Source: Thermoproteota archaeon (GTDB taxonomy: Archaea > Thermoproteota > Thermoprotei_A > Sulfolobales > Ignisphaeraceae). Taken from it: a stretch of DNA of 64,000 nucleotides. The DNA lies in the NCBI GenBank assembly GCA_030550585.1, contig JAUQPB010000001.1, positions 124,001 through 188,000 of the forward strand, given 5' to 3'. Numbering within the stretch: position 1 is the first letter of the stretch; every line of letters begins with the position of its first letter. Below are positions 1 to 64,000 of the stretch, piece after piece. The position numbers and the translations under genes were made by a program. The notes beneath the pieces were generated by a model. It was not told the DNA's origin. It saw only the letters and a program-made list of their open reading frames with translations, and did no database searches.

Positions 1-39
1 AACTTCTCCAATTTCCTCAGGAGCGAATATCCTTGGCAA
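1..39 (-). CDS. Start of a PFL/DUF711 (UPF0210)-like protein, cut by window edge
   Basis: Only 13 codons are present. They begin at a TTG (39-37) and read MPRIFAPEEIGEV. A strong GAGGGTG ribosome binding site (52-46) lies six bases upstream, inside the end of the ACT-domain gene, so translation probably starts here. In archaea the small ACT-domain protein of this type is commonly followed by a PFL/DUF711 (UPF0210) gene. The identity is therefore inferred from context and a short N-terminal resemblance, not from a domain. Confidence 0.5.
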   Translation of the reverse strand, partial: MPRIFAPEEIGEV

Positions 40-42
40 GCG

Positions 43-363
43 CTACACCCTCTGCATAGCCCTGAAAACAGCAATATGATTAACGCTCACCTCAACACCG
101 AGATCCCTACCCTTTGCAATAAGCTCTTCTCTAAGCTTAGGCAAGTCGATTCTACCTGTAGACAAATCGACGATCATTATCATGCTGAAAATTCCTCTAA
201 CAACTGTCTGGGAAATGTCAACAATATTCACATTGTATTTTGCTAGAACAGATGTTATGCCAGCTACAATACCAGGTTTGTCAGCACCGATAACTGTTAT
301 AACGGCTAGGCTCTCATCTGAAGCTCTATCAAGATCGCTATGCAGCATGGCTTCTCGTACCAC
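43..363 (-). CDS. Small ACT-domain protein (UPF0237 type)
   Basis: About 106 residues containing one ACT domain: the segment AVITVIGADKPGIVAGITS opens the fold, with a second strand near SMIMIVDLS. ACT domains bind amino acids or other small ligands. Stand-alone members like this are probable regulatory subunits, often next to a PFL/DUF711 gene, as here. The call starts at GTG 363. ATG 348 is an equally good start and would remove five residues. A TATA-like run near 388-397 on this strand would place transcription start close to 366. The ligand cannot be told from the sequence. Confidence 0.8.
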   Translation of the reverse strand: MVREAMLHSDLDRASDESLAVITVIGADKPGIVAGITSVLAKYNVNIVDISQTVVRGIFSMIMIVDLSTGRIDLPKLREELIAKGRDLGVEVSVNHIAVFRAMQRV

Positions 364-440
364 AGCGAATATTAGTTACATAGTAATGCATAAAAATATT
401 ACTGAATCTAGAATCAGGTTCCAGAAGAAGCGCATTTCAG

Positions 441-500
441 AAAATGTGATGAGCTCAGGCGACTCTGAATAGTGATGTGGTCAGCCTTGGCTGAACCAAC
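441..500 (+). ncRNA. C/D box sRNA candidate (2'-O-methylation guide)
   Basis: All four boxes occur in order: C GTGATGA (446-452), guide GCTCAGGCGACT (453-464, 12 nt), D' CTGA (465-468), spacer of 3, C' GTGATGT (472-478), guide GGTCAGCCTTGG (479-490, 12 nt), D CTGA (491-494). This spacing matches archaeal dual-guide sRNAs that bind L7Ae, Nop5 and fibrillarin. It lies in the divergent gap before the YjbQ-like genes, with a TATA-like run at about 391-399. The D guide contains TCAGCCTTG, complementary to a CAAGGCTGA segment I recall from archaeal 16S rRNA near E. coli position 900. That target is tentative. Ends are approximate. Confidence 0.85.
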
Positions 501-558
501 TTGGCACAACAACCACTTTTAATTGCTGCCAGCAAGCAACATTTTTGTGGTGGTTTTC

Positions 559-942
559 GTGGATTTGAAGATGTATAGACTAACATTTGAGAGCAAAGGC
601 TATGAGGCACAGGATATAACAGCACATATAGCTAATGTTATTAGGGAGAGTGGTCTTGTAAATGGAATAGCAGTTCTATATACCAATGAGAGGGGCTGTA
701 GCGTTACTGAAATAGAGTATGAGCCTGAACTACTCGCAGACCTCGAACAGCTTCTTCATAGAGTTGGATGTGTAGACAAGTCGCTTTGCAATGTGATAAT
801 AGGGAAAAATGTCTTTGTACCTGTTGTAAAAGGATCCATGTTTCTAGGCCAGTTCAAGAGAATAGTATTTGTAGATATATCCAGAATCGAGGGAAGCAAG
901 TCTGTGGTGCTTGTCCTTGAAGGTGTATTCAAAGGTAATTGA
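559..942 (+). CDS. YjbQ-like (UPF0047) protein, divergent copy A
   Basis: About 127 residues with the YjbQ/UPF0047 layout: an N-terminal strand, ITAHIANVIRESGLVNG, and a C-terminal VFVPVVKGSMFLGQFKRIVFVDI that corresponds to the family's IPVEDG...LGTWQGI segment. The conserved family segment, approximately PHTTA.I..NE, is replaced here by LYTNERGCSVTEIEYE, so the usual active-site residues are missing. The start is chosen at GTG 559, five bases after GGTGG (549-553); ATG 571 is the alternative. It overlaps the next gene, a second YjbQ-like copy. Some family members have thiamine-phosphate synthase activity; this copy may be non-catalytic. Confidence 0.65.
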   Translation: MDLKMYRLTFESKGYEAQDITAHIANVIRESGLVNGIAVLYTNERGCSVTEIEYEPELLADLEQLLHRVGCVDKSLCNVIIGKNVFVPVVKGSMFLGQFKRIVFVDISRIEGSKSVVLVLEGVFKGN

Positions 943-1312
943 AGTAAAAACCTACGGGCCAATGGTGCTACACAACATTACTGATATTGTAACAGACTGT
1001 ATCAAAGAAAGTGGCGTCAAAAACGGTTTGATATGGATCTCAGTTGAAGGGGCAACACCAGCCATTGTAGTCCTTGAGGTTGGCAAGGAAGAGGCGTTCT
1101 TGAATTTCATAACAAGGCTAATACCATTTGAAGGTTGGAGACATGGAAATGCATATGCACATCTAATCTCAACAATTCTATCGACAAATGCTGTTATCCC
1201 AGTTGAAAACGGGGCTATTATGCTGCGCAACGATGAGAGGATATATTTGCTGGAGACGAGATCTGTTTACAACCATGTGAGGAGAATAGCTGTGGAAATT
1301 CATGGTATCTAA
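917..1312 (+). CDS. YjbQ-like (UPF0047) protein, divergent copy B
   Basis: About 131 residues. The stretch GNAYAHLISTIL followed by AVIPVENGAIML matches the family's GN.DAH...S and IPVEDG segments, so the YjbQ fold is clearer than in copy A. The conserved HTTA-type motif is replaced by VEGATPAIVVLE. TTG 917 is chosen because GGTG (906-909) precedes it by seven bases; TTG 911 and GTG 923 are alternatives. The gene overlaps the end of copy A by 26 bases, so the two are translated from one message and the products may form a mixed oligomer. Confidence 0.7.
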   Translation: MKVYSKVIEVKTYGPMVLHNITDIVTDCIKESGVKNGLIWISVEGATPAIVVLEVGKEEAFLNFITRLIPFEGWRHGNAYAHLISTILSTNAVIPVENGAIMLRNDERIYLLETRSVYNHVRRIAVEIHGI

Positions 1313-1314
1313 AC

Positions 1315-1968
1315 TTGATAAGATCCTTTGTCATAGCCTTGTTTTTGAAGGCTCTCCACAGGCTTCTATGGAGAAAGAAGAGTATCAAGGGGTATGTGAT
1401 TCAAGGAGTCTTCATACCCTTCTACTTTGTCTCATCCAACGCTGTTGCAATAACGGCTAAAGTTCTCAACAATGTGACTAGCATAAAGAGTTTCTGCGAA
1501 GTTGGCAGTGGGTCTGGATACATAGCCATAGAGCTTCTTAAAGAATTTGAAAACCTGTATGCGGTGATCATAGACATTGACGAGAACGCTGCTAAGATCT
1601 CTAAAATAAATGCTAAGAAAATTGGTGTTTTCAGCAGATTGGATATAGTCCAATGCTTATCTGGCCATTGTCTAAGGAAAAAATCGTTTGATTTAGCTTT
1701 ATCCAACCCCCCATATTTGCCGTGTCCAGCATCACTATCGGTTCAACTATGTAGCGGTATTGATGAGAATGTATATATAGATATTGTGTCTCAGCTGGTT
1801 AGAGTATCAAAGAGGTTTGTCATGGTGTCTTCATCTAGTCTTGCAAAAGCGTGGAGAGCTGTTTCCAATATATTCAAAGGTGTTGTAACATTTGCTGTGA
1901 AAACTCCTTTTGACGAGGTGAAGGTCATGCTAATAGATGTTGATATGAAAAATATGCAAGATGTGTAA
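1315..1968 (+). CDS. HemK/PrmC-like SAM-dependent methyltransferase
   Basis: 217 residues. The SAM-binding motif EVGSGSGYIA is at about residues 63-72. An acidic residue typical of motif II follows in IIDIDENAAKIS, and the NPPYLP motif is at about 137-142. NPPY is the signature of enzymes that methylate a side-chain amide nitrogen, such as glutamine in release factors. In archaea the expected partner is a Trm112-like protein and the likely substrate aRF1. It starts three bases after copy B and is probably co-transcribed. The N-terminus is shorter than in bacterial PrmC. Confidence 0.75.
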   Translation: MIRSFVIALFLKALHRLLWRKKSIKGYVIQGVFIPFYFVSSNAVAITAKVLNNVTSIKSFCEVGSGSGYIAIELLKEFENLYAVIIDIDENAAKISKINAKKIGVFSRLDIVQCLSGHCLRKKSFDLALSNPPYLPCPASLSVQLCSGIDENVYIDIVSQLVRVSKRFVMVSSSSLAKAWRAVSNIFKGVVTFAVKTPFDEVKVMLIDVDMKNMQDV

Positions 1969-1995
1969 ACAATGTTTGCCAACAGCATGCCTATT

Positions 1996-3012
1996 TTAAA
2001 ATACTATTGTTTTTCCATAGACTGTATTCAGAACCACCTTGCCGCTTCCGTCAACAACACGACCAAGCTCATAGAATTCAAAGTTGTGTGATTTAATGAT
2101 GTTTTCAATATCATGAATATTCTCTTTAGATGCTGTTAAGATGAGTCCCACACCCATGTTAAACACTCTATACATTTCATCGACAGATATGTTGCCTAGC
2201 TCCATAATGGCTTCGAATATTTTTGGCGGTTTCGGCATGTCGAGCACCATGTTTACATTTGGTGGTGTAACCCTCTTCAGCTTTGTGAAGGCCCCTCCAG
2301 TTATGTGTGCAACGCTTGTTACAAGCCTCTGATCTATTAGATCTCGAACCAGATTCGAGTATATGGCCACTGGCTTGGCAAGTTCATCAGCTAGGTTGAT
2401 ACCGTCTATAGTGGAGCTATAGCCTATGTTTCTACTTTCCAGAACTTTTCTCACAAGGCTATAGCCATTTGCGTGAAGCCCCCAGCTCGAAACACCTATA
2501 ACAACATCACCTATATGCGTAGTGTTGCTGAAGCTACTGTCCCTTACCGCAAGCACTGTACACACAACATCAACGCCGTTTGCAAGATCTGGTAGAATCG
2601 CTGTTTCACCACCGAGAACAGCTATTCTTGCAACTCTTGCAGCATCTACAACACCCTCAACAATATCTTTGAACGTCTCCTCATCTGCTTTCGGCATAGC
2701 GATATAATCTACAACTGCGATGGGTTTGGCCCCATCGCACACAACATCATTTACATTCATAGCCACACAATCCCATCCAGCAACCCTCATCTTGCCCAGC
2801 TTCTGCAAGACAATAGTTTTTGTCCCAACACCATCAACATGCAGAGAGAGGTTTAGCCCACTGTATTTGACTGATGCTGTGTATCCCCCTATCCCACTAA
2901 CCTCGAACCCGAGCTCCTTATTGAGAGACTCTATCAATGAGAGGACAAATCTGTGCATAGACCTGTGCTTGTCTAGATCTACGCCAGCCATGCTGTAAGT
3001 CCATGAGGACAT
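1996..3012 (-). CDS. purM: Phosphoribosylformylglycinamidine cyclo-ligase (AIR synthase)
   Basis: About 338 residues. PurM closes the FGAM ring to give AIR using ATP. The N-terminus YSMAGVDLDKH matches the family's YKDAGVDID opening. LHVDGVGTKT and CVAMNVNDVVCDGAKP are the conserved nucleotide and metal segments, followed by GGETAILPD and HITGGAF. ATG 3012 is preferred because it places the family N-terminus correctly. A GTG at 3021 overlaps the purT stop by one base and would add three residues. It is the last gene of the purine operon. Confidence 0.95.
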   Translation of the reverse strand: MSSWTYSMAGVDLDKHRSMHRFVLSLIESLNKELGFEVSGIGGYTASVKYSGLNLSLHVDGVGTKTIVLQKLGKMRVAGWDCVAMNVNDVVCDGAKPIAVVDYIAMPKADEETFKDIVEGVVDAARVARIAVLGGETAILPDLANGVDVVCTVLAVRDSSFSNTTHIGDVVIGVSSWGLHANGYSLVRKVLESRNIGYSSTIDGINLADELAKPVAIYSNLVRDLIDQRLVTSVAHITGGAFTKLKRVTPPNVNMVLDMPKPPKIFEAIMELGNISVDEMYRVFNMGVGLILTASKENIHDIENIIKSHNFEFYELGRVVDGSGKVVLNTVYGKTIVF

Positions 3013-3020
3013 TACAACCA

Positions 3021-4241
3021 CTACATGATAGCTATATGCGATGCTGCTTTTCTCGCCTTGTCCAAAGCCTCCTCAACGCTTCTCCCTCTCGCGAGCACCA
3101 CAGCCATTCTTCTATCTCTATATGTAAACGGTTTTCCAAATACCCTCACATCAACACCCTCTATCTTCATAGCCTCGTAGACACCTGCTATCCTCGGAGC
3201 CCACACATTGTCAACCTCAGCATATATGGCAATCGATGCAGCGGGCGTTAATATCCTTGGCCTCGGCACTGGAAGCCCTAGGATGGCTCTAACATGGATT
3301 GCAAACTCGCTGAGCTCTTGGCTAGCCATGGTAACCATGCCGGTATCATGTGGTCTTGGAGCCACCTCACTAAACAGTATTTTGCCGTCTTTTGTCAGGA
3401 AGATCTCTACACCAAATATTCCTAGCCCTCCAAGACCCTCTGCTACTCTAACTCCTATTTCTCTAGCCTTGTCAAGGACATTTACAGGCTTTTGTGATGG
3501 TTGCCAAGACTCTATATAGTGATATTTTCCGTATCTCCAATGCTCAACAGGTTCGCAAGTGTCTGTAACAACTCCGTTGTCTCCAACGAATCTGTATGCA
3601 AGAACAGTAAACTCTGTTTCTAGCTGGACAAACTCTTCGGCTATAACCCTTCTGCTCTTACCCCTAGAATGCCTCACAGCATATTCATAAGCTTCTCTAA
3701 CAAGCTTTGGACTGGGCTCAGAGACCTTTACATGTCCATGGCCACTGCTACTCATCTCGGGTTTTAGCAGACATGGATAGCCAACCTTGTCACAGGCTTC
3801 AACAGCTTCGTCAGGACTTTCGGCAAATGCGTATTTGGTTGTTGGAAGACCGAGCCTCTCTGCGGCGAATCTTCTAAGCTCTATTCTGTTCATAGCGATT
3901 CTAACAGCCTTGGCATTGGGGACTACGAAAAAGCCCCTGGACTCTAGATCCTCTAGAGCCTCATACGATATAGCCTCTATCTCGGGCACTATAACATCTG
4001 GTCTCTCTCTTTCGGCAACAGCTTTAACAGCATTAGTGTTTAGCATATCTATGACATATCTCCTGTGAGCGACATGCATTGCTGGTGCCCAGTCGTATCT
4101 ATCAACAACAACCACCTCTACACCAAGTCTCTGCGCTTCTATGGCTATCTCCTTGCCTAGTTCTCCCCCACCCAAAAGCATGATCTTTATAGACTCTCCA
4201 AACAATGGTGTAGACAAATACTCTCTCTTCCTATACCCCAT
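3021..4241 (-). CDS. purT: Formate-dependent GAR transformylase
   Basis: 406 residues, ATP-grasp family. PurT formylates GAR using formate and ATP, replacing the folate-dependent PurN. The N-terminal Rossmann segment is IMLLGGGELGKEIAIEA; the ATP-grasp core includes PCLLKPEMSSSGHGH and VEIFLTKDGKILFSEVAPRPHD. ATG 4241 is supported by GAGGTGA six bases upstream, which itself overlaps the purD stop. Use of PurT means the cell needs free formate at this step. Confidence 0.95.
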   Translation of the reverse strand: MGYRKREYLSTPLFGESIKIMLLGGGELGKEIAIEAQRLGVEVVVVDRYDWAPAMHVAHRRYVIDMLNTNAVKAVAERERPDVIVPEIEAISYEALEDLESRGFFVVPNAKAVRIAMNRIELRRFAAERLGLPTTKYAFAESPDEAVEACDKVGYPCLLKPEMSSSGHGHVKVSEPSPKLVREAYEYAVRHSRGKSRRVIAEEFVQLETEFTVLAYRFVGDNGVVTDTCEPVEHWRYGKYHYIESWQPSQKPVNVLDKAREIGVRVAEGLGGLGIFGVEIFLTKDGKILFSEVAPRPHDTGMVTMASQELSEFAIHVRAILGLPVPRPRILTPAASIAIYAEVDNVWAPRIAGVYEAMKIEGVDVRVFGKPFTYRDRRMAVVLARGRSVEEALDKARKAASHIAIM

Positions 4242-4247
4242 ATAGAG

Positions 4248-5738
4248 TCACCTCACAAAACCAATGAGGGGGTTCTCCAATATGCCCTCACCAGGAACCC
4301 AGACAAGAATCTTGCCAATCAAACCATTCTTTGCCCTAGCCATATACACTTGTCTAACTCTGTTTGCAACTCTTTTCCTATCCTCCAAGAGCTCGCTAGA
4401 GCCAATATCTCTTCTGTAAAACAGTGGCCACCCATCCAATGTACTGATGTGTGTAACAGCATTTTCAGCTTTTTTGTATGCCTCTTCATAGCTATTTCCA
4501 TGGCAAACAATTTCAAAGGCTCTAGAACCCTTTGTATAGAGGATCCCGTCAGACCTCATTTCAACACTTGCATACAAGGTCTCGCAACCAAGCTCCCTTA
4601 TCCTAGCCTCGTCGATAGAGATTGGATGGGAGCTGGCAAGATGCTTGTTATCTGGGTATCCAGCGGGCGCAACAGCTTTGACTATTGTTACAATCTCCTC
4701 GTTTATCCTGAGCTTCGCTCCTGCAAGCCTTTTCTCAGCAGCTCTATCCAAAATCTCTAGAAAGTCGCTTTCAACTATTGGAACAAGGTTAGATGCCTCG
4801 GGGTCGCCAAACCTGCTGTAAAACTCTATTACTGTTGGCCCCCAAACACCTGTGAGCATCATTTGCCCGGCGAAAGCACCTATATACGGCTCTCCAACCT
4901 CTTTGACCAGAGCCTTCAGAACATTCGAGACAATTTCTATGGTCTTTCTATACTCCTCATCTGTTATGAATGGCAGTACCCATCCAGGACCTTGAATGCT
5001 GCCCATACCGCCAGTCTCAGGGCCTGTATCATATTCGAAGGCATGTGGATGGTCCTGTATGAGGGGTAGCGGCAGAACTGTATCCCCATCTGTTATAACC
5101 ATTGCTGTGTATTCAACTCCTTCAACTCTCTGCTCAACAATAATCTTGTAGTCTATATCTCTATAACTGCTCATTTCATTGAATAGCTTCTCAACATAGC
5201 TTTTCTTCACCTCCGCCCTATCCCTAGAAAGATATGCCTGGGTATCTCTAACAACCTTAACACCCTTTCCACCTGCCTGTCTAGCAGGTTTTATGACGAC
5301 ATCGCCTGCAAACTCTATGAACTTCCTAGCCTCCTCGACATCCGTAAATGCCTTGAAGTATAGCCTGCCCTCAATACCATATTTCCACATGAGGGTTCTT
5401 GCAAACACCTTGCTCTTCTCGATTTCTGCACAGCGCATTGATGCTCCAAAGACTGTGAACCCCCTATCTCTTAAAGCATCTGTAACACCAGCGAACTGCG
5501 GCTCCTCGGGACCAACGACTATTAGGTCTGGGGATACCTCTTCAGCCACCCCAACAATCTTTTCAGGGCTTGTGGTAGGCGCTATGAACCACTTACCCCC
5601 AGTCTCGCTAGCTTCTCTCTCTAGACCAGGGTTTCTATAGTCCATAGCAACAAATATCCTTGGCTCTAAACCACTTCTTTTAACGAGCTTAGCTATGGCA
5701 TGTTCTCTTCCACCAGATCCTATGATGAGAACCTTCAA
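4248..5738 (-). CDS. purD: Phosphoribosylamine-glycine ligase (GAR synthetase)
   Basis: About 496 residues, ATP-grasp. It ligates glycine to phosphoribosylamine. The N-terminal motif KVLIIGSGGREHAI, then VVIKPARQAGGKGV, and EFYSRFGDPEA in the catalytic part are all PurD hallmarks. TTG 5738 is chosen. It sits four bases after a very strong GGGGGGTGAG, and the family N-terminus begins there. A longer reading frame to 5783 would overlap the upstream gene and add unrelated residues. The gap to the upstream gene is five bases. Confidence 0.95.
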   Translation of the reverse strand: MKVLIIGSGGREHAIAKLVKRSGLEPRIFVAMDYRNPGLEREASETGGKWFIAPTTSPEKIVGVAEEVSPDLIVVGPEEPQFAGVTDALRDRGFTVFGASMRCAEIEKSKVFARTLMWKYGIEGRLYFKAFTDVEEARKFIEFAGDVVIKPARQAGGKGVKVVRDTQAYLSRDRAEVKKSYVEKLFNEMSSYRDIDYKIIVEQRVEGVEYTAMVITDGDTVLPLPLIQDHPHAFEYDTGPETGGMGSIQGPGWVLPFITDEEYRKTIEIVSNVLKALVKEVGEPYIGAFAGQMMLTGVWGPTVIEFYSRFGDPEASNLVPIVESDFLEILDRAAEKRLAGAKLRINEEIVTIVKAVAPAGYPDNKHLASSHPISIDEARIRELGCETLYASVEMRSDGILYTKGSRAFEIVCHGNSYEEAYKKAENAVTHISTLDGWPLFYRRDIGSSELLEDRKRVANRVRQVYMARAKNGLIGKILVWVPGEGILENPLIGFVR

Positions 5739-5743
5739 ACTTC

Positions 5744-7021
5744 TCACCCCCCGAAATAGTCTACACCAAAACATTTTCCACAAAATCTTATCCCAAACCT
5801 TCTAGCAACCCTATCAACATCTCCTTTCGAGAGCCAGTGAAGAGAGTCAACCTCCAAGTAGCTTTTAGCAAGCTCCTTAGACAGATTCGCCGCTAGAAGA
5901 TTCTGTACATCAAGCCTCATAACGTTGTAGGGACAGCCATGCACTAGAGGTGGAGATGCTATGAATAGGTGGATCTCTTTTACACCAACTCTGAATCTTA
6001 GGATCTGGGAAACGGTCTTCATGGTAGATCCTGTCACCATGCTGTCATCAACTATTGCAATCCTCTTGCCCTCTAGCGAGCTTCTAATAGGATTCATCTT
6101 AAGGTGTATAGCAACAATTTTTTCGAAGGGATCGCTTGCCAGCATAGATCTCCTTCTACCACCTGTAGCAACAAAGGCCATGTCAAAGGCTTTTTGAATG
6201 CTGTTTGCAAAGCCTATAGCATATGGCAAAGCCGTTTCAGGAACACCAACAACAACATCAACTTCTCTATCAAGATATTTTGCAAGTTCTGCGCCAAGAG
6301 CCTTTCTAAACTCGTAGACGCTAATGCCATGGACAATGGAGTCGTGTCGAGATAGGTAGAGAAGCTCGAAGAGACAAACCCCGCTGCAACCATTGCTGAA
6401 ATCTGTTGAAAATGTTTTGAACAGGTACCTCGATATGTAAACACCTTCTCCACATCCTAGAAACCTCTTTAAATCACCACCAAGAATATCTATAGCAACG
6501 CTTTCCGATGCTGCTATAGCCATGTCAAATCCATAGCTACCCAAAGCAAATGTTGTAAATCCTTGTGGACCCCTCCAAACAAAAACCTCTCTATCGCTTG
6601 TCAAAACCATGAGCGACGGAATTGAAACGCTGTGATCTGTCTGGAAGGTTTTTATAATATTTCTGAATGCATCAATCCTATTTCTGCTGTTCTTCAACGA
6701 AACAACCAGAGCTGATGTAAAATCGCTTATGGCGCTCCACGGCCTATCAACAATAGCGACAATTTCATAGCCATCGCTTTTCTTTACATCGAAAAGGTTC
6801 TCAGTTTGATAGCTATAGGTTGAGGCTATTGCCACATGGCTTGAAATCTTTTTTGCAACATCAATATCTTCATCTTCGTAGCATTTGAGACTATTACTCT
6901 CATTGGTGCAGACCACATAGTATTGGGAGCCTCTATGCTGTAGAGCCATCAATCCGTATCTTAGAATATTTGAGAGGTTCCAAAGCTCATCGAATGCATA
7001 GATAGTTAGGAGACCACTCAT
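5744..7021 (-). CDS. PurF-like paralog lacking the glutaminase cysteine
   Basis: 425 residues, aligned over its whole length with the adjacent PurF. The N-terminal Ntn-hydrolase region has LMALQHRGSQYY, but the protein begins MSGLLTIY where active PurF begins MCGI, so the catalytic Cys is replaced by Ser. The phosphoribosyltransferase domain keeps a PRPP loop, IAIVDDSMVTGSTMKT. The end has Cys residues in FCGKCFG, parallel to CHACFTG in PurF. A GGTGAT site precedes ATG 7021. Likely roles are a partner subunit, an ammonia-dependent form or a regulator. Sulfolobus genomes also carry two annotated purF genes. Confidence 0.85.
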   Translation of the reverse strand: MSGLLTIYAFDELWNLSNILRYGLMALQHRGSQYYVVCTNESNSLKCYEDEDIDVAKKISSHVAIASTYSYQTENLFDVKKSDGYEIVAIVDRPWSAISDFTSALVVSLKNSRNRIDAFRNIIKTFQTDHSVSIPSLMVLTSDREVFVWRGPQGFTTFALGSYGFDMAIAASESVAIDILGGDLKRFLGCGEGVYISRYLFKTFSTDFSNGCSGVCLFELLYLSRHDSIVHGISVYEFRKALGAELAKYLDREVDVVVGVPETALPYAIGFANSIQKAFDMAFVATGGRRRSMLASDPFEKIVAIHLKMNPIRSSLEGKRIAIVDDSMVTGSTMKTVSQILRFRVGVKEIHLFIASPPLVHGCPYNVMRLDVQNLLAANLSKELAKSYLEVDSLHWLSKGDVDRVARRFGIRFCGKCFGVDYFGG

Positions 7022-7027
7022 ATCACA

Positions 7028-8416
7028 TCACCTAATAAACATCTTTTCTAGGGCATCAGCATCAAGCCCCTTGAATGGGTATAGCCCAGTGAAGCAGGCA
7101 TGACATATCAGAGGTATTCCAACAGCTTTTCTAAGCCCCTCTATAGTGTTGTATCCAACGCTATCAGCATTCAAAGCCCTTGCAATCTCGTCTAAGCCCA
7201 TTGCCCTCCAAGCCAGTAGCTGTTCTCTAGAGGCAACATCTATGCCCATGAAGCACGGGTATCTGAATGGGGGGCTGGCGACCCTTACATGCACTTCGCT
7301 AGCGCCAGCCTCCCTAAGCCTCCTCACTATACTCCGCATGGTAGTGCCCCTAACAATAGAATCGTCGATGAGAACAACCCTCCTACCACTTACAACACTC
7401 TTTATAAAACCGTATTTGAGCCTAGATATGATCTCTCTAGACCTTGGAGGCGCTATAAACCCTCTACCAACATATTTGTTAACAACAATGCCTTCCTCAA
7501 GCGGCAACCCAGAAGCTCTGCTAAAACCTATTGCAGCAGCTCTACCGCTATCAGGAACAGGAACAACAACGTCGCCCATTGCCGGAGCAGCTTTTGCAAG
7601 CTCCTCGCCCATTCTAACCCTAGCAACATAGATGCTAACCCCATTAAATACGCTATCCGGTCTAGAGAAGTAGACATATTCAAAAACGCATGGAGATATT
7701 GGGGTCGAAATTGGTGATTTGGTGAACTCGAGTGAGGAACCATCATAAGATATGATCTCGCCTGGCAAAACCTCTCTCCACCTCCACAGATGCCCGGTAA
7801 CAATGTCTAGTGCAGCTGTTTCCGACGCTACATAGAAATCGCTACCTGTATGCAATACCGCTAGGGGTCTAAACCCATGCGGATCTCTTGCAACAACAAT
7901 CCTCGGCTCAGATGTCAATACGACAATGCTGTATCCCCCAACAACATAGTGTGGAAGAACCTTCAAAGCCTCGACAACATCGTTTCCAAACTCCTTAGCC
8001 AACCTAAATAGAAATGTTGCCAAAACTTTGGCATCTCCATCAGCATCCACGATCCCGAGGAGCTTTGCCATGCTAAAAAAGTTTGCTATTGTACCATTGA
8101 AAGCAACAGCCATTTTAAAATTCTCATCGCCTACTAGAATTGGCTGGGCCTGCGAGTCGAGGTATCCACCAGATGTGGAGTACCTTACATGCCCTATACC
8201 CCCAACAATCTCGTCGACACTTCTTAACTGTGAGATTTTCTCATTGTTTAGAGCCTCTACAACAAGTCCTTTCCCCACCACCCTATGTATTTCGCCACCT
8301 CTTGTAGCAACAACTATACCGGCTGACTCCTGCCCCCTATGCTGAAGTTCTATGAGAAGGGATAGAATTGTTGTTATTACATCACCTGAACCCATATAGC
8401 CAGCTATTCCACACAT
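7028..8416 (-). CDS. purF: Amidophosphoribosyltransferase
   Basis: 462 residues. It catalyses the first step of purine synthesis, forming phosphoribosylamine from PRPP and glutamine. MCGIAGYMGSG exposes the catalytic Cys after Met removal; LQHRGQESAG and GIGHVRYSTSG complete the glutaminase site. VVLIDDSIVRGTTMRS is the PRPP-binding loop. Near the C-terminus, ICHACFTGLYP carries cysteines corresponding to iron-sulfur or metal ligands in some PurF proteins. ATG 8416 follows the purL stop codon with no gap. Confidence 0.96.
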   Translation of the reverse strand: MCGIAGYMGSGDVITTILSLLIELQHRGQESAGIVVATRGGEIHRVVGKGLVVEALNNEKISQLRSVDEIVGGIGHVRYSTSGGYLDSQAQPILVGDENFKMAVAFNGTIANFFSMAKLLGIVDADGDAKVLATFLFRLAKEFGNDVVEALKVLPHYVVGGYSIVVLTSEPRIVVARDPHGFRPLAVLHTGSDFYVASETAALDIVTGHLWRWREVLPGEIISYDGSSLEFTKSPISTPISPCVFEYVYFSRPDSVFNGVSIYVARVRMGEELAKAAPAMGDVVVPVPDSGRAAAIGFSRASGLPLEEGIVVNKYVGRGFIAPPRSREIISRLKYGFIKSVVSGRRVVLIDDSIVRGTTMRSIVRRLREAGASEVHVRVASPPFRYPCFMGIDVASREQLLAWRAMGLDEIARALNADSVGYNTIEGLRKAVGIPLICHACFTGLYPFKGLDADALEKMFIR

Positions 8417-10615
8417 CTATGCCTCGCCCTCTAGCTCCACTTCCAATGAATTGTTGTACACATCAGCAACTCTATCCAAATCTATCTCTACAACAGTCTT
8501 AGAATTGCTTGTTATTACAATCCTATTGGAGTCGACAACCCTGCCAATAATACTGAACCTAACATTCATGCTCCTCGCCAATTTGGTGAATTCGTCAACT
8601 CTATCTCCTCTAACCTCAACAACATATCTTGCTTGAGTTTCTGAGAAAAGCAACTCATCTATTCTCTGAACACCCCTAGCATAGATATTTGCAACATCGA
8701 TGCTAAATCCGAGTCTGCCCATGATAGCCATTTCAGCCAAGGACGCTATAAGCCCTCCTACACCAATATCGTGAACTGCGTTGACTAGTCCAAGTCTTAT
8801 AGCTTTTTGTATCAACCTAGCATTCCTGATTTCTGACACAGGCCTTGGTCTAGGTATCTCACCCTCTTCAATTCCAAACAATCTATAGAGGTATTCGCTC
8901 CCACCTAACTCAGGGTATGTAACACCTATAATGGCTATGGCTGATCCATGTTCTTTGAATTCAACGGTCATTGCTTTGGATATGTCGTCTACCCTACCAA
9001 CTCCAACTATAGTTGTTGTCGGCTTTACCTGTCTCCCCATATGATCCTCGTTATAGAAGCTTACCTTGCCGCCAACAACAGGCAGTCTAAGCTCTTCAGC
9101 CATCCATGCAACGCCCTTCAACATCATCTCGAAGTACCAGAACTGCTCTGGCTTCTCAGGGTTGCCAGCATTGAGTTCATCAACTATTGCAATCGGCTTA
9201 GAACCAACAGCGACTAGGTTTCTAAAGCACTCTCCAACAGAATTGGCTGCTCCGTTGAATGGATCCAGAGATGTGTATCTGGGATTTGCATCACCTTTTA
9301 CAGCAACACCCCTTCTACTACCGTCCAACAGCCTCAAAACAGCTGCATCACCATAGCCAGGCTTTACAACAGTTCTAATACCGACTTCATGGTCGTATTG
9401 CTGGTATATCCACCTTTTAGAGGCTATGTTGGGGGACGCAAGAAGCTTTAGAATAGCCTCTTCATATTTGGGCTCCGGGGGAAGGACAAAAATTGGTTTT
9501 AGTCCCTTTAAAGCATCTTGCGGAGGAGTTGAAGCCCTTCTAATCGGTCTGGGTCTTGCAAGCTCTTTTGCAGGTACCTCAGCAACCTTGTTACCATTGA
9601 AATAGACCCTTATAATCCCGTCGTCTGTGAAATACCCTATGATGCTGTATTGCAGATCAAATCTTTTGAGAATCTCTTCAACGGTTCTGGAATTGGATGG
9701 ATCGACAACTATCAGCATTCTCTCTTGGCTTTCGGAAACGAGGAGCTCTAGGGGGCTCAGCTTCTCTCTTGTATGAAGCTTCTCAAGGTGTACAACTGCT
9801 CCGAGACCATGGTCGGCAGCAGTCTCGCTTATAGCTGTTGTTAATCCGCCTCCACCAAGATCTTTAATGTACCTAACAAGCTTTTTGCTAACTAAAAACT
9901 GTAGAGCGTCTATGAGAAGCTTCTCTGTGAGAGGATCACCAACTTGAACAGCCCCGATATCCTTGTCTCTATCCTCAGAGAGGGGCTTTGAAGCAAAGCT
10001 GCTGCCAAGTATCCCATCTCTTCCAGTAGCATTGCCAGCAATTATGATGAGGTCTCCAGGCTTTGGAGCCCCTAGCACAAGGTCGTCGATATTTGCTACG
10101 CCAACGCATGCCACATTGACTAGAGGCTGTGTATTGAATGAGCTGTCGAACCATGTGTCGCCGGCTACGGTTGGAATTCCTATCCTATTTCCATAGTCGC
10201 TAATACCCTTGACAATGCCTCTGATCAGCCAATTTGCGTGAGGGTCTCTGGGGTCGCCCATGTAGAGCATGTCTAAAAGCGCTATAGGTTTTGCACCAAG
10301 GGATAGAATGTCCCTTACTATCCCTCCAACCCCTGTTGCCGCTCCATCGTACGGATCTACAGCCGATGGATGGTTATGGCTCTCAATTTTGAAGACTATG
10401 GCGTAGTCTCTGAAAATCTTTACAGCTGGCGCATCTTTTCCAGGGCCGACAAGAACATGTTTTCCATCTGTTGGAAGAAGCTTCAAAAGGATTCTGCTGC
10501 TTTTATATGAGCAGTGCTCACTCCACTGGGCCTCAAACATTGCCAGTTCTTCTACTGTAGGCTCTCTCCCAAGAATTTTTCTAATCTCATCTATCTCCTC
10601 ATTTGTTAGGGGCAT
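8417..10615 (-). CDS. purL: FGAM synthase, synthetase subunit
   Basis: About 732 residues, the small PurL form that works with separate PurS and PurQ. It converts FGAR to FGAM using ATP and ammonia supplied by PurQ. Visible motifs include EAQWSEHCSYKSSR, KIESHNHPSA with the catalytic His, DPYDGAATGVGGIVRD, and a second half with GDANPRYTSLDPF and VHDIGVGGL. ATG 10615 is chosen: it overlaps the purQ stop as TAATG and follows GGGGGTGG. A GTG two codons upstream is less likely. Confidence 0.96.
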   Translation of the reverse strand: MPLTNEEIDEIRKILGREPTVEELAMFEAQWSEHCSYKSSRILLKLLPTDGKHVLVGPGKDAPAVKIFRDYAIVFKIESHNHPSAVDPYDGAATGVGGIVRDILSLGAKPIALLDMLYMGDPRDPHANWLIRGIVKGISDYGNRIGIPTVAGDTWFDSSFNTQPLVNVACVGVANIDDLVLGAPKPGDLIIIAGNATGRDGILGSSFASKPLSEDRDKDIGAVQVGDPLTEKLLIDALQFLVSKKLVRYIKDLGGGGLTTAISETAADHGLGAVVHLEKLHTREKLSPLELLVSESQERMLIVVDPSNSRTVEEILKRFDLQYSIIGYFTDDGIIRVYFNGNKVAEVPAKELARPRPIRRASTPPQDALKGLKPIFVLPPEPKYEEAILKLLASPNIASKRWIYQQYDHEVGIRTVVKPGYGDAAVLRLLDGSRRGVAVKGDANPRYTSLDPFNGAANSVGECFRNLVAVGSKPIAIVDELNAGNPEKPEQFWYFEMMLKGVAWMAEELRLPVVGGKVSFYNEDHMGRQVKPTTTIVGVGRVDDISKAMTVEFKEHGSAIAIIGVTYPELGGSEYLYRLFGIEEGEIPRPRPVSEIRNARLIQKAIRLGLVNAVHDIGVGGLIASLAEMAIMGRLGFSIDVANIYARGVQRIDELLFSETQARYVVEVRGDRVDEFTKLARSMNVRFSIIGRVVDSNRIVITSNSKTVVEIDLDRVADVYNNSLEVELEGEA

Positions 10616-11304
10616 TACCACCCCCTCTTAAGGGAATGTGCTATACTCTCAAATATTATCCTCCCACCTGTCTTGAACCCCCTCGGCGCTAGAAAATCCT
10701 CTGAGGCTCTTTCGGGATGGGGCATTAGACCAAGGATCATACCGTCTTCTGTAGCTATTCCCGCAATGTCGTAGAGACTCCCATTTAGATTGAAGCCTGG
10801 TAGATACCTTATAATCGGAGATGTCTTGACCAACACACTATATGACTCGTTATCTATGTAGTACCTTCCTTCCGCATGTGCAATAGGCATGTCAAGTGTC
10901 TGACCATCGCTGACTAGGCTGAGCCACGGTCCCTTAGGATTCTCAACACGTGTCCTAACCCATCTACACACAAACTTGCTTGACTCGTTTAGCAGTAAAG
11001 CGCCTGGGAGTAGACCTGCTTCCACAAGAATTTGAAAACCGTTGCAAATGCCTAGCACGGGCACCCCACTAGATCTGGCGTTACCAAGCTCTTCTACAGC
11101 ATTTGTTCTAGCTGCTATGGCACCTGCTCTTAGCCAATCGCCATAGCTAAAGCCGCCCGGTATTATAATCGCATCCCAATCCTTGAGCACAAAGTCTTTG
11201 TACCATACAATAGAAGATTCAATACCTATAACATTTCTCAGAACATGGTGAACATCTTCGTCGCAATTTGTTCCAGGAAACTTCAAAATGGCTACCCTAG
11301 GCAT
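10615..11304 (-). CDS. purQ: FGAM synthase, glutaminase subunit
   Basis: 229 residues, class I glutamine amidotransferase. VAILKFPGTNCDED is the family N-terminus. The nucleophile Cys lies in VLGICNGFQ, and the His/Glu pair in LMPHPERA. It delivers ammonia to PurL. It overlaps purS by eight bases and purL by one, so production of the three subunits is probably coupled. Confidence 0.96.
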   Translation of the reverse strand: MPRVAILKFPGTNCDEDVHHVLRNVIGIESSIVWYKDFVLKDWDAIIIPGGFSYGDWLRAGAIAARTNAVEELGNARSSGVPVLGICNGFQILVEAGLLPGALLLNESSKFVCRWVRTRVENPKGPWLSLVSDGQTLDMPIAHAEGRYYIDNESYSVLVKTSPIIRYLPGFNLNGSLYDIAGIATEDGMILGLMPHPERASEDFLAPRGFKTGGRIIFESIAHSLKRGW

Positions 11305-11554
11305 GGACCCTCAGCTCTATGTCGTGTACAACTGGATTGTATATTCTAAGTTTTTCACAGAGCTCCTTGACTATCTTCACAGCCTCTTCAGCATTCTCAG
11401 CATTAACCTCCAGCAATAGGTACTTTCCAGTTCTAACTCTTGAAACCATTGAATAGCCTCTCCTCAGTATCAAATGCTTGTGTATAGTCTCTCCCTCTGG
11501 GTCCCTAACCCCCTTCTTATTTGTTATGATTACCTCAATAAGATGCGTAGACAT
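11297..11554 (-). CDS. purS: FGAM synthase, PurS subunit
   Basis: 85 residues, the usual size for PurS. The segments KKGVRDPEGETIHKHL and VRTGKYLLLEV match the family. PurS bridges PurL and PurQ in the FGAM synthase complex. It overlaps the purC end by 20 bases and purQ by eight. Confidence 0.93.
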   Translation of the reverse strand: MSTHLIEVIITNKKGVRDPEGETIHKHLILRRGYSMVSRVRTGKYLLLEVNAENAEEAVKIVKELCEKLRIYNPVVHDIELRVHA

Positions 11555-12266
11555 CGTCTATCCTCACCCCAACAACCTCAGCAAGACGAAGATAGACTTT
11601 TAGAAGAAGACCAACATCTCTAGTCCTTCTAAAAATCTCTTTATCAAGATGATTATTGTTCTCGTCAACAACTCTGAATGTATCTCCAGAAATTTCGTCA
11701 GCCAGAATTATTTCCCCAGATCTAGACCTGCCAAACTCGAGCTTTATGTCGATGAATCTAAGGTTTTTTGACTCGAAGAACTTAGTTAAAATCTCGTTTA
11801 CTCTTAGGCTAACACCCTTTATAGTTTCGATATCACGAGCGTCTAGAATTCCTGTCCGTATAGCATCCTCCTCCAAGATAAGCGGGTCGTGCAGATCATC
11901 ATCTTTGTAATGAAATTCTATGAGAGGTGGCTCAAGTTTTTGCATAGGTTTGTAAAGAGGCATTCTCCTGATTAGAGAGCCATAAGCATAGTTTCTGATT
12001 ATAACCTCTAGAGGTATAATCTCAAGTCTTCTGACCTTAATTCTTCTCGAACCATCATAGTCTATGAAATGAGTTTTAATTCCAGCATTTTCAAGAAGTT
12101 TAAAGAAAAACACAGATATTCTAGCAGCTAGAACACCCTTGCCTAGGGCAACAGCCTTCACGAGACCGTCAGCAGCTGTAACATCATCTTTAAACTCCAT
12201 CACAAGAGTATCTTCATCAACAGCATAAACGCGTTTGCTCTTACCTTCATAGATAAGCTGTAGCAT
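11535..12266 (-). CDS. purC: SAICAR synthetase
   Basis: About 243 residues. It joins aspartate to CAIR using ATP. The N-terminus LIYEGKSKRVYAVDE, the segment IIPLEVIIRNYAYGSL, and KLEFGRSRSGEIILADEISGD are characteristic. ATG 12266 is chosen because the family N-terminus begins there; the upstream 27 codons match nothing in the family and cross the predicted promoter. First gene of the purine operon. Confidence 0.95.
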   Translation of the reverse strand: MLQLIYEGKSKRVYAVDEDTLVMEFKDDVTAADGLVKAVALGKGVLAARISVFFFKLLENAGIKTHFIDYDGSRRIKVRRLEIIPLEVIIRNYAYGSLIRRMPLYKPMQKLEPPLIEFHYKDDDLHDPLILEEDAIRTGILDARDIETIKGVSLRVNEILTKFFESKNLRFIDIKLEFGRSRSGEIILADEISGDTFRVVDENNNHLDKEIFRRTRDVGLLLKVYLRLAEVVGVRIDDVYASY

Positions 12267-12305
12267 CGACACTTTAACCACATTTACTTTAATCGTGTAA
12301 TACTC

Positions 12306-12313
12306 TATATAAA
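12306..12313 (-). promoter_or_regulatory. TATA box of the purine operon
   Basis: TTTATATA on the minus strand, about 40 bases ahead of the purC ATG. Transcription would begin near 12284, leaving a leader of under 20 bases. A second TATA-like run lies further upstream near 12335-12352. Confidence 0.6.
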
Positions 12314-12488
12314 CCCCACGTTTACATATCCCAAAATATTTATACATAAACTATGCAAACATTGGTTTATATCATACTTTTGTTCGCAGCCTATATAACC
12401 TATTAGCTGTTTATATTAAATGAAACGCATGCTTCATAGTAGACCTTATTAAAACTAGAGTCTGTAACTTCTATATTGAGGTGTGAAA

Positions 12489-14276
12489 ATGAGAAATGCT
12501 ACAAAAACTCTGTTGGGCCTGCTCTTCATAGTAATGGCTGGCCTAGCAATAATGCCGCAATTTGGACCACTGCCAGCATTTGCAGCTACGCAACAAGCTG
12601 GCCAAGCAAATGCCACTATAACCGCTAACGTCTCTTATCAAGTGCTTTTGGCAAAAGCAATTATACTTAGAGAGATGCTCGGCAAGGCACAGTCTCTGAA
12701 TATATCTGCCGAGCTTAAATCAGAGATATCAGCGCTTCTAGCTGTTAACATCTCCCAGCTACCTGCTGATGAGCTTACGGTGTGGGTTGCCAACGCATCT
12801 AAGGCTCTTGCAGATATCAATAAGGAGATTAGAGTAGGTGGAAAGGCATATGCCGTTGGAGTTGCTCTGGAGAGGTTCATGAATGGGCTTAGAATAGCTG
12901 TTGAGAATAGGGTTAGAGAATTTGAGAAGAGATACAATATTACATTCCCTGTTGAGAGCGTACTAGCCAACATGTCGAGGGCTAGGGACATCAGAGAGTT
13001 CAACAGGTATCTAGAGGAGCTTAGAAAACAGTTTGAGTATGAAAAGATGGATAGATTCGCCAATGCAACACTGAATATAGCGTCTATGGAGCTTTCCAGG
13101 GGTACAACAAAGGACTTGGAGAATTCTTTGAAGCATCTAGATATAGCTATAGCCATTCTAAACAGAACCGTTGAGAGGCTTGAAAAAGCCAATGTATCCG
13201 AGACAACTGTACAGGCACTTAGATTGGCTATCAGCAAAGTTGTTGAAGCTAGAAATATTGTTGCCAACATCTCTAAGCAGATAGCTGTTGAGAAACCTGC
13301 AAACATTAGCAAAGCTATCTCAAGGATTGTCGAAAACAAGACTGAAGAGGCTTTGGAGGAGCTGGAGGAGCTAGAAACCAAGTTGCAGAGCCTGAAGAAC
13401 ATATCTATGGAGGTCAACGCAACTTCTATCATGAAACAAGTAGACGAGCTTTTGCAGAAAGTCGATGAGCTGAAGCAGAGAATTGCCAATGCAAGTGTAG
13501 AGGATTTGGCTAGGTGGATGCCGGAGCTAGCCGAGATAAAAGCTATGGTCAAAATCATTAGAGAGTCTTTAGAAGGAAAACCAGTGATGCCAAATATAGA
13601 GATACCAAAGATACTGCCAGTAAGAGACGTTGAGAAGGCCTACAACATAACTATTGAGAAAGCCAAGGAGTTGTTATCTGAGGTGAAGAAGATGTACAGC
13701 TACATAGTAAACAACACAAAGGGTGGTACCATGTGCATACAGACATATCCACTACCACCATTCTGCAGATTCATGAACGCCAACTTCATGAAGTGGGTAG
13801 AGAACGCTATCAACATGTCAGAGGATCTCATCAACGAAGCTGTTAAACAGTATAGCGCAGGCAACAATTTGACTGCACTAATACTTGCAAATAGAGCCTA
13901 TGCAATGCTACAAATGGTCAAAGCACAACTAGAGCCCTTGTACAACATGCTCATCAGAACCTCCAAAGAGACCACAACACCTGTGCAGATCACCTCCATA
14001 GAGGTCGAAGAGGCAAGGTTAGAACATGTCAAAGGCTATAACTATGAGCTTACCCTAAAAATTAAAAACAATGGAAATAGCACAGTCAAGATATTGAGTG
14101 TAGGTATTATGATGCCAGGAATTCCACCAAAAATTGTGAATGCAGATATTGGTCCAGGGGCTGAAAAAACAATAACAGTTAGCATAACCATCATCCCATC
14201 GCTATCAGAGAAAACCGTAGACGTCGTCATAATGACGTCAGCAGGAATGATAACTACTACTGCCGAGGTAGAGTAG
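12489..14276 (+). CDS. Secreted, coiled-coil, probably glycosylated surface protein
   Basis: About 595 residues. The N-terminus has basic residues, a hydrophobic stretch LLGLLFIVMAGLAIM and an AFA-type cleavage site, so it is exported. Residues about 45-470 are rich in Glu, Lys, Leu and Ala in long helical runs such as ALEELEELETKLQSLKN, with many Asn-X-Ser/Thr sequons. A C-terminal domain, starting about YNYELTLKIKNNGNSTV, looks like an immunoglobulin-type fold of the NEW3/CARDB kind. No C-terminal anchor is seen. ATG 12489 follows GAGGTG by five bases. It is probably an S-layer-associated or shed protein; no family is recognised. Confidence 0.75.
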   Translation: MRNATKTLLGLLFIVMAGLAIMPQFGPLPAFAATQQAGQANATITANVSYQVLLAKAIILREMLGKAQSLNISAELKSEISALLAVNISQLPADELTVWVANASKALADINKEIRVGGKAYAVGVALERFMNGLRIAVENRVREFEKRYNITFPVESVLANMSRARDIREFNRYLEELRKQFEYEKMDRFANATLNIASMELSRGTTKDLENSLKHLDIAIAILNRTVERLEKANVSETTVQALRLAISKVVEARNIVANISKQIAVEKPANISKAISRIVENKTEEALEELEELETKLQSLKNISMEVNATSIMKQVDELLQKVDELKQRIANASVEDLARWMPELAEIKAMVKIIRESLEGKPVMPNIEIPKILPVRDVEKAYNITIEKAKELLSEVKKMYSYIVNNTKGGTMCIQTYPLPPFCRFMNANFMKWVENAINMSEDLINEAVKQYSAGNNLTALILANRAYAMLQMVKAQLEPLYNMLIRTSKETTTPVQITSIEVEEARLEHVKGYNYELTLKIKNNGNSTVKILSVGIMMPGIPPKIVNADIGPGAEKTITVSITIIPSLSEKTVDVVIMTSAGMITTTAEVE

Positions 14277-14321
14277 TAGCACAGCAAAAACATATGAATT
14301 AAATGAATTAAAATCAATTCC

Positions 14322-14327
14322 TTTTTT
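14322..14327 (+). terminator. Oligo-T terminator candidate
   Basis: Six T bases about 45 bases after the stop of the secreted protein, in AT-rich DNA. Archaeal termination often occurs at such runs without a hairpin. Confidence 0.4.
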
Positions 14328-14443
14328 ATCTCCTATTCACATTACTGCCTTAGTCTATCGGATTTTTAAAGAGTGCTGAAAATGTGTGCTTAGCTTATTT
14401 TCTGTGTTTATCAGAATTTTTGTAGTCTCCACGTATTTGGCTG

Positions 14444-15451
14444 GTGGTTTTGTTGGAGCTATTTTTAGGTGTCAAGAAATGTCTGCTGTTTTTCGCTGTT
14501 GGTGGTGGAGGTGATGTTGCGACAGCATCTATGCTTGCGCTGGCTGCTAGAAGACTTGGTCTAAGGTCTTTTGTTGCTAGTGTAGTTTGGGAGAGGTTTG
14601 TTGTGGATCCTGTTCCAGGCCCTATCAAATTTGATGAGATTTCTGGTGGTAGGCGTATAGGCGATTGCTCTATGCTTGTTGATGGCAATTCCAAGGCTTT
14701 TAGAGGTGGTAGGGAGGTTGTTTTCCAGGCGGCTAGAGCCTCTAGGTTTCTTGGAGAGCCTATTGCCATTATCGATCTTGTAGGTGGTGTCTATGGCGTT
14801 AGGAAGGGTTTGGAAGAGGTGTTGAATCACTTTGGATGCGAAACTGTTGTGGCTGTTGATGTTGGGGGAGATATTGTTGCAACAGGTTTTGAAGAGGATT
14901 TGTGGAGCCCCCTAGCAGATTTCACAGGGCTTGCGGCATTGGCCCAGCTAAAAGGTGTTGTAGCTGTTCATTCTCCTGGAGGCGATGGGGAGCTACCCCA
15001 AGACTATGTTTTGAAGAGAATCTCGCTCATAGCAGAGCATGGTGGCTACCTCGGGGCCAGGGGCGTTACTAGAGAAGATGTTGAGAATCTTGAGAAGATA
15101 CTTGAGTTTGTTGAGAGCGAGGCTAGTAGGGCAACACTATTAGCTGCTAAAGGTGCTTGGGGTTACGTTTCTCTTCGAAAGGGTAGTAGAGAGACCTTCA
15201 TATCACCAGTGAATCTATTGACCTTCTTTCTAGACTCAACTGTCGTGGCATCGCTGAACCCTGTCATAAGGTACATCGAAAATTGTAAAAACATCGAATG
15301 TGCAAGAAGAAAACTCAACGAGCTTGGCATATTCACAGAGCTTGATCTCGAGGAAGAGGTGTACAAGCTAATCCAAAGAGGTGTTGAGATAACAGGAGAT
15401 GTTCTCCTAGATATAAAGAAAAGGTTTAGAAAATCTATCAGCAAAGGGTGA
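14444..15451 (+). CDS. DUF1152 family protein
   Basis: 335 residues. The N-terminal FFAVGGGGDVATASMLALAA and FDEISGG are typical of archaeal DUF1152 proteins, whose function is unknown. A glycine-rich nucleotide-binding-like loop lies at about residues 15-22. The frame opens at GTG 14444, but GGTGG (14443-14447) sits five bases before TTG 14453, which would start the protein three codons later. Its 3' end is overlapped on the other strand by a C/D sRNA candidate. Confidence 0.75.
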   Translation: MVLLELFLGVKKCLLFFAVGGGGDVATASMLALAARRLGLRSFVASVVWERFVVDPVPGPIKFDEISGGRRIGDCSMLVDGNSKAFRGGREVVFQAARASRFLGEPIAIIDLVGGVYGVRKGLEEVLNHFGCETVVAVDVGGDIVATGFEEDLWSPLADFTGLAALAQLKGVVAVHSPGGDGELPQDYVLKRISLIAEHGGYLGARGVTREDVENLEKILEFVESEASRATLLAAKGAWGYVSLRKGSRETFISPVNLLTFFLDSTVVASLNPVIRYIENCKNIECARRKLNELGIFTELDLEEEVYKLIQRGVEITGDVLLDIKKRFRKSISKG

Positions 15452-15492
15452 GATCATCACCTCATCAGCTCTTCCCTCTATCATCACATATA
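15433..15492 (-). ncRNA. C/D box sRNA candidate overlapping a stop codon
   Basis: On the minus strand: C GTGATGA (15487-15481), guide TAGAGGGAAGAG (12 nt), D' CTGA (15468-15465), spacer of 4, C' GTGATGA (15460-15454), guide TCTCACCCTTTG (12 nt), D CTGA (15441-15438). All four boxes match consensus. The C box contains the TGA stop of the small gene at 15484-15756, so the RNA may be processed from that gene's message. The 3' half is antisense to the end of the DUF1152 gene. A short CTA/TAG flank could form a terminal stem. Confidence 0.88.
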
Positions 15493-15756
15493 GTTAATGG
15501 ATCTGCTAGCCCTGTTCTCAGCCTCAATCAATGCAACAACATTTTGCAACCCCTTTACAAAGCCCTCTACAACAATACCCTCATACTTTCTAAACAACTC
15601 GTTAACAACTTTCTCTGCATCGCTTCTCAAAGGCTTCAACTCCAAAACAATGCAGACCTCTACATAATCAGCTATATCCGCACATACCCTAGCAGAGGTC
15701 GTACTAACCTCCTCTACAGTGACCTTGCCGATTCCCGGAATATCAAAACTTTTCAT
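15484..15756 (-). CDS. Hypothetical 90-residue protein
   Basis: Not recognised. Soluble, mixed alpha/beta: N-terminal strands (KSFDIPGIGKVTVEEV), a Cys-containing strand (YVEVCIVLELK), then two helices. ATG 15756. The neighbouring HD gene is divergent. The stop codon lies inside the C box of an sRNA candidate, and the two may share a transcript. Confidence 0.55.
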   Translation of the reverse strand: MKSFDIPGIGKVTVEEVSTTSARVCADIADYVEVCIVLELKPLRSDAEKVVNELFRKYEGIVVEGFVKGLQNVVALIEAENRASRSINYM

Positions 15757-15833
15757 AGCTATCAGATATAGCCTCTACGCAAAAGAGTTAATTAGCTGAA
15801 ACGATGTTCTGTATCCAGCAGAGGTTATTCAAT

Positions 15834-16397
15834 ATGATTTCGAGAGAAGAGGCGCTGAACCTTTTGAGAAGGTATCTCAGAGATGAGAAGATGGTAAAAC
15901 ACTGCATAGCTGTTGAAGCGATTATGAGAAGCTTGGCGAAGAGGTTAGGCGAAGATGAGGAGCTGTGGGGGTTAACAGGCCTTCTACACGATATAGACTA
16001 CGACTATGTGAATAGGGATATGGGGAGACATGGACTTGAGGCACTAAATATTTTGAAGGGTCTACTACCAGACGATGCTTTACAGGCTATAGCAGGTCAC
16101 AACGAGCACAACGGATTTGCGGTAACAGGTGATAGGGCTAAGAGGCTTCTCCACGGGCTGAGAGCCTCTGATCACGCATCTGGACTGATAATAGCGACGG
16201 CGCTTGTCATGCCAAATAAGAAAATCTCTGAGATTAGGTTAGAGACCCTGATGAGGAAGTTTAGATCAAAGGACTTTGCAAGAGGTGTTGACAGAAACAG
16301 GATAATGGAGATAGAACAGCTTGGTCTAAAGCTAGAGGAGTTTCTCAGTCTAGCACTAGAAAGCTTAAAGAACATCTCTGCAGAGCTTGGATTGTGA
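15834..16397 (+). CDS. HD domain phosphohydrolase
   Basis: About 187 residues. HD-domain metal ligands are visible: His in KHCIAVEAI, the HD pair in LLHDIDYDY, His in GRHGLEAL, HN in GHNEHNG, and Asp in RASDHASG. HD proteins of this size hydrolyse nucleotides or phosphate esters; the substrate is unknown. ATG 15834 follows GAGGT by about eight bases and is preferred over a start at 15804. Confidence 0.8.
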   Translation: MISREEALNLLRRYLRDEKMVKHCIAVEAIMRSLAKRLGEDEELWGLTGLLHDIDYDYVNRDMGRHGLEALNILKGLLPDDALQAIAGHNEHNGFAVTGDRAKRLLHGLRASDHASGLIIATALVMPNKKISEIRLETLMRKFRSKDFARGVDRNRIMEIEQLGLKLEEFLSLALESLKNISAELGL

Positions 16398-16405
16398 AAC
16401 CCACT

Positions 16406-16876
16406 TTACCTGAATACATCTATTATTTGGGGATTCAGATATCTCAGAAGATCCTGGACTTTCACCTTGTACAACCTGTTTAGAGATCCCCCACCACATA
16501 CAACATAGTCTAAAGACAGTATCTGAGGATCCATCAACACCCTCAACAACTTTACCCTCGGTGACAATGGTGTAACCGCGCCAACCTCAACACCGAGAAC
16601 CTGTTTGACCTCCCAGCTTTTGGCAAGCTCAACCCTTTTTCCAAGCAACCTCTGCATCTTCTCAACATCAACCCTTCTATCGCCCCTCACAACAGCTACA
16701 ATATACTCGTTGTCTGCCCTCATTAGAAGAGTCTTCACTATAGATGATTTCGGATAGCCACTTAACATAGAGGCTTTCTCGACAGTCTCCACAGTATCGC
16801 TAAACTCCATAACCTCGACCTCAACACCATCGATAAGATCCTTCCAAACCCTTTTAGCCTGCACACCCATATTCAA
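16406..16876 (-). CDS. YbaK/ProX-type aminoacyl-tRNA deacylase
   Basis: 156 residues of the YbaK/EbsC fold. Conserved segments are SSIVKTLLMRADNEYIVAVV with the key Lys, the VRGDRRVD turn, and VGAVTPLSP. Family members hydrolyse mischarged tRNAs such as Cys- or Ala-tRNA(Pro). Convergent with the HD gene, with a gap of eight bases. Confidence 0.85.
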   Translation of the reverse strand: MNMGVQAKRVWKDLIDGVEVEVMEFSDTVETVEKASMLSGYPKSSIVKTLLMRADNEYIVAVVRGDRRVDVEKMQRLLGKRVELAKSWEVKQVLGVEVGAVTPLSPRVKLLRVLMDPQILSLDYVVCGGGSLNRLYKVKVQDLLRYLNPQIIDVFR

Positions 16877-17264
16877 AACCTCTTAACAACACCTCTGCTA
16901 CAAACATTATTCTGTAAAAACCTGACATACTTTCCAGTAAAAATCTCTTTCTTCACTGGAGATATCCATTTTGTCTGTAATATATAGAGCTATCAAAAAT
17001 CAATGCTCATAATAATGGCAAGGAGATTTAGATTATATGGTAGGAAAATAACATACGTTTTTATAGGTGCTTCTTTTACAATCCTCTTGACCAATACTAT
17101 CTAATGCTGTACCCGAGTTCAATAATTTCAGATGTTTGATGCCCAGTAAAATAAACAATATCAACTATGGATATTGTGTATCGATTTACATTGCTACACA
17201 ACTCTTAAATAATCACAGTCGAGCAATCTTTATTACACATTGCTAAGGTAGGTTCTACCAGATG
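16877..17264. other. AT-rich intergenic stretch, no clear gene
   Basis: 388 bases between two minus-strand genes. It contains a 29-codon frame (17015-17104, +) with a basic start and hydrophobic end that I cannot support, and a short inverted repeat CAATATC/GATATTG near 17156-17178. No C/D boxes or tRNA are seen. It probably holds the promoter of the YbaK gene. Confidence 0.4.
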
Positions 17265-18278
17265 CTATGTAGTTCTAGATCTTTTGTTTCTAGCAAAGTT
17301 CTTGACGTCTGGATTTATAGCGTTTGGAGGTTCTTCGCCTCTGAGAACGCTTATGACGTTCTCTGCAACTGCTATTGCCATGGCTTTTCTACACTCTTCT
17401 GTTAGCCATGCTATGTGGGGTGTTAGTATGGTGTTTCCAAGTTTTGTGATTTCATCGTCTGGTGGTAGTGGCTCTGCATAGAAGACGTCGAGTGCTGCTC
17501 CAGCTATTCTGCCGTTCTTCAGCGCTTTTACAAGGGCTTTGTGGTCTACTACAGCTCCTCTGGAAATGTTGACTAGGATGGCGTTTGGTTTCATTAGAGA
17601 GAATTCTCTTTCTCCTATCAACCCTCTTGTTCTATCTGTTAGGGGGACGGCCAATACTATGAAATCAGATATTTTGAGTAGCTCGTCTAGCTGTGCATAT
17701 TCTATCCCTAGCCTATTTTCGTATTCGGTCTTTCTCTCAATGTCATAGTATACCACCTTTAGTCCGAAGCCCCTAGCCCTCTCGGCTATCCTAGAACCTA
17801 TTCTGCCAAGACCCACAATACCTAGTGTCTTCCCCTTTAAGCCAAAACCAACAAGAAACCTGTTTTCAAATGGGCTCTCAAACCATTTGCCAGACCTGAC
17901 AAAGTTGTCTGCCTCACAAACCCTTCTAGCCAAGCAGAGAAGCAGTGCTATGGCGTGGTCTGCCACAGCATCGAAAAGCTCTTCAACAGGTGTTGTTGTT
18001 ACCCATATGCCAAGCCTTGTAGCAGCATCAACATCAATGTTATCATATCCAACGCCGTGCCTGGCTACAACAAGAAGCCTTTCAGAGCTCTCCAAAACCC
18101 TTCTAGTAAATGGCTCTGCACCCATAGATACAACAGCGTCAAAGTCTCTTATAGCGTTGATAACCTCATCCTCTTTTCTAAGAGGCTTTGGAGCTATAAC
18201 AACCTCGGCTACATTTCCAAGCTTTTTAATACCCTCATCATGTATAGGAGCTGTTAGTAAAACCCTGGGCCTTCTCAT
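17265..18278 (-). CDS. D-isomer-specific 2-hydroxyacid dehydrogenase
   Basis: About 337 residues. The NAD-binding motif GIVGLGRIGSRIA lies mid-protein, and the catalytic Arg, Glu and His are recognisable in NISRGAVVD, DVFYAEPLP and LTPHIAWLT. The family includes phosphoglycerate, glyoxylate and sugar-acid dehydrogenases; the substrate is not readable. ATG 18278 is preferred over a start four codons upstream. It is divergent from an HpcH/HpaI aldolase across a 70-base promoter region, which suggests joint use in 2-keto acid or sugar acid metabolism. Confidence 0.85.
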   Translation of the reverse strand: MRRPRVLLTAPIHDEGIKKLGNVAEVVIAPKPLRKEDEVINAIRDFDAVVSMGAEPFTRRVLESSERLLVVARHGVGYDNIDVDAATRLGIWVTTTPVEELFDAVADHAIALLLCLARRVCEADNFVRSGKWFESPFENRFLVGFGLKGKTLGIVGLGRIGSRIAERARGFGLKVVYYDIERKTEYENRLGIEYAQLDELLKISDFIVLAVPLTDRTRGLIGEREFSLMKPNAILVNISRGAVVDHKALVKALKNGRIAGAALDVFYAEPLPPDDEITKLGNTILTPHIAWLTEECRKAMAIAVAENVISVLRGEEPPNAINPDVKNFARNKRSRTT

Positions 18279-18350
18279 TACGAACCACAAAAAAAGTTAG
18301 CTAAGGCTATAACTTTAAATTTTTGCGATTTTTGCGAATAGCTAGAGCCC

Positions 18351-19136
18351 GTGGTGGATGAGTTGTCTAGACTGAAAAAGATGCTAAGGAATAGAGAGGT
18401 GGCGCTAGGAACTTGGATAACCATAGGGCATCCAGATGTTGTTGAAGCCATATCGACTCTTCCAATAGATTGGCTCGTATTTGATATGGAGCATGCGCCA
18501 TTAGATATCTCAACGCTAGAGATTCTTCTAATGGGTGTGAGAAACCCTGATATAGCCTCTATTGTGAGGGTCCCATGGAACGACATGGTAACGATAAAAA
18601 GGGTTTTGGATGTTGGGGCAACAGGTATTCTAGTCCCATGGGTGAATACAAGAGCAGATGCTGAAAATGTTGTTAGGTTTACTAGGTATCCCCCTGCTGG
18701 CATGCGTGGTGTGGGCCCTAGAAGAGCTGTTCTCTATGGCGCTATAAACTTCCTAGAATACTATAAGAGGTTCGAGGCAGAGGATCTTGTTGTAGCAGTC
18801 CAGATCGAGACTGAAGATGCTTTAAAAAATCTAGAGGATATTGTGAGTGTCAAAGGCATTGATGTATACTATGTTGGGCCAATGGACCTGACAACAAATC
18901 TTGGGATACCTACCGAATATGATAATCCAAAATTTGTTGAAGCTCTACATAAGGTTTTAAAAACTTGTGAAAAGTTCGATAAGGTTCCAGGTATACATGC
19001 ATTCGATGTAGACTCTGCAAAGAAGTTTATTGAAATGGGGTTCAGATTCGTGGCTTTAATGACAGATATAAGTATATTGAGAAGCTCGCTTGCAAAGACC
19101 ATAGAGCTTGTTAGACCAAGTACCAGAATGGCATAG
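18351..19136 (+). CDS. HpcH/HpaI-type class II aldolase
   Basis: 261 residues. FDMEHAPLD, IVRVPWNDM, GATGILVPWV, GMRGVGPRRA, VQIETEDAL and YYVGPMDLTTNLG align with the metal and substrate segments of 2-keto-3-deoxy aldolases of the HpaI family. These cleave 2-keto-3-deoxy sugar acids or 4-hydroxy-2-oxo acids to pyruvate and an aldehyde. GTG 18351 is followed directly by VDELSRL. A TATA-like CTTTAAAT near 18313 gives a very short leader. Confidence 0.88.
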   Translation: MVDELSRLKKMLRNREVALGTWITIGHPDVVEAISTLPIDWLVFDMEHAPLDISTLEILLMGVRNPDIASIVRVPWNDMVTIKRVLDVGATGILVPWVNTRADAENVVRFTRYPPAGMRGVGPRRAVLYGAINFLEYYKRFEAEDLVVAVQIETEDALKNLEDIVSVKGIDVYYVGPMDLTTNLGIPTEYDNPKFVEALHKVLKTCEKFDKVPGIHAFDVDSAKKFIEMGFRFVALMTDISILRSSLAKTIELVRPSTRMA

Positions 19137-19166
19137 ACAAAGGTTTTTGCGTCTGGTACATAGATC

Positions 19167-20834
19167 ATGGATGCAACATATCAGATCTTCATCCAACTTC
19201 TCCTAGGTTCTGTTCTGGGCTGGCTGTTTAGAAGTGCAGGTCAAAGCAGTTTCATCGGCTATGTTATTGGAGGTTTTGTAGCTTCTCTAATTATGCAACA
19301 AGGCTTTGGAAGCTCTTTTGCCTCTCAACTAGACTTTTTGAAGAGCCTTGGCTTAACACTCTTCTCATTTGAAATAGGGCTTTCAATAGGTATTGAAAAA
19401 CTCACCAAATCTCTAAGCAGAGTTATCGTTGTTGAAATGGTTGCATATTCCATCATATGGTTTTTAACAGCATTGCTATCTATTGAAACATCTCTAAATA
19501 CATTCGAAAGGATATTCCTGTTTCTGGTTCTAATGGACTGCTCGTCGGTGGCCATAAACCTAGTTAGTAAAATAAGTGACGATGACATAAGATCCCTAGC
19601 AATAGTACAATCAAATTTCGAGGATCTTGCCCAGTTCATAGCATTTTCAATGATCTTCACAGCTGGGATTGCAAAACCTGATCTCATAGCTATATTAACC
19701 AATGTACTTAGAGTAATAGGGTTAACAGGTCTTCTAGCATATGTTCTCAACTTAGCTATGAAGAGATTTTATAGATGGATCAATAACATGGATAATCTAT
19801 CCAGATCTCTATTGTTTCTCTCAATAGCATTGCTATACTCAACCCTTGTTCAAGGCCTTAACCTGCCCACACTATTTGGAGCGTTCATAGCTGGCATTGT
19901 GTTGTCTAGCTATGTGAGAGGTGATGAAATCAGTATCATGAGTGGTTTAAGAGAACTTGGACTCCTCCTCTACTTCTCTTCCATAGGAACGCAGATAACA
20001 GCCTCTACCTCAGCCAGTTTATCGAATATCATGACGCTTGGCTTTGTCTATGCGATCGCAGGTGTTTTTACACGATTCATATCCCTGTCCCTCGGCGCAC
20101 TATTTATTGCAGTAAGAGCTGATGCCATACCATACTATGCAGCATCTTTATCATCTATTAGCGAAACATCAATAGTATTTGCAGATACACTTATCCAACA
20201 AGGTGTTCTAAACCCAACATTCAAATCCATGACAATTACAACAGTCATCATATCGATGATCCTATCACAAATGTTATTCAGCAATGCAAGTAGATTTAGC
20301 ACAATCCTAACTGGCTTAATGCCACGAAATGTCAGAGTATTCTTCACAATGTTATCTCATCTACTTTTAGAGAGTAGTGAAACTTCCATTAAACTTGGAT
20401 CAGAATTGGTCAGGTTTTTAATACCATCACTTCTAGCCACATATATTACATACATAGCTTCTGCAATTCCAATACCAACACAAAACGTGCGTATAGGAAT
20501 GGCTGTGGCAACATCTATAATAGCATACATTGTTATTGTCATAAACTTCTATAAAACATTGAATTCGATAATAAATTTCCTAGATCTGAAATTCGAGCAG
20601 AGAATTCAAAACTGGAACGCAGTTTCATTGGCTTCGAATGCCATAACCATTGTATTGGTAGCTATATCTATAATTCTTCTCTTTAACGTAACCAATACAA
20701 TGTTATCCGAAGACTTTGTCCAATCATCTTTTCACAGATATCTAGCGGCATTGATTCATGTAATTACATTTGTCTTGTTATTCTACCTAATTATAACGAG
20801 AATTAGGGTGAAAATACAAAAATCACGGAATTAG
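19167..20834 (+). CDS. Kef-type cation:proton antiporter (CPA2)
   Basis: 555 residues, mostly hydrophobic, with about 12-14 membrane segments. The N-terminus SVLGWLFRSAGQSSFIGYVIGG and SLGLTLFSFEIGLSI match the Na+/H+ exchanger domain of the Kef/CPA2 group; a further helix pair is near LFGAFIAGIVLSS. No TrkA-N domain is attached. A C-terminal membrane extension of about 150 residues follows the exchanger domain. Confidence 0.82.
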   Translation: MDATYQIFIQLLLGSVLGWLFRSAGQSSFIGYVIGGFVASLIMQQGFGSSFASQLDFLKSLGLTLFSFEIGLSIGIEKLTKSLSRVIVVEMVAYSIIWFLTALLSIETSLNTFERIFLFLVLMDCSSVAINLVSKISDDDIRSLAIVQSNFEDLAQFIAFSMIFTAGIAKPDLIAILTNVLRVIGLTGLLAYVLNLAMKRFYRWINNMDNLSRSLLFLSIALLYSTLVQGLNLPTLFGAFIAGIVLSSYVRGDEISIMSGLRELGLLLYFSSIGTQITASTSASLSNIMTLGFVYAIAGVFTRFISLSLGALFIAVRADAIPYYAASLSSISETSIVFADTLIQQGVLNPTFKSMTITTVIISMILSQMLFSNASRFSTILTGLMPRNVRVFFTMLSHLLLESSETSIKLGSELVRFLIPSLLATYITYIASAIPIPTQNVRIGMAVATSIIAYIVIVINFYKTLNSIINFLDLKFEQRIQNWNAVSLASNAITIVLVAISIILLFNVTNTMLSEDFVQSSFHRYLAALIHVITFVLLFYLIITRIRVKIQKSRN

Positions 20835-20848
20835 ATGTCTATGCTCAA

Positions 20849-21403
20849 CTACATTTTCTCAGATTCCTCAACAATTTTCTTAATCTGTGAAACATTCTCA
20901 GCAATTCTCTCTATGTTTACACCAATTGATTTTAGACGAGATCTCAAATCCTCTACCTTGCTTTTCAACATGGCGTTTTCTCTCTTTAGCTCCTCAACCT
21001 CTTTACTAAGCTTCTCAACTTCCTCAGGTTTTGCAGATTCTACAACAGGTATTGAGAGCTTTAGCTCACCTTTTACAAGCATTTCATAGGTTTCCTTGAC
21101 CAGCTTACCGGCCTTTGTCTCTCCCCTCAAATGTTTTCTAATTGTTGCCTCTGTTCTCCCCAGCTCTTCAGCTATTCTACTTATTGGGTAGCCCGCTTTA
21201 TCCATTGCTAGAGCTGCTGCTGCAACCGCTAGGCTGTCTAACCATGTGGTGAACTCTTCGCTAGATAGAATTGTTTGAACAACATCTGATCTGAACATAG
21301 TGCCTATTATTAATGCTGTTTCGAGTTGCTTTATCTCTCTTCTTGACAGCGGTGTCACAGGTATTTCAATGGGTATGGAAATTTCTTTGACTGGTAAAGA
21401 CAT
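20849..21403 (-). CDS. Predicted transcriptional regulator of ribonucleotide reductase, HTH plus coiled coil
   Basis: About 184 residues. A helix-turn-helix is visible at about residues 75-95 (ISRIAEELGRTEATIRKHL). A long coiled coil follows (EEVEKLSKEVEELKRENAML onward), fit for dimerisation. ATG 21403 is chosen because the longer frame runs into the nrdD stop. It lies just downstream of nrdD in the same direction, a linkage seen in other crenarchaea, so control of nrdD is the simplest inference. Confidence 0.65.
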   Translation of the reverse strand: MSLPVKEISIPIEIPVTPLSRREIKQLETALIIGTMFRSDVVQTILSSEEFTTWLDSLAVAAAALAMDKAGYPISRIAEELGRTEATIRKHLRGETKAGKLVKETYEMLVKGELKLSIPVVESAKPEEVEKLSKEVEELKRENAMLKSKVEDLRSRLKSIGVNIERIAENVSQIKKIVEESEKM

Positions 21404-21449
21404 GCTGTTCCCACTATAGAGTAATTCTTGGTATATAGAATTAAAAGTT

Positions 21450-23333
21450 TTAGAGCATTTCAATGATTTCTCTGGACATGTCTCTCCTAGTGTTGAATTC
21501 TGCTATTCTTCCGCTGTTCCACGCTTTCACAGGTCTGTAGTAACCCACTATTCTGCTCCACATGTCAAGTGGTTTTCCGCAGCTTGGGCATTTCGATGCT
21601 CTTCCAACTGTTCTGTAGCCGCAGGATGGGCAGACAGCGACTGTTGGTGTTATAGACATGTATACTATGTCCGTGTCTCTAAGTGTTCTAGTCACAAACT
21701 TTGCTACTGCTTCTGGCGGTAGCTCTCTATCAACGAATATGTGCTTTATTACACCGCCTGTGAACAGCTTTTGGCACTTGGACTCTATCTCAAGCTGCCA
21801 CCTCAGATGGAGTGTTGTGTATGGCGGTGTGAGCTGGTTTGTGTAGAACGGTGCCTTCCTCCCATCCACTTCGCCAACTGGTATGTATGCCGATAGGTCT
21901 TCTGATGTGCTGAGACTCTTTGCAAACTCTATGTCTTTCCACGCCAGTTTGACTCCAAGCGTCTCCCCCGGAACCTCCTCCACGTTGTACAGGACGTTGT
22001 CCTCCTCCTCAAACTCCGAAAGCCTCTTGCTGATGTAGCTCAGAACATCTGTGTACAGCTTGACTATCTTCGGTATGTCGCTTGGCTGTGCATTGAACCA
22101 GAAGAACGGGTCTCCAAGCATTATAGAGACATATTCAGCCATTCCAATGACCCCCACTGTGTTGTAGTAGAATTTGAATGGGTCTACAGGGTCTATATAC
22201 TCTCTCGTCATTGGATACATACCCATTGCAAAGAGCTTTTGGTACCTCGCCCTAAACCACATTAGAGTTGCCCTAGAGATCTCTAGAAGCTGGTCGAGTT
22301 TGTCAAGCATCTTAGAGTCGTCGGATGTCCTAGCAATCATTGCGAGTCTAGGCAGGTTGATGACAACAACGTTTACAGAGCCTACAGATGGTGGCATGTC
22401 CCAGACCCCCTTCGCCTGGTGAAGAACCTCTCTAACCCTGCCCATGTCCGATAGAAGCCTGCAGCAGAAGCTGAATATGTCCTCAGCCTTGGTGTTGTAG
22501 CCGTTTAGGAAGTACATCTGACCTGTTTTAGCAACCATTGACCAGTAGGCTCTCCAAAGCTCTGGGTCGCTCTCAAGAATCTTCTCCATATCCTTATTCA
22601 TAATGGTTGTCGGTATTGGGAATGTGAATGGCTGGTGAACAGCATCGCCCTCAGCAAAAACCTCTGCAAAAGCCTTTACAACCAGCTTAGCCTCATCCAA
22701 AAAGCTCTCATAGGTTTCTGGAGACGACAGTCTGAACCTCTGCCCAGATGATGAAACCGGCTGCCTCACATAGAACCTGTTGCTAGCAGCAAAGACAATG
22801 TTTGAGAAGGGGCTCTGACCACTCTTCAGCGGATAGTTCAAATTGAATATGAACCTCTGGATGTTCTGCCTTACCAATTTGTAGTCCAAGCCATCCCCTC
22901 TTATGAATGGCGATAACACAACGTCTATGCCGTAGAGGCCGACAGCGCCTGTCCTCTCCTGGCTGAAGATATAAACAGCGTTTACAAGCTGGTCAACAGC
23001 AGAGTCTAGGTGTTTTGGAGGCTTTGAAACGACCGTGGGGGTTCTAAGACCCTTTTCAAGAATCGGTCTAGAATCGAGGCCTCCGCAATAAGGTCTTATA
23101 ATTGAGCCATCCCTAAGCTTGTAGATATATATCCAGCCCTCTTCATGTAGAATCAGAGATGACCTGGGAAGAATCCCAGTAGCCTCCTCATAGATTGCAG
23201 AACCTAGTACATGGGCCATTAAACCAGATATTGATACAGGCACATTCGCGTTGTCTCTAACAGCCCACTCCGAACCATTTAAATATTCCTCTATTAGAGA
23301 CTGTCTAGACAATTCAATACACCTTAGCAACAC
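21450..23333 (-). CDS. nrdD: Anaerobic ribonucleoside-triphosphate reductase
   Basis: 627 residues. It makes deoxynucleotides by glycyl-radical chemistry. Near the C-terminus are the zinc site CPSCGYRTVGRASKCPSCGK and the radical loop SRIVGYYRPVKAWN, with the Gly of GYY. An N-terminal ATP-cone is not evident, so allosteric control may differ from the E. coli type. The activating enzyme NrdG is not in the window. Confidence 0.93.
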   Translation of the reverse strand: MLLRCIELSRQSLIEEYLNGSEWAVRDNANVPVSISGLMAHVLGSAIYEEATGILPRSSLILHEEGWIYIYKLRDGSIIRPYCGGLDSRPILEKGLRTPTVVSKPPKHLDSAVDQLVNAVYIFSQERTGAVGLYGIDVVLSPFIRGDGLDYKLVRQNIQRFIFNLNYPLKSGQSPFSNIVFAASNRFYVRQPVSSSGQRFRLSSPETYESFLDEAKLVVKAFAEVFAEGDAVHQPFTFPIPTTIMNKDMEKILESDPELWRAYWSMVAKTGQMYFLNGYNTKAEDIFSFCCRLLSDMGRVREVLHQAKGVWDMPPSVGSVNVVVINLPRLAMIARTSDDSKMLDKLDQLLEISRATLMWFRARYQKLFAMGMYPMTREYIDPVDPFKFYYNTVGVIGMAEYVSIMLGDPFFWFNAQPSDIPKIVKLYTDVLSYISKRLSEFEEEDNVLYNVEEVPGETLGVKLAWKDIEFAKSLSTSEDLSAYIPVGEVDGRKAPFYTNQLTPPYTTLHLRWQLEIESKCQKLFTGGVIKHIFVDRELPPEAVAKFVTRTLRDTDIVYMSITPTVAVCPSCGYRTVGRASKCPSCGKPLDMWSRIVGYYRPVKAWNSGRIAEFNTRRDMSREIIEML

Positions 23334-23535
23334 TTATTTTTTGTTTGTACACATTTTGATTCACACACATAATCATTCCTCTACTGCTTTCAACATAGCC
23401 ATAGTAATATCCTAGTATTATAGGGGTTGAGAGGGATTATATTCAAAGAGAGTTTACCGAATCTGTAATTTGCTCCAAAACCGGGCAATCAAGCTCTGTA
23501 TAGCCTTCTACAATTTGCTATAATGCTGTGAGCTT

Positions 23536-24081
23536 CTAGCCGTGTTTTGCAAGACCCCCCTTCTTATTCTCTTCACTACAAATCTCTTTTGAAACAGACT
23601 CTACGAGATCTTGCGGCTCATCAAAGATCTTTATTTCTGCCAAGGCTCTTCTGTCTATATACGGTGCTAGAAGCTCTATTTTATCGCTTGAAAGCCCTGA
23701 TTTCAGAACATATACGGGCTTCCCCTCTGTGTAACTGGTTACTATCTCTTGTATTGTGCCGCCTTCCCCACCTAGAGCTATTAATGCATCACATGATCTA
23801 ACCATAAACACGCTTCTAACTCTATAGTCAGCGCCAGGCTTGATCACAATAGCTTCTTCTGGGAACTTCGTATCTTCTCCCGCAATCGGAGACACTATAA
23901 CAACCGGAAGACCTAGAGCAATAGCCCTGTCGACAACGTGTTTCATAAGCCCCCAGTAACCGCCAATAATAATAGCCAACCTGCTACACGTCTCTTTTAA
24001 AAGGTCGACAACCCTGATAGCTCTTAGAACAACTTCTTGGCTAGGTTCTTCACTATAGGCTGCAAAACATATTTGCTTCAT
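23536..24081 (-). CDS. LOG/TIGR00725-like nucleotide-binding protein
   Basis: 181 residues of the SLOG Rossmann-like fold. IIIGGYWGLMKHVVDRAI and LIALGGEGGTIQEI correspond to the GG.GLM and GG.GT..E motifs. Relatives include LOG phosphoribohydrolases and DprA-like sensors; the substrate here is unknown. It stands alone, with about 150-200 bases of apparently empty DNA on either side. Confidence 0.75.
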   Translation of the reverse strand: MKQICFAAYSEEPSQEVVLRAIRVVDLLKETCSRLAIIIGGYWGLMKHVVDRAIALGLPVVIVSPIAGEDTKFPEEAIVIKPGADYRVRSVFMVRSCDALIALGGEGGTIQEIVTSYTEGKPVYVLKSGLSSDKIELLAPYIDRRALAEIKIFDEPQDLVESVSKEICSEENKKGGLAKHG

Positions 24082-24235
24082 ATTATCAAACCTCTACCAA
24101 CACAAAAACTTTGGCAACAGAGTTTAGAAGAGTTAGAAAGGTCTTCGCCGCTAAAAAACATTCTGCATTTCTATCATTTTGTTGAGTATGTCCTACCAAA
24201 GCATAGAGTACAGTTCTTTAGCATGAATATAAATC

Positions 24236-24445
24236 CTACATGTATCCCTCCTTTATCTCCTTCCTAATTTTGTGTATGACTGCATATATGCCTAAGACGG
24301 TTATGACCATCAATATTGCCGTCATTTGCAACATAAAGCCAAAGTCTCCTTTGGACATATAGTACCATATGACAAAGATTTCTAGAAGAAGTGCCCATAC
24401 CAAAACAGTTAAAAAATATCTTTGTTGCTCTGCAGCTATACTCAT
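24236..24445 (-). CDS. Small membrane protein (69 residues) in ABC transporter operon
   Basis: Two membrane helices, FLTVLVWALLLEIFVIWYYM and MTAILMVITVLGIYAVI, then a basic tail. ATG 24445 overlaps the upstream ATPase stop codon by one base (TAATG), strong evidence that the gene is real and co-translated. Not recognised; perhaps an accessory membrane component of the peptide transporter. Confidence 0.65.
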   Translation of the reverse strand: MSIAAEQQRYFLTVLVWALLLEIFVIWYYMSKGDFGFMLQMTAILMVITVLGIYAVIHKIRKEIKEGYM

Positions 24446-25251
24446 TACTCCCACGTCCATTTCCTATACAATGTGGGGACGCTTTCAAGCAGACGCTTGG
24501 TGTATTCGTGCTTCGGGTTTTTAAGTAGTTCGTCAGGAGGCCCCATGTCAACTATTTTGCCTTTGTACATGACGAAGATTCTGTCTGACACATAGTATGC
24601 CAATCCCATGTCATGGGTTATGAATATTGTTGATGTTCTGTAATCTTCTCGCAAGTCGATGAAAAGCTTTATTATGGCTCCTCTCATGGATGCGTCTATC
24701 ATGGAAACAGGTTCATCGGCTATGATAAGCTTTGGTTTTAGCAGCCAACATCTTGCAATCATGATTCTTTGTCTCTGCCCTCCAGATAGTTGGTGAGGAT
24801 ATTTTCCGAGAACATCCTCTGGAACTAGACCAACATATGATAGTGCTTCTCTTATTAGTTTCCTGCCCTCATTAGATGACGGATCTATGCCTATAAGTTC
24901 CAGCGCCTGGTTAAGAACCCTGTCAATTGTGTAGACAGGGTTGTAGCTTGCGTATGGGTCTTGGAAAACTGCGTGCACGTTTCTCCAATACATTTTTAAT
25001 TCTTCTTTAGAGCGTATAGCCCTCCAAATATCCTTTCCATTGAATTTTATAACTCCACTTGTTGGGGGAAGCAATCTTAGTATCATCTTAGCTGTTGTTG
25101 TTTTCCCCGATCCACTCTCTCCTACGAGTGATATCACCTCCCCTTCTTTAACATCAAATGAAACGTTGTCGACGGCTACAATCCTTCTCTTTCTTACGAA
25201 TCCTGCTTCATATATTTTTGTCAGGTTTTTTACTTCTAGAATTGTGCTCAT
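24445..25251 (-). CDS. Oligopeptide ABC transporter ATP-binding protein (DppF/OppF type)
   Basis: 268 residues. Walker A GESGSGKTT, signature LSGGQRQRI, Walker B KLIIADEPVSMID and the switch His in IFITHDMG are intact. NVHAVFQDPYASYNPVYTI is typical of the peptide/nickel group. Paired with the DppD-like gene 11 bases upstream. No permease or binding-protein genes are adjacent. Confidence 0.9.
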   Translation of the reverse strand: MSTILEVKNLTKIYEAGFVRKRRIVAVDNVSFDVKEGEVISLVGESGSGKTTTAKMILRLLPPTSGVIKFNGKDIWRAIRSKEELKMYWRNVHAVFQDPYASYNPVYTIDRVLNQALELIGIDPSSNEGRKLIREALSYVGLVPEDVLGKYPHQLSGGQRQRIMIARCWLLKPKLIIADEPVSMIDASMRGAIIKLFIDLREDYRTSTIFITHDMGLAYYVSDRIFVMYKGKIVDMGPPDELLKNPKHEYTKRLLESVPTLYRKWTWE

Positions 25252-25262
25252 GTGGTCTCACC

Positions 25263-26267
25263 TCACTTTTTTGCATAAAGCCAGCATGCAACAAAACGCC
25301 CCTTCTCAACCTCTATCATAGGCGGCTCCTCCCTCCTACAAACATCCATTGCATATGGGCACCTAGGGTGGAACCTACAGCCTAAGGGTGGGTTAGACAG
25401 ATCTGGTGGTTGTCCTGGGATATATTTCAACCCTCGTTTTCTCACCTCCTCTTCTGGCGTTAGGACAGAGCCCATTAACCCATCTGTGTATGGGTGAAGA
25501 GGCTTCCCTATAACATCTTCGATTGGCCCATCCTCAACTATTTTACCAGCATACATAACAACTATCCTGGTTGCTAACTGCCTTACGGTTGCAATATCAT
25601 GTGTTATGAATATGATGCTTTTTATAATATTCTTTTTGTATACATCCAAAAAGGTCTTTAAAACCATCTTTTGTGTAACAACATCAAGTGCTGATGTGGG
25701 CTCGTCGGCTATGAGAAGCCTTGGATTCAGAAGAGTTGCTATTGCTATCACGGCCCTCTGTCTCATACCACCCGACAATTCAAATGGGTACATGTTTATA
25801 GCCATTTCAGGTAATCCCAGCTCCTTGAATCTCTTTAAAGCAAGTCCAATGACCTCATCTTCATCTGCATTAGGATCATGGGATTTTACAACATCTAAAA
25901 TTATCCTTCTAATTCTTAGTGTAGGCATTAGAGCGTTTAAGGCTGCTTGTGGTATGACGGCTATCTCTCTTCCCCACACCCTCTCTTTCAAAAAGTCTCT
26001 GCCAAGCTTTTGAAGTTCTAAAACACCGTCCTGGGCATATAGCTTTACGGATCCACCAGCAAAAAACAGTGGAGGTCTAATATTCATCATAATAACATTC
26101 GCAAGCGTTGATTTGCCACATCCACTCTCTCCAACAATACCAACAATCTCACCTTCAAACACCTTGAGAGATACTCCATCAACAGCTCTGATAATTCTTT
26201 GAATAGGTCCTATGACTTGTCTGTAATATGCCCTCACATCGCTTAACTCCATTAGTGGTTTACTCAT
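25263..26267 (-). CDS. Oligopeptide ABC transporter ATP-binding protein (DppD/OppD type)
   Basis: 334 residues. Walker A GESGCGKST, signature ELSGGMRQRAVIA, Walker B LIADEPTSALD. The C-terminal oligopeptide extension has GCRFHPRCPYAMDVCRREEP with the cysteines that in some homologs bind an iron-sulfur cluster. The N-terminal ATG 26267 has an AT-rich promoter region upstream (26280-26330). Confidence 0.92.
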   Translation of the reverse strand: MSKPLMELSDVRAYYRQVIGPIQRIIRAVDGVSLKVFEGEIVGIVGESGCGKSTLANVIMMNIRPPLFFAGGSVKLYAQDGVLELQKLGRDFLKERVWGREIAVIPQAALNALMPTLRIRRIILDVVKSHDPNADEDEVIGLALKRFKELGLPEMAINMYPFELSGGMRQRAVIAIATLLNPRLLIADEPTSALDVVTQKMVLKTFLDVYKKNIIKSIIFITHDIATVRQLATRIVVMYAGKIVEDGPIEDVIGKPLHPYTDGLMGSVLTPEEEVRKRGLKYIPGQPPDLSNPPLGCRFHPRCPYAMDVCRREEPPMIEVEKGRFVACWLYAKK

Positions 26268-26356
26268 AAACTACACCATAAAATCTGTTTAACAAGTTTG
26301 TATATAAAGTTTTAAGAGGTTATACAAATTAAGTGCTTCATACCCTTTCATCTTTT

Positions 26357-27874
26357 TCATCTCGCTAATATAGCTGCCTCAGCAATCTTCTGCTCTGTAG
26401 CCTCACCTCTACTAAACTCTGCAACAATCGTGCCATTCCTCATAACAAGTATTCTATCACTCATATTCAGAACCTCTGGGAGCTCCGAGGATATTAGAAT
26501 TATTGCCTTGCCCTCCTTTGCAGCTTCAACCATAAGCTTTCTAATTTCCACCTTTGCCCCAACATCAACGCCATGTGTAGGCTCATCAAGTATTAGAACC
26601 TTTGCTCCAGTAGCCAAAAGCTTTGCTATGGCGACCTTCTGCCTGTTTCCTCCACTAAGATACATTGTTCTTCTATGGGGATCTCTTGGAACTATTCTAA
26701 GCCTTTCGATGAAGGAGCTGGCAATTTGATGCTCTTTCCTCAGATTGATGGGCGATATTAGCCCCATTTCAAAGATTTTTAAGGAGCTTGCTATTGGAAG
26801 CGATATATTCTCTTTAATGCTCATGAGATATACCAAGGCCTGTCTCCAATCCTCAGGCAGATACACAATGCCATTTGCAATCGCATCAGAAGGCTTCTTT
26901 ATGTCTACAACCTTGCCTTCCAAGATGATCTCGCCTGAGGCCCTAGGTCTATAGCCTATTAGTGTTTGCGCCATTTCTGTTCTTCCAGAACCTACAATGC
27001 CATATATCCCCAGTATCTCTCCTCTTCTAACATAGAACGACACATTCTTTATGAAGCCAGTTGCATCGGAGAGGTTCCTAACCTCAAGAATCTTATCGCC
27101 TATCTCTACATGCTCCTTTGGGAAAAACTCCCTAACTTCCCTAGCTATCATAGCCTTTATAATCTCATTCATATCGAATTGCTCCTTCGAAAACTCCTTA
27201 ACTATCTCTCCATCCCTCATAACAACTATTCTATCAGCAACCCTCATAACTTCTTCGATTTTGTGGCTAACAAAAATTATTGATATGCCCATCGACCTTA
27301 ACTTCAACATTAACTTGAGCAGCTGCTCTACTTCGAATGGCCCCAGCGCTGACGTGGGCTCATCAAAGGCAACCAGCTTTGCCTTGAAATACAATGCTCT
27401 GGCAATCAATGTTATTTGGGCTACTGCAGCTCCAACATCCTTCCCCTTTATCCTCGGATCAATATCTATACCAAGTTCCTTAAACAATTGTCGTGCAATC
27501 TCTATCTCCTCAGACTCTGACTTTGGACTAAACAACCAGCCTTTTTCTGTACCGAGAAATATGTTCTCCGCCAAAGACAAATTCCAAACCAATACGATAT
27601 CTTGTGGTATGTACATAATACCATGTTTTAGCGCTTCCAACGGAGACGAAAATTCAACTGTTCTTCCAAGCCAAGTTATTTTGCCACTATCCTTCCTTAT
27701 AACCCCTGTCAAAATTTTTAAAAGAGTTGATTTTCCCGCACCATTTTCTCCAACGAGCCCAAGAATCTCGGCCTCTCTAACCTTCATAGAAACGTTCCTT
27801 ACTGCAACAACACCGGGAAACCTTTTCCAAATATTTTCAGCCGATAAAATAACTCTTTTCTCGTTCAACTGCAT
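26357..27874 (-). CDS. Sugar ABC transporter ATPase, two ATP-binding domains (RbsA/MglA type)
   Basis: About 505 residues. Domain 1 has Walker A GENGAGKST and LVAFDEPTSALG; domain 2 has the degenerate GIVGSGRTEMAQ and an intact LSGGNRQKVAIAKLL with VLILDEPTHGVD. This asymmetry is normal for ribose/galactose-type importers. ATG 27874 is chosen; the longer frame back to 28018 would run into the divergent permease gene. Its partners, permease and binding protein, are transcribed the other way. Confidence 0.92.
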   Translation of the reverse strand: MQLNEKRVILSAENIWKRFPGVVAVRNVSMKVREAEILGLVGENGAGKSTLLKILTGVIRKDSGKITWLGRTVEFSSPLEALKHGIMYIPQDIVLVWNLSLAENIFLGTEKGWLFSPKSESEEIEIARQLFKELGIDIDPRIKGKDVGAAVAQITLIARALYFKAKLVAFDEPTSALGPFEVEQLLKLMLKLRSMGISIIFVSHKIEEVMRVADRIVVMRDGEIVKEFSKEQFDMNEIIKAMIAREVREFFPKEHVEIGDKILEVRNLSDATGFIKNVSFYVRRGEILGIYGIVGSGRTEMAQTLIGYRPRASGEIILEGKVVDIKKPSDAIANGIVYLPEDWRQALVYLMSIKENISLPIASSLKIFEMGLISPINLRKEHQIASSFIERLRIVPRDPHRRTMYLSGGNRQKVAIAKLLATGAKVLILDEPTHGVDVGAKVEIRKLMVEAAKEGKAIILISSELPEVLNMSDRILVMRNGTIVAEFSRGEATEQKIAEAAILAR

Positions 27875-27975
27875 CACTTTAACAGTTATTTTGCTGGTTG
27901 CTATCCAGTATTGAAAGTTGAAAAGCTTAAATTTTTTCAACATTCTAAATCTCTTATTGCCTAGAGGTTGTAGCA

Positions 27976-28941
27976 ATGAGCGTGAGGTTAGAGGATATAG
28001 TAAGGGGCAGGGTAACACTATTCAATATATTCATAGCAATAGTGGTAATAGCTATTATAACAGGCTTCATAAACCCCAAGTTTTGGGAGCCTGGCAACTG
28101 GCAAGCTCTTCTAACATGGTATCTAGGTCTTAGTGTCTTGGCTATGGGAGAGTCAATGGTTTTAATAACTGGTGGTATAGACCTATCTGTAGGATCAATA
28201 GCATCTGCCTCATCTATGCTCCTAGCAATAGCTTTGGATAGATGGGGCCTTCCTCTAGCCCTTTCAATAGTATTTGTATTAATAGTCACCACATTAATAG
28301 GAATGTTTCACGGGTTTTTCGTAAGTATATTCTCACCTCCACTACCGCAAATAATGCCGGCATTCATAATCACGTTAGCCGATAACATATTTTGGGGAGG
28401 ATTTGCAACAGCAATTACACTAGGATGGCCAATACCGCTATATAAATACTCAGATCTATCGGTTATAGCAACTCCATGGATGCTAGCCTTAATACTCATT
28501 ATAGTAGCAGTTATATCAATCTATATCCAGAGATATAGCATCATAGGTAGATACATATATGCAATAGGCGGAAACATAGAGGCGGCAAGACTAAGTGGAG
28601 TTCCCATCAACAAGACCAGAGTCTTTGCCTATAGCTATAGCGCTCTATGCGCAGGTATTGCAGGGATAATATTTACAGCTCTAATGATGACAGGATACCC
28701 AGGTGTTGGAAGAGGACAAGAACTCTACGCCATAGCGTCAAACGCTATAGGTGGGGTTAGCCTAGCTGGCGGAGAGGGAATAGCTCTAGGCGCAGCAATA
28801 GGCGCTTTTCTAATAACATTAATTAGAAATGCCCTTGTACTAAGCGGCGTCACACCATATTGGTATGACCCAATTACTGGTGTCATACTTGGTGTTGCTG
28901 TTACAATAGACTTGTATAGAAGAGTTAGAGGAGTTAGGTAA
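27976..28941 (+). CDS. Sugar ABC transporter permease (RbsC type)
   Basis: 321 residues with about eight to ten membrane helices. GGIDLSVGSIASASSML is the hallmark of the BPD_transp_2 (ribose/xylose/galactose) family, and AIGGNIEAARLSGVPI is the cytoplasmic coupling loop. It is divergent from the ATPase gene across about 100 bases; TATA-like CTTAAATTT near 27926-27934. Confidence 0.92.
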   Translation: MSVRLEDIVRGRVTLFNIFIAIVVIAIITGFINPKFWEPGNWQALLTWYLGLSVLAMGESMVLITGGIDLSVGSIASASSMLLAIALDRWGLPLALSIVFVLIVTTLIGMFHGFFVSIFSPPLPQIMPAFIITLADNIFWGGFATAITLGWPIPLYKYSDLSVIATPWMLALILIIVAVISIYIQRYSIIGRYIYAIGGNIEAARLSGVPINKTRVFAYSYSALCAGIAGIIFTALMMTGYPGVGRGQELYAIASNAIGGVSLAGGEGIALGAAIGAFLITLIRNALVLSGVTPYWYDPITGVILGVAVTIDLYRRVRGVR

Positions 28942-28983
28942 TATACAGAGTTATATCTACCACTTAAGCATAAAAATATAGAC

Positions 28984-28990
28984 TTTTAAA
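28984..28990 (+). promoter_or_regulatory. TATA box for the sugar-binding protein gene
   Basis: TTTTAAA about 50 bases ahead of ATG 29036. GGGGGTGG (29025-29032) is a very strong ribosome binding site. A separate promoter fits the higher dose needed for a binding protein. Confidence 0.55.
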
Positions 28991-29035
28991 CCAGGTTTTA
29001 CAGCTATACTAAATTGGCTAAATTGGGGGTGGCAA

Positions 29036-30178
29036 ATGAAAGGAATAACAAAGACAACTTTAATAGTAATTGTAGTGGCGATCATAGTTATTGCAGTTGC
29101 TGGTGGCTTAGGTGCATGGTGGTGGCTTTCCCACCAACAGCCAAAGCCCAGCAAGCTTGTATTTGTTGTGATAGGCAAATCTGTACACCCGTATTGGTCT
29201 GTTGTCGAGGCTGGCGTGAAGAAGGCTGGTCAAGAGCTTGGTGTTGACGCTATTTTCTGGGTTCCACAGAAGGAGGATGTGCAGGCCCAGTTGAGCACCA
29301 TGGATTCTTACATTGCTCAGAAGGTTGCAGGAATAGCTATTGCACCATCTGACCCAAGTGCTGCAACGCCATATATTAACAAGGCTATTCAGCAGGGGAT
29401 TCCTGTAATAACGATAGATACCGATGCCCCGCAGTCAAATAGGTATGCGTATCTCGGAACAGGCAACTATAAAGCTGGTTGGCTAGCAGGGCTAGTGGCA
29501 TGGCAATTAGCCAAGGAAAAAGGGTATATAAAGCCTGGGGCAACAATAAAGGTAGCTATGTTAACAGGTTCTCTAACTGCTATGAACTCCCTTGAGAGAA
29601 TGGCAGGATTCAAAGATGCTATAATGAACTGTTCTCAAAAAGACCCCGATATAAAGGGCAACATCAATATTATTTGGCTTGGACCTTACAATGACCAGGA
29701 GGATCCAACACAAGCACTAAACTTAGCGCTATCTGCTATTCAAGCCAATCCTGATCTAACAATAGCATTCGGGGTATATGCTTACGACGGTCCAGCATGG
29801 GCAAAGGCTCTGCAACAAGCTGGTGTACCGCCGGGGAAGGTGATTCTAGTCGAATTCGATGTCACATCAGATAATGTTCCACCACTTCAACAGGGCTACG
29901 CGCTTGTTACTGTTGCTCAGAGACAGTATTTCATGGGCTACTATGGGGTAAAGCTACTATACAATATGACTAAGTATGGTGTTGACAACGCACTCAAGAA
30001 CTTCATACCTGGCTATCCAAACAACAAGATATACGATACTGGCGTAGACCTCGTTGGAACACAGCACATGGAATTCACAGCACCAACAGGAGAGAAGATC
30101 ACCGTGGTATCTCTAAGCGAATACAAGCAGATTGTGCAGAACCTTGGCATAGACCCGTCGCTTCTTGGGTTAAGCTAA
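29036..30178 (+). CDS. Sugar-binding protein of RbsB type, membrane tethered
   Basis: 380 residues. A hydrophobic N-terminal segment (about residues 8-31) leads to a type I periplasmic-binding fold: VFVVIGKSVHPYWSVVEAG, IAIAPSDPSAATPYI, PVITIDTDAPQSNRYAYLG. The leader begins MKGITKTTLIVIVV, resembling class III (pilin-like) signal peptides of Sulfolobus sugar-binding proteins, where cleavage falls after a basic residue-Gly pair. Works with the permease upstream and the divergent ATPase. Confidence 0.92.
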   Translation: MKGITKTTLIVIVVAIIVIAVAGGLGAWWWLSHQQPKPSKLVFVVIGKSVHPYWSVVEAGVKKAGQELGVDAIFWVPQKEDVQAQLSTMDSYIAQKVAGIAIAPSDPSAATPYINKAIQQGIPVITIDTDAPQSNRYAYLGTGNYKAGWLAGLVAWQLAKEKGYIKPGATIKVAMLTGSLTAMNSLERMAGFKDAIMNCSQKDPDIKGNINIIWLGPYNDQEDPTQALNLALSAIQANPDLTIAFGVYAYDGPAWAKALQQAGVPPGKVILVEFDVTSDNVPPLQQGYALVTVAQRQYFMGYYGVKLLYNMTKYGVDNALKNFIPGYPNNKIYDTGVDLVGTQHMEFTAPTGEKITVVSLSEYKQIVQNLGIDPSLLGLS

Positions 30179-30190
30179 ATCAAATCTCTA

Positions 30191-30197
30191 TTTTTTT
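30191..30197 (+). terminator. Oligo-T terminator candidate
   Basis: Seven T bases shortly after the binding-protein stop at 30178. Confidence 0.45.
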
Positions 30198-30227
30198 AAA
30201 TTATCTTTGGTATATTATTCGCCTCGA

Positions 30228-30287
30228 TTGCTTCAGAGCTACTCCGGTTTCATCACAGTTCATTGCCATCGCCACTCATCATCTAAA
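30228..30287 (-). ncRNA. C/D box sRNA candidate
   Basis: On the minus strand: C ATGATGA (30282-30276), guide GTGGCGATGGCA (12 nt), D' ATGA (30263-30260, one base off consensus), spacer of 3, C' GTGATGA (30256-30250), guide AACCGGAGTAGCT (13 nt), D CTGA (30236-30233). A TATA box on the same strand is centred about 26 bases before the expected 5' end, so this RNA probably has its own promoter. Confidence 0.82.
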
Positions 30288-30307
30288 ACAATGGTATTCT
30301 TGTCTGC

Positions 30308-30315
30308 TATATAAG
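30308..30315 (-). promoter_or_regulatory. TATA box of the sRNA at 30228-30287
   Basis: CTTATATA on the minus strand, correctly placed for a start near 30287. The same element read on the plus strand could serve the gene at 30362. Confidence 0.5.
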
Positions 30316-30361
30316 GTTTAAAGAACTGGATATGCTAATGGTTTTGTAGCTTTGAGTATCT

Positions 30362-30898
30362 GTGCGAGTGGTTGTCTTGAGTTGTAGTAGCAGCGATAAA
30401 AAATGTTATGTGTATGTGCCTCGACCCATTTGCGGTGTGTTTAGTGGTAAGGGGGAGGTGTATAGACGTCTAAATAATTCGTGTATACAGGTAAACACCG
30501 CCAATGTCCAGGGGGTTGTAGTGAGTCTCGAAAATGGTATAAGGGCTTTTGCTGAAGGTTTTAATGAAATAGCACAGTGCATTATTACTATAAGGGGCTG
30601 TGGTGGAACGTCAATAGCTATCGTGTTTGATGGTAGGAAAAAGATTTTTTATGGTGTTCTAGATGCTCTCTACACCAACAGCGATCTTGGTAAAATAGTT
30701 GATGTGGTTCTAGATTTCTTGGGCAGAAGCACGCAGATTGGCTGTTTGAAGGAGTTGAAAGCTGTTTACACCATTGCTGATGAGGCTATAAAGCTGAGGT
30801 TTAGATGTAGATTCGATTTAAATGTGCTGAAAGCTATAATACTTGATGCTATCTTCTTGGCATTCTTCTTTGCTAATATACAAATCCTTCAAGTCTAA
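30362..30898 (+). CDS. Hypothetical cysteine-rich protein, 178 residues
   Basis: Not recognised. It has eight cysteines, including VVVLSCSSSDKKCYVYV and IRGCGGTSIA, and ends in a hydrophobic helix near ILDAIFLAFFFANIQIL. It starts at GTG 30362. The last 26 bases overlap the convergent TldD-like gene. The helix could anchor it in the membrane. Confidence 0.5.
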   Translation: MRVVVLSCSSSDKKCYVYVPRPICGVFSGKGEVYRRLNNSCIQVNTANVQGVVVSLENGIRAFAEGFNEIAQCIITIRGCGGTSIAIVFDGRKKIFYGVLDALYTNSDLGKIVDVVLDFLGRSTQIGCLKELKAVYTIADEAIKLRFRCRFDLNVLKAIILDAIFLAFFFANIQILQV

Positions 30899-32132
30899 TT
30901 TGAGGGGCAATCTCACTTACGATCCAACCTTTTTCTTCTGATACCCTAGTTCTGGGGTTTTTCGATATTGCATTAACTGTTTTGAGTGTTTGGAGAGGAA
31001 CTCTAACCTCTCTAATCTTTATGGATTCAACTATCTCTCCATTTTCTATTAGAAAACTTGTTTGTGGGACAATCCTTATATACCCCTCTTCCAACATTGC
31101 TATTGATATTCCATCTATGAGAAAACCCCTTTTAGTTTCTTCTATCATTTCCCTCTCGCCCCAGTCTCCAGAGGCTAGAACAAGTGTTGTGTGGAATGGC
31201 GTGGGGTTTGTGAAGAGTCCGTGGGCCGAACCCGGTTCTGATGAAAATGATTTTGCTGTTGCCCTAGTGTGGTGCAGGTCTCTGATAACACCATTTTCTA
31301 TGAGCACTCTCTTCCTAGTTGTAACGCCCTCGTCATCAAAGAACCTTATAGCTGGGGTGTCATGTGTGTTCGGCTCGTCATATAGGTTGAACTCATCTGG
31401 AAACAGCTTAAACCCAATTAGCCTTATGCTATGTGGATACAATGGGCTTAGCATATGGGATATCTCGTGGATTAGAGCAGCTGTAGCCTCGTTGCCTAGG
31501 ATTATCTGAGATCTTCCAACTTCGTAGGGCTTCAAAGCCTTTACTTTAATGTTTTTACCGATCCTCGAAACAGTGTCTCTGAACAGCAGATCTATATTTC
31601 TCACAATTGAGTTTGCAGACCATGCAACAAAGGCGCTATGAGATGAAGCAAAAATGTTTTGACCATATGTTGTTGTGCCGAGAAACCCTATCTCAATATC
31701 TACAAACTTCTTTGATTCCTTGGCCTCATCCCCACCCTCTCTAGAGATAGTCCTCACCCTATGATGCATACCCACAACAATTTCACATTTAACATTATAA
31801 GAGGCTTTGACCTCTTGACACAGTTCTGTAACAAGTTTAGCAACCTCATCCTCTGACGGAAACTCCTTACCTATTTCAACAGATCCCTTGAACAGCTCAG
31901 CCTCTGAAAAATCGCTACAGACACTATCTCTTGCTAGACTCAAAGCCCTCTTCTCCAAATCGCTAGGGTCTGCATCAACACCTTGCCTAGAGACTATATA
32001 CCAACATCCACCTCTATTAACCCTAGCGCCAATAACGCTAGCTGTAAGGCTGTTTATCTCGATAGAGCCATCCCTATAAGAAATCTGTGTAACAGTCTCC
32101 TGATATCTAACTCTATCAATGTAAATATTCAT
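30873..32132 (-). CDS. TldD/PmbA family metalloprotease-like protein
   Basis: 419 residues. The C-terminal half is typical: IRFFDDEGVTTRKRVLIENG, RDLHHTRATAKS and GLFTNPTPFHTTL. TldD carries an HExxxH zinc motif; here the corresponding place reads ALIHEISHMLSP, an HExxH form. TldD pairs with PmbA/TldE in peptide processing; no partner is adjacent. The start ATG 32132 gives a full-length N-terminal domain. Confidence 0.85.
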   Translation of the reverse strand: MNIYIDRVRYQETVTQISYRDGSIEINSLTASVIGARVNRGGCWYIVSRQGVDADPSDLEKRALSLARDSVCSDFSEAELFKGSVEIGKEFPSEDEVAKLVTELCQEVKASYNVKCEIVVGMHHRVRTISREGGDEAKESKKFVDIEIGFLGTTTYGQNIFASSHSAFVAWSANSIVRNIDLLFRDTVSRIGKNIKVKALKPYEVGRSQIILGNEATAALIHEISHMLSPLYPHSIRLIGFKLFPDEFNLYDEPNTHDTPAIRFFDDEGVTTRKRVLIENGVIRDLHHTRATAKSFSSEPGSAHGLFTNPTPFHTTLVLASGDWGEREMIEETKRGFLIDGISIAMLEEGYIRIVPQTSFLIENGEIVESIKIREVRVPLQTLKTVNAISKNPRTRVSEEKGWIVSEIAPQIRLEGFVY

Positions 32133-32453
32133 GGGATCACCGCTGATTATCTGTATTATGCTGGCATAAAGAGCTTAAGAGCCTAACCATTTGCCCAAGC
32201 CATAGCAACATTTATCAATTCATGGCGGATCACATCTCCTACTGCTAGGGTTCATTCTGGTTTCCCCGCCCTCTGCACCCCCTTGGAGCTGAAAACATCA
32301 GCTACATCTTTACTGCATTGAAACTGTTTCTTTCCATTCTTCATAATGGTATTATGCCTTCAGGTCTACCATACCCATCTAATGTTCGTCTACCATCACT
32401 GGACTACTTCAATCCAAGGCCAATATTTTAGAATCCTAAGAAATTGTTCAGAA
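32133..32453. other. Intergenic stretch of 321 bases, no supported gene
   Basis: Less AT-rich than other gaps here. On the minus strand one frame near 32198-32270 reads QGGAEGGETRMNPSSRRCDPP before a TGA, vaguely like the tail of a TnpB, but there is no zinc finger or other support. It may be a decayed element. No C/D boxes. Confidence 0.3.
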
Positions 32454-33377
32454 TTACTTTGACCGGCGTATGTTAAATGGACGCCTCAACTCGTTGACTG
32501 CTATAAAAGCTTTTCTAATTCCATCCAAATCTATGTTGGGTCTTAGAAAGGGCTTTAGATCGATCCCCCTTGCAGACATTATGCACGGCAACAAAACACC
32601 GTTTGCTGTTAGCCTAATTCTGTTGCAGTACATACAGAAATATGTGTTGTGCAACCATTTGACAATCTCAACCTCGATTCCGGTATCAAGAATGTAAACG
32701 GGTCTGTGATGCAAATCTCTAAAATATTTCCTAGTTGCCACACCTTCTAGATACTTTATGATGCTGTCCAAAGGCTTGTAAAGCTTTTTGAAAACAGTGC
32801 TTGGCACGGATATCGGTTCGAGCTCTATGAATCTGAGTCTGTATCCGTGGCTAGATGCAAACTCTATGAAATCTTTGTACTCATCGTCATTAATGCTGTT
32901 CAATACTACGACATTTATTGTAACAGGTTTTAGGCCAGCCTCCAAAGCTGTTTCCAGACCTTTTAGCACCTTGTCTAATGCGTCCAAACCTGTGACATAT
33001 CTATACCTCTCTCTGTTAAGCGATGGGACAGACACATTAACTCTCCTCAAACCCGCCTCCGCCAACTTCTCTGCGTATACCTCGAGCCAATAGCCATTAG
33101 TAGTCATAGACAAGTCGCTCGGCTTGTGATCTGAAATAGCCTTTACTATCTCCACTATATCTCTTCTGACAAGTGGTTCGCCACCTGTAATCTTATACTC
33201 CCTTATACCGAGAGAAGTGGCTACATATGCTATGGCCTTGTACTCCTCTGGTGAAAGCCCACGACCATCGTTTACCAGACCTTCTCTATGGCAGTAGATA
33301 CAGTGGTAGTTACAGCTACTTGTAACACTAATTCTTAGATTTCTGAGCTCCCTCCCCCACTTGTCGACAAGTAGCAA
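32454..33377 (-). CDS. moaA: GTP 3',8-cyclase of molybdopterin synthesis
   Basis: 307 residues. The radical SAM cluster site is SSCNYHCIYCHREG (CxxxCxxC). The SAM-binding GGEPLVRRDIV and the C-terminal second cluster site CMYCNRIRLTANGVLLPC are also present. It converts GTP to the cyclic precursor of molybdopterin. TTG 33377 is the start. The rest of the pathway is not in the window; tungsten or molybdenum oxidoreductases are implied elsewhere. Confidence 0.93.
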   Translation of the reverse strand: MLLVDKWGRELRNLRISVTSSCNYHCIYCHREGLVNDGRGLSPEEYKAIAYVATSLGIREYKITGGEPLVRRDIVEIVKAISDHKPSDLSMTTNGYWLEVYAEKLAEAGLRRVNVSVPSLNRERYRYVTGLDALDKVLKGLETALEAGLKPVTINVVVLNSINDDEYKDFIEFASSHGYRLRFIELEPISVPSTVFKKLYKPLDSIIKYLEGVATRKYFRDLHHRPVYILDTGIEVEIVKWLHNTYFCMYCNRIRLTANGVLLPCIMSARGIDLKPFLRPNIDLDGIRKAFIAVNELRRPFNIRRSK

Positions 33378-33504
33378 AACAAGCCACTCAAACCACTTAT
33401 GGCATAGATCATCATAAATTAGAGCTGTTCTGAAATATAAGCTTAGTTAATATGAATGTTAATACAAGTTAACAAGTTAGCACACATCTTAAGGAACACT
33501 AAAA

Positions 33505-34824
33505 ATGATCAATGATGTGTGTCTTGCAATAGTATACGACAAGGACAACAGATATAGTGCAAACGCCTTGATAGCAGCTGTAGAATCTAGAAACCCTGGT
33601 TTACATGTAGCAAGAATACCACTATACAAATCGTTTGACGTGATCCAACAAATCATTGATTTGAACAAGTATTGTAAGAGAGTTATTGTTGGATTCTCGT
33701 TCATGACCCCACAAATCCTAGTTGTTAGAGAGTTGGTTAGATTAGTTAAGTTGTATGCTCCCAACTCATTGCTTGTTGCTGGAGGGCCCCATGCAAGTGG
33801 CGATCCTCTTGGAACTCTAACAAAACTTGGTTTTGATGTTGTTGTGTATGGTGAGGGGGAGGACACTATAAACGATATTATTAAGAGTTACAGCGATAGT
33901 GGGGAGTACAGAGTTTGTGGAACAGCGTATTTAGATGGCGACAAGGTTTATATTAGGAGGAGGACAAAGCCTGTTGACCTAGATTCGTATCCCCCATTTC
34001 CATATTGGAGAGGTGCTGTAAATCCGATCGAGATTATGAGAGGATGTTCGTCAGCCTGCTTCTTCTGCCAAGTGACATACACCTTTGGTAGACCTAGATA
34101 CAGGAGCGTGGAGACCGTGGTTAAATATGCTAGAATCTCTATTGAAAAGGGCTTGAGGGATTTGAGGTTCATAGCGCCGAACTCGCTTGGCTATGGAAGC
34201 CCAGACGGTGTGAAGCCAAATCATGAAATGCTCTACAGCCTACTCAGCAAACTACATACTATGGCTAGCGAAAATGGGGGTAGAATCTTCTTCGGAACCT
34301 TTCCAAGCGAAATAAGGCCAGATTCAGTAGATACGGAATCGGCTGACATGCTAAGAAGGTTTGCAGACAATAGAAGGGTTATAATCGGTGCGCAAAGCGG
34401 TTCCAACAAAGTATTGAAAATGATTCACAGAGGTCATAGCATCGAGGATGTTGAAAACGCTATCAATATCCTTAGTGAAGAGGGGTTTGCAATAGATGTT
34501 GACCTCATATTTGGTTTTCCATTCGAAGACGAAAACGACTTTGAAGAAACGCTGGCCTTTATGAAGAGGATGGAGGATAAAAACGTTAGATACCACCTCC
34601 ACACATTTATACCACTACCTGGCACACCATTCTCGGACTTAGAGGCTAAACCGCTTAGCCCTGAGAAAAAGGCTCTGCTGGCAAAATTCATTGGTAGGGG
34701 TAAAGCCTATGGCTATTGGATGGAACAGGAAAGGATTTCTGCAATGATAAGATGGCTAAAACAGAATAGGGTCATCTATAGCCTCAATGATAACCTCAAA
34801 AGATCTAAAATCAGTGTATGCTGA
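33505..34824 (+). CDS. B12-binding-domain radical SAM protein (TIGR04013-like)
   Basis: 439 residues. The N-terminal 130 residues form a cobalamin-binding-like Rossmann domain (VIVGFSFMTPQI, LLVAGGPHASGDP, VVVYGEGED). The radical SAM core follows, with MRGCSSACFFCQVTY supplying CxxxCxxC, then VDLIFGFPFEDENDFEETL and HTFIPLPGTPF. Members of this archaeal family have no assigned reaction. ATG 33505. Confidence 0.85.
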   Translation: MINDVCLAIVYDKDNRYSANALIAAVESRNPGLHVARIPLYKSFDVIQQIIDLNKYCKRVIVGFSFMTPQILVVRELVRLVKLYAPNSLLVAGGPHASGDPLGTLTKLGFDVVVYGEGEDTINDIIKSYSDSGEYRVCGTAYLDGDKVYIRRRTKPVDLDSYPPFPYWRGAVNPIEIMRGCSSACFFCQVTYTFGRPRYRSVETVVKYARISIEKGLRDLRFIAPNSLGYGSPDGVKPNHEMLYSLLSKLHTMASENGGRIFFGTFPSEIRPDSVDTESADMLRRFADNRRVIIGAQSGSNKVLKMIHRGHSIEDVENAINILSEEGFAIDVDLIFGFPFEDENDFEETLAFMKRMEDKNVRYHLHTFIPLPGTPFSDLEAKPLSPEKKALLAKFIGRGKAYGYWMEQERISAMIRWLKQNRVIYSLNDNLKRSKISVC

Positions 34825-34895
34825 GCCATGCAAAGGATAGTGTAAAACCATGTAAAGACATTCTAGAGAAAAAACTTTATAATAAAAATACCTTT

Positions 34896-35126
34896 TTATT
34901 CAACTTTTATCGATCCTGTTGGGCAGGAGGATGCAGCATTCTTTGCTGCTTCAACTAGGTTATCAGGGATTTCACCAACTGATTGCTTCTCATTATCACT
35001 CTTTCTATAGGGATCCCTAATCCTTGTTTTGCCTGTTGCTGGATCAAGCTCAAATATGTCTGGTGCTAGTGCCCAGCACACTCCACATGCTATACATGTC
35101 TCCTTATCCACTGTTACCTTAGCCAT
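34896..35126 (-). CDS. Single-cluster ferredoxin
   Basis: About 76 residues. ETCIACGVCWALAPD with SSCPTGSI supplies four Cys ligands for one 4Fe-4S cluster. ATG 35126 is chosen: GTGGTG lies five bases upstream, and residues further upstream in the frame match nothing. Electron carrier for soluble oxidoreductases. Confidence 0.9.
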   Translation of the reverse strand: MAKVTVDKETCIACGVCWALAPDIFELDPATGKTRIRDPYRKSDNEKQSVGEIPDNLVEAAKNAASSCPTGSIKVE

Positions 35127-35230
35127 TTTTTGCACCACTGTATCATTCAATGAGGTGAGCTTTAAAGCGTTTTGGGTAATAACAGAGATTGTGTAGCCGC
35201 TCCATTGCTTGGCATGATACCTTTGAATTC

Positions 35231-36478
35231 CTATTGTCTTGCAGAATAAACACCATTGAATTGGGTAGCTGCTCTGTTTAGGGTTCTGAGCCACGGAATC
35301 TTTACCGGCGCCATTGCTATTAGTGCTAGAAAGCCTTGGAAAATCCAGTTGACTGGAACAAGCAAGAGTACTGGGTCTAAGAATCTTTGGTGTAGTATTA
35401 GGTAGCTTGGCGCAAGAGCTATGGAAATCAACTCTATTTTTGCTAGGACAACTGTAAAGGCGGGTACTTGAATGAATTGTGATGCTATCAGCACTATGGC
35501 TGCTAGGAATGGTGCTGTCAATGCTACTGGCTGCAGATAGGTTAGCGACAGTAGAACAAGTTTTTTCTTGTTCAAAAACCTTCTATGTTTTACTATAGTA
35601 TCCTTAAAACATTGCAGTGTGCCTCTATACCATCTAATTCTCTGGTTGATCAAGCTCCTCAAATTTGATGGTGCGCCCTCAATAATAGGGCTATCCAGAA
35701 GTGCTATGTTTTCATTGTAGAATGATGCTAGTATAGATAGATATGCGTCTTCCGCTAGAACCTCTGGCAGCCCACCGATCTTTTCTATGAACTTCGATGA
35801 AATTGTCAAGCCCTCTCCACTGACAAGAGGCATGCCTACAAGTTTTGCTAACCCAGGCAATCCAACGTTATACCAAAGAAATGTGTCTATATATGACAGC
35901 TTCCCAATAACATTGTTGCCAACTCTATAGACCTTTGCACCGACAATACTGTAGCCACTCATAACGAGCTTCGCAACCTTTTCAAAATATGTGTTATCCA
36001 GTATGTTGTCTCCTCCATCCAAGACGACAAAGGCTCCATAGAAACCCTTTATATGTTTTAGAATAGAGTTTATCGATGACGCTTTAGACTTTCTACCATC
36101 TCTATTCACATATATGTAAAGGTTAAACCCTTTTTCAACAACAATGCTAGATAGTTCGAGCACGCTAATAAGAGATTTTTGGTCACAATCTTCAAGAATT
36201 GCATAGACATCTACTCTCCCAAGCCTATACCTCTGCCTGCTAATACTCTTGAAAGTCTCCTCTATCGATGTCGCATCCTCCATGTATAGAGGGACAAGAA
36301 CAGCTATATCAAACGGATCATCATTATTGCCATTGACACCATTATCTATGCTGATGTTTAGCCAGATCTTATTCTTGAGATTGCTTATAGCACTAAAGAA
36401 AGATGGTATTCCATAAACGAAAGACATTATTATAATAGACGCTGGTATATACCAAAACACTGCAAGCATTAGCAACAA
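35231..36478 (-). CDS. Membrane processive glycosyltransferase, GT2
   Basis: 415 residues: one N-terminal membrane helix, a cytoplasmic GT-A domain and about three C-terminal helices. DIAVLVPLYMEDATSIEET opens the domain, VLDGGDN supplies acidic residues, LAEDAYLS is the base region and NQRIRWYRG the QxxRW-type motif of cellulose/hyaluronan synthase-like enzymes. It probably makes an extracellular glycan or glycolipid. Divergent from valS across an inverted repeat. Confidence 0.85.
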   Translation of the reverse strand: MLLMLAVFWYIPASIIIMSFVYGIPSFFSAISNLKNKIWLNISIDNGVNGNNDDPFDIAVLVPLYMEDATSIEETFKSISRQRYRLGRVDVYAILEDCDQKSLISVLELSSIVVEKGFNLYIYVNRDGRKSKASSINSILKHIKGFYGAFVVLDGGDNILDNTYFEKVAKLVMSGYSIVGAKVYRVGNNVIGKLSYIDTFLWYNVGLPGLAKLVGMPLVSGEGLTISSKFIEKIGGLPEVLAEDAYLSILASFYNENIALLDSPIIEGAPSNLRSLINQRIRWYRGTLQCFKDTIVKHRRFLNKKKLVLLSLTYLQPVALTAPFLAAIVLIASQFIQVPAFTVVLAKIELISIALAPSYLILHQRFLDPVLLLVPVNWIFQGFLALIAMAPVKIPWLRTLNRAATQFNGVYSARQ

Positions 36479-36526
36479 CCTCTAAAAACTGTCTCTACTC
36501 CTTAAATATAAGCTTTTAAAACCAAT

Positions 36527-36541
36527 TGGATATCGTATCCA
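36527..36541. repeat. Inverted repeat in a divergent promoter region
   Basis: TGGATA-TCG-TATCCA, perfect six-base arms with a three-base centre, between the TATA elements of the glycosyltransferase and valS genes. Possible operator. Confidence 0.4.
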
Positions 36542-36555
36542 TTAGAAAAACAAGG

Positions 36556-36565
36556 TTTATAAAAA
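36556..36565 (+). promoter_or_regulatory. TATA box of valS
   Basis: TTTATAAAAA, predicting transcription start near 36586. That is about 15 bases before the GAGGTG ribosome binding site at 36601-36606. Confidence 0.6.
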
Positions 36566-36613
36566 GCCTATCAGCATAGTTCTAAAGAGAGGTATACTAA
36601 GAGGTGTAGAGCT

Positions 36614-39067
36614 ATAGAGACAAACCAACAGTCGTTCAAGCCAAGATTCAATGAAACTAGATGGCGCAAGGAGATAGAGAAGAAGCTTATTGAACAGTGG
36701 GAAAAAGAAGGTTTGTTCAACTTCAGATTCGATTCGTCAAAACCGACATTGATAATCGACACACCACCTCCATACATATCAGGCAAGCCACATGTTGGAC
36801 AAGCTGCACACTATGTCCAGATAGATATGGTGGCAAGAGCCTATAGAATGCTTGGCTATAATGTCCTCGTTCCATTCTATGGCGACAGAAACGGACTACC
36901 CGTTGAGGTATTTGTTGAAAGAACCTATGGAATTAACCCACACGAAGTTGCAAAAACAGCTGAAGGAAGAGAGAAGTTTCTGGAGCTCTGCAAAACACAT
37001 TTAGATAATGTTGAGAAGGACTTCATAAACTTGTGGAGAGCCCTTGGATGCTCTTTCGAGTATTGGAGAGAAGGAACAGACAGTGTTGAATATAGGAAAG
37101 TGACTCAAACAACGTTTATAGAGCTATGGAAAAGAGGTCTGATTTACGAGGCTGAGAGACCCGTTTTGTGGTGTCCACGTTGTGGTACCTCGCTTGCTGA
37201 GGCCGAGGTTGAGTATAAAGAAGAAGATGCTGAAATCTACTACATTAAATTTCCGTTGATAGGCAGTGGAGAGGTTGTTATTGCAACCACAAGGCCAGAG
37301 CTACTAGCCTCTTGCCTAATCTTAGCATACAATCCAAATGATGCTAGATACAAGCATCTGAAGGGTAGAAAGGCCCTTGTACCACTCTACAACTATGAAA
37401 TAAATATCGTTGAACACCCATCTGTAGACCCCTCTTTCGGCACGGGTATTATGATGATTTGTAGCTATGGTGATCAAACAGATGTTAGGATAATTAGAGA
37501 GCTTGGTTTAAAGCCTAGAATATCGATTGATGAAAGGGGTAGGCTAACAGATGAGCTGCTAAAGGGCTTGAGCATCAAAGAGGCTAGGAAGACCATTGTG
37601 AATATGCTGAGAGAAAAAGGATTTATTGTGAAGACAGAGAAGATTAAGAGAAATGTGCCAGTTTGTTGGCGGTGTGGAACACCGATAGAGATAATCCATA
37701 TGAGGGAATATTTCCTAAAACAGCTGGAATTCAAAGATGCTATGCTGAAGATAGCTAAAGAAGCTAGATTCGTTCCCGAGGAGCACAGAATTAAGTTGAT
37801 TAACTGGATAGAGTCTATAACAATGGATTGGCCAATCTCTAAAACAAGATACTATGCAACCGAGGTACCTACATGGAGATGCCTAAACTGTGGAGCTATT
37901 CTAGTGCCAGAGCCTGGGAGATACTATAGACCATGGAAAGAGCCTCCACCGTGGGATAAATGCCCATACTGTGGAGCGCCAAAGGATAGGATAGTAGGTG
38001 AGACCAAGGTATTCGACACATGGTTCGACTCATCAATATCTGTTCTCTACGCAGCTGGAATAACGAAGTATCCCAATGTCTTCAAGCTATACCTAAATGG
38101 AGATGCAAAGGCTTTGAGACCACAAGGATACGATATAATAAGGACATGGCTTTACTACAGCCTGTTGAGAGTATACCAGCTTTATGGAAAAATAGCCTTT
38201 GACTATATTAGAGTAAGTGGTATGGGTCTCGACGAAAGAGGAGAGGCAATGCACAAGAGCAAGGGCAATGTTATTCTCCCAGACCCCTACCTAGAGAAAT
38301 ACGGCGCGGACTCCTTCAGATTTTGGAGCGCGATGGCATCTAAGCTAGGCAGTGACTACAGGTTCTCAGAGCAGATGATAAAAACAGGTTCGCTATTCGT
38401 TGTAAAGCTTTTGAACATAGCGAGATTTGTATCGGCATTCCCAATAATCGAGAAGGTTGAAGTTCTTTATCCTCTTGACATAGCGCTTTTGGCAAAGCTC
38501 AACAATGTAATAGAAGTTGTTAGAAGAGGATATGAAAACATGGACTTCTACGAGCCCATCCACCAAATATACCACTTCACATGGGATATATTCGCAGACC
38601 ACTATCTAGAAATGGTTAAGCATAGAGCGTATGGCACTGCAAAAAGTGATTATACAGAGCTTGAACAGAAAAGCGCTTGGTTCACCCTACACACCACTTT
38701 GAAATCGATTCTACTTCTGCTTGCACCCATAATGCCATTTGTAACAGACTATATATGGAGGAACATGTATGGAGAGACCTCTATACACTTAGAGATGCTA
38801 CCATCAAAAATTGCTCTACCCGAAAACGCTGAGAACCTAAGCAAATTATTTGATTTGGTGATGAATATAAACAGTGCTATCTGGAAATACAAGAAAGAGA
38901 ACAACATTAGATTTTCAGAAGAGCTCAAAGCCACTTTGTACATACCAAAAGAGCTTGAGATGTTCGCAAAAGACATTAAAAATCTGCACAAGGTGGTCAA
39001 AGTAGATTTTGGAATACCTGAAAAACCGTTTGTAGAGCTAGGCTATGGAGCTTTTCTAAAAATTTGA
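36614..39067 (+). CDS. valS: Valyl-tRNA synthetase, apparent AUA start
   Basis: About 817 residues from an ATA at 36614. Class I synthetase: PPPYISGKPHVGQAAH is the HIGH region, AMHKSKGNVI the KMSKS region. Editing-domain segments ATTRPELLASC and two zinc-type pairs (CPRCG, CWRCG) are also present. The conserved N-terminus (FNETRWRKEIEKKLIEQWEK) is encoded between 36650 and 36706, but the frame has no ATG, GTG or TTG between the stop at 36560 and TTG 36713. GAGGTG lies seven bases before ATA 36614. A start at TTG 36713 would delete that conserved part. Confidence 0.9.
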   Translation: METNQQSFKPRFNETRWRKEIEKKLIEQWEKEGLFNFRFDSSKPTLIIDTPPPYISGKPHVGQAAHYVQIDMVARAYRMLGYNVLVPFYGDRNGLPVEVFVERTYGINPHEVAKTAEGREKFLELCKTHLDNVEKDFINLWRALGCSFEYWREGTDSVEYRKVTQTTFIELWKRGLIYEAERPVLWCPRCGTSLAEAEVEYKEEDAEIYYIKFPLIGSGEVVIATTRPELLASCLILAYNPNDARYKHLKGRKALVPLYNYEINIVEHPSVDPSFGTGIMMICSYGDQTDVRIIRELGLKPRISIDERGRLTDELLKGLSIKEARKTIVNMLREKGFIVKTEKIKRNVPVCWRCGTPIEIIHMREYFLKQLEFKDAMLKIAKEARFVPEEHRIKLINWIESITMDWPISKTRYYATEVPTWRCLNCGAILVPEPGRYYRPWKEPPPWDKCPYCGAPKDRIVGETKVFDTWFDSSISVLYAAGITKYPNVFKLYLNGDAKALRPQGYDIIRTWLYYSLLRVYQLYGKIAFDYIRVSGMGLDERGEAMHKSKGNVILPDPYLEKYGADSFRFWSAMASKLGSDYRFSEQMIKTGSLFVVKLLNIARFVSAFPIIEKVEVLYPLDIALLAKLNNVIEVVRRGYENMDFYEPIHQIYHFTWDIFADHYLEMVKHRAYGTAKSDYTELEQKSAWFTLHTTLKSILLLLAPIMPFVTDYIWRNMYGETSIHLEMLPSKIALPENAENLSKLFDLVMNINSAIWKYKKENNIRFSEELKATLYIPKELEMFAKDIKNLHKVVKVDFGIPEKPFVELGYGAFLKI

Positions 39068-39080
39068 TTTGTGAAACAAA

Positions 39081-39614
39081 ATGGTTTTTATAGTTGTTGA
39101 CATAGCTGTTGAAGAGTCTTTTGGCCTCATCAAGGCTAGTAGAGTATTGAGAGACTGTGGCGTTGACCCAAAAAACATGCGCATCGACACATTTTACAAC
39201 ACCATTAGAATAATAGTAAACGATGTGAGCAAAATCCAGTGTGTCTCAAAAGTTAAGGGTTATGCCACACTCGAGATAAGGTCTGTATTCAGATGCGAAA
39301 ACATTGAAAATGTTTTTGCCAAAGCTGGTTTTGTGAAAGCGCCAAAGGCTTTCCAGCGCATAGTAGGCTATATACCAACCAATGATGGAACTGTAATCAT
39401 ACAGAGGACTTCAAAAAGAGACGTCTACCTAGCCAAGGCATGTACAGCTAGAAGAATTGAGCTTCCTCTGCCATCATCGGCATGCATAATAGCTGTTAAT
39501 AGCGATGCCGATTTAGAAAAAGCGAAAAAAATTGCGGTGTATTTGAACCAGCTAGAGAAAATGCTTGAAAATTTGTGTCAGTCAGCTTCTACTAGTGGTG
39601 TAGACAACCAATAG
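39081..39614 (+). CDS. Conserved archaeal hypothetical, 177 residues
   Basis: Follows valS by 13 bases and is probably co-transcribed. Mixed alpha/beta with three Cys in the N-terminal half and a C-terminal helix (KAKKIAVYLNQLEKML). It resembles archaeal proteins of the DUF2067 kind, but I am unsure. No catalytic motif is visible. The 3' end overlaps the convergent gene by 33 bases. Confidence 0.6.
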   Translation: MVFIVVDIAVEESFGLIKASRVLRDCGVDPKNMRIDTFYNTIRIIVNDVSKIQCVSKVKGYATLEIRSVFRCENIENVFAKAGFVKAPKAFQRIVGYIPTNDGTVIIQRTSKRDVYLAKACTARRIELPLPSSACIIAVNSDADLEKAKKIAVYLNQLEKMLENLCQSASTSGVDNQ

Positions 39615-39908
39615 ACTGTCTATGTAATCGAGGATATAGTATTCAATTGTGTCTGCCTCCTCATGCTCAACAACAATTATTGGTAGTCCCCCTGTTGAGA
39701 TTCCCTGTTTAGCCAAGGCAACTAAGATCTTCCCAAAAGACTCAAGATCTTTTACAAAAACCTTTATGCATCGGTTGTCAGGGCATATGGGCTTTCCCTT
39801 AGCAAATACTATTGCTCCGCTTACCCCCAGCTCCGTTTCAATACTTGAAACCAGTTCGTAAACCCTTTTTCTATTCTCCATATTATAGACCGCAAAAATT
39901 TTAGTCAT
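39582..39908 (-). CDS. Hypothetical 108-residue protein
   Basis: Not recognised. Alternating strands and helices with a possible pair of cysteines in PICPDNRCIKVFV. ATG 39908 is used. A TATA box at 39914-39924 is so close that transcription may start inside the frame and translation at ATG 39881. Convergent overlap with the preceding gene. Confidence 0.5.
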   Translation of the reverse strand: MTKIFAVYNMENRKRVYELVSSIETELGVSGAIVFAKGKPICPDNRCIKVFVKDLESFGKILVALAKQGISTGGLPIIVVEHEEADTIEYYILDYIDSLLVVYTTSRS

Positions 39909-39938
39909 GTAGAAACTTTTTATAGGTTGTGGCAGACC

Positions 39939-40724
39939 ATGGTTGTTGTATCACCAAATTTGATAAACTATCATATCTCGTCGTCGAGCCTTCTCAAAGA
40001 AGCCTATCAAGCAATTGAAAGTGATGAGGAGCTCTCAACTCTTTTGAAGATGAGCAATATAATGGCTGTAACCAGACTGAGGTACAATGACCATGGCCTC
40101 ACACATGCTAGGATAGTTGCTGGTGTGGCACTAGAAATGGTTGATATATTGAATAGCCATGGCGTTGAGTTCACAACTATGAGAGATGGGACAACAAAGA
40201 ACATTGATGAGGTCAAGCTTATTGTGATGCTCACCGGATACATGCATGACATTGGAAACGCCGTGCACAGGTTTCAACATGAGTTTATAGGTGCTTTGCT
40301 AGCCAAAGATATTTTGAATAGAATTCTGACCCGGCTTGGATTTGACAGGAAAAGAGTTGTTGAATTGCGCCAAGAGGTTATGCATATGATATACTCTACC
40401 GAGTACAATGTTCAGTGCCTAACAATAGAATGTGGAATAACTAAAGTAGCTGACGGACTTGACATGGCTGAGGGGAGGGCCAGGATACCATACAAACTCG
40501 GGAAAATCGATATGCATGCCATTTCAGCGCTAAGCATAAAGCGTGTTGAGATTGAAAGAGGTGATTCAAAGCCTATTAGAGTGTCTGTCTACATGGGTGA
40601 TATGGCTGGGCTTTTCCAGCTTGAGGTTGTTCTAATGCCAAAAATTAGAACGAGTCTATTGGGCGATTATATAGAGATCTTCGTGTATACAGATTCTAAA
40701 CAGTTTAGATACTATCCAAAGTAG
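39939..40724 (+). CDS. HD superfamily hydrolase
   Basis: About 261 residues. Metal ligands are seen in DHGLTHARIV (His), GYMHDIGN (His-Asp) and, later, VADGLDMAEGRAR. This matches an archaeal HD group of unknown substrate. Start at ATG 39939 (TTG 39927 also in frame). Overlaps the convergent JAMM-like gene by 20 bases. Confidence 0.75.
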   Translation: MVVVSPNLINYHISSSSLLKEAYQAIESDEELSTLLKMSNIMAVTRLRYNDHGLTHARIVAGVALEMVDILNSHGVEFTTMRDGTTKNIDEVKLIVMLTGYMHDIGNAVHRFQHEFIGALLAKDILNRILTRLGFDRKRVVELRQEVMHMIYSTEYNVQCLTIECGITKVADGLDMAEGRARIPYKLGKIDMHAISALSIKRVEIERGDSKPIRVSVYMGDMAGLFQLEVVLMPKIRTSLLGDYIEIFVYTDSKQFRYYPK

Positions 40725-41421
40725 GGAAGCTTGTAAAACACCGGATGTTTAGAGAAGACGAGCAAACATCTCTAATTTCACCCCCTCTATTTATTGAAAG
40801 TGTTAGCGATTCATAGTCTCTCCATGTAGGTATGCCAACTCTATACATGCAAAAAGATCCTTGAGCACTGTGCACACATCCGCCGAGCCCCCTCCCAGCG
40901 ATAACGTCCCTCATGGAGAGCAAATCTTTTTTAGATGGTATAGGTGGATATCCCCTTGGGTGTGTATGTGCAATGAATACAATATCCTCTATATGGGGTA
41001 TGTAAACAGTTTTTTCAAAGCCTTGAACAACTATCGATATTCCCTTAGCCAACACAACCTCCATATACTCAACATCCTCAAATAGATGTTTGTGGAGATG
41101 TGTTTTGGTAATATTGTAAAAGGCATTGAAAAGTTTTTGCAGAATGGATGAAAGACTTGTGTTTAGACATTCTGCCTCCTCTTCACAAACAAATTCAATG
41201 TTTCTTCCAAGGATATGCTCCCTACTGTTGCACAGCTTATCATCTCCGAGAACCCGAACCTTGACGGTATTTCCCTCGAAGATATCACCATCTATACAAA
41301 AGCTTATGGGCCTCTTCTCTTCGAGCATATCCTCAATAATGTATTCAACATGTGTTAGAATATTGTATGCCTCTACATACTTAGCAAGATCTTTGTCATC
41401 GATAATCTTCTCGTATTTCAT
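40705..41421 (-). CDS. JAMM/MPN-like metalloprotease candidate 1
   Basis: 238 residues. HTHPRGYPPIPSKKDL fits the JAMM zinc motif HxHP-x7-SxxD. A preceding acidic residue (YMEVVLAKG) could be the catalytic Glu. Archaeal JAMM proteins remove SAMP ubiquitin-like tags or have unknown roles. The N-terminal 120 residues are helical and not recognised. It follows the carboxyltransferase gene by 12 bases. Confidence 0.6.
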   Translation of the reverse strand: MKYEKIIDDKDLAKYVEAYNILTHVEYIIEDMLEEKRPISFCIDGDIFEGNTVKVRVLGDDKLCNSREHILGRNIEFVCEEEAECLNTSLSSILQKLFNAFYNITKTHLHKHLFEDVEYMEVVLAKGISIVVQGFEKTVYIPHIEDIVFIAHTHPRGYPPIPSKKDLLSMRDVIAGRGLGGCVHSAQGSFCMYRVGIPTWRDYESLTLSINRGGEIRDVCSSSLNIRCFTSFPTLDSI

Positions 41422-41433
41422 AATAAAATGCCT

Positions 41434-43002
41434 TTAGAGCGGCATTAAACCATGTTTCTTTGGAGGTCTTGGCCTAATATCTCTCTTCGTTATAAAGAAG
41501 TTTAGCGCCTCTACTAAGACCCTCCTCGTCTCAGCGGGCTCTATAATTGCATCGATATACCCTCTAGAGGCGGCGTAGTAAGGTGTTGTAAGCTTCTTTC
41601 TATACTCTTCAACAAGCTTCTTCAACATTTCTTCACGCTCCTTCTCATCTTTTATAGCCTGCAGCTCTTTGCGCCACACTATCTCGGCTGCTGCCTCCGG
41701 CCCCATGACGGCTATCTCGGCTGTTGGCCACGCAACAACAAAGTCTGCTCCAAGGTGTTTTGAGCCCAGAGCTATGTAGGCTCCTCCATAGGCTTTTCTG
41801 ACAATCACAGTTAGCTTTGGTGTTGTAGCCTCTGCATATGCATATATGATCTTTGCCCCGTGTCTGATGATACCTCTATGCTCCTGGAATGTTCCAGGTA
41901 AGAAGCCTGGCACATCAACGAATGTTACTATTGGTAGGTTGAAGGAGTCGCAAAATCTCACAAACCTTGCTATCTTATCGGATGAGTCTATGTCTAGAGA
42001 CCCCATGTAGTAGAGCGGCTGGTTTGCAACAACACATATAGAATATCCATCAAGTCTGGCAAACCCCACTATAGCGTTTTTAGCGAAATCCTTTTGAACC
42101 TCGAAGAACGTGTTTCTATCTACAACAGCATTTATTATGTCATACATGTTGTATGGCTTTGCAGGATCTTCTGGAACAATGTTGTTTAGCATAGGCTCTA
42201 ATCTCTGTGGATCATCGCCAACTTCTACCCTAGGCGGAAGCTCTAGACTATTTGATGGCAGGTACGAGAGAAGTGTCTTAACAATCTCTATAGCCTCTTT
42301 ATCATCCCTCGCAACAAAGTGTGCCACACCACTCTTGCTAGCCTGTATCTCAGCCCCTCCAAGCTCATACTCTGTGACCTCCTCACCTATAGCAGCTTTA
42401 ACCACCTTTGGCCCTGTTATAAACATATAAGATGTTTTAGAAACCATTATGATAAAGTCCATTAGAGCTGGCGAGTAGACAGCACCACCAGCACAAGGAC
42501 CCATTATAACGGCTATCTGTGGTATCGAGCCGGAAGCCAATACATTCATATAGAATATGTCGCCATAGCCTTTTAGCGAGTCCACCCCCTCCTGGATCCT
42601 AGCACCGCCAGAGTCGTTCAGAAAAACCACTGGAACACCAACACTCAAAGCAAACTGCATAGCCTTAACAATTTTCGCTGCATGCATCTCACCCACAGAT
42701 CCACCCATAAATGTAAAGTCTTGTGCAATACCAACAACGTTTCTGCCATTGACCTTGCCAAACGCTGTTACAACACCATCTCCAAAAGCTTTTTTCTCGC
42801 TCATACCAAACTCTGTAGCCCTATGTGTCACAAACATGTCGAACTCTGTGTAAATACCATTGTCAAACAGCAGCTCTAGCCTCTCCCTTGCCGTGAGTTT
42901 GCCGGCTGCATGCTGCCTGTTTATCGCCTCAAGACCGCCTCCAAGCTTTGCTTTCTCAATGTTTTTCTTCAGCTCCTCTATCTCCTTCCTCGCAAAATCC
43001 AT
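41434..43002 (-). CDS. Acyl-CoA carboxylase carboxyltransferase (PccB/MmdA type)
   Basis: 522 residues. GGLEAINRQHAAGKLTARERL is the family N-terminus; FMGGSVGEMHAAK and LNDSGGARIQEGVDSL form the first oxyanion region, and FVDVPGFLPG and GSKHLGAD the second. It transfers carboxyl groups between biotin and propionyl-, acetyl- or methylmalonyl-CoA. A matching biotin carrier lies at 46844-47245. No biotin carboxylase is in the window, so a decarboxylase role is also possible. Confidence 0.92.
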   Translation of the reverse strand: MDFARKEIEELKKNIEKAKLGGGLEAINRQHAAGKLTARERLELLFDNGIYTEFDMFVTHRATEFGMSEKKAFGDGVVTAFGKVNGRNVVGIAQDFTFMGGSVGEMHAAKIVKAMQFALSVGVPVVFLNDSGGARIQEGVDSLKGYGDIFYMNVLASGSIPQIAVIMGPCAGGAVYSPALMDFIIMVSKTSYMFITGPKVVKAAIGEEVTEYELGGAEIQASKSGVAHFVARDDKEAIEIVKTLLSYLPSNSLELPPRVEVGDDPQRLEPMLNNIVPEDPAKPYNMYDIINAVVDRNTFFEVQKDFAKNAIVGFARLDGYSICVVANQPLYYMGSLDIDSSDKIARFVRFCDSFNLPIVTFVDVPGFLPGTFQEHRGIIRHGAKIIYAYAEATTPKLTVIVRKAYGGAYIALGSKHLGADFVVAWPTAEIAVMGPEAAAEIVWRKELQAIKDEKEREEMLKKLVEEYRKKLTTPYYAASRGYIDAIIEPAETRRVLVEALNFFITKRDIRPRPPKKHGLMPL

Positions 43003-43133
43003 TTAAACACCACATTCAAAGACATGCGGAGACAGCGATAAATAAGACTTACTAAAGTGTATTCAAGATCGAGGTTCTTCAATAGGATTTAGAGCCAAGA
43101 TAAACTGCATTTGTCTTTGGTGCTTCGAAAATG

Positions 43134-44675
43134 CTACATAATCTTAGAGAGTATGTGAAGAACCTCCTCCCTAAGCTTGTCAACGCTTATAGCTTTCTGT
43201 CGCAGATATTCGGCCAGATCCTCTAACTCTTTTGCAATTTCGTCTAGGAAGAAGTTTTCTCTAATCCATTTCGCCAAATCTCTTCTCATAATGTGGTAGG
43301 CTAGCGACTCCGGTGGCACCATCTTTATTAGGGCTTCCAGCTCTTTAATCGTCCGAGCCTTGTAAGGCAGCGGTCTTCCAGGACCTTGGTAAAAGTGGAA
43401 AGCTTTTTTGTCTGGAACAACAATCTTTTTTGCATATACCAATGGTTTTGAGGACACCTCCTCAAGAACAATTGTGGCGAGCATTGTTAGTGCCTCTAAA
43501 TATGTTGTGTAAGCCACTACAACATCTTTATAGGGAGAGAAGTAGTTATGCACATCTCCTGCAGCACCTGTTTTTGTGGCTATGTAGTATAGGTGGTCGC
43601 TTGATCCGAGCTGCCTCCAGATTCTAAGAGCCTCGCCTCCAACAGCTTTTACATATGGCTCGAGGCTCGCATAATACTCGAATAGAGTTTTCTGAAAGCT
43701 GTTGCCAAGCCATGCTGATAAATCTCTTTCATCAGCCCAGCTTATTGTTTCCCAGACACTGACATCTATATAGTCCCTTGGACTATTTCTATAAGCTGCT
43801 TCGTAAGGAGATGCCACATATATATTGTCATGTTTTGCAATTTCAATTGGAAGCCACTTTAGAAACTCTAGTATCCCTGTCGATGGGTGGTGATGCTCTC
43901 CAAAAGTTTCATAATCTATGGCCACTAGTATCACATCTCCAAAGGTTTTCGAAAGCCAATATGCATATTTATCAGCTGTTAATGGATATTGATCCCAGTT
44001 CCTATCCGAGAATCTAAATCCTATATCATCGCTAAGTCTGTAGTTCCTCATTAAAATCCTTACATCGCATCCTCTAGCGCTATAGACATAGTTTGGGCTT
44101 CTCCAGCCAAGAACCCTTTCCACACCCTCAGTTAGAACAACCTTGTAGCCAAGTCTGCTCAATGTACACGCAATTTCATTGTTGTATATGAACTCAGTGT
44201 TCTCTGCAACCCTAGGTGTGACACCAAAAACCTCTTTAATCAATGTTCTGTGGAGTTCTACCTGCTCAACAAATTCATCTACAGAGAAGAGCGATGCTAA
44301 ACTGTGATAATATGTTTGCTCAACAAGCTCAACAGCATCCTCTGCTACAGCCTCGCTAATAACGTCTATAACCCTTCTATCCCACTTCATTGCCTGCTCT
44401 ACTAGCACACCACTTAAACTCATTGAAAATTTGAAGTCCTTCCCCATTTTCCTAACATTTCTGATGCTCTCCAAAAGTATTTTCGTGGCCTTCACATAAC
44501 ATCTTTCAGCAACTCTAGTGAATATACTTCTGTTTGTCTCATCATCGAATATTACATCGGAGAGATTATCCAGAGACAGTCTTTTTCTATTGCCATTAAA
44601 AAGAATGTGCTTAAGCAAATCTCTTCTCAACCTGTAAGGCTGATGCAACTCAAACATGAAGACAACGTCAACCAT
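43134..44675 (-). CDS. GH57 glycoside hydrolase (alpha-amylase type)
   Basis: About 513 residues. MFELHQPYRLR is GH57 region 1. The nucleophile region is VAENTEFIYNN and the acid region AIDYETFGEHHHP, both with the expected Glu or Asp. It is likely an intracellular alpha-glucan enzyme, as there is no signal peptide. ATG 44675 is chosen because GGAGGTGA sits five bases upstream. A second, different GH57 gene lies 2.7 kb away. Confidence 0.9.
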   Translation of the reverse strand: MVDVVFMFELHQPYRLRRDLLKHILFNGNRKRLSLDNLSDVIFDDETNRSIFTRVAERCYVKATKILLESIRNVRKMGKDFKFSMSLSGVLVEQAMKWDRRVIDVISEAVAEDAVELVEQTYYHSLASLFSVDEFVEQVELHRTLIKEVFGVTPRVAENTEFIYNNEIACTLSRLGYKVVLTEGVERVLGWRSPNYVYSARGCDVRILMRNYRLSDDIGFRFSDRNWDQYPLTADKYAYWLSKTFGDVILVAIDYETFGEHHHPSTGILEFLKWLPIEIAKHDNIYVASPYEAAYRNSPRDYIDVSVWETISWADERDLSAWLGNSFQKTLFEYYASLEPYVKAVGGEALRIWRQLGSSDHLYYIATKTGAAGDVHNYFSPYKDVVVAYTTYLEALTMLATIVLEEVSSKPLVYAKKIVVPDKKAFHFYQGPGRPLPYKARTIKELEALIKMVPPESLAYHIMRRDLAKWIRENFFLDEIAKELEDLAEYLRQKAISVDKLREEVLHILSKIM

Positions 44676-44792
44676 CTTAATCACCTCCAATTCAATATCT
44701 AGAGATTATTCGACACAAATGTAGTTGAATGATGAAATAGGTTTATTAACTTACTCCCTTCATGGCATAACAAACCCCGCTCTGTGACTAAA

Positions 44793-45851
44793 ATGAACAG
44801 AGACGTAAACACAGAGAAAAACCCGTATTTTGTAGAAAAACTGAAGACATTTGAAATTAGGAGTAGAAGTGTCAAGGAGCTACTAAGAGATATGGCAAAT
44901 ACAGCATATCAGGGTAGGGCGCTGGGAGAGGTATACGAAATAATAGTTGATATGATTAGAGATCCAGATAACACCATATTTCTAGGGCTGGCAGGCTCTA
45001 TGAGCACAGCTGGAATGTGGAAGATAATCAAATGGCTTGTTGAGAAAAGATATGTCGATGTTGTTGTCTCTACCGGTGCAAACATATCTGAGGATATCTA
45101 CGAGGCTATGGGCTTTAGCTACTACAAAGGCTCTCCCAATGTAGATGATGCAGACCTCCTAAGGTATAAAATAGATAGGTTCTACGACGTCTTTGCAAGT
45201 GAGATTGACTATAGAAAGATGGAGAATCTCATAAAGGAGTTCATATACACCCTGCCAAAGGGATCTCAATACTCAACAGCAGAGTTTCTACACCTATTCG
45301 GCAAATACCTAAATGAGAAAGGGATAGACTGCATAGTATCAGCTGCATATAGAGCTGGCGTCCCAGTTTTCTCGCCAGCTCTAGTAGATAGTGGTTATGG
45401 GGTTGCAGCTGTTTTGGCCGTAAGGGAGAGAGGACATAATATAGTTCTCGACATGGTGAAAGACTTCAACCAAATTGTTGAGATTGGTAGAAGAGCCAAA
45501 AAGATGTCTGCTATATACATAGGTGGTGGGGTTCCAAAGGATTATGTAAATCTGGTGACCGTTATGCAAACACTTATAGATTATATGGAGAAGGGTGAGG
45601 AAACGTACAAGTCATTAGAATACGTAGTTCAAATAACCATGGACGCCCCTCAGTGGGGTGGGCTTTCAGGAGCCACTTTAGAAGAGGCTGTTAGCTGGGG
45701 TAAGGTATCGCCAAAAGCCAAGAAAAGGGTTGTATATGTTGATGCTACAATAGCTCTTCCGCTAATAGCCCAAGCCTTGTACGAGGAGGACATAGAGAGG
45801 AAAAACGCTCCGAACTTCGAATGGCTTTTCAAGAGCGTCAGCATTTCATAA
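44793..45851 (+). CDS. Deoxyhypusine synthase-like protein
   Basis: About 352 residues. IFLGLAGSMSTAGMWKII and VVSTGANISEDIYEAMG are NAD-binding segments. The active-site lysine lies in EAVSWGKVSP, preceded by WGGLSGATLE in place of the eukaryotic DGSDSGA. Such archaeal forms modify aIF5A; some relatives act on other polyamine substrates. Start at ATG 44793, with GTG 44784 also in frame. Confidence 0.88.
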   Translation: MNRDVNTEKNPYFVEKLKTFEIRSRSVKELLRDMANTAYQGRALGEVYEIIVDMIRDPDNTIFLGLAGSMSTAGMWKIIKWLVEKRYVDVVVSTGANISEDIYEAMGFSYYKGSPNVDDADLLRYKIDRFYDVFASEIDYRKMENLIKEFIYTLPKGSQYSTAEFLHLFGKYLNEKGIDCIVSAAYRAGVPVFSPALVDSGYGVAAVLAVRERGHNIVLDMVKDFNQIVEIGRRAKKMSAIYIGGGVPKDYVNLVTVMQTLIDYMEKGEETYKSLEYVVQITMDAPQWGGLSGATLEEAVSWGKVSPKAKKRVVYVDATIALPLIAQALYEEDIERKNAPNFEWLFKSVSIS

Positions 45852-45905
45852 ACTTATATCTTGGTGTCCAAGTGAAAACATTTTTGAAACCGGTGCAGTT
45901 TTTCG

Positions 45906-46622
45906 ATGTCAGAAAAAAGTGAGAGAAGCTTAGGCTATGAAGAGAAACTGGCAATAGTAAAGATTCTCAAGGCTTTAAACAAATTCTACAGCTTAAGGGA
46001 TCTTGAACAGATATTCGATGTTCCATTTCAGAGTCTGTGGAAATATGTAAATCTGATAGGGCTGCCTAGCGAAGAGGTTGTTGAAAACATCCATACCAAG
46101 TTGGTACATCTTAAAATAGCTGATGAAATTCTGCTCAACGAGGCGAAGAAGCTTAGAGCAAGCCCCTACATGCTTGCTATAAACACTGGTTTCCTAGAAC
46201 TCTATGTCCTGAAAATAGTAGAGGCTTTGAAGAATAGCGATATAGATATTGTGGTTTCGTTATCACAAGAAGCCTCGAACCTTGCAACACTATTAAGCAT
46301 TGAAATTGGTGCTGATCTATGCACACCACTACCCAACGAAAATTTGAATCCTGAGTTTGTAAAGGTTATCACATACTATTCCGATATACATAAAAAAATG
46401 GAGATGTTGATATACCCAAAACACTGTATAAAGGAAGATAAGAATGTGTTTCTATCAGACTTAACTCTTACAGATTTAGACAAATTCGAAGCTATTAATG
46501 CATTTATTAAATCGCGAAATAGCAGGGTTCTAGGCATATCCACAGTCTATATATCGAAGAATGTTCTCGACAAAATATCTTCACACGACATAAAAATTGT
46601 TTATTATATAGATGTTCTATAG
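45906..46622 (+). CDS. HTH plus PRTase-fold regulator candidate
   Basis: 238 residues. The N-terminal 60 residues look like an HTH (YSLRDLEQIFDVPFQSLWKYV). The rest follows the phosphoribosyltransferase order, DIDIVVSLSQEASNLATLL then DKNVFLSDLTLTDLDKF. The second segment stands where active enzymes have a VVDD...TGGT PRPP loop. The arrangement resembles GfcR/PurR-type regulators, but the loop is degenerate, so it may bind a ligand without catalysis. The target genes are unknown. Confidence 0.55.
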   Translation: MSEKSERSLGYEEKLAIVKILKALNKFYSLRDLEQIFDVPFQSLWKYVNLIGLPSEEVVENIHTKLVHLKIADEILLNEAKKLRASPYMLAINTGFLELYVLKIVEALKNSDIDIVVSLSQEASNLATLLSIEIGADLCTPLPNENLNPEFVKVITYYSDIHKKMEMLIYPKHCIKEDKNVFLSDLTLTDLDKFEAINAFIKSRNSRVLGISTVYISKNVLDKISSHDIKIVYYIDVL

Positions 46623-46688
46623 AGCTCAACTACGCAGAAACTATTTTATCACACTAGGTGGGTGTATTAGCAGTCTATGCTACAAAAA

Positions 46689-46694
46689 TTTAAG
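46689..46694 (+). promoter_or_regulatory. TATA-like element of the 19-codon gene
   Basis: TTTAAG within an AAAATTTAAG run, about 46 bases ahead of ATG 46735. It would give a transcription start near 46717 and a short leader. Confidence 0.4.
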
Positions 46695-46734
46695 TTTCCA
46701 ACATATATGTGAATAGTTAACTGGGTGATATAAC

Positions 46735-46794
46735 ATGTCGAAGAAGCCTGAGAAGAAAGAAGAGAAAAAAGAGGCAAAGAAAGGCAAGAAGTAG
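46735..46794 (+). CDS. 19-residue Lys/Glu-rich peptide
   Basis: Reads MSKKPEKKEEKKEAKKGKK then TAG. GGGTGAT (46723-46729) lies five bases before the ATG, a TATA-like element lies further upstream, and a T-rich run follows the stop, so the unit looks complete and independent. The peptide has 10 Lys and 4 Glu with no hydrophobic core, suiting a nucleic-acid or ribosome-bound role. No family is recognised. Confidence 0.6.
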   Translation: MSKKPEKKEEKKEAKKGKK

Positions 46795-46820
46795 CTACAT
46801 GCTTTGAAATCATATTCAAA

Positions 46821-46838
46821 TTCTTTTTCTTTTTTATT
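46821..46838 (+). terminator. T-rich terminator after the 19-codon gene
   Basis: An 18-base run containing 15 T bases, beginning 27 bases after the stop. Read on the other strand it lies just beyond the end of the biotin carrier gene. Confidence 0.5.
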
Positions 46839-46843
46839 TGCCT

Positions 46844-47245
46844 TTATTGGTTCTCTTCCTGAAGCTCGATAAGCGGATCGCCAACATTTACAAAAGACCC
46901 TTTCGAAGTAAAAATCCTTCTGACAACACCTTTCCTAGGTGAAACAACTTCTATCTCCATCTTCATGGACTCTAGCACTGCTATAACATCACCTTCCTTG
47001 ACATAGTCCCCCTCTTTAACAAATATGTCTACAACTTTTCCAGGAATTTCAGCTGATATAAGGAATCCGGCCGGCTTTTGAATTGTTTTGGGAGGTGTGC
47101 TAGATATTGTATAGCTTTTTCTCGCTACCTCCACTATATATTCTCTATCATCGATTCGAATCCTATAAACATTTTCTTTCTCTATTGAGACTTGTAGCTC
47201 TATCTCCTTATCCCCATCTCTCACTACTATCTTCTGCCATTGCAT
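46844..47245 (-). CDS. Biotin carboxyl carrier protein
   Basis: 133 residues. The C-terminal biotinyl domain (from about residue 65) has VKEGDVIAVLESMKMEIEV, where the Lys of SMKME carries biotin. The Ala usual before MKM is Ser here, as in some homologs. A Pro/Lys linker (SSTPPKTIQKPAG) joins it to an N-terminal domain of about 50 residues. Partner of the carboxyltransferase at 41434-43002. Confidence 0.92.
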   Translation of the reverse strand: MQWQKIVVRDGDKEIELQVSIEKENVYRIRIDDREYIVEVARKSYTISSTPPKTIQKPAGFLISAEIPGKVVDIFVKEGDYVKEGDVIAVLESMKMEIEVVSPRKGVVRRIFTSKGSFVNVGDPLIELQEENQ

Positions 47246-47429
47246 AATTTATCAATCCTTATTTAGGTGTTGAGGCGATAAATAAGAGTTATGCTGTCTC
47301 GGTTTGCAGTATCTATAATTTTTGAGCATGTATCTCATGTATCTCTAGAAACATTTTTAAGATTTGTTGTATATGTCAGCAATTTTATATAATGATATTT
47401 TAATAATCTAAAAATGCTGGGGCTATACG

Positions 47430-48995
47430 GTGAGAAGAGTGCTAGACATTGCGGTATTGCCGGATTCGCCAATATATGTTTATGGCGATTCTGCAAAAGT
47501 TGATGTGGTTTTGCATAGCGATACTACTTGTACAGAATTTGATGTGGTTTTTGAAGCGACAGCTATTTTTTCAAGAGGTGAGAAGAGAGTCTATTATGAG
47601 TCTAAGACTTTGAAGGGAGGTGCTGAGCTCTCTATACAATTCATTTTCGAAATTCCTGCTGTGGACTCGCCAGAAGCTGTTCTAAGGTTGTCGGCAAGGG
47701 CTAGAGGATGTGGTGAAGAGTCTTTTGAAAAAGTTGAGCTACCTGTATATGGAGCTGCTAAAAATCTTGTGAACCTGGTTATTGTTTGGCACAATCACCA
47801 GCCACCTAATTATCTACCCAACAAAACGTATTTTGCAGACTATCCATTCAAATGGGTTTGGTACAACCTGTTCGAGCCTTATGCTATTGGAGGGCCCTAC
47901 TACATACATGCTAAAGTCTATGAAATGTTTCCAAAGGTTAAAACAACAGTTCATCTCTCTCCAAGCCTCTTGATCCAGTGGAGAGAGGCTATTGAAAAAG
48001 GATATGTTTTGGAGAGTGGGGAGAAGGTTCTGCCAGGCGATAAAAGAATTGATATGGTAAAAGAGGCTCTGGAAATATATAAGAGGCTTGCGAATCAAGG
48101 TACCATAGAGATTCTGACATCTGTCTATGCCCATACAATACTTGGCTATATCATATACAGATTTGATATGGAAGAGGTTGTTAAAGACGAACTCAGACTG
48201 GGAATAGAGATAACAAAAGAGGTTATGGATATTGAGCCACATGGTGTTTGGACACCTGAAATGGCCTGGCATAACAGGCTTGGCACAATCTATGCCGATC
48301 TAGGGATAGACTACACTGTTTTGTGTGGAAAAAGCCATTTCCCCAAGGCGATCGGGGATAAGGCAACTATATATGAGCCATACGAATTCGTTGATGGGAA
48401 TGGTAAAAGAATTAGAATCCTATTTAGGGATCAGCCAATCAGTGATTTGATAGGTTTTAGAAACAATTTTGTCAATAGAGTTGAGGCTCTAAAAGCGGCT
48501 CTCGACACCATATTAAATGTTGTTAGTAGAAGGGGTTTTGTGACAATTGCTTTGGACGGGGAAAACTGGATGATATTCTCAAAGTATCCCAAGAATACAT
48601 ATCCCTTCTTCATAAACTTCTACAGATATGTTAGTGTGCTACAGGAAAAAGGATTTTTAAAGAGTATGACAGGCTATGAAGCTGTGAAAACTTGTGGTGA
48701 AGGTTGTAGAAAAATTGTTTACATACCAACAAATTCATGGGTAAACGGTTTTCATAAATGGGATGGGGAGTTGAACGAGCAGAAATATATGTGGTTTGAA
48801 ATTGAAAAAGCATATCGCAGGCTCAGACTATATAGGTACATAGTTGGAGATTCTCAAGATATTAGAGCGGCCTACTGGGCTTTGTACCATGCTATAGATA
48901 GTGACTATTGGTGGACAGAGTTCTGGAACCCGAGGGTGATAAAGACTTGGCTTGTAGAGGTTCATAGAATACTTGATAACATCAAGTTTTCATAG
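47430..48995 (+). CDS. GH57 glycoside hydrolase with N-terminal beta domain
   Basis: 521 residues. About 105 N-terminal residues form a beta-rich domain (VLDIAVLPDSPIYVYGDSAKV). GH57 region 1 is VIVWHNHQPPN, the nucleophile region GVWTPEMAWHN and the acid region IALDGENWMIF. It resembles archaeal amylopullulanase or glucanotransferase-type GH57 enzymes. No signal peptide, so probably cytoplasmic glycogen metabolism. GTG 47430 start. Confidence 0.88.
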   Translation: MRRVLDIAVLPDSPIYVYGDSAKVDVVLHSDTTCTEFDVVFEATAIFSRGEKRVYYESKTLKGGAELSIQFIFEIPAVDSPEAVLRLSARARGCGEESFEKVELPVYGAAKNLVNLVIVWHNHQPPNYLPNKTYFADYPFKWVWYNLFEPYAIGGPYYIHAKVYEMFPKVKTTVHLSPSLLIQWREAIEKGYVLESGEKVLPGDKRIDMVKEALEIYKRLANQGTIEILTSVYAHTILGYIIYRFDMEEVVKDELRLGIEITKEVMDIEPHGVWTPEMAWHNRLGTIYADLGIDYTVLCGKSHFPKAIGDKATIYEPYEFVDGNGKRIRILFRDQPISDLIGFRNNFVNRVEALKAALDTILNVVSRRGFVTIALDGENWMIFSKYPKNTYPFFINFYRYVSVLQEKGFLKSMTGYEAVKTCGEGCRKIVYIPTNSWVNGFHKWDGELNEQKYMWFEIEKAYRRLRLYRYIVGDSQDIRAAYWALYHAIDSDYWWTEFWNPRVIKTWLVEVHRILDNIKFS

Positions 48996-48998
48996 CCA

Positions 48999-50231
48999 TT
49001 ATCTAATTATCATGTTTTCGATGTACACACCGCTTGGAATCTCTCTATGGGGCCACACCTTCACATTTCTAAGCGTTGCTCCATCGCCTATAACAGTGTC
49101 GTCTCCTATTACAGAGTTCTCTATTCTTACATTCTTTCCTATTTTTACATGCCTGCCAATAATGCTATGCTCAATGGTTGTTCCAGAGTCTATTCTGCAT
49201 CTATCCATCACAACACTATAGTTTATTGTGACATTATTGTTGACAACAGTGTAATTGTCTATCACGCTATTCGCTAATGAAATACCTTTTCCTATCTTGA
49301 CGTGCCGACCAATCAAGTTCTCCCCATCCACTTTTATCTCTCCTTTTGATATACTTTGGAGTATCTCTTTATGTAGTTCTTGGGATTCCCTGCTTTTTCC
49401 CTGAACCTTAACGCCTCGTATCAACGTTTTTGCCTCTAGCTCCTCGGGGGGTAGATGCCTAAGCATATAGAAAACTGCTGCTAGATACCTTTCAGGAGTT
49501 CCTATATCGAACCAATAGCCCGTTAGCTCATAGGCGTATACAGGTAGCCCACTCTCTATTGCAAGCGGTATTATATGCTGTCCAAAGTCCATCATACCCC
49601 TTTCTCTATACTCCACAGCCTTTGGCGATGATATAAACTCTCTAAACTCTTTTGACAGTAGATATATACCCGTATTCACATATCTGCTCGGAGCCTCTTC
49701 AACTGATCTCGGCTTCTCAACAAATCTCCTCACCCTCCAATCCTTGTCAATGTCTGCAACTCCAAACTGCCTAATGTCCCTGTCTTCCTCGATAAGCTTA
49801 ACAGCTATGGTCATAAAAGCCTCTTTACTTTTATGCATAGAATAGAAGCTTTTCAAATCTATATCGAATAGCAGATCCCCTTGAGCAACAAGAACATCCT
49901 CTCTAATATCGTAGTACTCCATGATAATCCTAACACTATCAGCATTACCAACACTATCCTCATTAGGCTGATACCTAATCCTAACATCGGGAAAACCATA
50001 CTTAAGCCTAATCTTCAGACCCTCCCCAAAGTAATCATAGACCTCCTTATAATTGAAATACCCGCTCACACCCATGTAGAACTCCGTAACACCCTGACTA
50101 GCAAGCTTAACAATAACAAACTCTATCAAAGGCCTGTTAAGAAATCTAACAACAGCTTTCGAAGTCTCAACGGTTAACGGATACAGCCTGGTACCCAAAC
50201 CACCAAGAGGAAAAATAGCCTTTCTAAGCAT
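48999..50231 (-). CDS. Sugar-1-phosphate nucleotidyltransferase with hexapeptide repeats
   Basis: About 410 residues. The N-terminal motif FPLGGLGTRLYPLTVETSKAV is the nucleotidyltransferase signature. The C-terminal 120 residues carry left-handed beta-helix repeats (IGKGISLANSVIDNYTVV, IGRHVKIGKNV). It makes NDP-sugars, probably GDP-mannose or UDP/dTDP-glucose. ATG 50231 follows GGTGG by four bases. It ends next to the GH57 gene. Confidence 0.88.
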   Translation of the reverse strand: MLRKAIFPLGGLGTRLYPLTVETSKAVVRFLNRPLIEFVIVKLASQGVTEFYMGVSGYFNYKEVYDYFGEGLKIRLKYGFPDVRIRYQPNEDSVGNADSVRIIMEYYDIREDVLVAQGDLLFDIDLKSFYSMHKSKEAFMTIAVKLIEEDRDIRQFGVADIDKDWRVRRFVEKPRSVEEAPSRYVNTGIYLLSKEFREFISSPKAVEYRERGMMDFGQHIIPLAIESGLPVYAYELTGYWFDIGTPERYLAAVFYMLRHLPPEELEAKTLIRGVKVQGKSRESQELHKEILQSISKGEIKVDGENLIGRHVKIGKGISLANSVIDNYTVVNNNVTINYSVVMDRCRIDSGTTIEHSIIGRHVKIGKNVRIENSVIGDDTVIGDGATLRNVKVWPHREIPSGVYIENMIIR

Positions 50232-50272
50232 ACACCCACCAAACATAATATGTTCTAACAAAAATAATAAAC

Positions 50273-50310
50273 ATTTGCGTCAAAAAATGTAAAATGCGAT
50301 TGATGCAAAT
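50273..50310. repeat. Imperfect inverted repeat upstream of the nucleotidyltransferase
   Basis: ATTTGCGTCA (50273-50282) and TGATGCAAAT (50301-50310), ten-base arms with one mismatch and an 18-base gap, 40-80 bases ahead of the ATG. Possible operator. Confidence 0.3.
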
Positions 50311-50345
50311 TAAAACTGGACATAACACCAAATAACACTACCCCA

Positions 50346-50403
50346 AAGGATCAGACTCGGGTTCTCACATCACAAATCCGACGCGGACCTCTCATCATCG
50401 AAG
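50346..50403 (-). ncRNA. C/D box sRNA candidate
   Basis: On the minus strand: C ATGATGA (50398-50392), guide GAGGTCCGCGT (11 nt), D' CGGA (50380-50377, one base off CTGA), spacer of 3, C' GTGATGT (50373-50367), guide GAGAACCCGAGT (12 nt), D CTGA (50354-50351). It lies in the 340-base gap between the nucleotidyltransferase and MNT genes. A TATA-like run is at about 50434-50444. The rest of that gap shows nothing else. Confidence 0.8.
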
Positions 50404-50574
50404 TGATATTATGCAGCAAAAAGTAAAAAGCTTGCATAAAAAAGACAAAGATCAGTTCTACAGCACAACTATGAAAGTCTCCAGCCTATAAAGTAGGATT
50501 GTTCCACAATAATATCGTGAGGAAAATTTTGTATGCAGTTGTCTTACTGCTTTTCTTCTCTGGCCTGCCACTAA

Positions 50575-51018
50575 CTAGGCTTTGTGTGAAGCCTTCTTGG
50601 CTTTGGCTATAGAGCCTAGGTTAAGCCTTTTACCATTTTTGAATACTATATATTCTCCAGCCTCTGCAACCTCTTCTAGAAGTTTTTCAACAATGTTCTC
50701 TATGTTGATTTCATCGTATAGAGATCTATAGCCTGCAATAAGACCTGCCACAACTGTGCCGGCCCTTGCATTGTCTTTGAGCATGTCGGTGTCCATTACC
50801 ACAATGTCCACGGGTTTGTTCATGTATATGGGTCTTAGGCGCTTGGCTATCTCCAGTTCTAGAAGCTGCTTCTCTTTGATGTCCCCTATCCTGTCCACAA
50901 CAACGAGTATGTCTATGTCTCTACTCTTTAAAGGGTTGTAGATACTGCTACCAAAAATGATGACAGCCTTCATCTTCTTGCCGAAAACATTCAAAACATC
51001 TCTAACTCTGGATAACAC
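50575..51018 (-). CDS. MNT-type nucleotidyltransferase (antitoxin-like)
   Basis: 147 residues. IIFGSSIYNPLKSRDIDILVVVD contains the GS...DxD nucleotidyltransferase site, intact. In MNT-HEPN pairs this protein can neutralise the HEPN partner by modifying it. It overlaps the HEPN gene end by 17 bases. The C-terminal extension of about 60 residues is longer than in minimal MNT proteins. Confidence 0.82.
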   Translation of the reverse strand: MLSRVRDVLNVFGKKMKAVIIFGSSIYNPLKSRDIDILVVVDRIGDIKEKQLLELEIAKRLRPIYMNKPVDIVVMDTDMLKDNARAGTVVAGLIAGYRSLYDEINIENIVEKLLEEVAEAGEYIVFKNGKRLNLGSIAKAKKASHKA

Positions 51019-51439
51019 CTCTTCGTCTAAGATACTCTTTCACCACATCCAAAGCTTTTCTAGCCAGCTCAACACCCTTCAAAGCTGTCTCCATGTCTAT
51101 GACATCCTCAGGTCCCAGAACATTTCCTCTTAGAACAAATGGATATCTAGACCTCGTATAATACTCTGTTAAAAACTCGAGAGCTTCGACAATCACGTTG
51201 TACCCCTCCACCCACTCTTTCTCAAAAGCCTCAACAAAAATGCCTACAAGCTCGGGGCCATGATTATAAACAACCTTCTTTCTTGTTTCAAGCATCGCTT
51301 TAACAGCTTTTTCAACACTTTGCTGCGCATAGAAAACGGCTTGGGGATAGTCATTAAATCTAAGAGCTCTCTCAGCCCTTTCAAGATCTTTCACAGCTTC
51401 CTCAAAATACTTTCTAGCGAATTTCTCAAATAGGCTCAT
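51002..51439 (-). CDS. HEPN domain protein (toxin-like)
   Basis: 145 residues, mostly helical. KDLERAERALRFNDYPQAVFYAQQSVEKAVKAML is the HEPN core (residues about 17-50), and YTRSRYPF matches the later Arg-containing helix. HEPN proteins are often RNases. A TATA box (GCTTTTATAGC on this strand, about 51472-51482) precedes ATG 51439. First gene of the pair. Confidence 0.85.
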   Translation of the reverse strand: MSLFEKFARKYFEEAVKDLERAERALRFNDYPQAVFYAQQSVEKAVKAMLETRKKVVYNHGPELVGIFVEAFEKEWVEGYNVIVEALEFLTEYYTRSRYPFVLRGNVLGPEDVIDMETALKGVELARKALDVVKEYLRRRGVIQS

Positions 51440-51542
51440 AGCCTTTTCAATTCCCTTACAAACTCTTGTCAGCTATAAAAGCTTACAACACTCTTTGTAC
51501 AATTCAGACAACTCTAAACAATTTTAGTAACAATAAGAATAG

Positions 51543-51953
51543 AAACTCGGAAACATAGTAACAGAACTAGCTGATGGGTATGACTCGGTTATTGTGTTTG
51601 AGAACTTGAAGAATGTTAGAGAGAATGCTAAGAAGAGCAGAAGCTTCAACAAGAGGGTGCCCCTCTGGTTCTACAGGAGAATACAATTCGCATTTAGAGT
51701 ATAAGGCTCTTGAGAAAGGTTTAGAGGCAGTTCATGCAAGCCCTAGGAAAACCTCATCGAGATGTCCAAGATGTAGAAGCAGCTAATTGAAGCTGAACAC
51801 AGAATTCTGAAGTGCAAGAAGTGTGGCTTCATAGGAGACAGAGACGTTATAGCATGCATAAACCTATTCACTAGATACTCAAGATGTGGGGTGCCCCTGA
51901 ACGCCCCCAAGCCCGATGCAACCCCAAGAAGGGATGCAGGGGGACAAAAATGA
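51543..51953 (+). pseudogene. Decayed TnpB (IS200/IS605 OrfB) relic
   Basis: Three-frame remnant. First frame from 51543: NIVTELADGYDSVIVFENLKN, the TnpB region with its catalytic Glu, ending at a stop near 51701. A shifted frame gives EYKALEKGLEAVHASP and TSSRCPRCRS, the first half of the zinc finger. After a stop and another shift, LKCKKCGFIGDRDVIACINL gives the second half with the catalytic Asp, then a tail PLNAPKPDATPRRDAGG ending in TGA at 51951. The N-terminal third is missing and no tnpA is nearby. Confidence 0.88.
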
Positions 51954-52002
51954 GGGGATGACACCAATTAACATCAACCCATATTAGACCTGAACCCCAC
52001 GC

Positions 52003-53364
52003 TCATCTCTGCTGTTCTATTGCACTCTTTATCTCTTCGAGGTTCAATATCTCGTTGAATATATCCCTTAGAATGGCGGCTTTCTCTTTTAGCTCTCTCC
52101 TTACATATAGCCTGATTAGCACTGCGAACCTTGGTATGTTGAACCATGTGAAGTCGAATATGCTTTTCTTTGTTATTTGCCCTCCTTCAAACATGACCAT
52201 TACGTCTTCTGATCCGAGCATCGGATTTAGAGATAGCTTGGGTGTGTCTATAAAGAAGTGTTTGTTCTTCTCTATTTCTATGCCTCTGCCCCTCGCCTTC
52301 TCCTCTAATATCGTCTCTATAACGCTCTTTCCCTTGTCCATGTTTTCCACAAGTTCCACGGCATTCTTAGTGTTTGACAGGGGTATTCTATGCTCTGCTA
52401 CTACTTTGTATGGGATTTTCCTTGAGAGGAAGTCCCTCACCTCTTCTAGACTGAATACAGCTGGGTTATACAGAATGCTCTCGTCGTTTAGTTTTATGTA
52501 TTCGCTAACATCTTTTATAGCGCCGTCAAAGTCTATTATCTTTCTATCCTGGATAATTTGCATGATGTTCCCTAGAAACCTGTTTGCAGCTCTAACGGTT
52601 TTGTGGTAGTAGACTGTGGAAAACATGTATACTCTTGTAAGCATTAGAAGCTCGACGGCGTCAAGAGCTCTATAGTCTATTACCACATCGTCTCCTCGGA
52701 TACCCAGGTAATAGGATATTCTTTGCCAGTCTATGTTCCCACCATATCTAGCGCCAGTGTAGTAGGAGTCCCTCAGGAGATAGTCTATGATATCTGCACT
52801 ATATGCACCCTTCAACATGTAGAACAAAGCCTTTTCAGAGCCAGCATCATATATGCTCTCTTTAAAGGGCCAGCAATCCCTATTCTCACATTTCAACGCT
52901 GTTGCAACATCGCTTAGCTTGTATCCATACTCAGAAGCAATTCTCTCTATAGCCGATGCTACCTGCGACTCCTGCAGAACTATCTTCGCTCCCATATCCT
53001 CATGCGTCACTCCTCTAGAGAATAAGACGAACTCTTCGAAAGAATGGCTGTAGGGGCCATGCCCAATGTCGTGCAATATTGCTAGAAGCCTCATCATAAC
53101 AATGTACCTCTTCAAATCGCTTCGACCAACTCTATACTTTCTCATAACATCTCTAACGAGAGCCTCAATAACATGTGCCACCCCAAGACTGTGGCTAAAC
53201 CTTGTATGGGTTGCACCAGGGTAGACAAAATCGGCAACTGAAAGCTGTTTTATCTTCCTAAGCCTTTGATATGCAAAGACATCGATAATGCTAAGCTCGT
53301 GCTCGTAAATCCTTATATATCCGTGTACAGGGTCTTTAACTATCTTATATTTTCCGAGATCCAT
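52003..53364 (-). CDS. dGTPase-like HD domain protein (COG1078 type)
   Basis: About 453 residues. YQRLRKIKQLSVADFVYPGATHTRFSHSLG and LLAILHDIGHGPYSHSFE supply the H...HD ligands, and SADIIDYLLRDSYYTG the distal Asp. This is the fold of dNTP triphosphohydrolases and SAMHD1-like proteins. ATG 53364 is preferred; four more codons are in frame upstream. A 14-base palindrome lies about 90 bases upstream. Confidence 0.85.
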   Translation of the reverse strand: MDLGKYKIVKDPVHGYIRIYEHELSIIDVFAYQRLRKIKQLSVADFVYPGATHTRFSHSLGVAHVIEALVRDVMRKYRVGRSDLKRYIVMMRLLAILHDIGHGPYSHSFEEFVLFSRGVTHEDMGAKIVLQESQVASAIERIASEYGYKLSDVATALKCENRDCWPFKESIYDAGSEKALFYMLKGAYSADIIDYLLRDSYYTGARYGGNIDWQRISYYLGIRGDDVVIDYRALDAVELLMLTRVYMFSTVYYHKTVRAANRFLGNIMQIIQDRKIIDFDGAIKDVSEYIKLNDESILYNPAVFSLEEVRDFLSRKIPYKVVAEHRIPLSNTKNAVELVENMDKGKSVIETILEEKARGRGIEIEKNKHFFIDTPKLSLNPMLGSEDVMVMFEGGQITKKSIFDFTWFNIPRFAVLIRLYVRRELKEKAAILRDIFNEILNLEEIKSAIEQQR

Positions 53365-53452
53365 GTGCATGTACACATACCTTCAACGCCAATGCCACGC
53401 TAGATTTTGCGTTAAAGCAATTAATACACTTATATGAAGAACCCTAAAAATA

Positions 53453-53466
53453 ATGCAATATTGCAT
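53453..53466. repeat. Perfect 14-base palindrome
   Basis: ATGCAATATTGCAT, upstream of the dGTPase-like gene. Its likely TATA (CTTCATATAAG on the minus strand, near 53428-53438) lies between the two. Possible regulator site. Confidence 0.4.
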
Positions 53467-53543
53467 CGTTAAGTGCTTTGGGTTTTTGCATAATGTATGT
53501 AAAGTGTTTGACAGTCTCTGGTAGGGGTCGCCACAAATTATAT

Positions 53544-54236
53544 CTATTCTATGCTGTAGACGTTGTTCGTGAGATCTATGCTAACATGAATCAAGGTAGC
53601 AGAATTGCTAAGCAGCTTTCTGTAGTATTTAATTAATTCTTCAACTTCTTCCGCAGTTGGGAAAGGCAAAAATGTAATTGTGCTTCCATCTCCTGCTACA
53701 ACAAATCGTGAAATGTTTAGTATCATCTTCTCTACCTCTCTATAATCCTCTAACACATTGTCCCAGCCATTCAACGGCTTTAAACATGTTAAGACCGCTC
53801 TATCACCCGAAATTTTGCTAACTACGCATTCTACTTCATAGCCTATTTGACTTGCTGAAACAACATCTTCTGGAGATGGTATTGGAATGGGCACTGGGTG
53901 GGTGTGCAAAAATATTCTACCTCTACACACATCTTTGTATTGCTTGTAGAGTCTGCTACTTGGTATCATCCCCTCTGCAAATCTTCCAATGTATATCAGC
54001 GACCCATTATTGCAAAGTGTATAGGCGTCCTCAGCTAGGGCTTCATATGATATGGGCTTCAGTTTGATATCGTCATATACAAACTTTATTGCTTCATCCA
54101 TATACATGTCAATGGCCTTTCTAACTATAGAGCTACTCACAAAAGGTATTTCACTAAAGTTAACTATAGAGGGGGCCTCATAGGCTGTCGAAGCCATTAC
54201 TCCGATGAGCTCGTGGTCTATGATTTCATGTTTCAT
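53544..54236 (-). CDS. JAMM/MPN-like metalloprotease candidate 2
   Basis: About 230 residues. IFLHTHPVPIPIPSPEDV fits HxHP...SxxD, and the Glu in YEALAEDA could complete the site. Overall similarity to candidate 1 (40705-41421) appears limited to this region. ATG 54236 is chosen; the frame continues upstream but would cross the promoter. The function may be removal of ubiquitin-like tags or unrelated hydrolysis. Confidence 0.55.
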   Translation of the reverse strand: MKHEIIDHELIGVMASTAYEAPSIVNFSEIPFVSSSIVRKAIDMYMDEAIKFVYDDIKLKPISYEALAEDAYTLCNNGSLIYIGRFAEGMIPSSRLYKQYKDVCRGRIFLHTHPVPIPIPSPEDVVSASQIGYEVECVVSKISGDRAVLTCLKPLNGWDNVLEDYREVEKMILNISRFVVAGDGSTITFLPFPTAEEVEELIKYYRKLLSNSATLIHVSIDLTNNVYSIE

Positions 54237-54367
54237 TTTAAATAAACCTGTAGTATTTCCACACAACCTTTCTGTTGTAAGAGTTAAAAAGTTTTTATAG
54301 TACTTAACTTGAGCAATACCAAAAGAATTCGTTTGGAACATCTAAATACTGTTCAATAATAGCTAGT

Positions 54368-54435
54368 TGAGAATCAGAAGCGCCAGCCGTCATCACAATG
54401 GTGTTCAGATGGGGTTTTAGACACATCACTATCCA
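54368..54435 (-). ncRNA. C/D box sRNA candidate with a long internal spacer
   Basis: On the minus strand: C GTGATGT (54429-54423), guide of 14 nt GTCTAAAACCCCAT, D' CTGA (54408-54405), spacer of 8, C' GTGATGA (54396-54390), guide CGGCTGGCGCTT (12 nt), D CTGA (54377-54374). The spacer and first guide are longer than usual, so the D guide is the more credible one. It lies in the 280-base gap after L38e, which otherwise shows only a TATA-like run (54481-54490). Confidence 0.65.
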
Positions 54436-54515
54436 AATATCTGGGTTTCTAACCTCTGTTCCAACATTTAATTTGCACAGTTTATAAAAAACGAGTTGAT
54501 TGCTATACCACTGTT

Positions 54516-54725
54516 TTAAATTTCGACAATGTTTTTGCACACACTCTTTAGTTTCTCTAGTAATGCATCTACATTCTGAAGCTCCAATTTATATGTGTAC
54601 AAATATCTTTTTGTTCTAGCCTTAATCTTGGCAATATTCTTCTTGGGTATTCTCTTAACTCTGCATTCCTCAGCTCTCTTCGCTATCTCCAAAAACTCTT
54701 GTTCGTTTGCTACGAATATAGGCAT
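54516..54725 (-). CDS. rpl38e: Ribosomal protein L38e
   Basis: About 69 residues. ANEQEFLEIAKRAEECRVKRI followed by KIKARTKRYLYTYKL is the L38e pattern, a large-subunit protein found in eukaryotes and some crenarchaea. ATG 54725 follows GGTG by eight bases. Single gene with its own TATA-containing upstream region. Confidence 0.85.
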   Translation of the reverse strand: MPIFVANEQEFLEIAKRAEECRVKRIPKKNIAKIKARTKRYLYTYKLELQNVDALLEKLKSVCKNIVEI

Positions 54726-54950
54726 CTCCAATTCACCAATTTAAGATAGCTAGTATAGCTTAAGACCGTTTCTTTTTAGGCGAGGATAATGGTTTATAAG
54801 TTTATCACCTTCTATTGCTGGTTGAGGATTCACAAGTCGTGGCTACCCTAGATTGTGATCAGTTTTGATTGTATTGGTTGTAGCGCTGAATTAAGGTTTT
54901 AAGAAAGCTTTTATGGCTGGGCATTGATTTGAGTGTTGTGCGGTGATCTC

Positions 54951-55949
54951 ATGCTTAATCAATATCTCGACTGGTATAACATGGTTGAAGAAGTTTTGAA
55001 GAGTGATGTTGTCAACGCTAAAGAGTATAGAGATGTGAAAAGAGTTGTCGTTGTTGGCATGGGTGGAAGTGGCATAGTGGGAGACTTTCTTAGTGTTATA
55101 GCACAAAACTATTCAAACATCCCACTAATCACATTTAAGGATTTCTATGTGCCGAAAGGTTTCGTCGATAGCAACACATTTGTGTTATCGATAAGCTACT
55201 CTGGCAATACCCTAGAAACTGTTGCTGCAACACTGCAGTTGCTGAAGAGGGGGATCCCAGTAGGTGTTGTTGCATCAGGTGGCGAGCTTGTGGATATTGC
55301 GAGAAGGTTTGGCTTGCCCTACGTCGTTGTGAGATCTGGGCTTGCTCCACGGTCGGCTATGCCCCTCATGTTGGTGGCCTCCATCAAGCTTCTCAACTCT
55401 TGTGGAATGGAGGTTGTGCCACAGGATACCTTAAGATCTTCTATAAGCATTTTGAGAGATACTGACCATGCAAAGAAGATTGGAGATGAGCTTGCAGACT
55501 TTTTGGAGAACTCCAAAATGCCTTTGATTGTAGCTACAAGCAAATATTCTTCACTCGCCATAAGATTTAAGAATGAGCTTAATGAAAATGCGAAGATGCC
55601 TGTAAAAATTGAGATAATACCTGAGCTGTTTCACAATGATATAGTTGGTTGGGAGAGGTTCCACGCAGATGATAAAGCAATAGTTATAGACTCTGATGTA
55701 GAGTACGAGAAAATGCTACTTAACTTCTATGCCGACTACCTAAAGGATATTGGATTCACGATATATTACCTCAAACTTAGTGGAAACATTATTGAGAGAC
55801 TCCTCTTCGGCTCTCTTGTAGCAGGTATAGCAAGTGTTAGAATTGCAGAGAAGCTTGGCTTTGACCCTCTACAAACAAGAAGTATAGTCAAATACAAGGA
55901 GTTCCTCAAGAAATATCGAGAAGATATACTAAAAAATATTTTAGGGTAG
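54951..55949 (+). CDS. Bifunctional phosphoglucose/phosphomannose isomerase
   Basis: About 332 residues. VVGMGGSGIVGDFL opens the first SIS domain, LSISYSGNTLETVA is the sugar-binding loop, and PRSAMPLML and ELFHNDIVGWE are typical of the archaeal PGI/PMI family. It interconverts glucose-6-P or mannose-6-P with fructose-6-P. ATG 54951 lies just after GGTGAT. It links to the GH57 and nucleotidyltransferase genes in sugar metabolism. Confidence 0.93.
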   Translation: MLNQYLDWYNMVEEVLKSDVVNAKEYRDVKRVVVVGMGGSGIVGDFLSVIAQNYSNIPLITFKDFYVPKGFVDSNTFVLSISYSGNTLETVAATLQLLKRGIPVGVVASGGELVDIARRFGLPYVVVRSGLAPRSAMPLMLVASIKLLNSCGMEVVPQDTLRSSISILRDTDHAKKIGDELADFLENSKMPLIVATSKYSSLAIRFKNELNENAKMPVKIEIIPELFHNDIVGWERFHADDKAIVIDSDVEYEKMLLNFYADYLKDIGFTIYYLKLSGNIIERLLFGSLVAGIASVRIAEKLGFDPLQTRSIVKYKEFLKKYREDILKNILG

Positions 55950-55962
55950 GGCTATAGCAAAC

Positions 55963-56736
55963 TTAGGTTATATAATAATAAGGTCTTTTCTCCCCCTCTT
56001 TTCCGCCCTCCTCTCTTTGTTGAGCAAAGCTTTTTAGTACAAGCTCTACTTCCTTCTCCACACCCCTGCCTTTTGCTTCAAGATCTCTTGTATCTACCCC
56101 AAGACCCCACACACCATTTAGCAAGTCTATAATTAGCTTGGCGGCTGTGTAATCTACGTAATTTAGCTCAACAATACTTCTCCAAGTCTCTCCAAGCACA
56201 CAAGCACCGTCAATTCCAAACACCTTTGCCCACCCCACAATTATTCCATTCAATCCACTTATAACCCCCTCGTTAAGTGCCACTGCACCCTTCTCAATAT
56301 ATTTCTTTGCAACCTTCTCATTACTTCCAACAATAAACACCTTCCTATCGGTGACAACAACATCAGACACAAAGGCTGCTGCAGCTATAACCTCTACAAC
56401 ATTGTATTTCTTAAGCCTATTGAGAATATAGTAGCTTAGCATATGCTGTTCAGAATCATTAACGGGCTGGGAATCTCCCGTAACAACGAATATCCCGAGA
56501 TCGCCCACTCTAGAGACATATATTAGAACCTTATTGATATCGCCAACACCACTAGAATTGACAATTAGTTGTGCAGGGAAGCTGGTTCCATAGATAGATG
56601 CGAAAAGCTTTGCATCTAGAGAATTTATCAACTGTGTTGCAACAGTTTTTCCGACCAGACCCATACCAGGAAAGCCAACAACTACTATACTCTTCTTAAA
56701 ATCTATGTTGTTTTGATATTTAATAAATTTCCACAT
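55963..56736 (-). CDS. PAC2 family protein (proteasome assembly chaperone-like)
   Basis: 257 residues. VVVGFPGMGLVGKTVATQLI is the PAC2 opening, with AVALNEGVISGLNGIIVGWA later. Eukaryotic relatives help assemble the 20S proteasome; the archaeal role is unproven. The C-terminus is a charged tail (VELVLKSFAQQREEGGKEGE). Convergent with the PGI/PMI gene. Confidence 0.9.
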   Translation of the reverse strand: MWKFIKYQNNIDFKKSIVVVGFPGMGLVGKTVATQLINSLDAKLFASIYGTSFPAQLIVNSSGVGDINKVLIYVSRVGDLGIFVVTGDSQPVNDSEQHMLSYYILNRLKKYNVVEVIAAAAFVSDVVVTDRKVFIVGSNEKVAKKYIEKGAVALNEGVISGLNGIIVGWAKVFGIDGACVLGETWRSIVELNYVDYTAAKLIIDLLNGVWGLGVDTRDLEAKGRGVEKEVELVLKSFAQQREEGGKEGEKRPYYYIT

Positions 56737-56844
56737 GAACCAACCCCCAACACAAGATAGATTGCATCGCCAAAGGCTATAGCGGTTCTCAGTTAATTAA
56801 TTTTTAGGATACTATAGGATACTATGAAAATAGGTGAAGAAAAG

Positions 56845-56853
56845 CATATAAAC
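56845..56853 (+). promoter_or_regulatory. TATA box of the tRNA gene
   Basis: CATATAAAC, centred about 29 bases before the tRNA 5' end. Confidence 0.65.
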
Positions 56854-56877
56854 CTAGAGCAATATTTGTGAGCATTA

Positions 56878-56951
<74 letters not shown>

Positions 56952-57004
56952 TATTCAAATAGTTTTGCGGATCACACCACTACTGCATCTGTAGTGTAGC
57001 TGCA

Positions 57005-57496
57005 ATGAGAATCGCCATAACGGATATTAAGTACATTGTTGCTATAATGCTTTCGGTGCCACTCATAGCATTGTATTTTCTATCCATGGCAATTCCAATA
57101 AAATTTGAAAGCAGTTTCATTGATAATCCAAGGACCGTTGCTGTAGCAACTTTTTACACAACGTTGGTATTGTTAATCGTTAGAGAATTTGTAGACAACA
57201 CGAAAATAAGGGATATGCTCAGCATTTTAGTGATTTCTATTGCGAGTTTGTACTCTTATATAGCTGGACTATATTTCGAATTGAATTATCTAGCAACACA
57301 AAAACATGTTGTAATACCACCATCTTTTGTATATATACCATGTTCTGATCCAAGCCGATGCAATAGCTATGCAGCACTAAGCATAAGCATACCGCTAACC
57401 ATAGAATTTATATTGCTAATATATGGAATAGTAGGCTTATCCAAGAGCCTATCATCGCATCATGCAGACGCTCTCCAAGAACCTACAACTACATGA
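57005..57496 (+). CDS. Hypothetical four-helix membrane protein
   Basis: 163 residues with hydrophobic segments near 10-30, 45-60, 68-88 and 130-148. A short loop with two Cys (VYIPCSDPSRCNSY) between helices 3 and 4 could be an external disulfide. Not recognised. ATG 57005, about 50 bases after the tRNA. Confidence 0.55.
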   Translation: MRIAITDIKYIVAIMLSVPLIALYFLSMAIPIKFESSFIDNPRTVAVATFYTTLVLLIVREFVDNTKIRDMLSILVISIASLYSYIAGLYFELNYLATQKHVVIPPSFVYIPCSDPSRCNSYAALSISIPLTIEFILLIYGIVGLSKSLSSHHADALQEPTTT

Positions 57497-57587
57497 TCTT
57501 TGCCCCTCCAATCAGCCGTAAACAAGTATTTTTCGATCTTATTATATTCGACCGGTATAAAATATAGCATAGAAAATTTTAGCATGT

Positions 57588-58331
57588 CTATGATTTGCTA
57601 TCGCAATATTGGCAGGTATGACCAAATATATTTGTGAAGTCTATTACTGGTTTCAGCCCCATGCTATGAAGCGCTAAAGTGGTTAGTGGAAGTATCCTAT
57701 ACGAGTTCTCTACTATCACAGAATCTGTCGATGCAATAACGCTGTTTACAGCCATTGACACGGTTTTTGAGTCTGGTGTGGGAGATAGTATGAAAGTTAC
57801 CCTAGCTTCTTGAGAAACCTTGCGTAAGGTATTTGAAAATTCTCTCACATCATCTAGACTGTGACTAACATTTTTATCAGCAACAACAATTATTTCTGCA
57901 AAAACATTTCTATAGCTTGCCAGTATATTGGCAATTGTATTGAATACCCTATCCAATAGCTCTCTTTCGCTATCCCTTATTTTGGATCCTCTCAAATCCC
58001 TAACAAGACAGTCGTCACACAAGTATACATCCTCTGATTTAATCATTGTTAAAATGGTTAGTATTATATTGTAGAAGTCTATTACGAGAACATTGTTACC
58101 CAAATTCTCTTTGCTTGGACAGAAAAGCTTTCTAGCAGTCTCATGAACATATTTAGAGCTGTGAACGCATCTGAAGAGCAATAGCCTCTCATACTCGTTT
58201 AGCAGATAGTGTTGAGAAACAATGTTCAAAGCTTGCGATAGAGAATATCCTCTAGAAAGTAGGAACCTATAATCATGTGCCGCATCAAATATTGTGCTCA
58301 TTCTTATCCTTTTCCCACTGTCTACAGCCAT
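57588..58331 (-). CDS. DUF434 domain protein
   Basis: 247 residues. The N-terminal FDAAHDYRFLLSRGYSLSQALNIVSQHYLLNEYERLLLFR is the DUF434 domain. The C-terminal part has VLVIDFYNIILTI and YLCDDCLVRDLRG, the associated acidic domain with metal-binding-like Asp residues (PIN/NYN-like order). It ends with a Cys pair, CQYC. Function unknown; a nuclease is conceivable. Confidence 0.75.
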   Translation of the reverse strand: MAVDSGKRIRMSTIFDAAHDYRFLLSRGYSLSQALNIVSQHYLLNEYERLLLFRCVHSSKYVHETARKLFCPSKENLGNNVLVIDFYNIILTILTMIKSEDVYLCDDCLVRDLRGSKIRDSERELLDRVFNTIANILASYRNVFAEIIVVADKNVSHSLDDVREFSNTLRKVSQEARVTFILSPTPDSKTVSMAVNSVIASTDSVIVENSYRILPLTTLALHSMGLKPVIDFTNIFGHTCQYCDSKS

Positions 58332-58419
58332 GTCCAGATCCCATTAAAATATGGAATCGCTCTAATGATGCACAACTTTAATAACTTCAATAAACTACAA
58401 ATACTTTTGTGTTTATGCT

Positions 58420-59382
58420 ATGCTATATGAAAAAGAAGAGAGCGATGTGAATATAAGCGAGGATGAGCTCTTAGAAATAGAGAAGGAGTTAGAGGAGCTG
58501 GAAAAGGGTAAAGCTAGTAGGAAAGGAGTTGGAGCAGAGGTAAGAAGAGAGACAAAGACTGTGGGTATAACAAGGGTTTCAACAGGTGTTTCCGAGCTTG
58601 ACAGAGCTTTGGAGGGCGGCATCCCGAAGGGGTCTTGGGTTGCTATAACAGGGGAACCTGGAACCGGAAAGTCTATTCTCTGTATGCACTTTGCTTGGGC
58701 AGGGATACTGGCTGGGGACCCAGTTGTCTATGTGACTACAGAGGCTGAGTTCAGAGATGTTGTTAGGCAGGCTAAGATGTTTGGTATGGACTTTGAGAGC
58801 TATAGGATATATGATATCTCCAGCTCTAAAGAACCTTCTGAAACGCCGAATATAGTTGTTATCGACATATTTGGCTTGCTCAAAATAGCTAGGCAGATGA
58901 GCGAGGCTATACCAACAGATGCTGAGAGTGCTAGGAAGAGAAGGTTTGCAGCTCTAGACATACAAACACTTGTAACGGCTATTCAAGAGGCCTACAAAAT
59001 ACTCGGTGTTTTGAAAGAGGGTGGAAAAACGCCTGCTAGACATGTTAGACTAGTTATAGATTCTATGAGCGCCTTCTGGGCAGATAAACCAGCTATGGCT
59101 AGGAGATATAGCTACGATCTTAAAATATCTACTCACAGAGAAAATGTGACAGCTTATCTGGTAAGCCAATACGCAATGACGACAAAGTCTACATTTGGCT
59201 TTGGCTTAGAGCATATAGCCGATGGCGTATTTCACTTATGGATGGATGATGTGGAAAGCTCGAAAGAGGTTAGAAGATACATGATAATAAAGAAGATGAG
59301 AATGACAAACCATGCAAAAAACGCATTCAAAGTAGACATAGTACCTGGAAAGGGATTCACAATAACGCCTTTAACTGAATAG
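58420..59382 (+). CDS. KaiC/RadA-like ATPase
   Basis: 320 residues. An acidic coiled N-terminus of about 45 residues precedes a RecA-fold domain. Walker A is GEPGTGKSIL, Walker B lies in HVRLVIDSMSAFW, and VYVTTEAEF supplies the catalytic Glu region. Single-domain KaiC-like proteins are abundant in crenarchaea and of uncertain role. ATG 58420 has no clear ribosome binding site, consistent with a near-leaderless message. Confidence 0.85.
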   Translation: MLYEKEESDVNISEDELLEIEKELEELEKGKASRKGVGAEVRRETKTVGITRVSTGVSELDRALEGGIPKGSWVAITGEPGTGKSILCMHFAWAGILAGDPVVYVTTEAEFRDVVRQAKMFGMDFESYRIYDISSSKEPSETPNIVVIDIFGLLKIARQMSEAIPTDAESARKRRFAALDIQTLVTAIQEAYKILGVLKEGGKTPARHVRLVIDSMSAFWADKPAMARRYSYDLKISTHRENVTAYLVSQYAMTTKSTFGFGLEHIADGVFHLWMDDVESSKEVRRYMIIKKMRMTNHAKNAFKVDIVPGKGFTITPLTE

Positions 59383-59405
59383 AGCATGAAACAATCAATT
59401 GTTGG

Positions 59406-59741
59406 CTAGTGGTTTTGTACCCTCAAAACCCTGTCTATCTTCATGATTATCTTATCCACAAGCTCTTCAATATTGTTTGAAAATGTGTATAGTCCGTGGG
59501 GCACATAGTCTAGGTAATCACATTTCCAGTAGGGCTCCAGAACATGTTGTGCATTTACAATTTTCGCATATATAGACCTAGACCCTTGATATATTCCAAT
59601 TATCACATGCGATCCCCTGACTTCTCCAAGGAAGAGGAGACAGTTATACTCTTTTTCTATTAGATAAACTTTCTCAAGCCCTTTTTGCTTGAGCAGATCT
59701 TTTATATGATTTGCATCTAGCAATTGCATCACTTTATACAT
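59406..59741 (-). CDS. Hypothetical 111-residue protein
   Basis: Not recognised. Soluble alpha/beta, with strands YNCLLFLGEVRGSHVIIGIY and a C-terminal amphipathic helix (EELVDKIIMKIDRVL). The start could be TTG or ATG at 59741, or ATG 59729. Convergent with the KaiC-like gene. Confidence 0.5.
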   Translation of the reverse strand: MYKVMQLLDANHIKDLLKQKGLEKVYLIEKEYNCLLFLGEVRGSHVIIGIYQGSRSIYAKIVNAQHVLEPYWKCDYLDYVPHGLYTFSNNIEELVDKIIMKIDRVLRVQNH

Positions 59742-59804
59742 TATCGAAATTGTGGGTAGCTTTTTATATCCTTATCTTTGATTTTGTCAAGATGTGATGT
59801 ATTG

Positions 59805-61514
59805 ATGCTTGATGGATTAGCGCTAAGGTATTATAGGTTTTTGAGGATTCCAACATCTATTGCAAGTAGATATTATGTAGCCTGTCTAGTTTTTCTTGCA
59901 CTACTTGTAATAGCTGATGTCTACCCCTCTATAATTAGTCGCTCAATTAATTTAGAGTTTATTTCTATGATAATAACCCTCCACATTGTTTCAATCGCTA
60001 TGTTGGCTACTTCGATGAAAGTTATGGTTAGATATATGAAGCTAAGACAGATAGTAAATGCTATGGTTATAACAACTGGTTTTGGCATACCCCTCGAATT
60101 CATCTCTTCATATATCAGGCTCTATGGAATATCATATGCTGTTACACCATTGATTGGTACAATCGCTTTTGTACACCTCGCTGGACTAGTTAATGGCATA
60201 GTATATACAACGGTTGTGCCTTTAGCTATAGAGACGATATTTTCTTATGTAAATAGGGAGAATCTAAAACTTCTGTTGCTGAGATATTCCCTAGCTGCTC
60301 TGATGCAGCTTGCCTCACTCACGGTTATAAGATCTTTGAAGAGGCGTAGAGGCTATGATGTGCTTAGAATAGCTAATGCATGGTTAAAATTTATGCTTTC
60401 TGGAGATGGAAGTGATTTGGAAGAGGCTCTTGATGATATTGGCGTGGAGTTCGATGCGCAAACAAAGGTGTTATTGTTTGATAGAGGGTCTGATGTTATA
60501 GCCCTAGTTACACCAACGATTCACTTTGGTCCCTATAGAACTATTGGAAGCACGCTTCTACCCTACGATATAGAGTCGGCGCTAGAGGGTAGAGGGTTCA
60601 AGGTTTTTGTATTCCATGGCGCAGGCTCCCATGAGTTGGATCTGACTAAGAGGTCTTATGGAACAGCGTTAGCTTCTGAGCTTTCTCTAAGATTGTCGAA
60701 AGATTGTAGGGATCTGTCAACAGAGTTTGCATATGAGCCATTCCGTGTTTTCAACGGTTTTCGCGAGGCAATGGTTCTGCAAACTGATACAACAGCAATG
60801 TTGATAATAACACCTGTTGCAGTGGGAGGCGATGATATGCCCTATGAGCTTCAGCCAATTGCTGAAGATGTTGCTAGATTGTATGGTTTTAGAGATGCTG
60901 TTATTGTTGATGCTCATAATGTAGAGGGTAAGAGGGATATCAATGTCTCATCTTTCAATTCACTAATAAAAGCCGGTATCTCAAAGAGAAGCAATATTTG
61001 TAAAGAGCTTTTAGTTGGCTATGGGGAATCGCGCATAAGGGATTACGTTAGGGGTGTGTGCAGGAACAAGGTGAAGGCGCTGACAATAAAATGTAATGGA
61101 AACTTGTACTCTATTGTATATCTCTATGGAAACAATGCCAAAGTAGGTGTTAGAGAGAATCTAAGAAAGATGATCTTAGAAAAGGGATACAAAGATGCTG
61201 AGATTGTAACCCTCGATGATCATAGCTGTGCTGGTATCACATTCGATGTCCCCTATCACAGCATCGACATTAGTAATGCACTCATAGAGTCTGCAAAAAG
61301 GGCTTTAGAGTCTTCTCTAAACGATTTAAAGCCTGCTTCATGTAAATACACAAAATATGTATTCAAAGTTAGGGTTGCAGGTAATAAAATCTTCGAGTTG
61401 CTAGATGTTGCAACGGATATTGGCTCATCTATTCTGAGGTATCTAAAAATATCACTACCTATGCTATACTCCTTGTGGCTAGTAGCCACAGTTCTAATAT
61501 TTTTGCATGGCTAG
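59805..61514 (+). CDS. DUF2070 family membrane protein
   Basis: About 569 residues. The first 190 residues hold five or six membrane helices. A large soluble domain then carries TPTIHFGPYRTIGSTLLPY and FVFHGAGSHELDL, the conserved His/Gly/Ser-rich segments of DUF2070. A last helix ends the protein (MLYSLWLVATVLIFLH). The domain looks enzymatic, but the reaction is unknown. ATG 59805 is chosen from the TATA box near 59763, about 40 bases upstream. Confidence 0.85.
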   Translation: MLDGLALRYYRFLRIPTSIASRYYVACLVFLALLVIADVYPSIISRSINLEFISMIITLHIVSIAMLATSMKVMVRYMKLRQIVNAMVITTGFGIPLEFISSYIRLYGISYAVTPLIGTIAFVHLAGLVNGIVYTTVVPLAIETIFSYVNRENLKLLLLRYSLAALMQLASLTVIRSLKRRRGYDVLRIANAWLKFMLSGDGSDLEEALDDIGVEFDAQTKVLLFDRGSDVIALVTPTIHFGPYRTIGSTLLPYDIESALEGRGFKVFVFHGAGSHELDLTKRSYGTALASELSLRLSKDCRDLSTEFAYEPFRVFNGFREAMVLQTDTTAMLIITPVAVGGDDMPYELQPIAEDVARLYGFRDAVIVDAHNVEGKRDINVSSFNSLIKAGISKRSNICKELLVGYGESRIRDYVRGVCRNKVKALTIKCNGNLYSIVYLYGNNAKVGVRENLRKMILEKGYKDAEIVTLDDHSCAGITFDVPYHSIDISNALIESAKRALESSLNDLKPASCKYTKYVFKVRVAGNKIFELLDVATDIGSSILRYLKISLPMLYSLWLVATVLIFLHG

Positions 61515-61564
61515 CAATAGTCGTTGCTACAGAGAAGCAATTCAATGTCTAAGTATGTGAGACC

Positions 61565-61573
61565 TTATATAAA
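61565..61573 (+). promoter_or_regulatory. TATA box of cdvA
   Basis: TTATATAAA, giving a start near 61595 and a leader of about 16 bases, with GAGG (61599-61602) before ATG 61611. Confidence 0.65.
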
Positions 61574-61610
61574 TTCTAATTTGTTAAGCCATACTACCGA
61601 GGTTAAGATT

Positions 61611-62327
61611 ATGAGTATAACTGTAGAAAGTATTGCTCCAAATATTGGTCAAACCGTAACAGATGTATATGGAAGAAAACTTGGTGTTTTGGTTAGTGTT
61701 TACAGCGATTTTGATGGCAAGGTAACAGCTGTTGAGATAATGACAAACGATATGGTGTATGAAACACTGCCAGCTGAGAGACTAGAACATGGGATAGACG
61801 GCTTGAAGGTGCTTCCAGAGTGGCTTGTTGAGGCAAAAAAAGTTGAGCGAAAACTTGATGTGATTAAAAAGAGATTCAAGGCCATGGAGGAACTATATAA
61901 AAAGAATCAGATAGCTGCACATGCTTATAAGGAACTTAAAGAGAAATTCGCTAAAGAGATTGAGCGTATCAAGATAGAAACCAAAGGTGTTAAAGAGTTA
62001 TTGCGCAAAAGAATAAATGAGTTGGAAAACTTTATAATCCACATAGAAAAGGCTATGACACATCTAATGGTTAGCTACACAGCGGGAGAGATACCAGAAA
62101 ACGGCTTTAAGGTTTCAGCTGATTTCATGAGATTTGCTAGACAGGCTGCCGTAGATGAGAGAAAAGATTTGGACAAGCACATTGGTTTAATCGAGAAACT
62201 AGAGCAGGAACTAGCCTCCACAGTATCTGGATTAGAAGAACAGCAAACAATTGCAACACCTGCTCAAAACATTGCAACACAAGTATCTGCCACAACACCA
62301 ATAGCAGTAAAGGTTGTGAGTAGCTAA
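61611..62327 (+). CDS. cdvA: Cell division protein CdvA
   Basis: About 238 residues, the usual CdvA length. The N-terminal PRC-barrel-like domain (GQTVTDVYGRKLGVLVSVYSDFD) is followed by a long coiled coil (residues about 80-190). It recruits CdvB to the membrane at mid-cell. ATG 61611 gives the family N-terminus; the frame extends upstream to 61524 without support. Confidence 0.92.
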   Translation: MSITVESIAPNIGQTVTDVYGRKLGVLVSVYSDFDGKVTAVEIMTNDMVYETLPAERLEHGIDGLKVLPEWLVEAKKVERKLDVIKKRFKAMEELYKKNQIAAHAYKELKEKFAKEIERIKIETKGVKELLRKRINELENFIIHIEKAMTHLMVSYTAGEIPENGFKVSADFMRFARQAAVDERKDLDKHIGLIEKLEQELASTVSGLEEQQTIATPAQNIATQVSATTPIAVKVVSS

Positions 62328-62347
62328 TATAATAACCAGTGATTTTC

Positions 62348-63226
62348 ATGGCTGTACCAGCTGGAATAATAGACCATTTTACTAAGATTATCGGCATCTC
62401 ATCACGTCGTGACCCCCAAAAAGGGGCTTTGGTATATATAGTTTCGTCTCTAAATGAGTTGAAATTAAAGTTAGAGGAGATCAAGAAGAGACTTAAAGAT
62501 AGAGATGATGAGTTGCTAACAAATGCTGTCAAAGCATTGAACATGAATGACAGGGAAAGAGCCTCGATATACGCTGCGGAGATAGCTGAAGTTAGAAGAC
62601 TTATGAAATTTGTTCAGATAGCCCTGCTGGCCATAGAAAGGCTGCTAGAACGTATGAAGACTATGAACATAGTTAACGATGTCAGGGTTCTGTCAACAAC
62701 TCTAGGTGTTTTAAACGAACTTAAGACAATGTTCTCTAACACAATGCCAGAACTGGCCTCTACACTCGATACCATTGTAACTAACGTGAATGCCATTGTT
62801 GCCCAGACCCAAACACCAGAATTCAATGTTAGTGTAACCACGAGAACCAAAGAGGTTGAGGAGATACTAAAAGAGATAGAGAAGCAAGCCGAAGAGAAGA
62901 TGAGAAGCACGCTAGCTCCTATACCAGTACAGCTAGAGAATGTTATTAATCAAATGGCAGGCCAGGAGATTATGAAACATTCAGAATTGATAGAGAGGGG
63001 ATCTACAGCCACCGCGATGGTGCCAACATCATTTACATACCAAAGACAAGTACCGGTACATGGCATCGATAGTGGAATAGAATATCAGATATACAATTAC
63101 ATAGTCTCGCACAGAGGCATGATAAGAGTAGATGAATGTGCACGTATTTTTGGTATTTCAAAGGACGATGTTATAGCCATTTTGAAACGCCTAGAACAAA
63201 AAGGTTTGATAAAAGTGGTTATGTAA
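62348..63226 (+). CDS. cdvB: ESCRT-III homolog CdvB
   Basis: About 292 residues. An Snf7-like helical core (ALVYIVSSLNELKLKLEEI onward) runs to about residue 180. A proline-containing segment, STLAPIPVQLENV, is the likely MIM2 element bound by the CdvC MIT domain. The C-terminal winged helix (RVDECARIFGISKDDVIAIL) binds CdvA. It forms the constriction polymer. ATG 62348 is 20 bases after cdvA. Confidence 0.94.
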   Translation: MAVPAGIIDHFTKIIGISSRRDPQKGALVYIVSSLNELKLKLEEIKKRLKDRDDELLTNAVKALNMNDRERASIYAAEIAEVRRLMKFVQIALLAIERLLERMKTMNIVNDVRVLSTTLGVLNELKTMFSNTMPELASTLDTIVTNVNAIVAQTQTPEFNVSVTTRTKEVEEILKEIEKQAEEKMRSTLAPIPVQLENVINQMAGQEIMKHSELIERGSTATAMVPTSFTYQRQVPVHGIDSGIEYQIYNYIVSHRGMIRVDECARIFGISKDDVIAILKRLEQKGLIKVVM

Positions 63227-63265
63227 CCTCATCATTTTTCTCACTACAAATTCAGGTTGATCGAT

Positions 63266-64000
63266 ATGAGTGGAGGGCGTGAGTATTTAGAGGCACTGGC
63301 CAGAAAATATGTCCATGAAGCTATGATGAATGAGAAGGTTGGAAATAAAATAGATGCTGCGAAGAACTATAAGAAGGCTGCTGAAATAATAATGATGATA
63401 ATAAACAACTATAAAAACGATCCGATGATACATATATACAAGAGCTTGGCCGAAAGCTACATTAATAAGGCGAAGGAGCTAGAAGAAGAGTCAAAGGTTT
63501 CTGTATCAATAGGTGGTGAAAAAGAGGAGACAGATGAGGATGTTGTAAAAGACTATGTACTGATAGAAAAACCCTCTGTTAAATTCGAGGATGTTATAGG
63601 ATTGGATTCGGCTAAGCAAGCTATAATAGACTCTATTGTTTATCCAACAAAGAGACCAGACCTATTCCCTCTTGGCTGGCCTCGAAATATACTCCTATAT
63701 GGTCCGCCAGGCTGTGGAAAAACATTGTTGGCAGCTGCTGTAGCCAATGAAATAGATGGGGTGTTCATGCAAATTGATGCGGCTAATCTAATGTCTAAGT
63801 GGTTGGGTGAGGCTGAGAAAAGAGTTGCTGCAATATTCAGATACGCCAGAAAGGTTGGAACGTCAAAACCTGTTATAATATTCGTAGACGAGGCCGACAG
63901 CCTTCTTGGAGTCTACGAGAATGAGATTGGTGGTGAGGCTAGGGTTAGAAACCAGTTTCTAAAGGAACTAGATGGCTTAGGGGATAAAGGCAAAAAATAT
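63266..64000 (+). CDS. cdvC: Vps4-like AAA ATPase CdvC, 3' end beyond window
   Basis: 245 codons present. The N-terminal MIT domain (ARKYVHEAMMNEKVGNKIDA through ESYINKAKELEEE) precedes the AAA module: FEDVIGLDSAKQAI, Walker A LLYGPPGCGKTLLAA, the pore-loop region SKWLGEAEKRV, and Walker B IIFVDEADSLLG. It disassembles CdvB polymers. GGTTGAT precedes ATG 63266. The frame is open at 64000. Confidence 0.95.
   Translation, partial: MSGGREYLEALARKYVHEAMMNEKVGNKIDAAKNYKKAAEIIMMIINNYKNDPMIHIYKSLAESYINKAKELEEESKVSVSIGGEKEETDEDVVKDYVLIEKPSVKFEDVIGLDSAKQAIIDSIVYPTKRPDLFPLGWPRNILLYGPPGCGKTLLAAAVANEIDGVFMQIDAANLMSKWLGEAEKRVAAIFRYARKVGTSKPVIIFVDEADSLLGVYENEIGGEARVRNQFLKELDGLGDKGKKY

Follow-up and report, generated by a model that had tools for sequence, protein, structure and literature searches.

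Overlap between box C/D sRNA genes and the ends of protein genes is a familiar feature of archaeal genomes. According to the passages of PMC7994747 that cite Tripp 2017, approximately 25% of the C/D sRNA genes in archaea run into the 3' end of a gene and contain its stop codon, which in almost half of these cases falls in the C box, so that a stop codon within the C box is already known as a common arrangement in archaea. For their biogenesis, the same passages give an established model in which the sRNA has no promoter of its own, is co-transcribed with the host gene, and is then trimmed around a core bound by protein, its processing being independent of the flanks (PMC7994747, citing Tripp 2017). 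Helices 90-93 of 23S rRNA are a known hotspot of archaeal methylation (PMC4644070; PMC7994747), and archaeal double-guide sRNAs directed to them have been described (PMC4644070).

The locus analyzed here lies in a 64,000-nucleotide stretch of archaeal DNA, referred to as the window, and is composed of the following features:

14444..15451, plus strand: DUF1152 gene, start uncertain (PF06626, E 7e-102)
15484..15756, minus strand: 90-codon gene with no assigned family, likely the host transcript of the sRNA, with protein homologues in same-genus genomes
15438..15487, minus strand: core of the box C/D sRNA (C box through D box); the boxes are exact, and at least nine genomes share the guide pair
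15481..15487, minus strand: C box, GTGATGA, in which the 90-codon gene has its stop codon
15469..15480, minus strand: D' guide, TAGAGGGAAGAG, of which the 8 nt adjoining D' are complementary to 23S CUCUUCCC
15465..15468, minus strand: D' box, CTGA
15461-15464, minus strand: D'-C' spacer, TGAG
15454..15460, minus strand: C' box, GTGATGA
15442..15453, minus strand: D guide, TCTCACCCTTTG, complementary to 23S CCAAGGGUGGGG
15438..15441, minus strand: D box, CTGA

The boxes follow one another in the order C, D', C', D with exact 12/4/12 spacing, the architecture of an archaeal C/D guide sRNA; the original prediction of perfect boxes with this spacing was borne out, on the minus strand, which it had left unstated. 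Its statement that the TGA of the C box ends a 90-residue gene agrees with the open reading frame at 15756-15484 (minus strand), whose stop codon at 15486-15484 is bases 2-4 of the C box, giving a same-strand overlap. It had also placed the sRNA antisense to the 3' end of DUF1152, and this too was recovered: the DUF1152 gene ends inside the D guide at 15451, so that 14 nt of the boxed sRNA, within the D guide and D box, are antisense to its final 14 nt. What the sequences show of the element is its anatomy, the conservation of its guide pair, and its complementarity to 23S rRNA.

Overall, the element is very probably a dual-guide box C/D sRNA of the ordinary archaeal type, most likely derived from the 3' part of the mRNA of the 90-codon gene and guiding two methylations of 23S rRNA. 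It resembles the 3'-overlapping archaeal C/D sRNAs, as outlined in the passages of PMC7994747 that report Tripp et al. (2017), in its same-strand overlap, the UGA in its C box, its dual guides, and the absence of any visible promoter-like element; relative to that outline, it differs only in matching no Rfam family and in overlapping the 3' end of an opposing gene as well. The Rfam search matched no family with the sRNA. A stable structure was considered as a further mark of the RNA and rejected, the fold z-score being only -1.0, which is not unexpected for C/D RNAs; the minimum free energy structure has the two guides paired together. The D' and D guides are in fact mutually complementary (AGAGGG / CCCUUU), and this pairing dominates the predicted fold.

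The 90-codon gene has protein homologues in five genomes of the same genus, with identities of 86% and 45-49%, and another with 40% identity in a different family of the order; the gene is therefore regarded as real. No accepted Pfam match exists for its product, and searches of Pfam and PDB gave only weak matches below threshold (best E 0.0013), which were rejected as a basis for naming the protein. A scan of genome contigs with the protein returned a single match, of 37% identity, on a Dehalococcoidia contig. No archaeal promoter was apparent by eye in the approximately 50 nt upstream of the C box, and processing from the mRNA of the 90-codon gene is therefore likely, by analogy with the described systems. 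A sigma-70-type site was also absent from the region, although this bacterial-type scan is uninformative for archaea.

A C-D'-C' pattern matched at 30 places in the genome as a whole, whereas its reversed form matched nowhere. A second guide and a D box complete 29 of these matches, so that the organism has a C/D sRNA set normal for an archaeon. Forty first-order shuffles of the window contained neither strict nor relaxed motifs, compared with four relaxed matches in the real window. Besides the locus under study, three C/D sRNA-like motifs occur in the window, at 446-494 (plus), 30233-30282 (minus), and 54374-54429 (minus); a same-strand frame of 131 codons stops at the D' box of the first. 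In the scan of the whole genome, the TGA of the C box terminates a same-strand candidate frame of 90 codons or more in three other matches (L123, L124, and L133), and in three matches a candidate frame stops at the D' box.

Targets were sought in the complete 16S and 23S rRNA of a close relative (G005), since the 16S and the 5' part of the 23S stand as N in the own genome, with scores averaged over the members of the sRNA family. The best site of the D' guide was 23S position 2674 (CUCUUCCC) and that of the D guide was 23S position 2703 (CCAAGGGUGGGG), 29 nt apart in domain V; both sites are identical in the 23S fragment of the own genome. Complementarity to rRNA therefore adjoins both the D and the D' box, as is typical of guide sRNAs. 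None of 1,000 permutations reached the joint score of the two guides. Taken singly, the D' guide was equaled by 22 of 1,000 permutations, a modest result, and the D guide by 212 of 1,000, which is not unusual and is unconvincing alone. Pairing at the D' site extends over no more than 8 bp, and in the D guide the second base counted from the D box is mismatched. The bases of the D' guide that never vary are the ones paired with 23S CUCUUCCC, and the altered D guide of another genome (G015) still forms 10 uninterrupted Watson-Crick pairs with the 23S site given above for this guide.

For C/D guides, the N+5 rule places the methylated base. By this rule, the predicted methylations would be at the equivalents of E. 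coli U2514 (D') and G2543 (D), which fall in the helix 90-92 region of 23S rRNA, near the catalytic centre of the ribosome. The element is similar to the archaeal double-guide sRNAs for 23S helices 90-93, as presented in the main text of PMC4644070, in that its two guides point to neighbouring positions within the hotspot of domain V; the equivalents of U2514 and G2543 themselves were not found in that main text. Other targets were also considered. A scan of the 42 tRNA genes of the genome revealed nothing comparable to the dual 23S sites, and the 16S sites of the D guide (G005 16S positions 1450, 1386, and 898) scored below the 23S site over all members, with G015 fitting them worse. The E. 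coli 16S and 23S rRNAs were a poor proxy because the D' site differs there.

The guide pair is present in at least nine genomes of two families (G000, G005, G002, G136, G001, G006, G126, G015, and G011) with varying flanks, so that boxes and guides are kept independently of their neighbours in several different contexts. A search with the guide-pair pattern gave one match each in five of 297 genomes, and the reversed control gave none. Conservation across the relatives is confined to the boxes and the guide bases adjoining them and does not extend to the host gene, the position of the sRNA, or the stop-codon overlap. G005 has the identical arrangement and differs at one position in the 50 nt of the sRNA, compared with eight per 100 nt in each flank. 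The same gene in G002 terminates in a TAG that precedes the C box by 2 nt, with boxes and guides retained. In G136, which belongs to another family, the sRNA is antisense to the DUF1152 end and has no overlapping upstream gene, and in G001, G006, and G126 it is found at other loci without an overlapping long frame. In G015 and G011, the C box and D' guide are read through by an unrelated frame, whose stop lies in the C' box. The copy in G010 has the stop in its C box, a D guide split by a palindromic insert of approximately 40 nt, and CTGG as its D' box, and looks decayed. This insert (L010, about 1700-1770) resembles the ends of IS200/IS605 elements, and close to the start of that genome's homologue of the 90-codon gene there is another, similar palindrome. 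Further matches to the sRNA model (L147 and L150) were obtained in G155 (E 3e-15) and G014 (E 1e-9). Under stricter filters, five of the 11 genomes of the genus (G003, G004, G007, G008, and G009) had no match to the model; the predicted methylations would therefore not be universal.

The sharing of the stop codon might itself be regulatory, with L7Ae/k-turn binding and translation termination competing for the same UGA, so that translation of the 90-codon gene and maturation of the sRNA control each other. The stop lies inside the C box in G000, in G005, and in the decayed G010 copy, three further candidates of the own genome carry a C-box stop, and L7Ae has been proposed as a translation regulator in archaea (PMC5539422). 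However, G002 loses the overlap yet retains both the boxes and the coding end, other boxes or no gene are used elsewhere, and published reporter tests of 3' overlaps gave neutral or slightly negative effects (PMC7994747); such regulation is very improbable here. That the shared UGA would make ribosome termination and L7Ae/k-turn assembly mutually exclusive, thereby coupling sRNA maturation to expression of the 90-codon protein, is highly improbable. A special link between peptide gene and RNA, implied by the original prediction, found no support, as the guide pair occurs in relatives without that gene and with others. The prediction had further named loss of the boxes where the coding end is kept as the outcome that would count against the RNA; the opposite was found, the boxes persisting where the coding end does not. 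The RNA is therefore supported and the stop overlap is an accident of placement, a recurring by-product, judged from sequence, of compact packing.

Another possibility is that the sRNA acts on the 3' end of the DUF1152 mRNA, as an antisense RNA or as a methylation guide. The 14-nt overlap is perfectly complementary and includes the stop codon of DUF1152, and the antisense placement recurs in G136, across a family boundary; this reading is nevertheless very unlikely, since the guide pair persists without any DUF1152 overlap in G001, G006, G126, G015, and G011, and the conserved guide bases are explained by the rRNA target. The antisense overlap gives DUF1152 the C-terminus ...SKG-stop in G000, G005, G002, and G136. 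A different conserved C/D sRNA, with guides ACGGCTGT / ACCCGTGTT, lies antisense downstream of DUF1152 in five genomes of the genus (L015, L017, L020, L021, and L024), and G000 has a relative of it at C3:216710 (L116). That the motif is merely a coding end with a repeated TGATGA and no RNA gene is hardly credible, for although gene ends could give rise to boxes containing TGA, the shuffled windows had no such motifs, the sRNA is kept at non-coding and unrelated loci, and the conservation of the guides agrees with the rRNA.

For the dual-guide sRNA, we infer expression, processing, and methylation along the following lines. The sRNA would be transcribed as the 3' part of the mRNA of the 90-codon gene; its C/D and C'/D' motifs would recruit L7Ae, Nop5, and fibrillarin, which would shield the core while nucleases trimmed the flanks. 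The mature particle would then methylate two nucleotides of 23S domain V, 29 nt apart. The motif RTGATGA contains a TGA and the genes are tightly packed, which would account for the position of the stop codon in the C box; the stop would have no part in the mechanism.

What this case contributes is a clear comparative series in which one guide pair retains its complementarity to rRNA as its position shifts; depending on the genome, the stop codon of one gene or another lies in its C box or its C' box, or there is none. Two checkable methylations of 23S rRNA are predicted, and the series supports the core of boxes and guides as the conserved unit, with stop sharing incidental to it.
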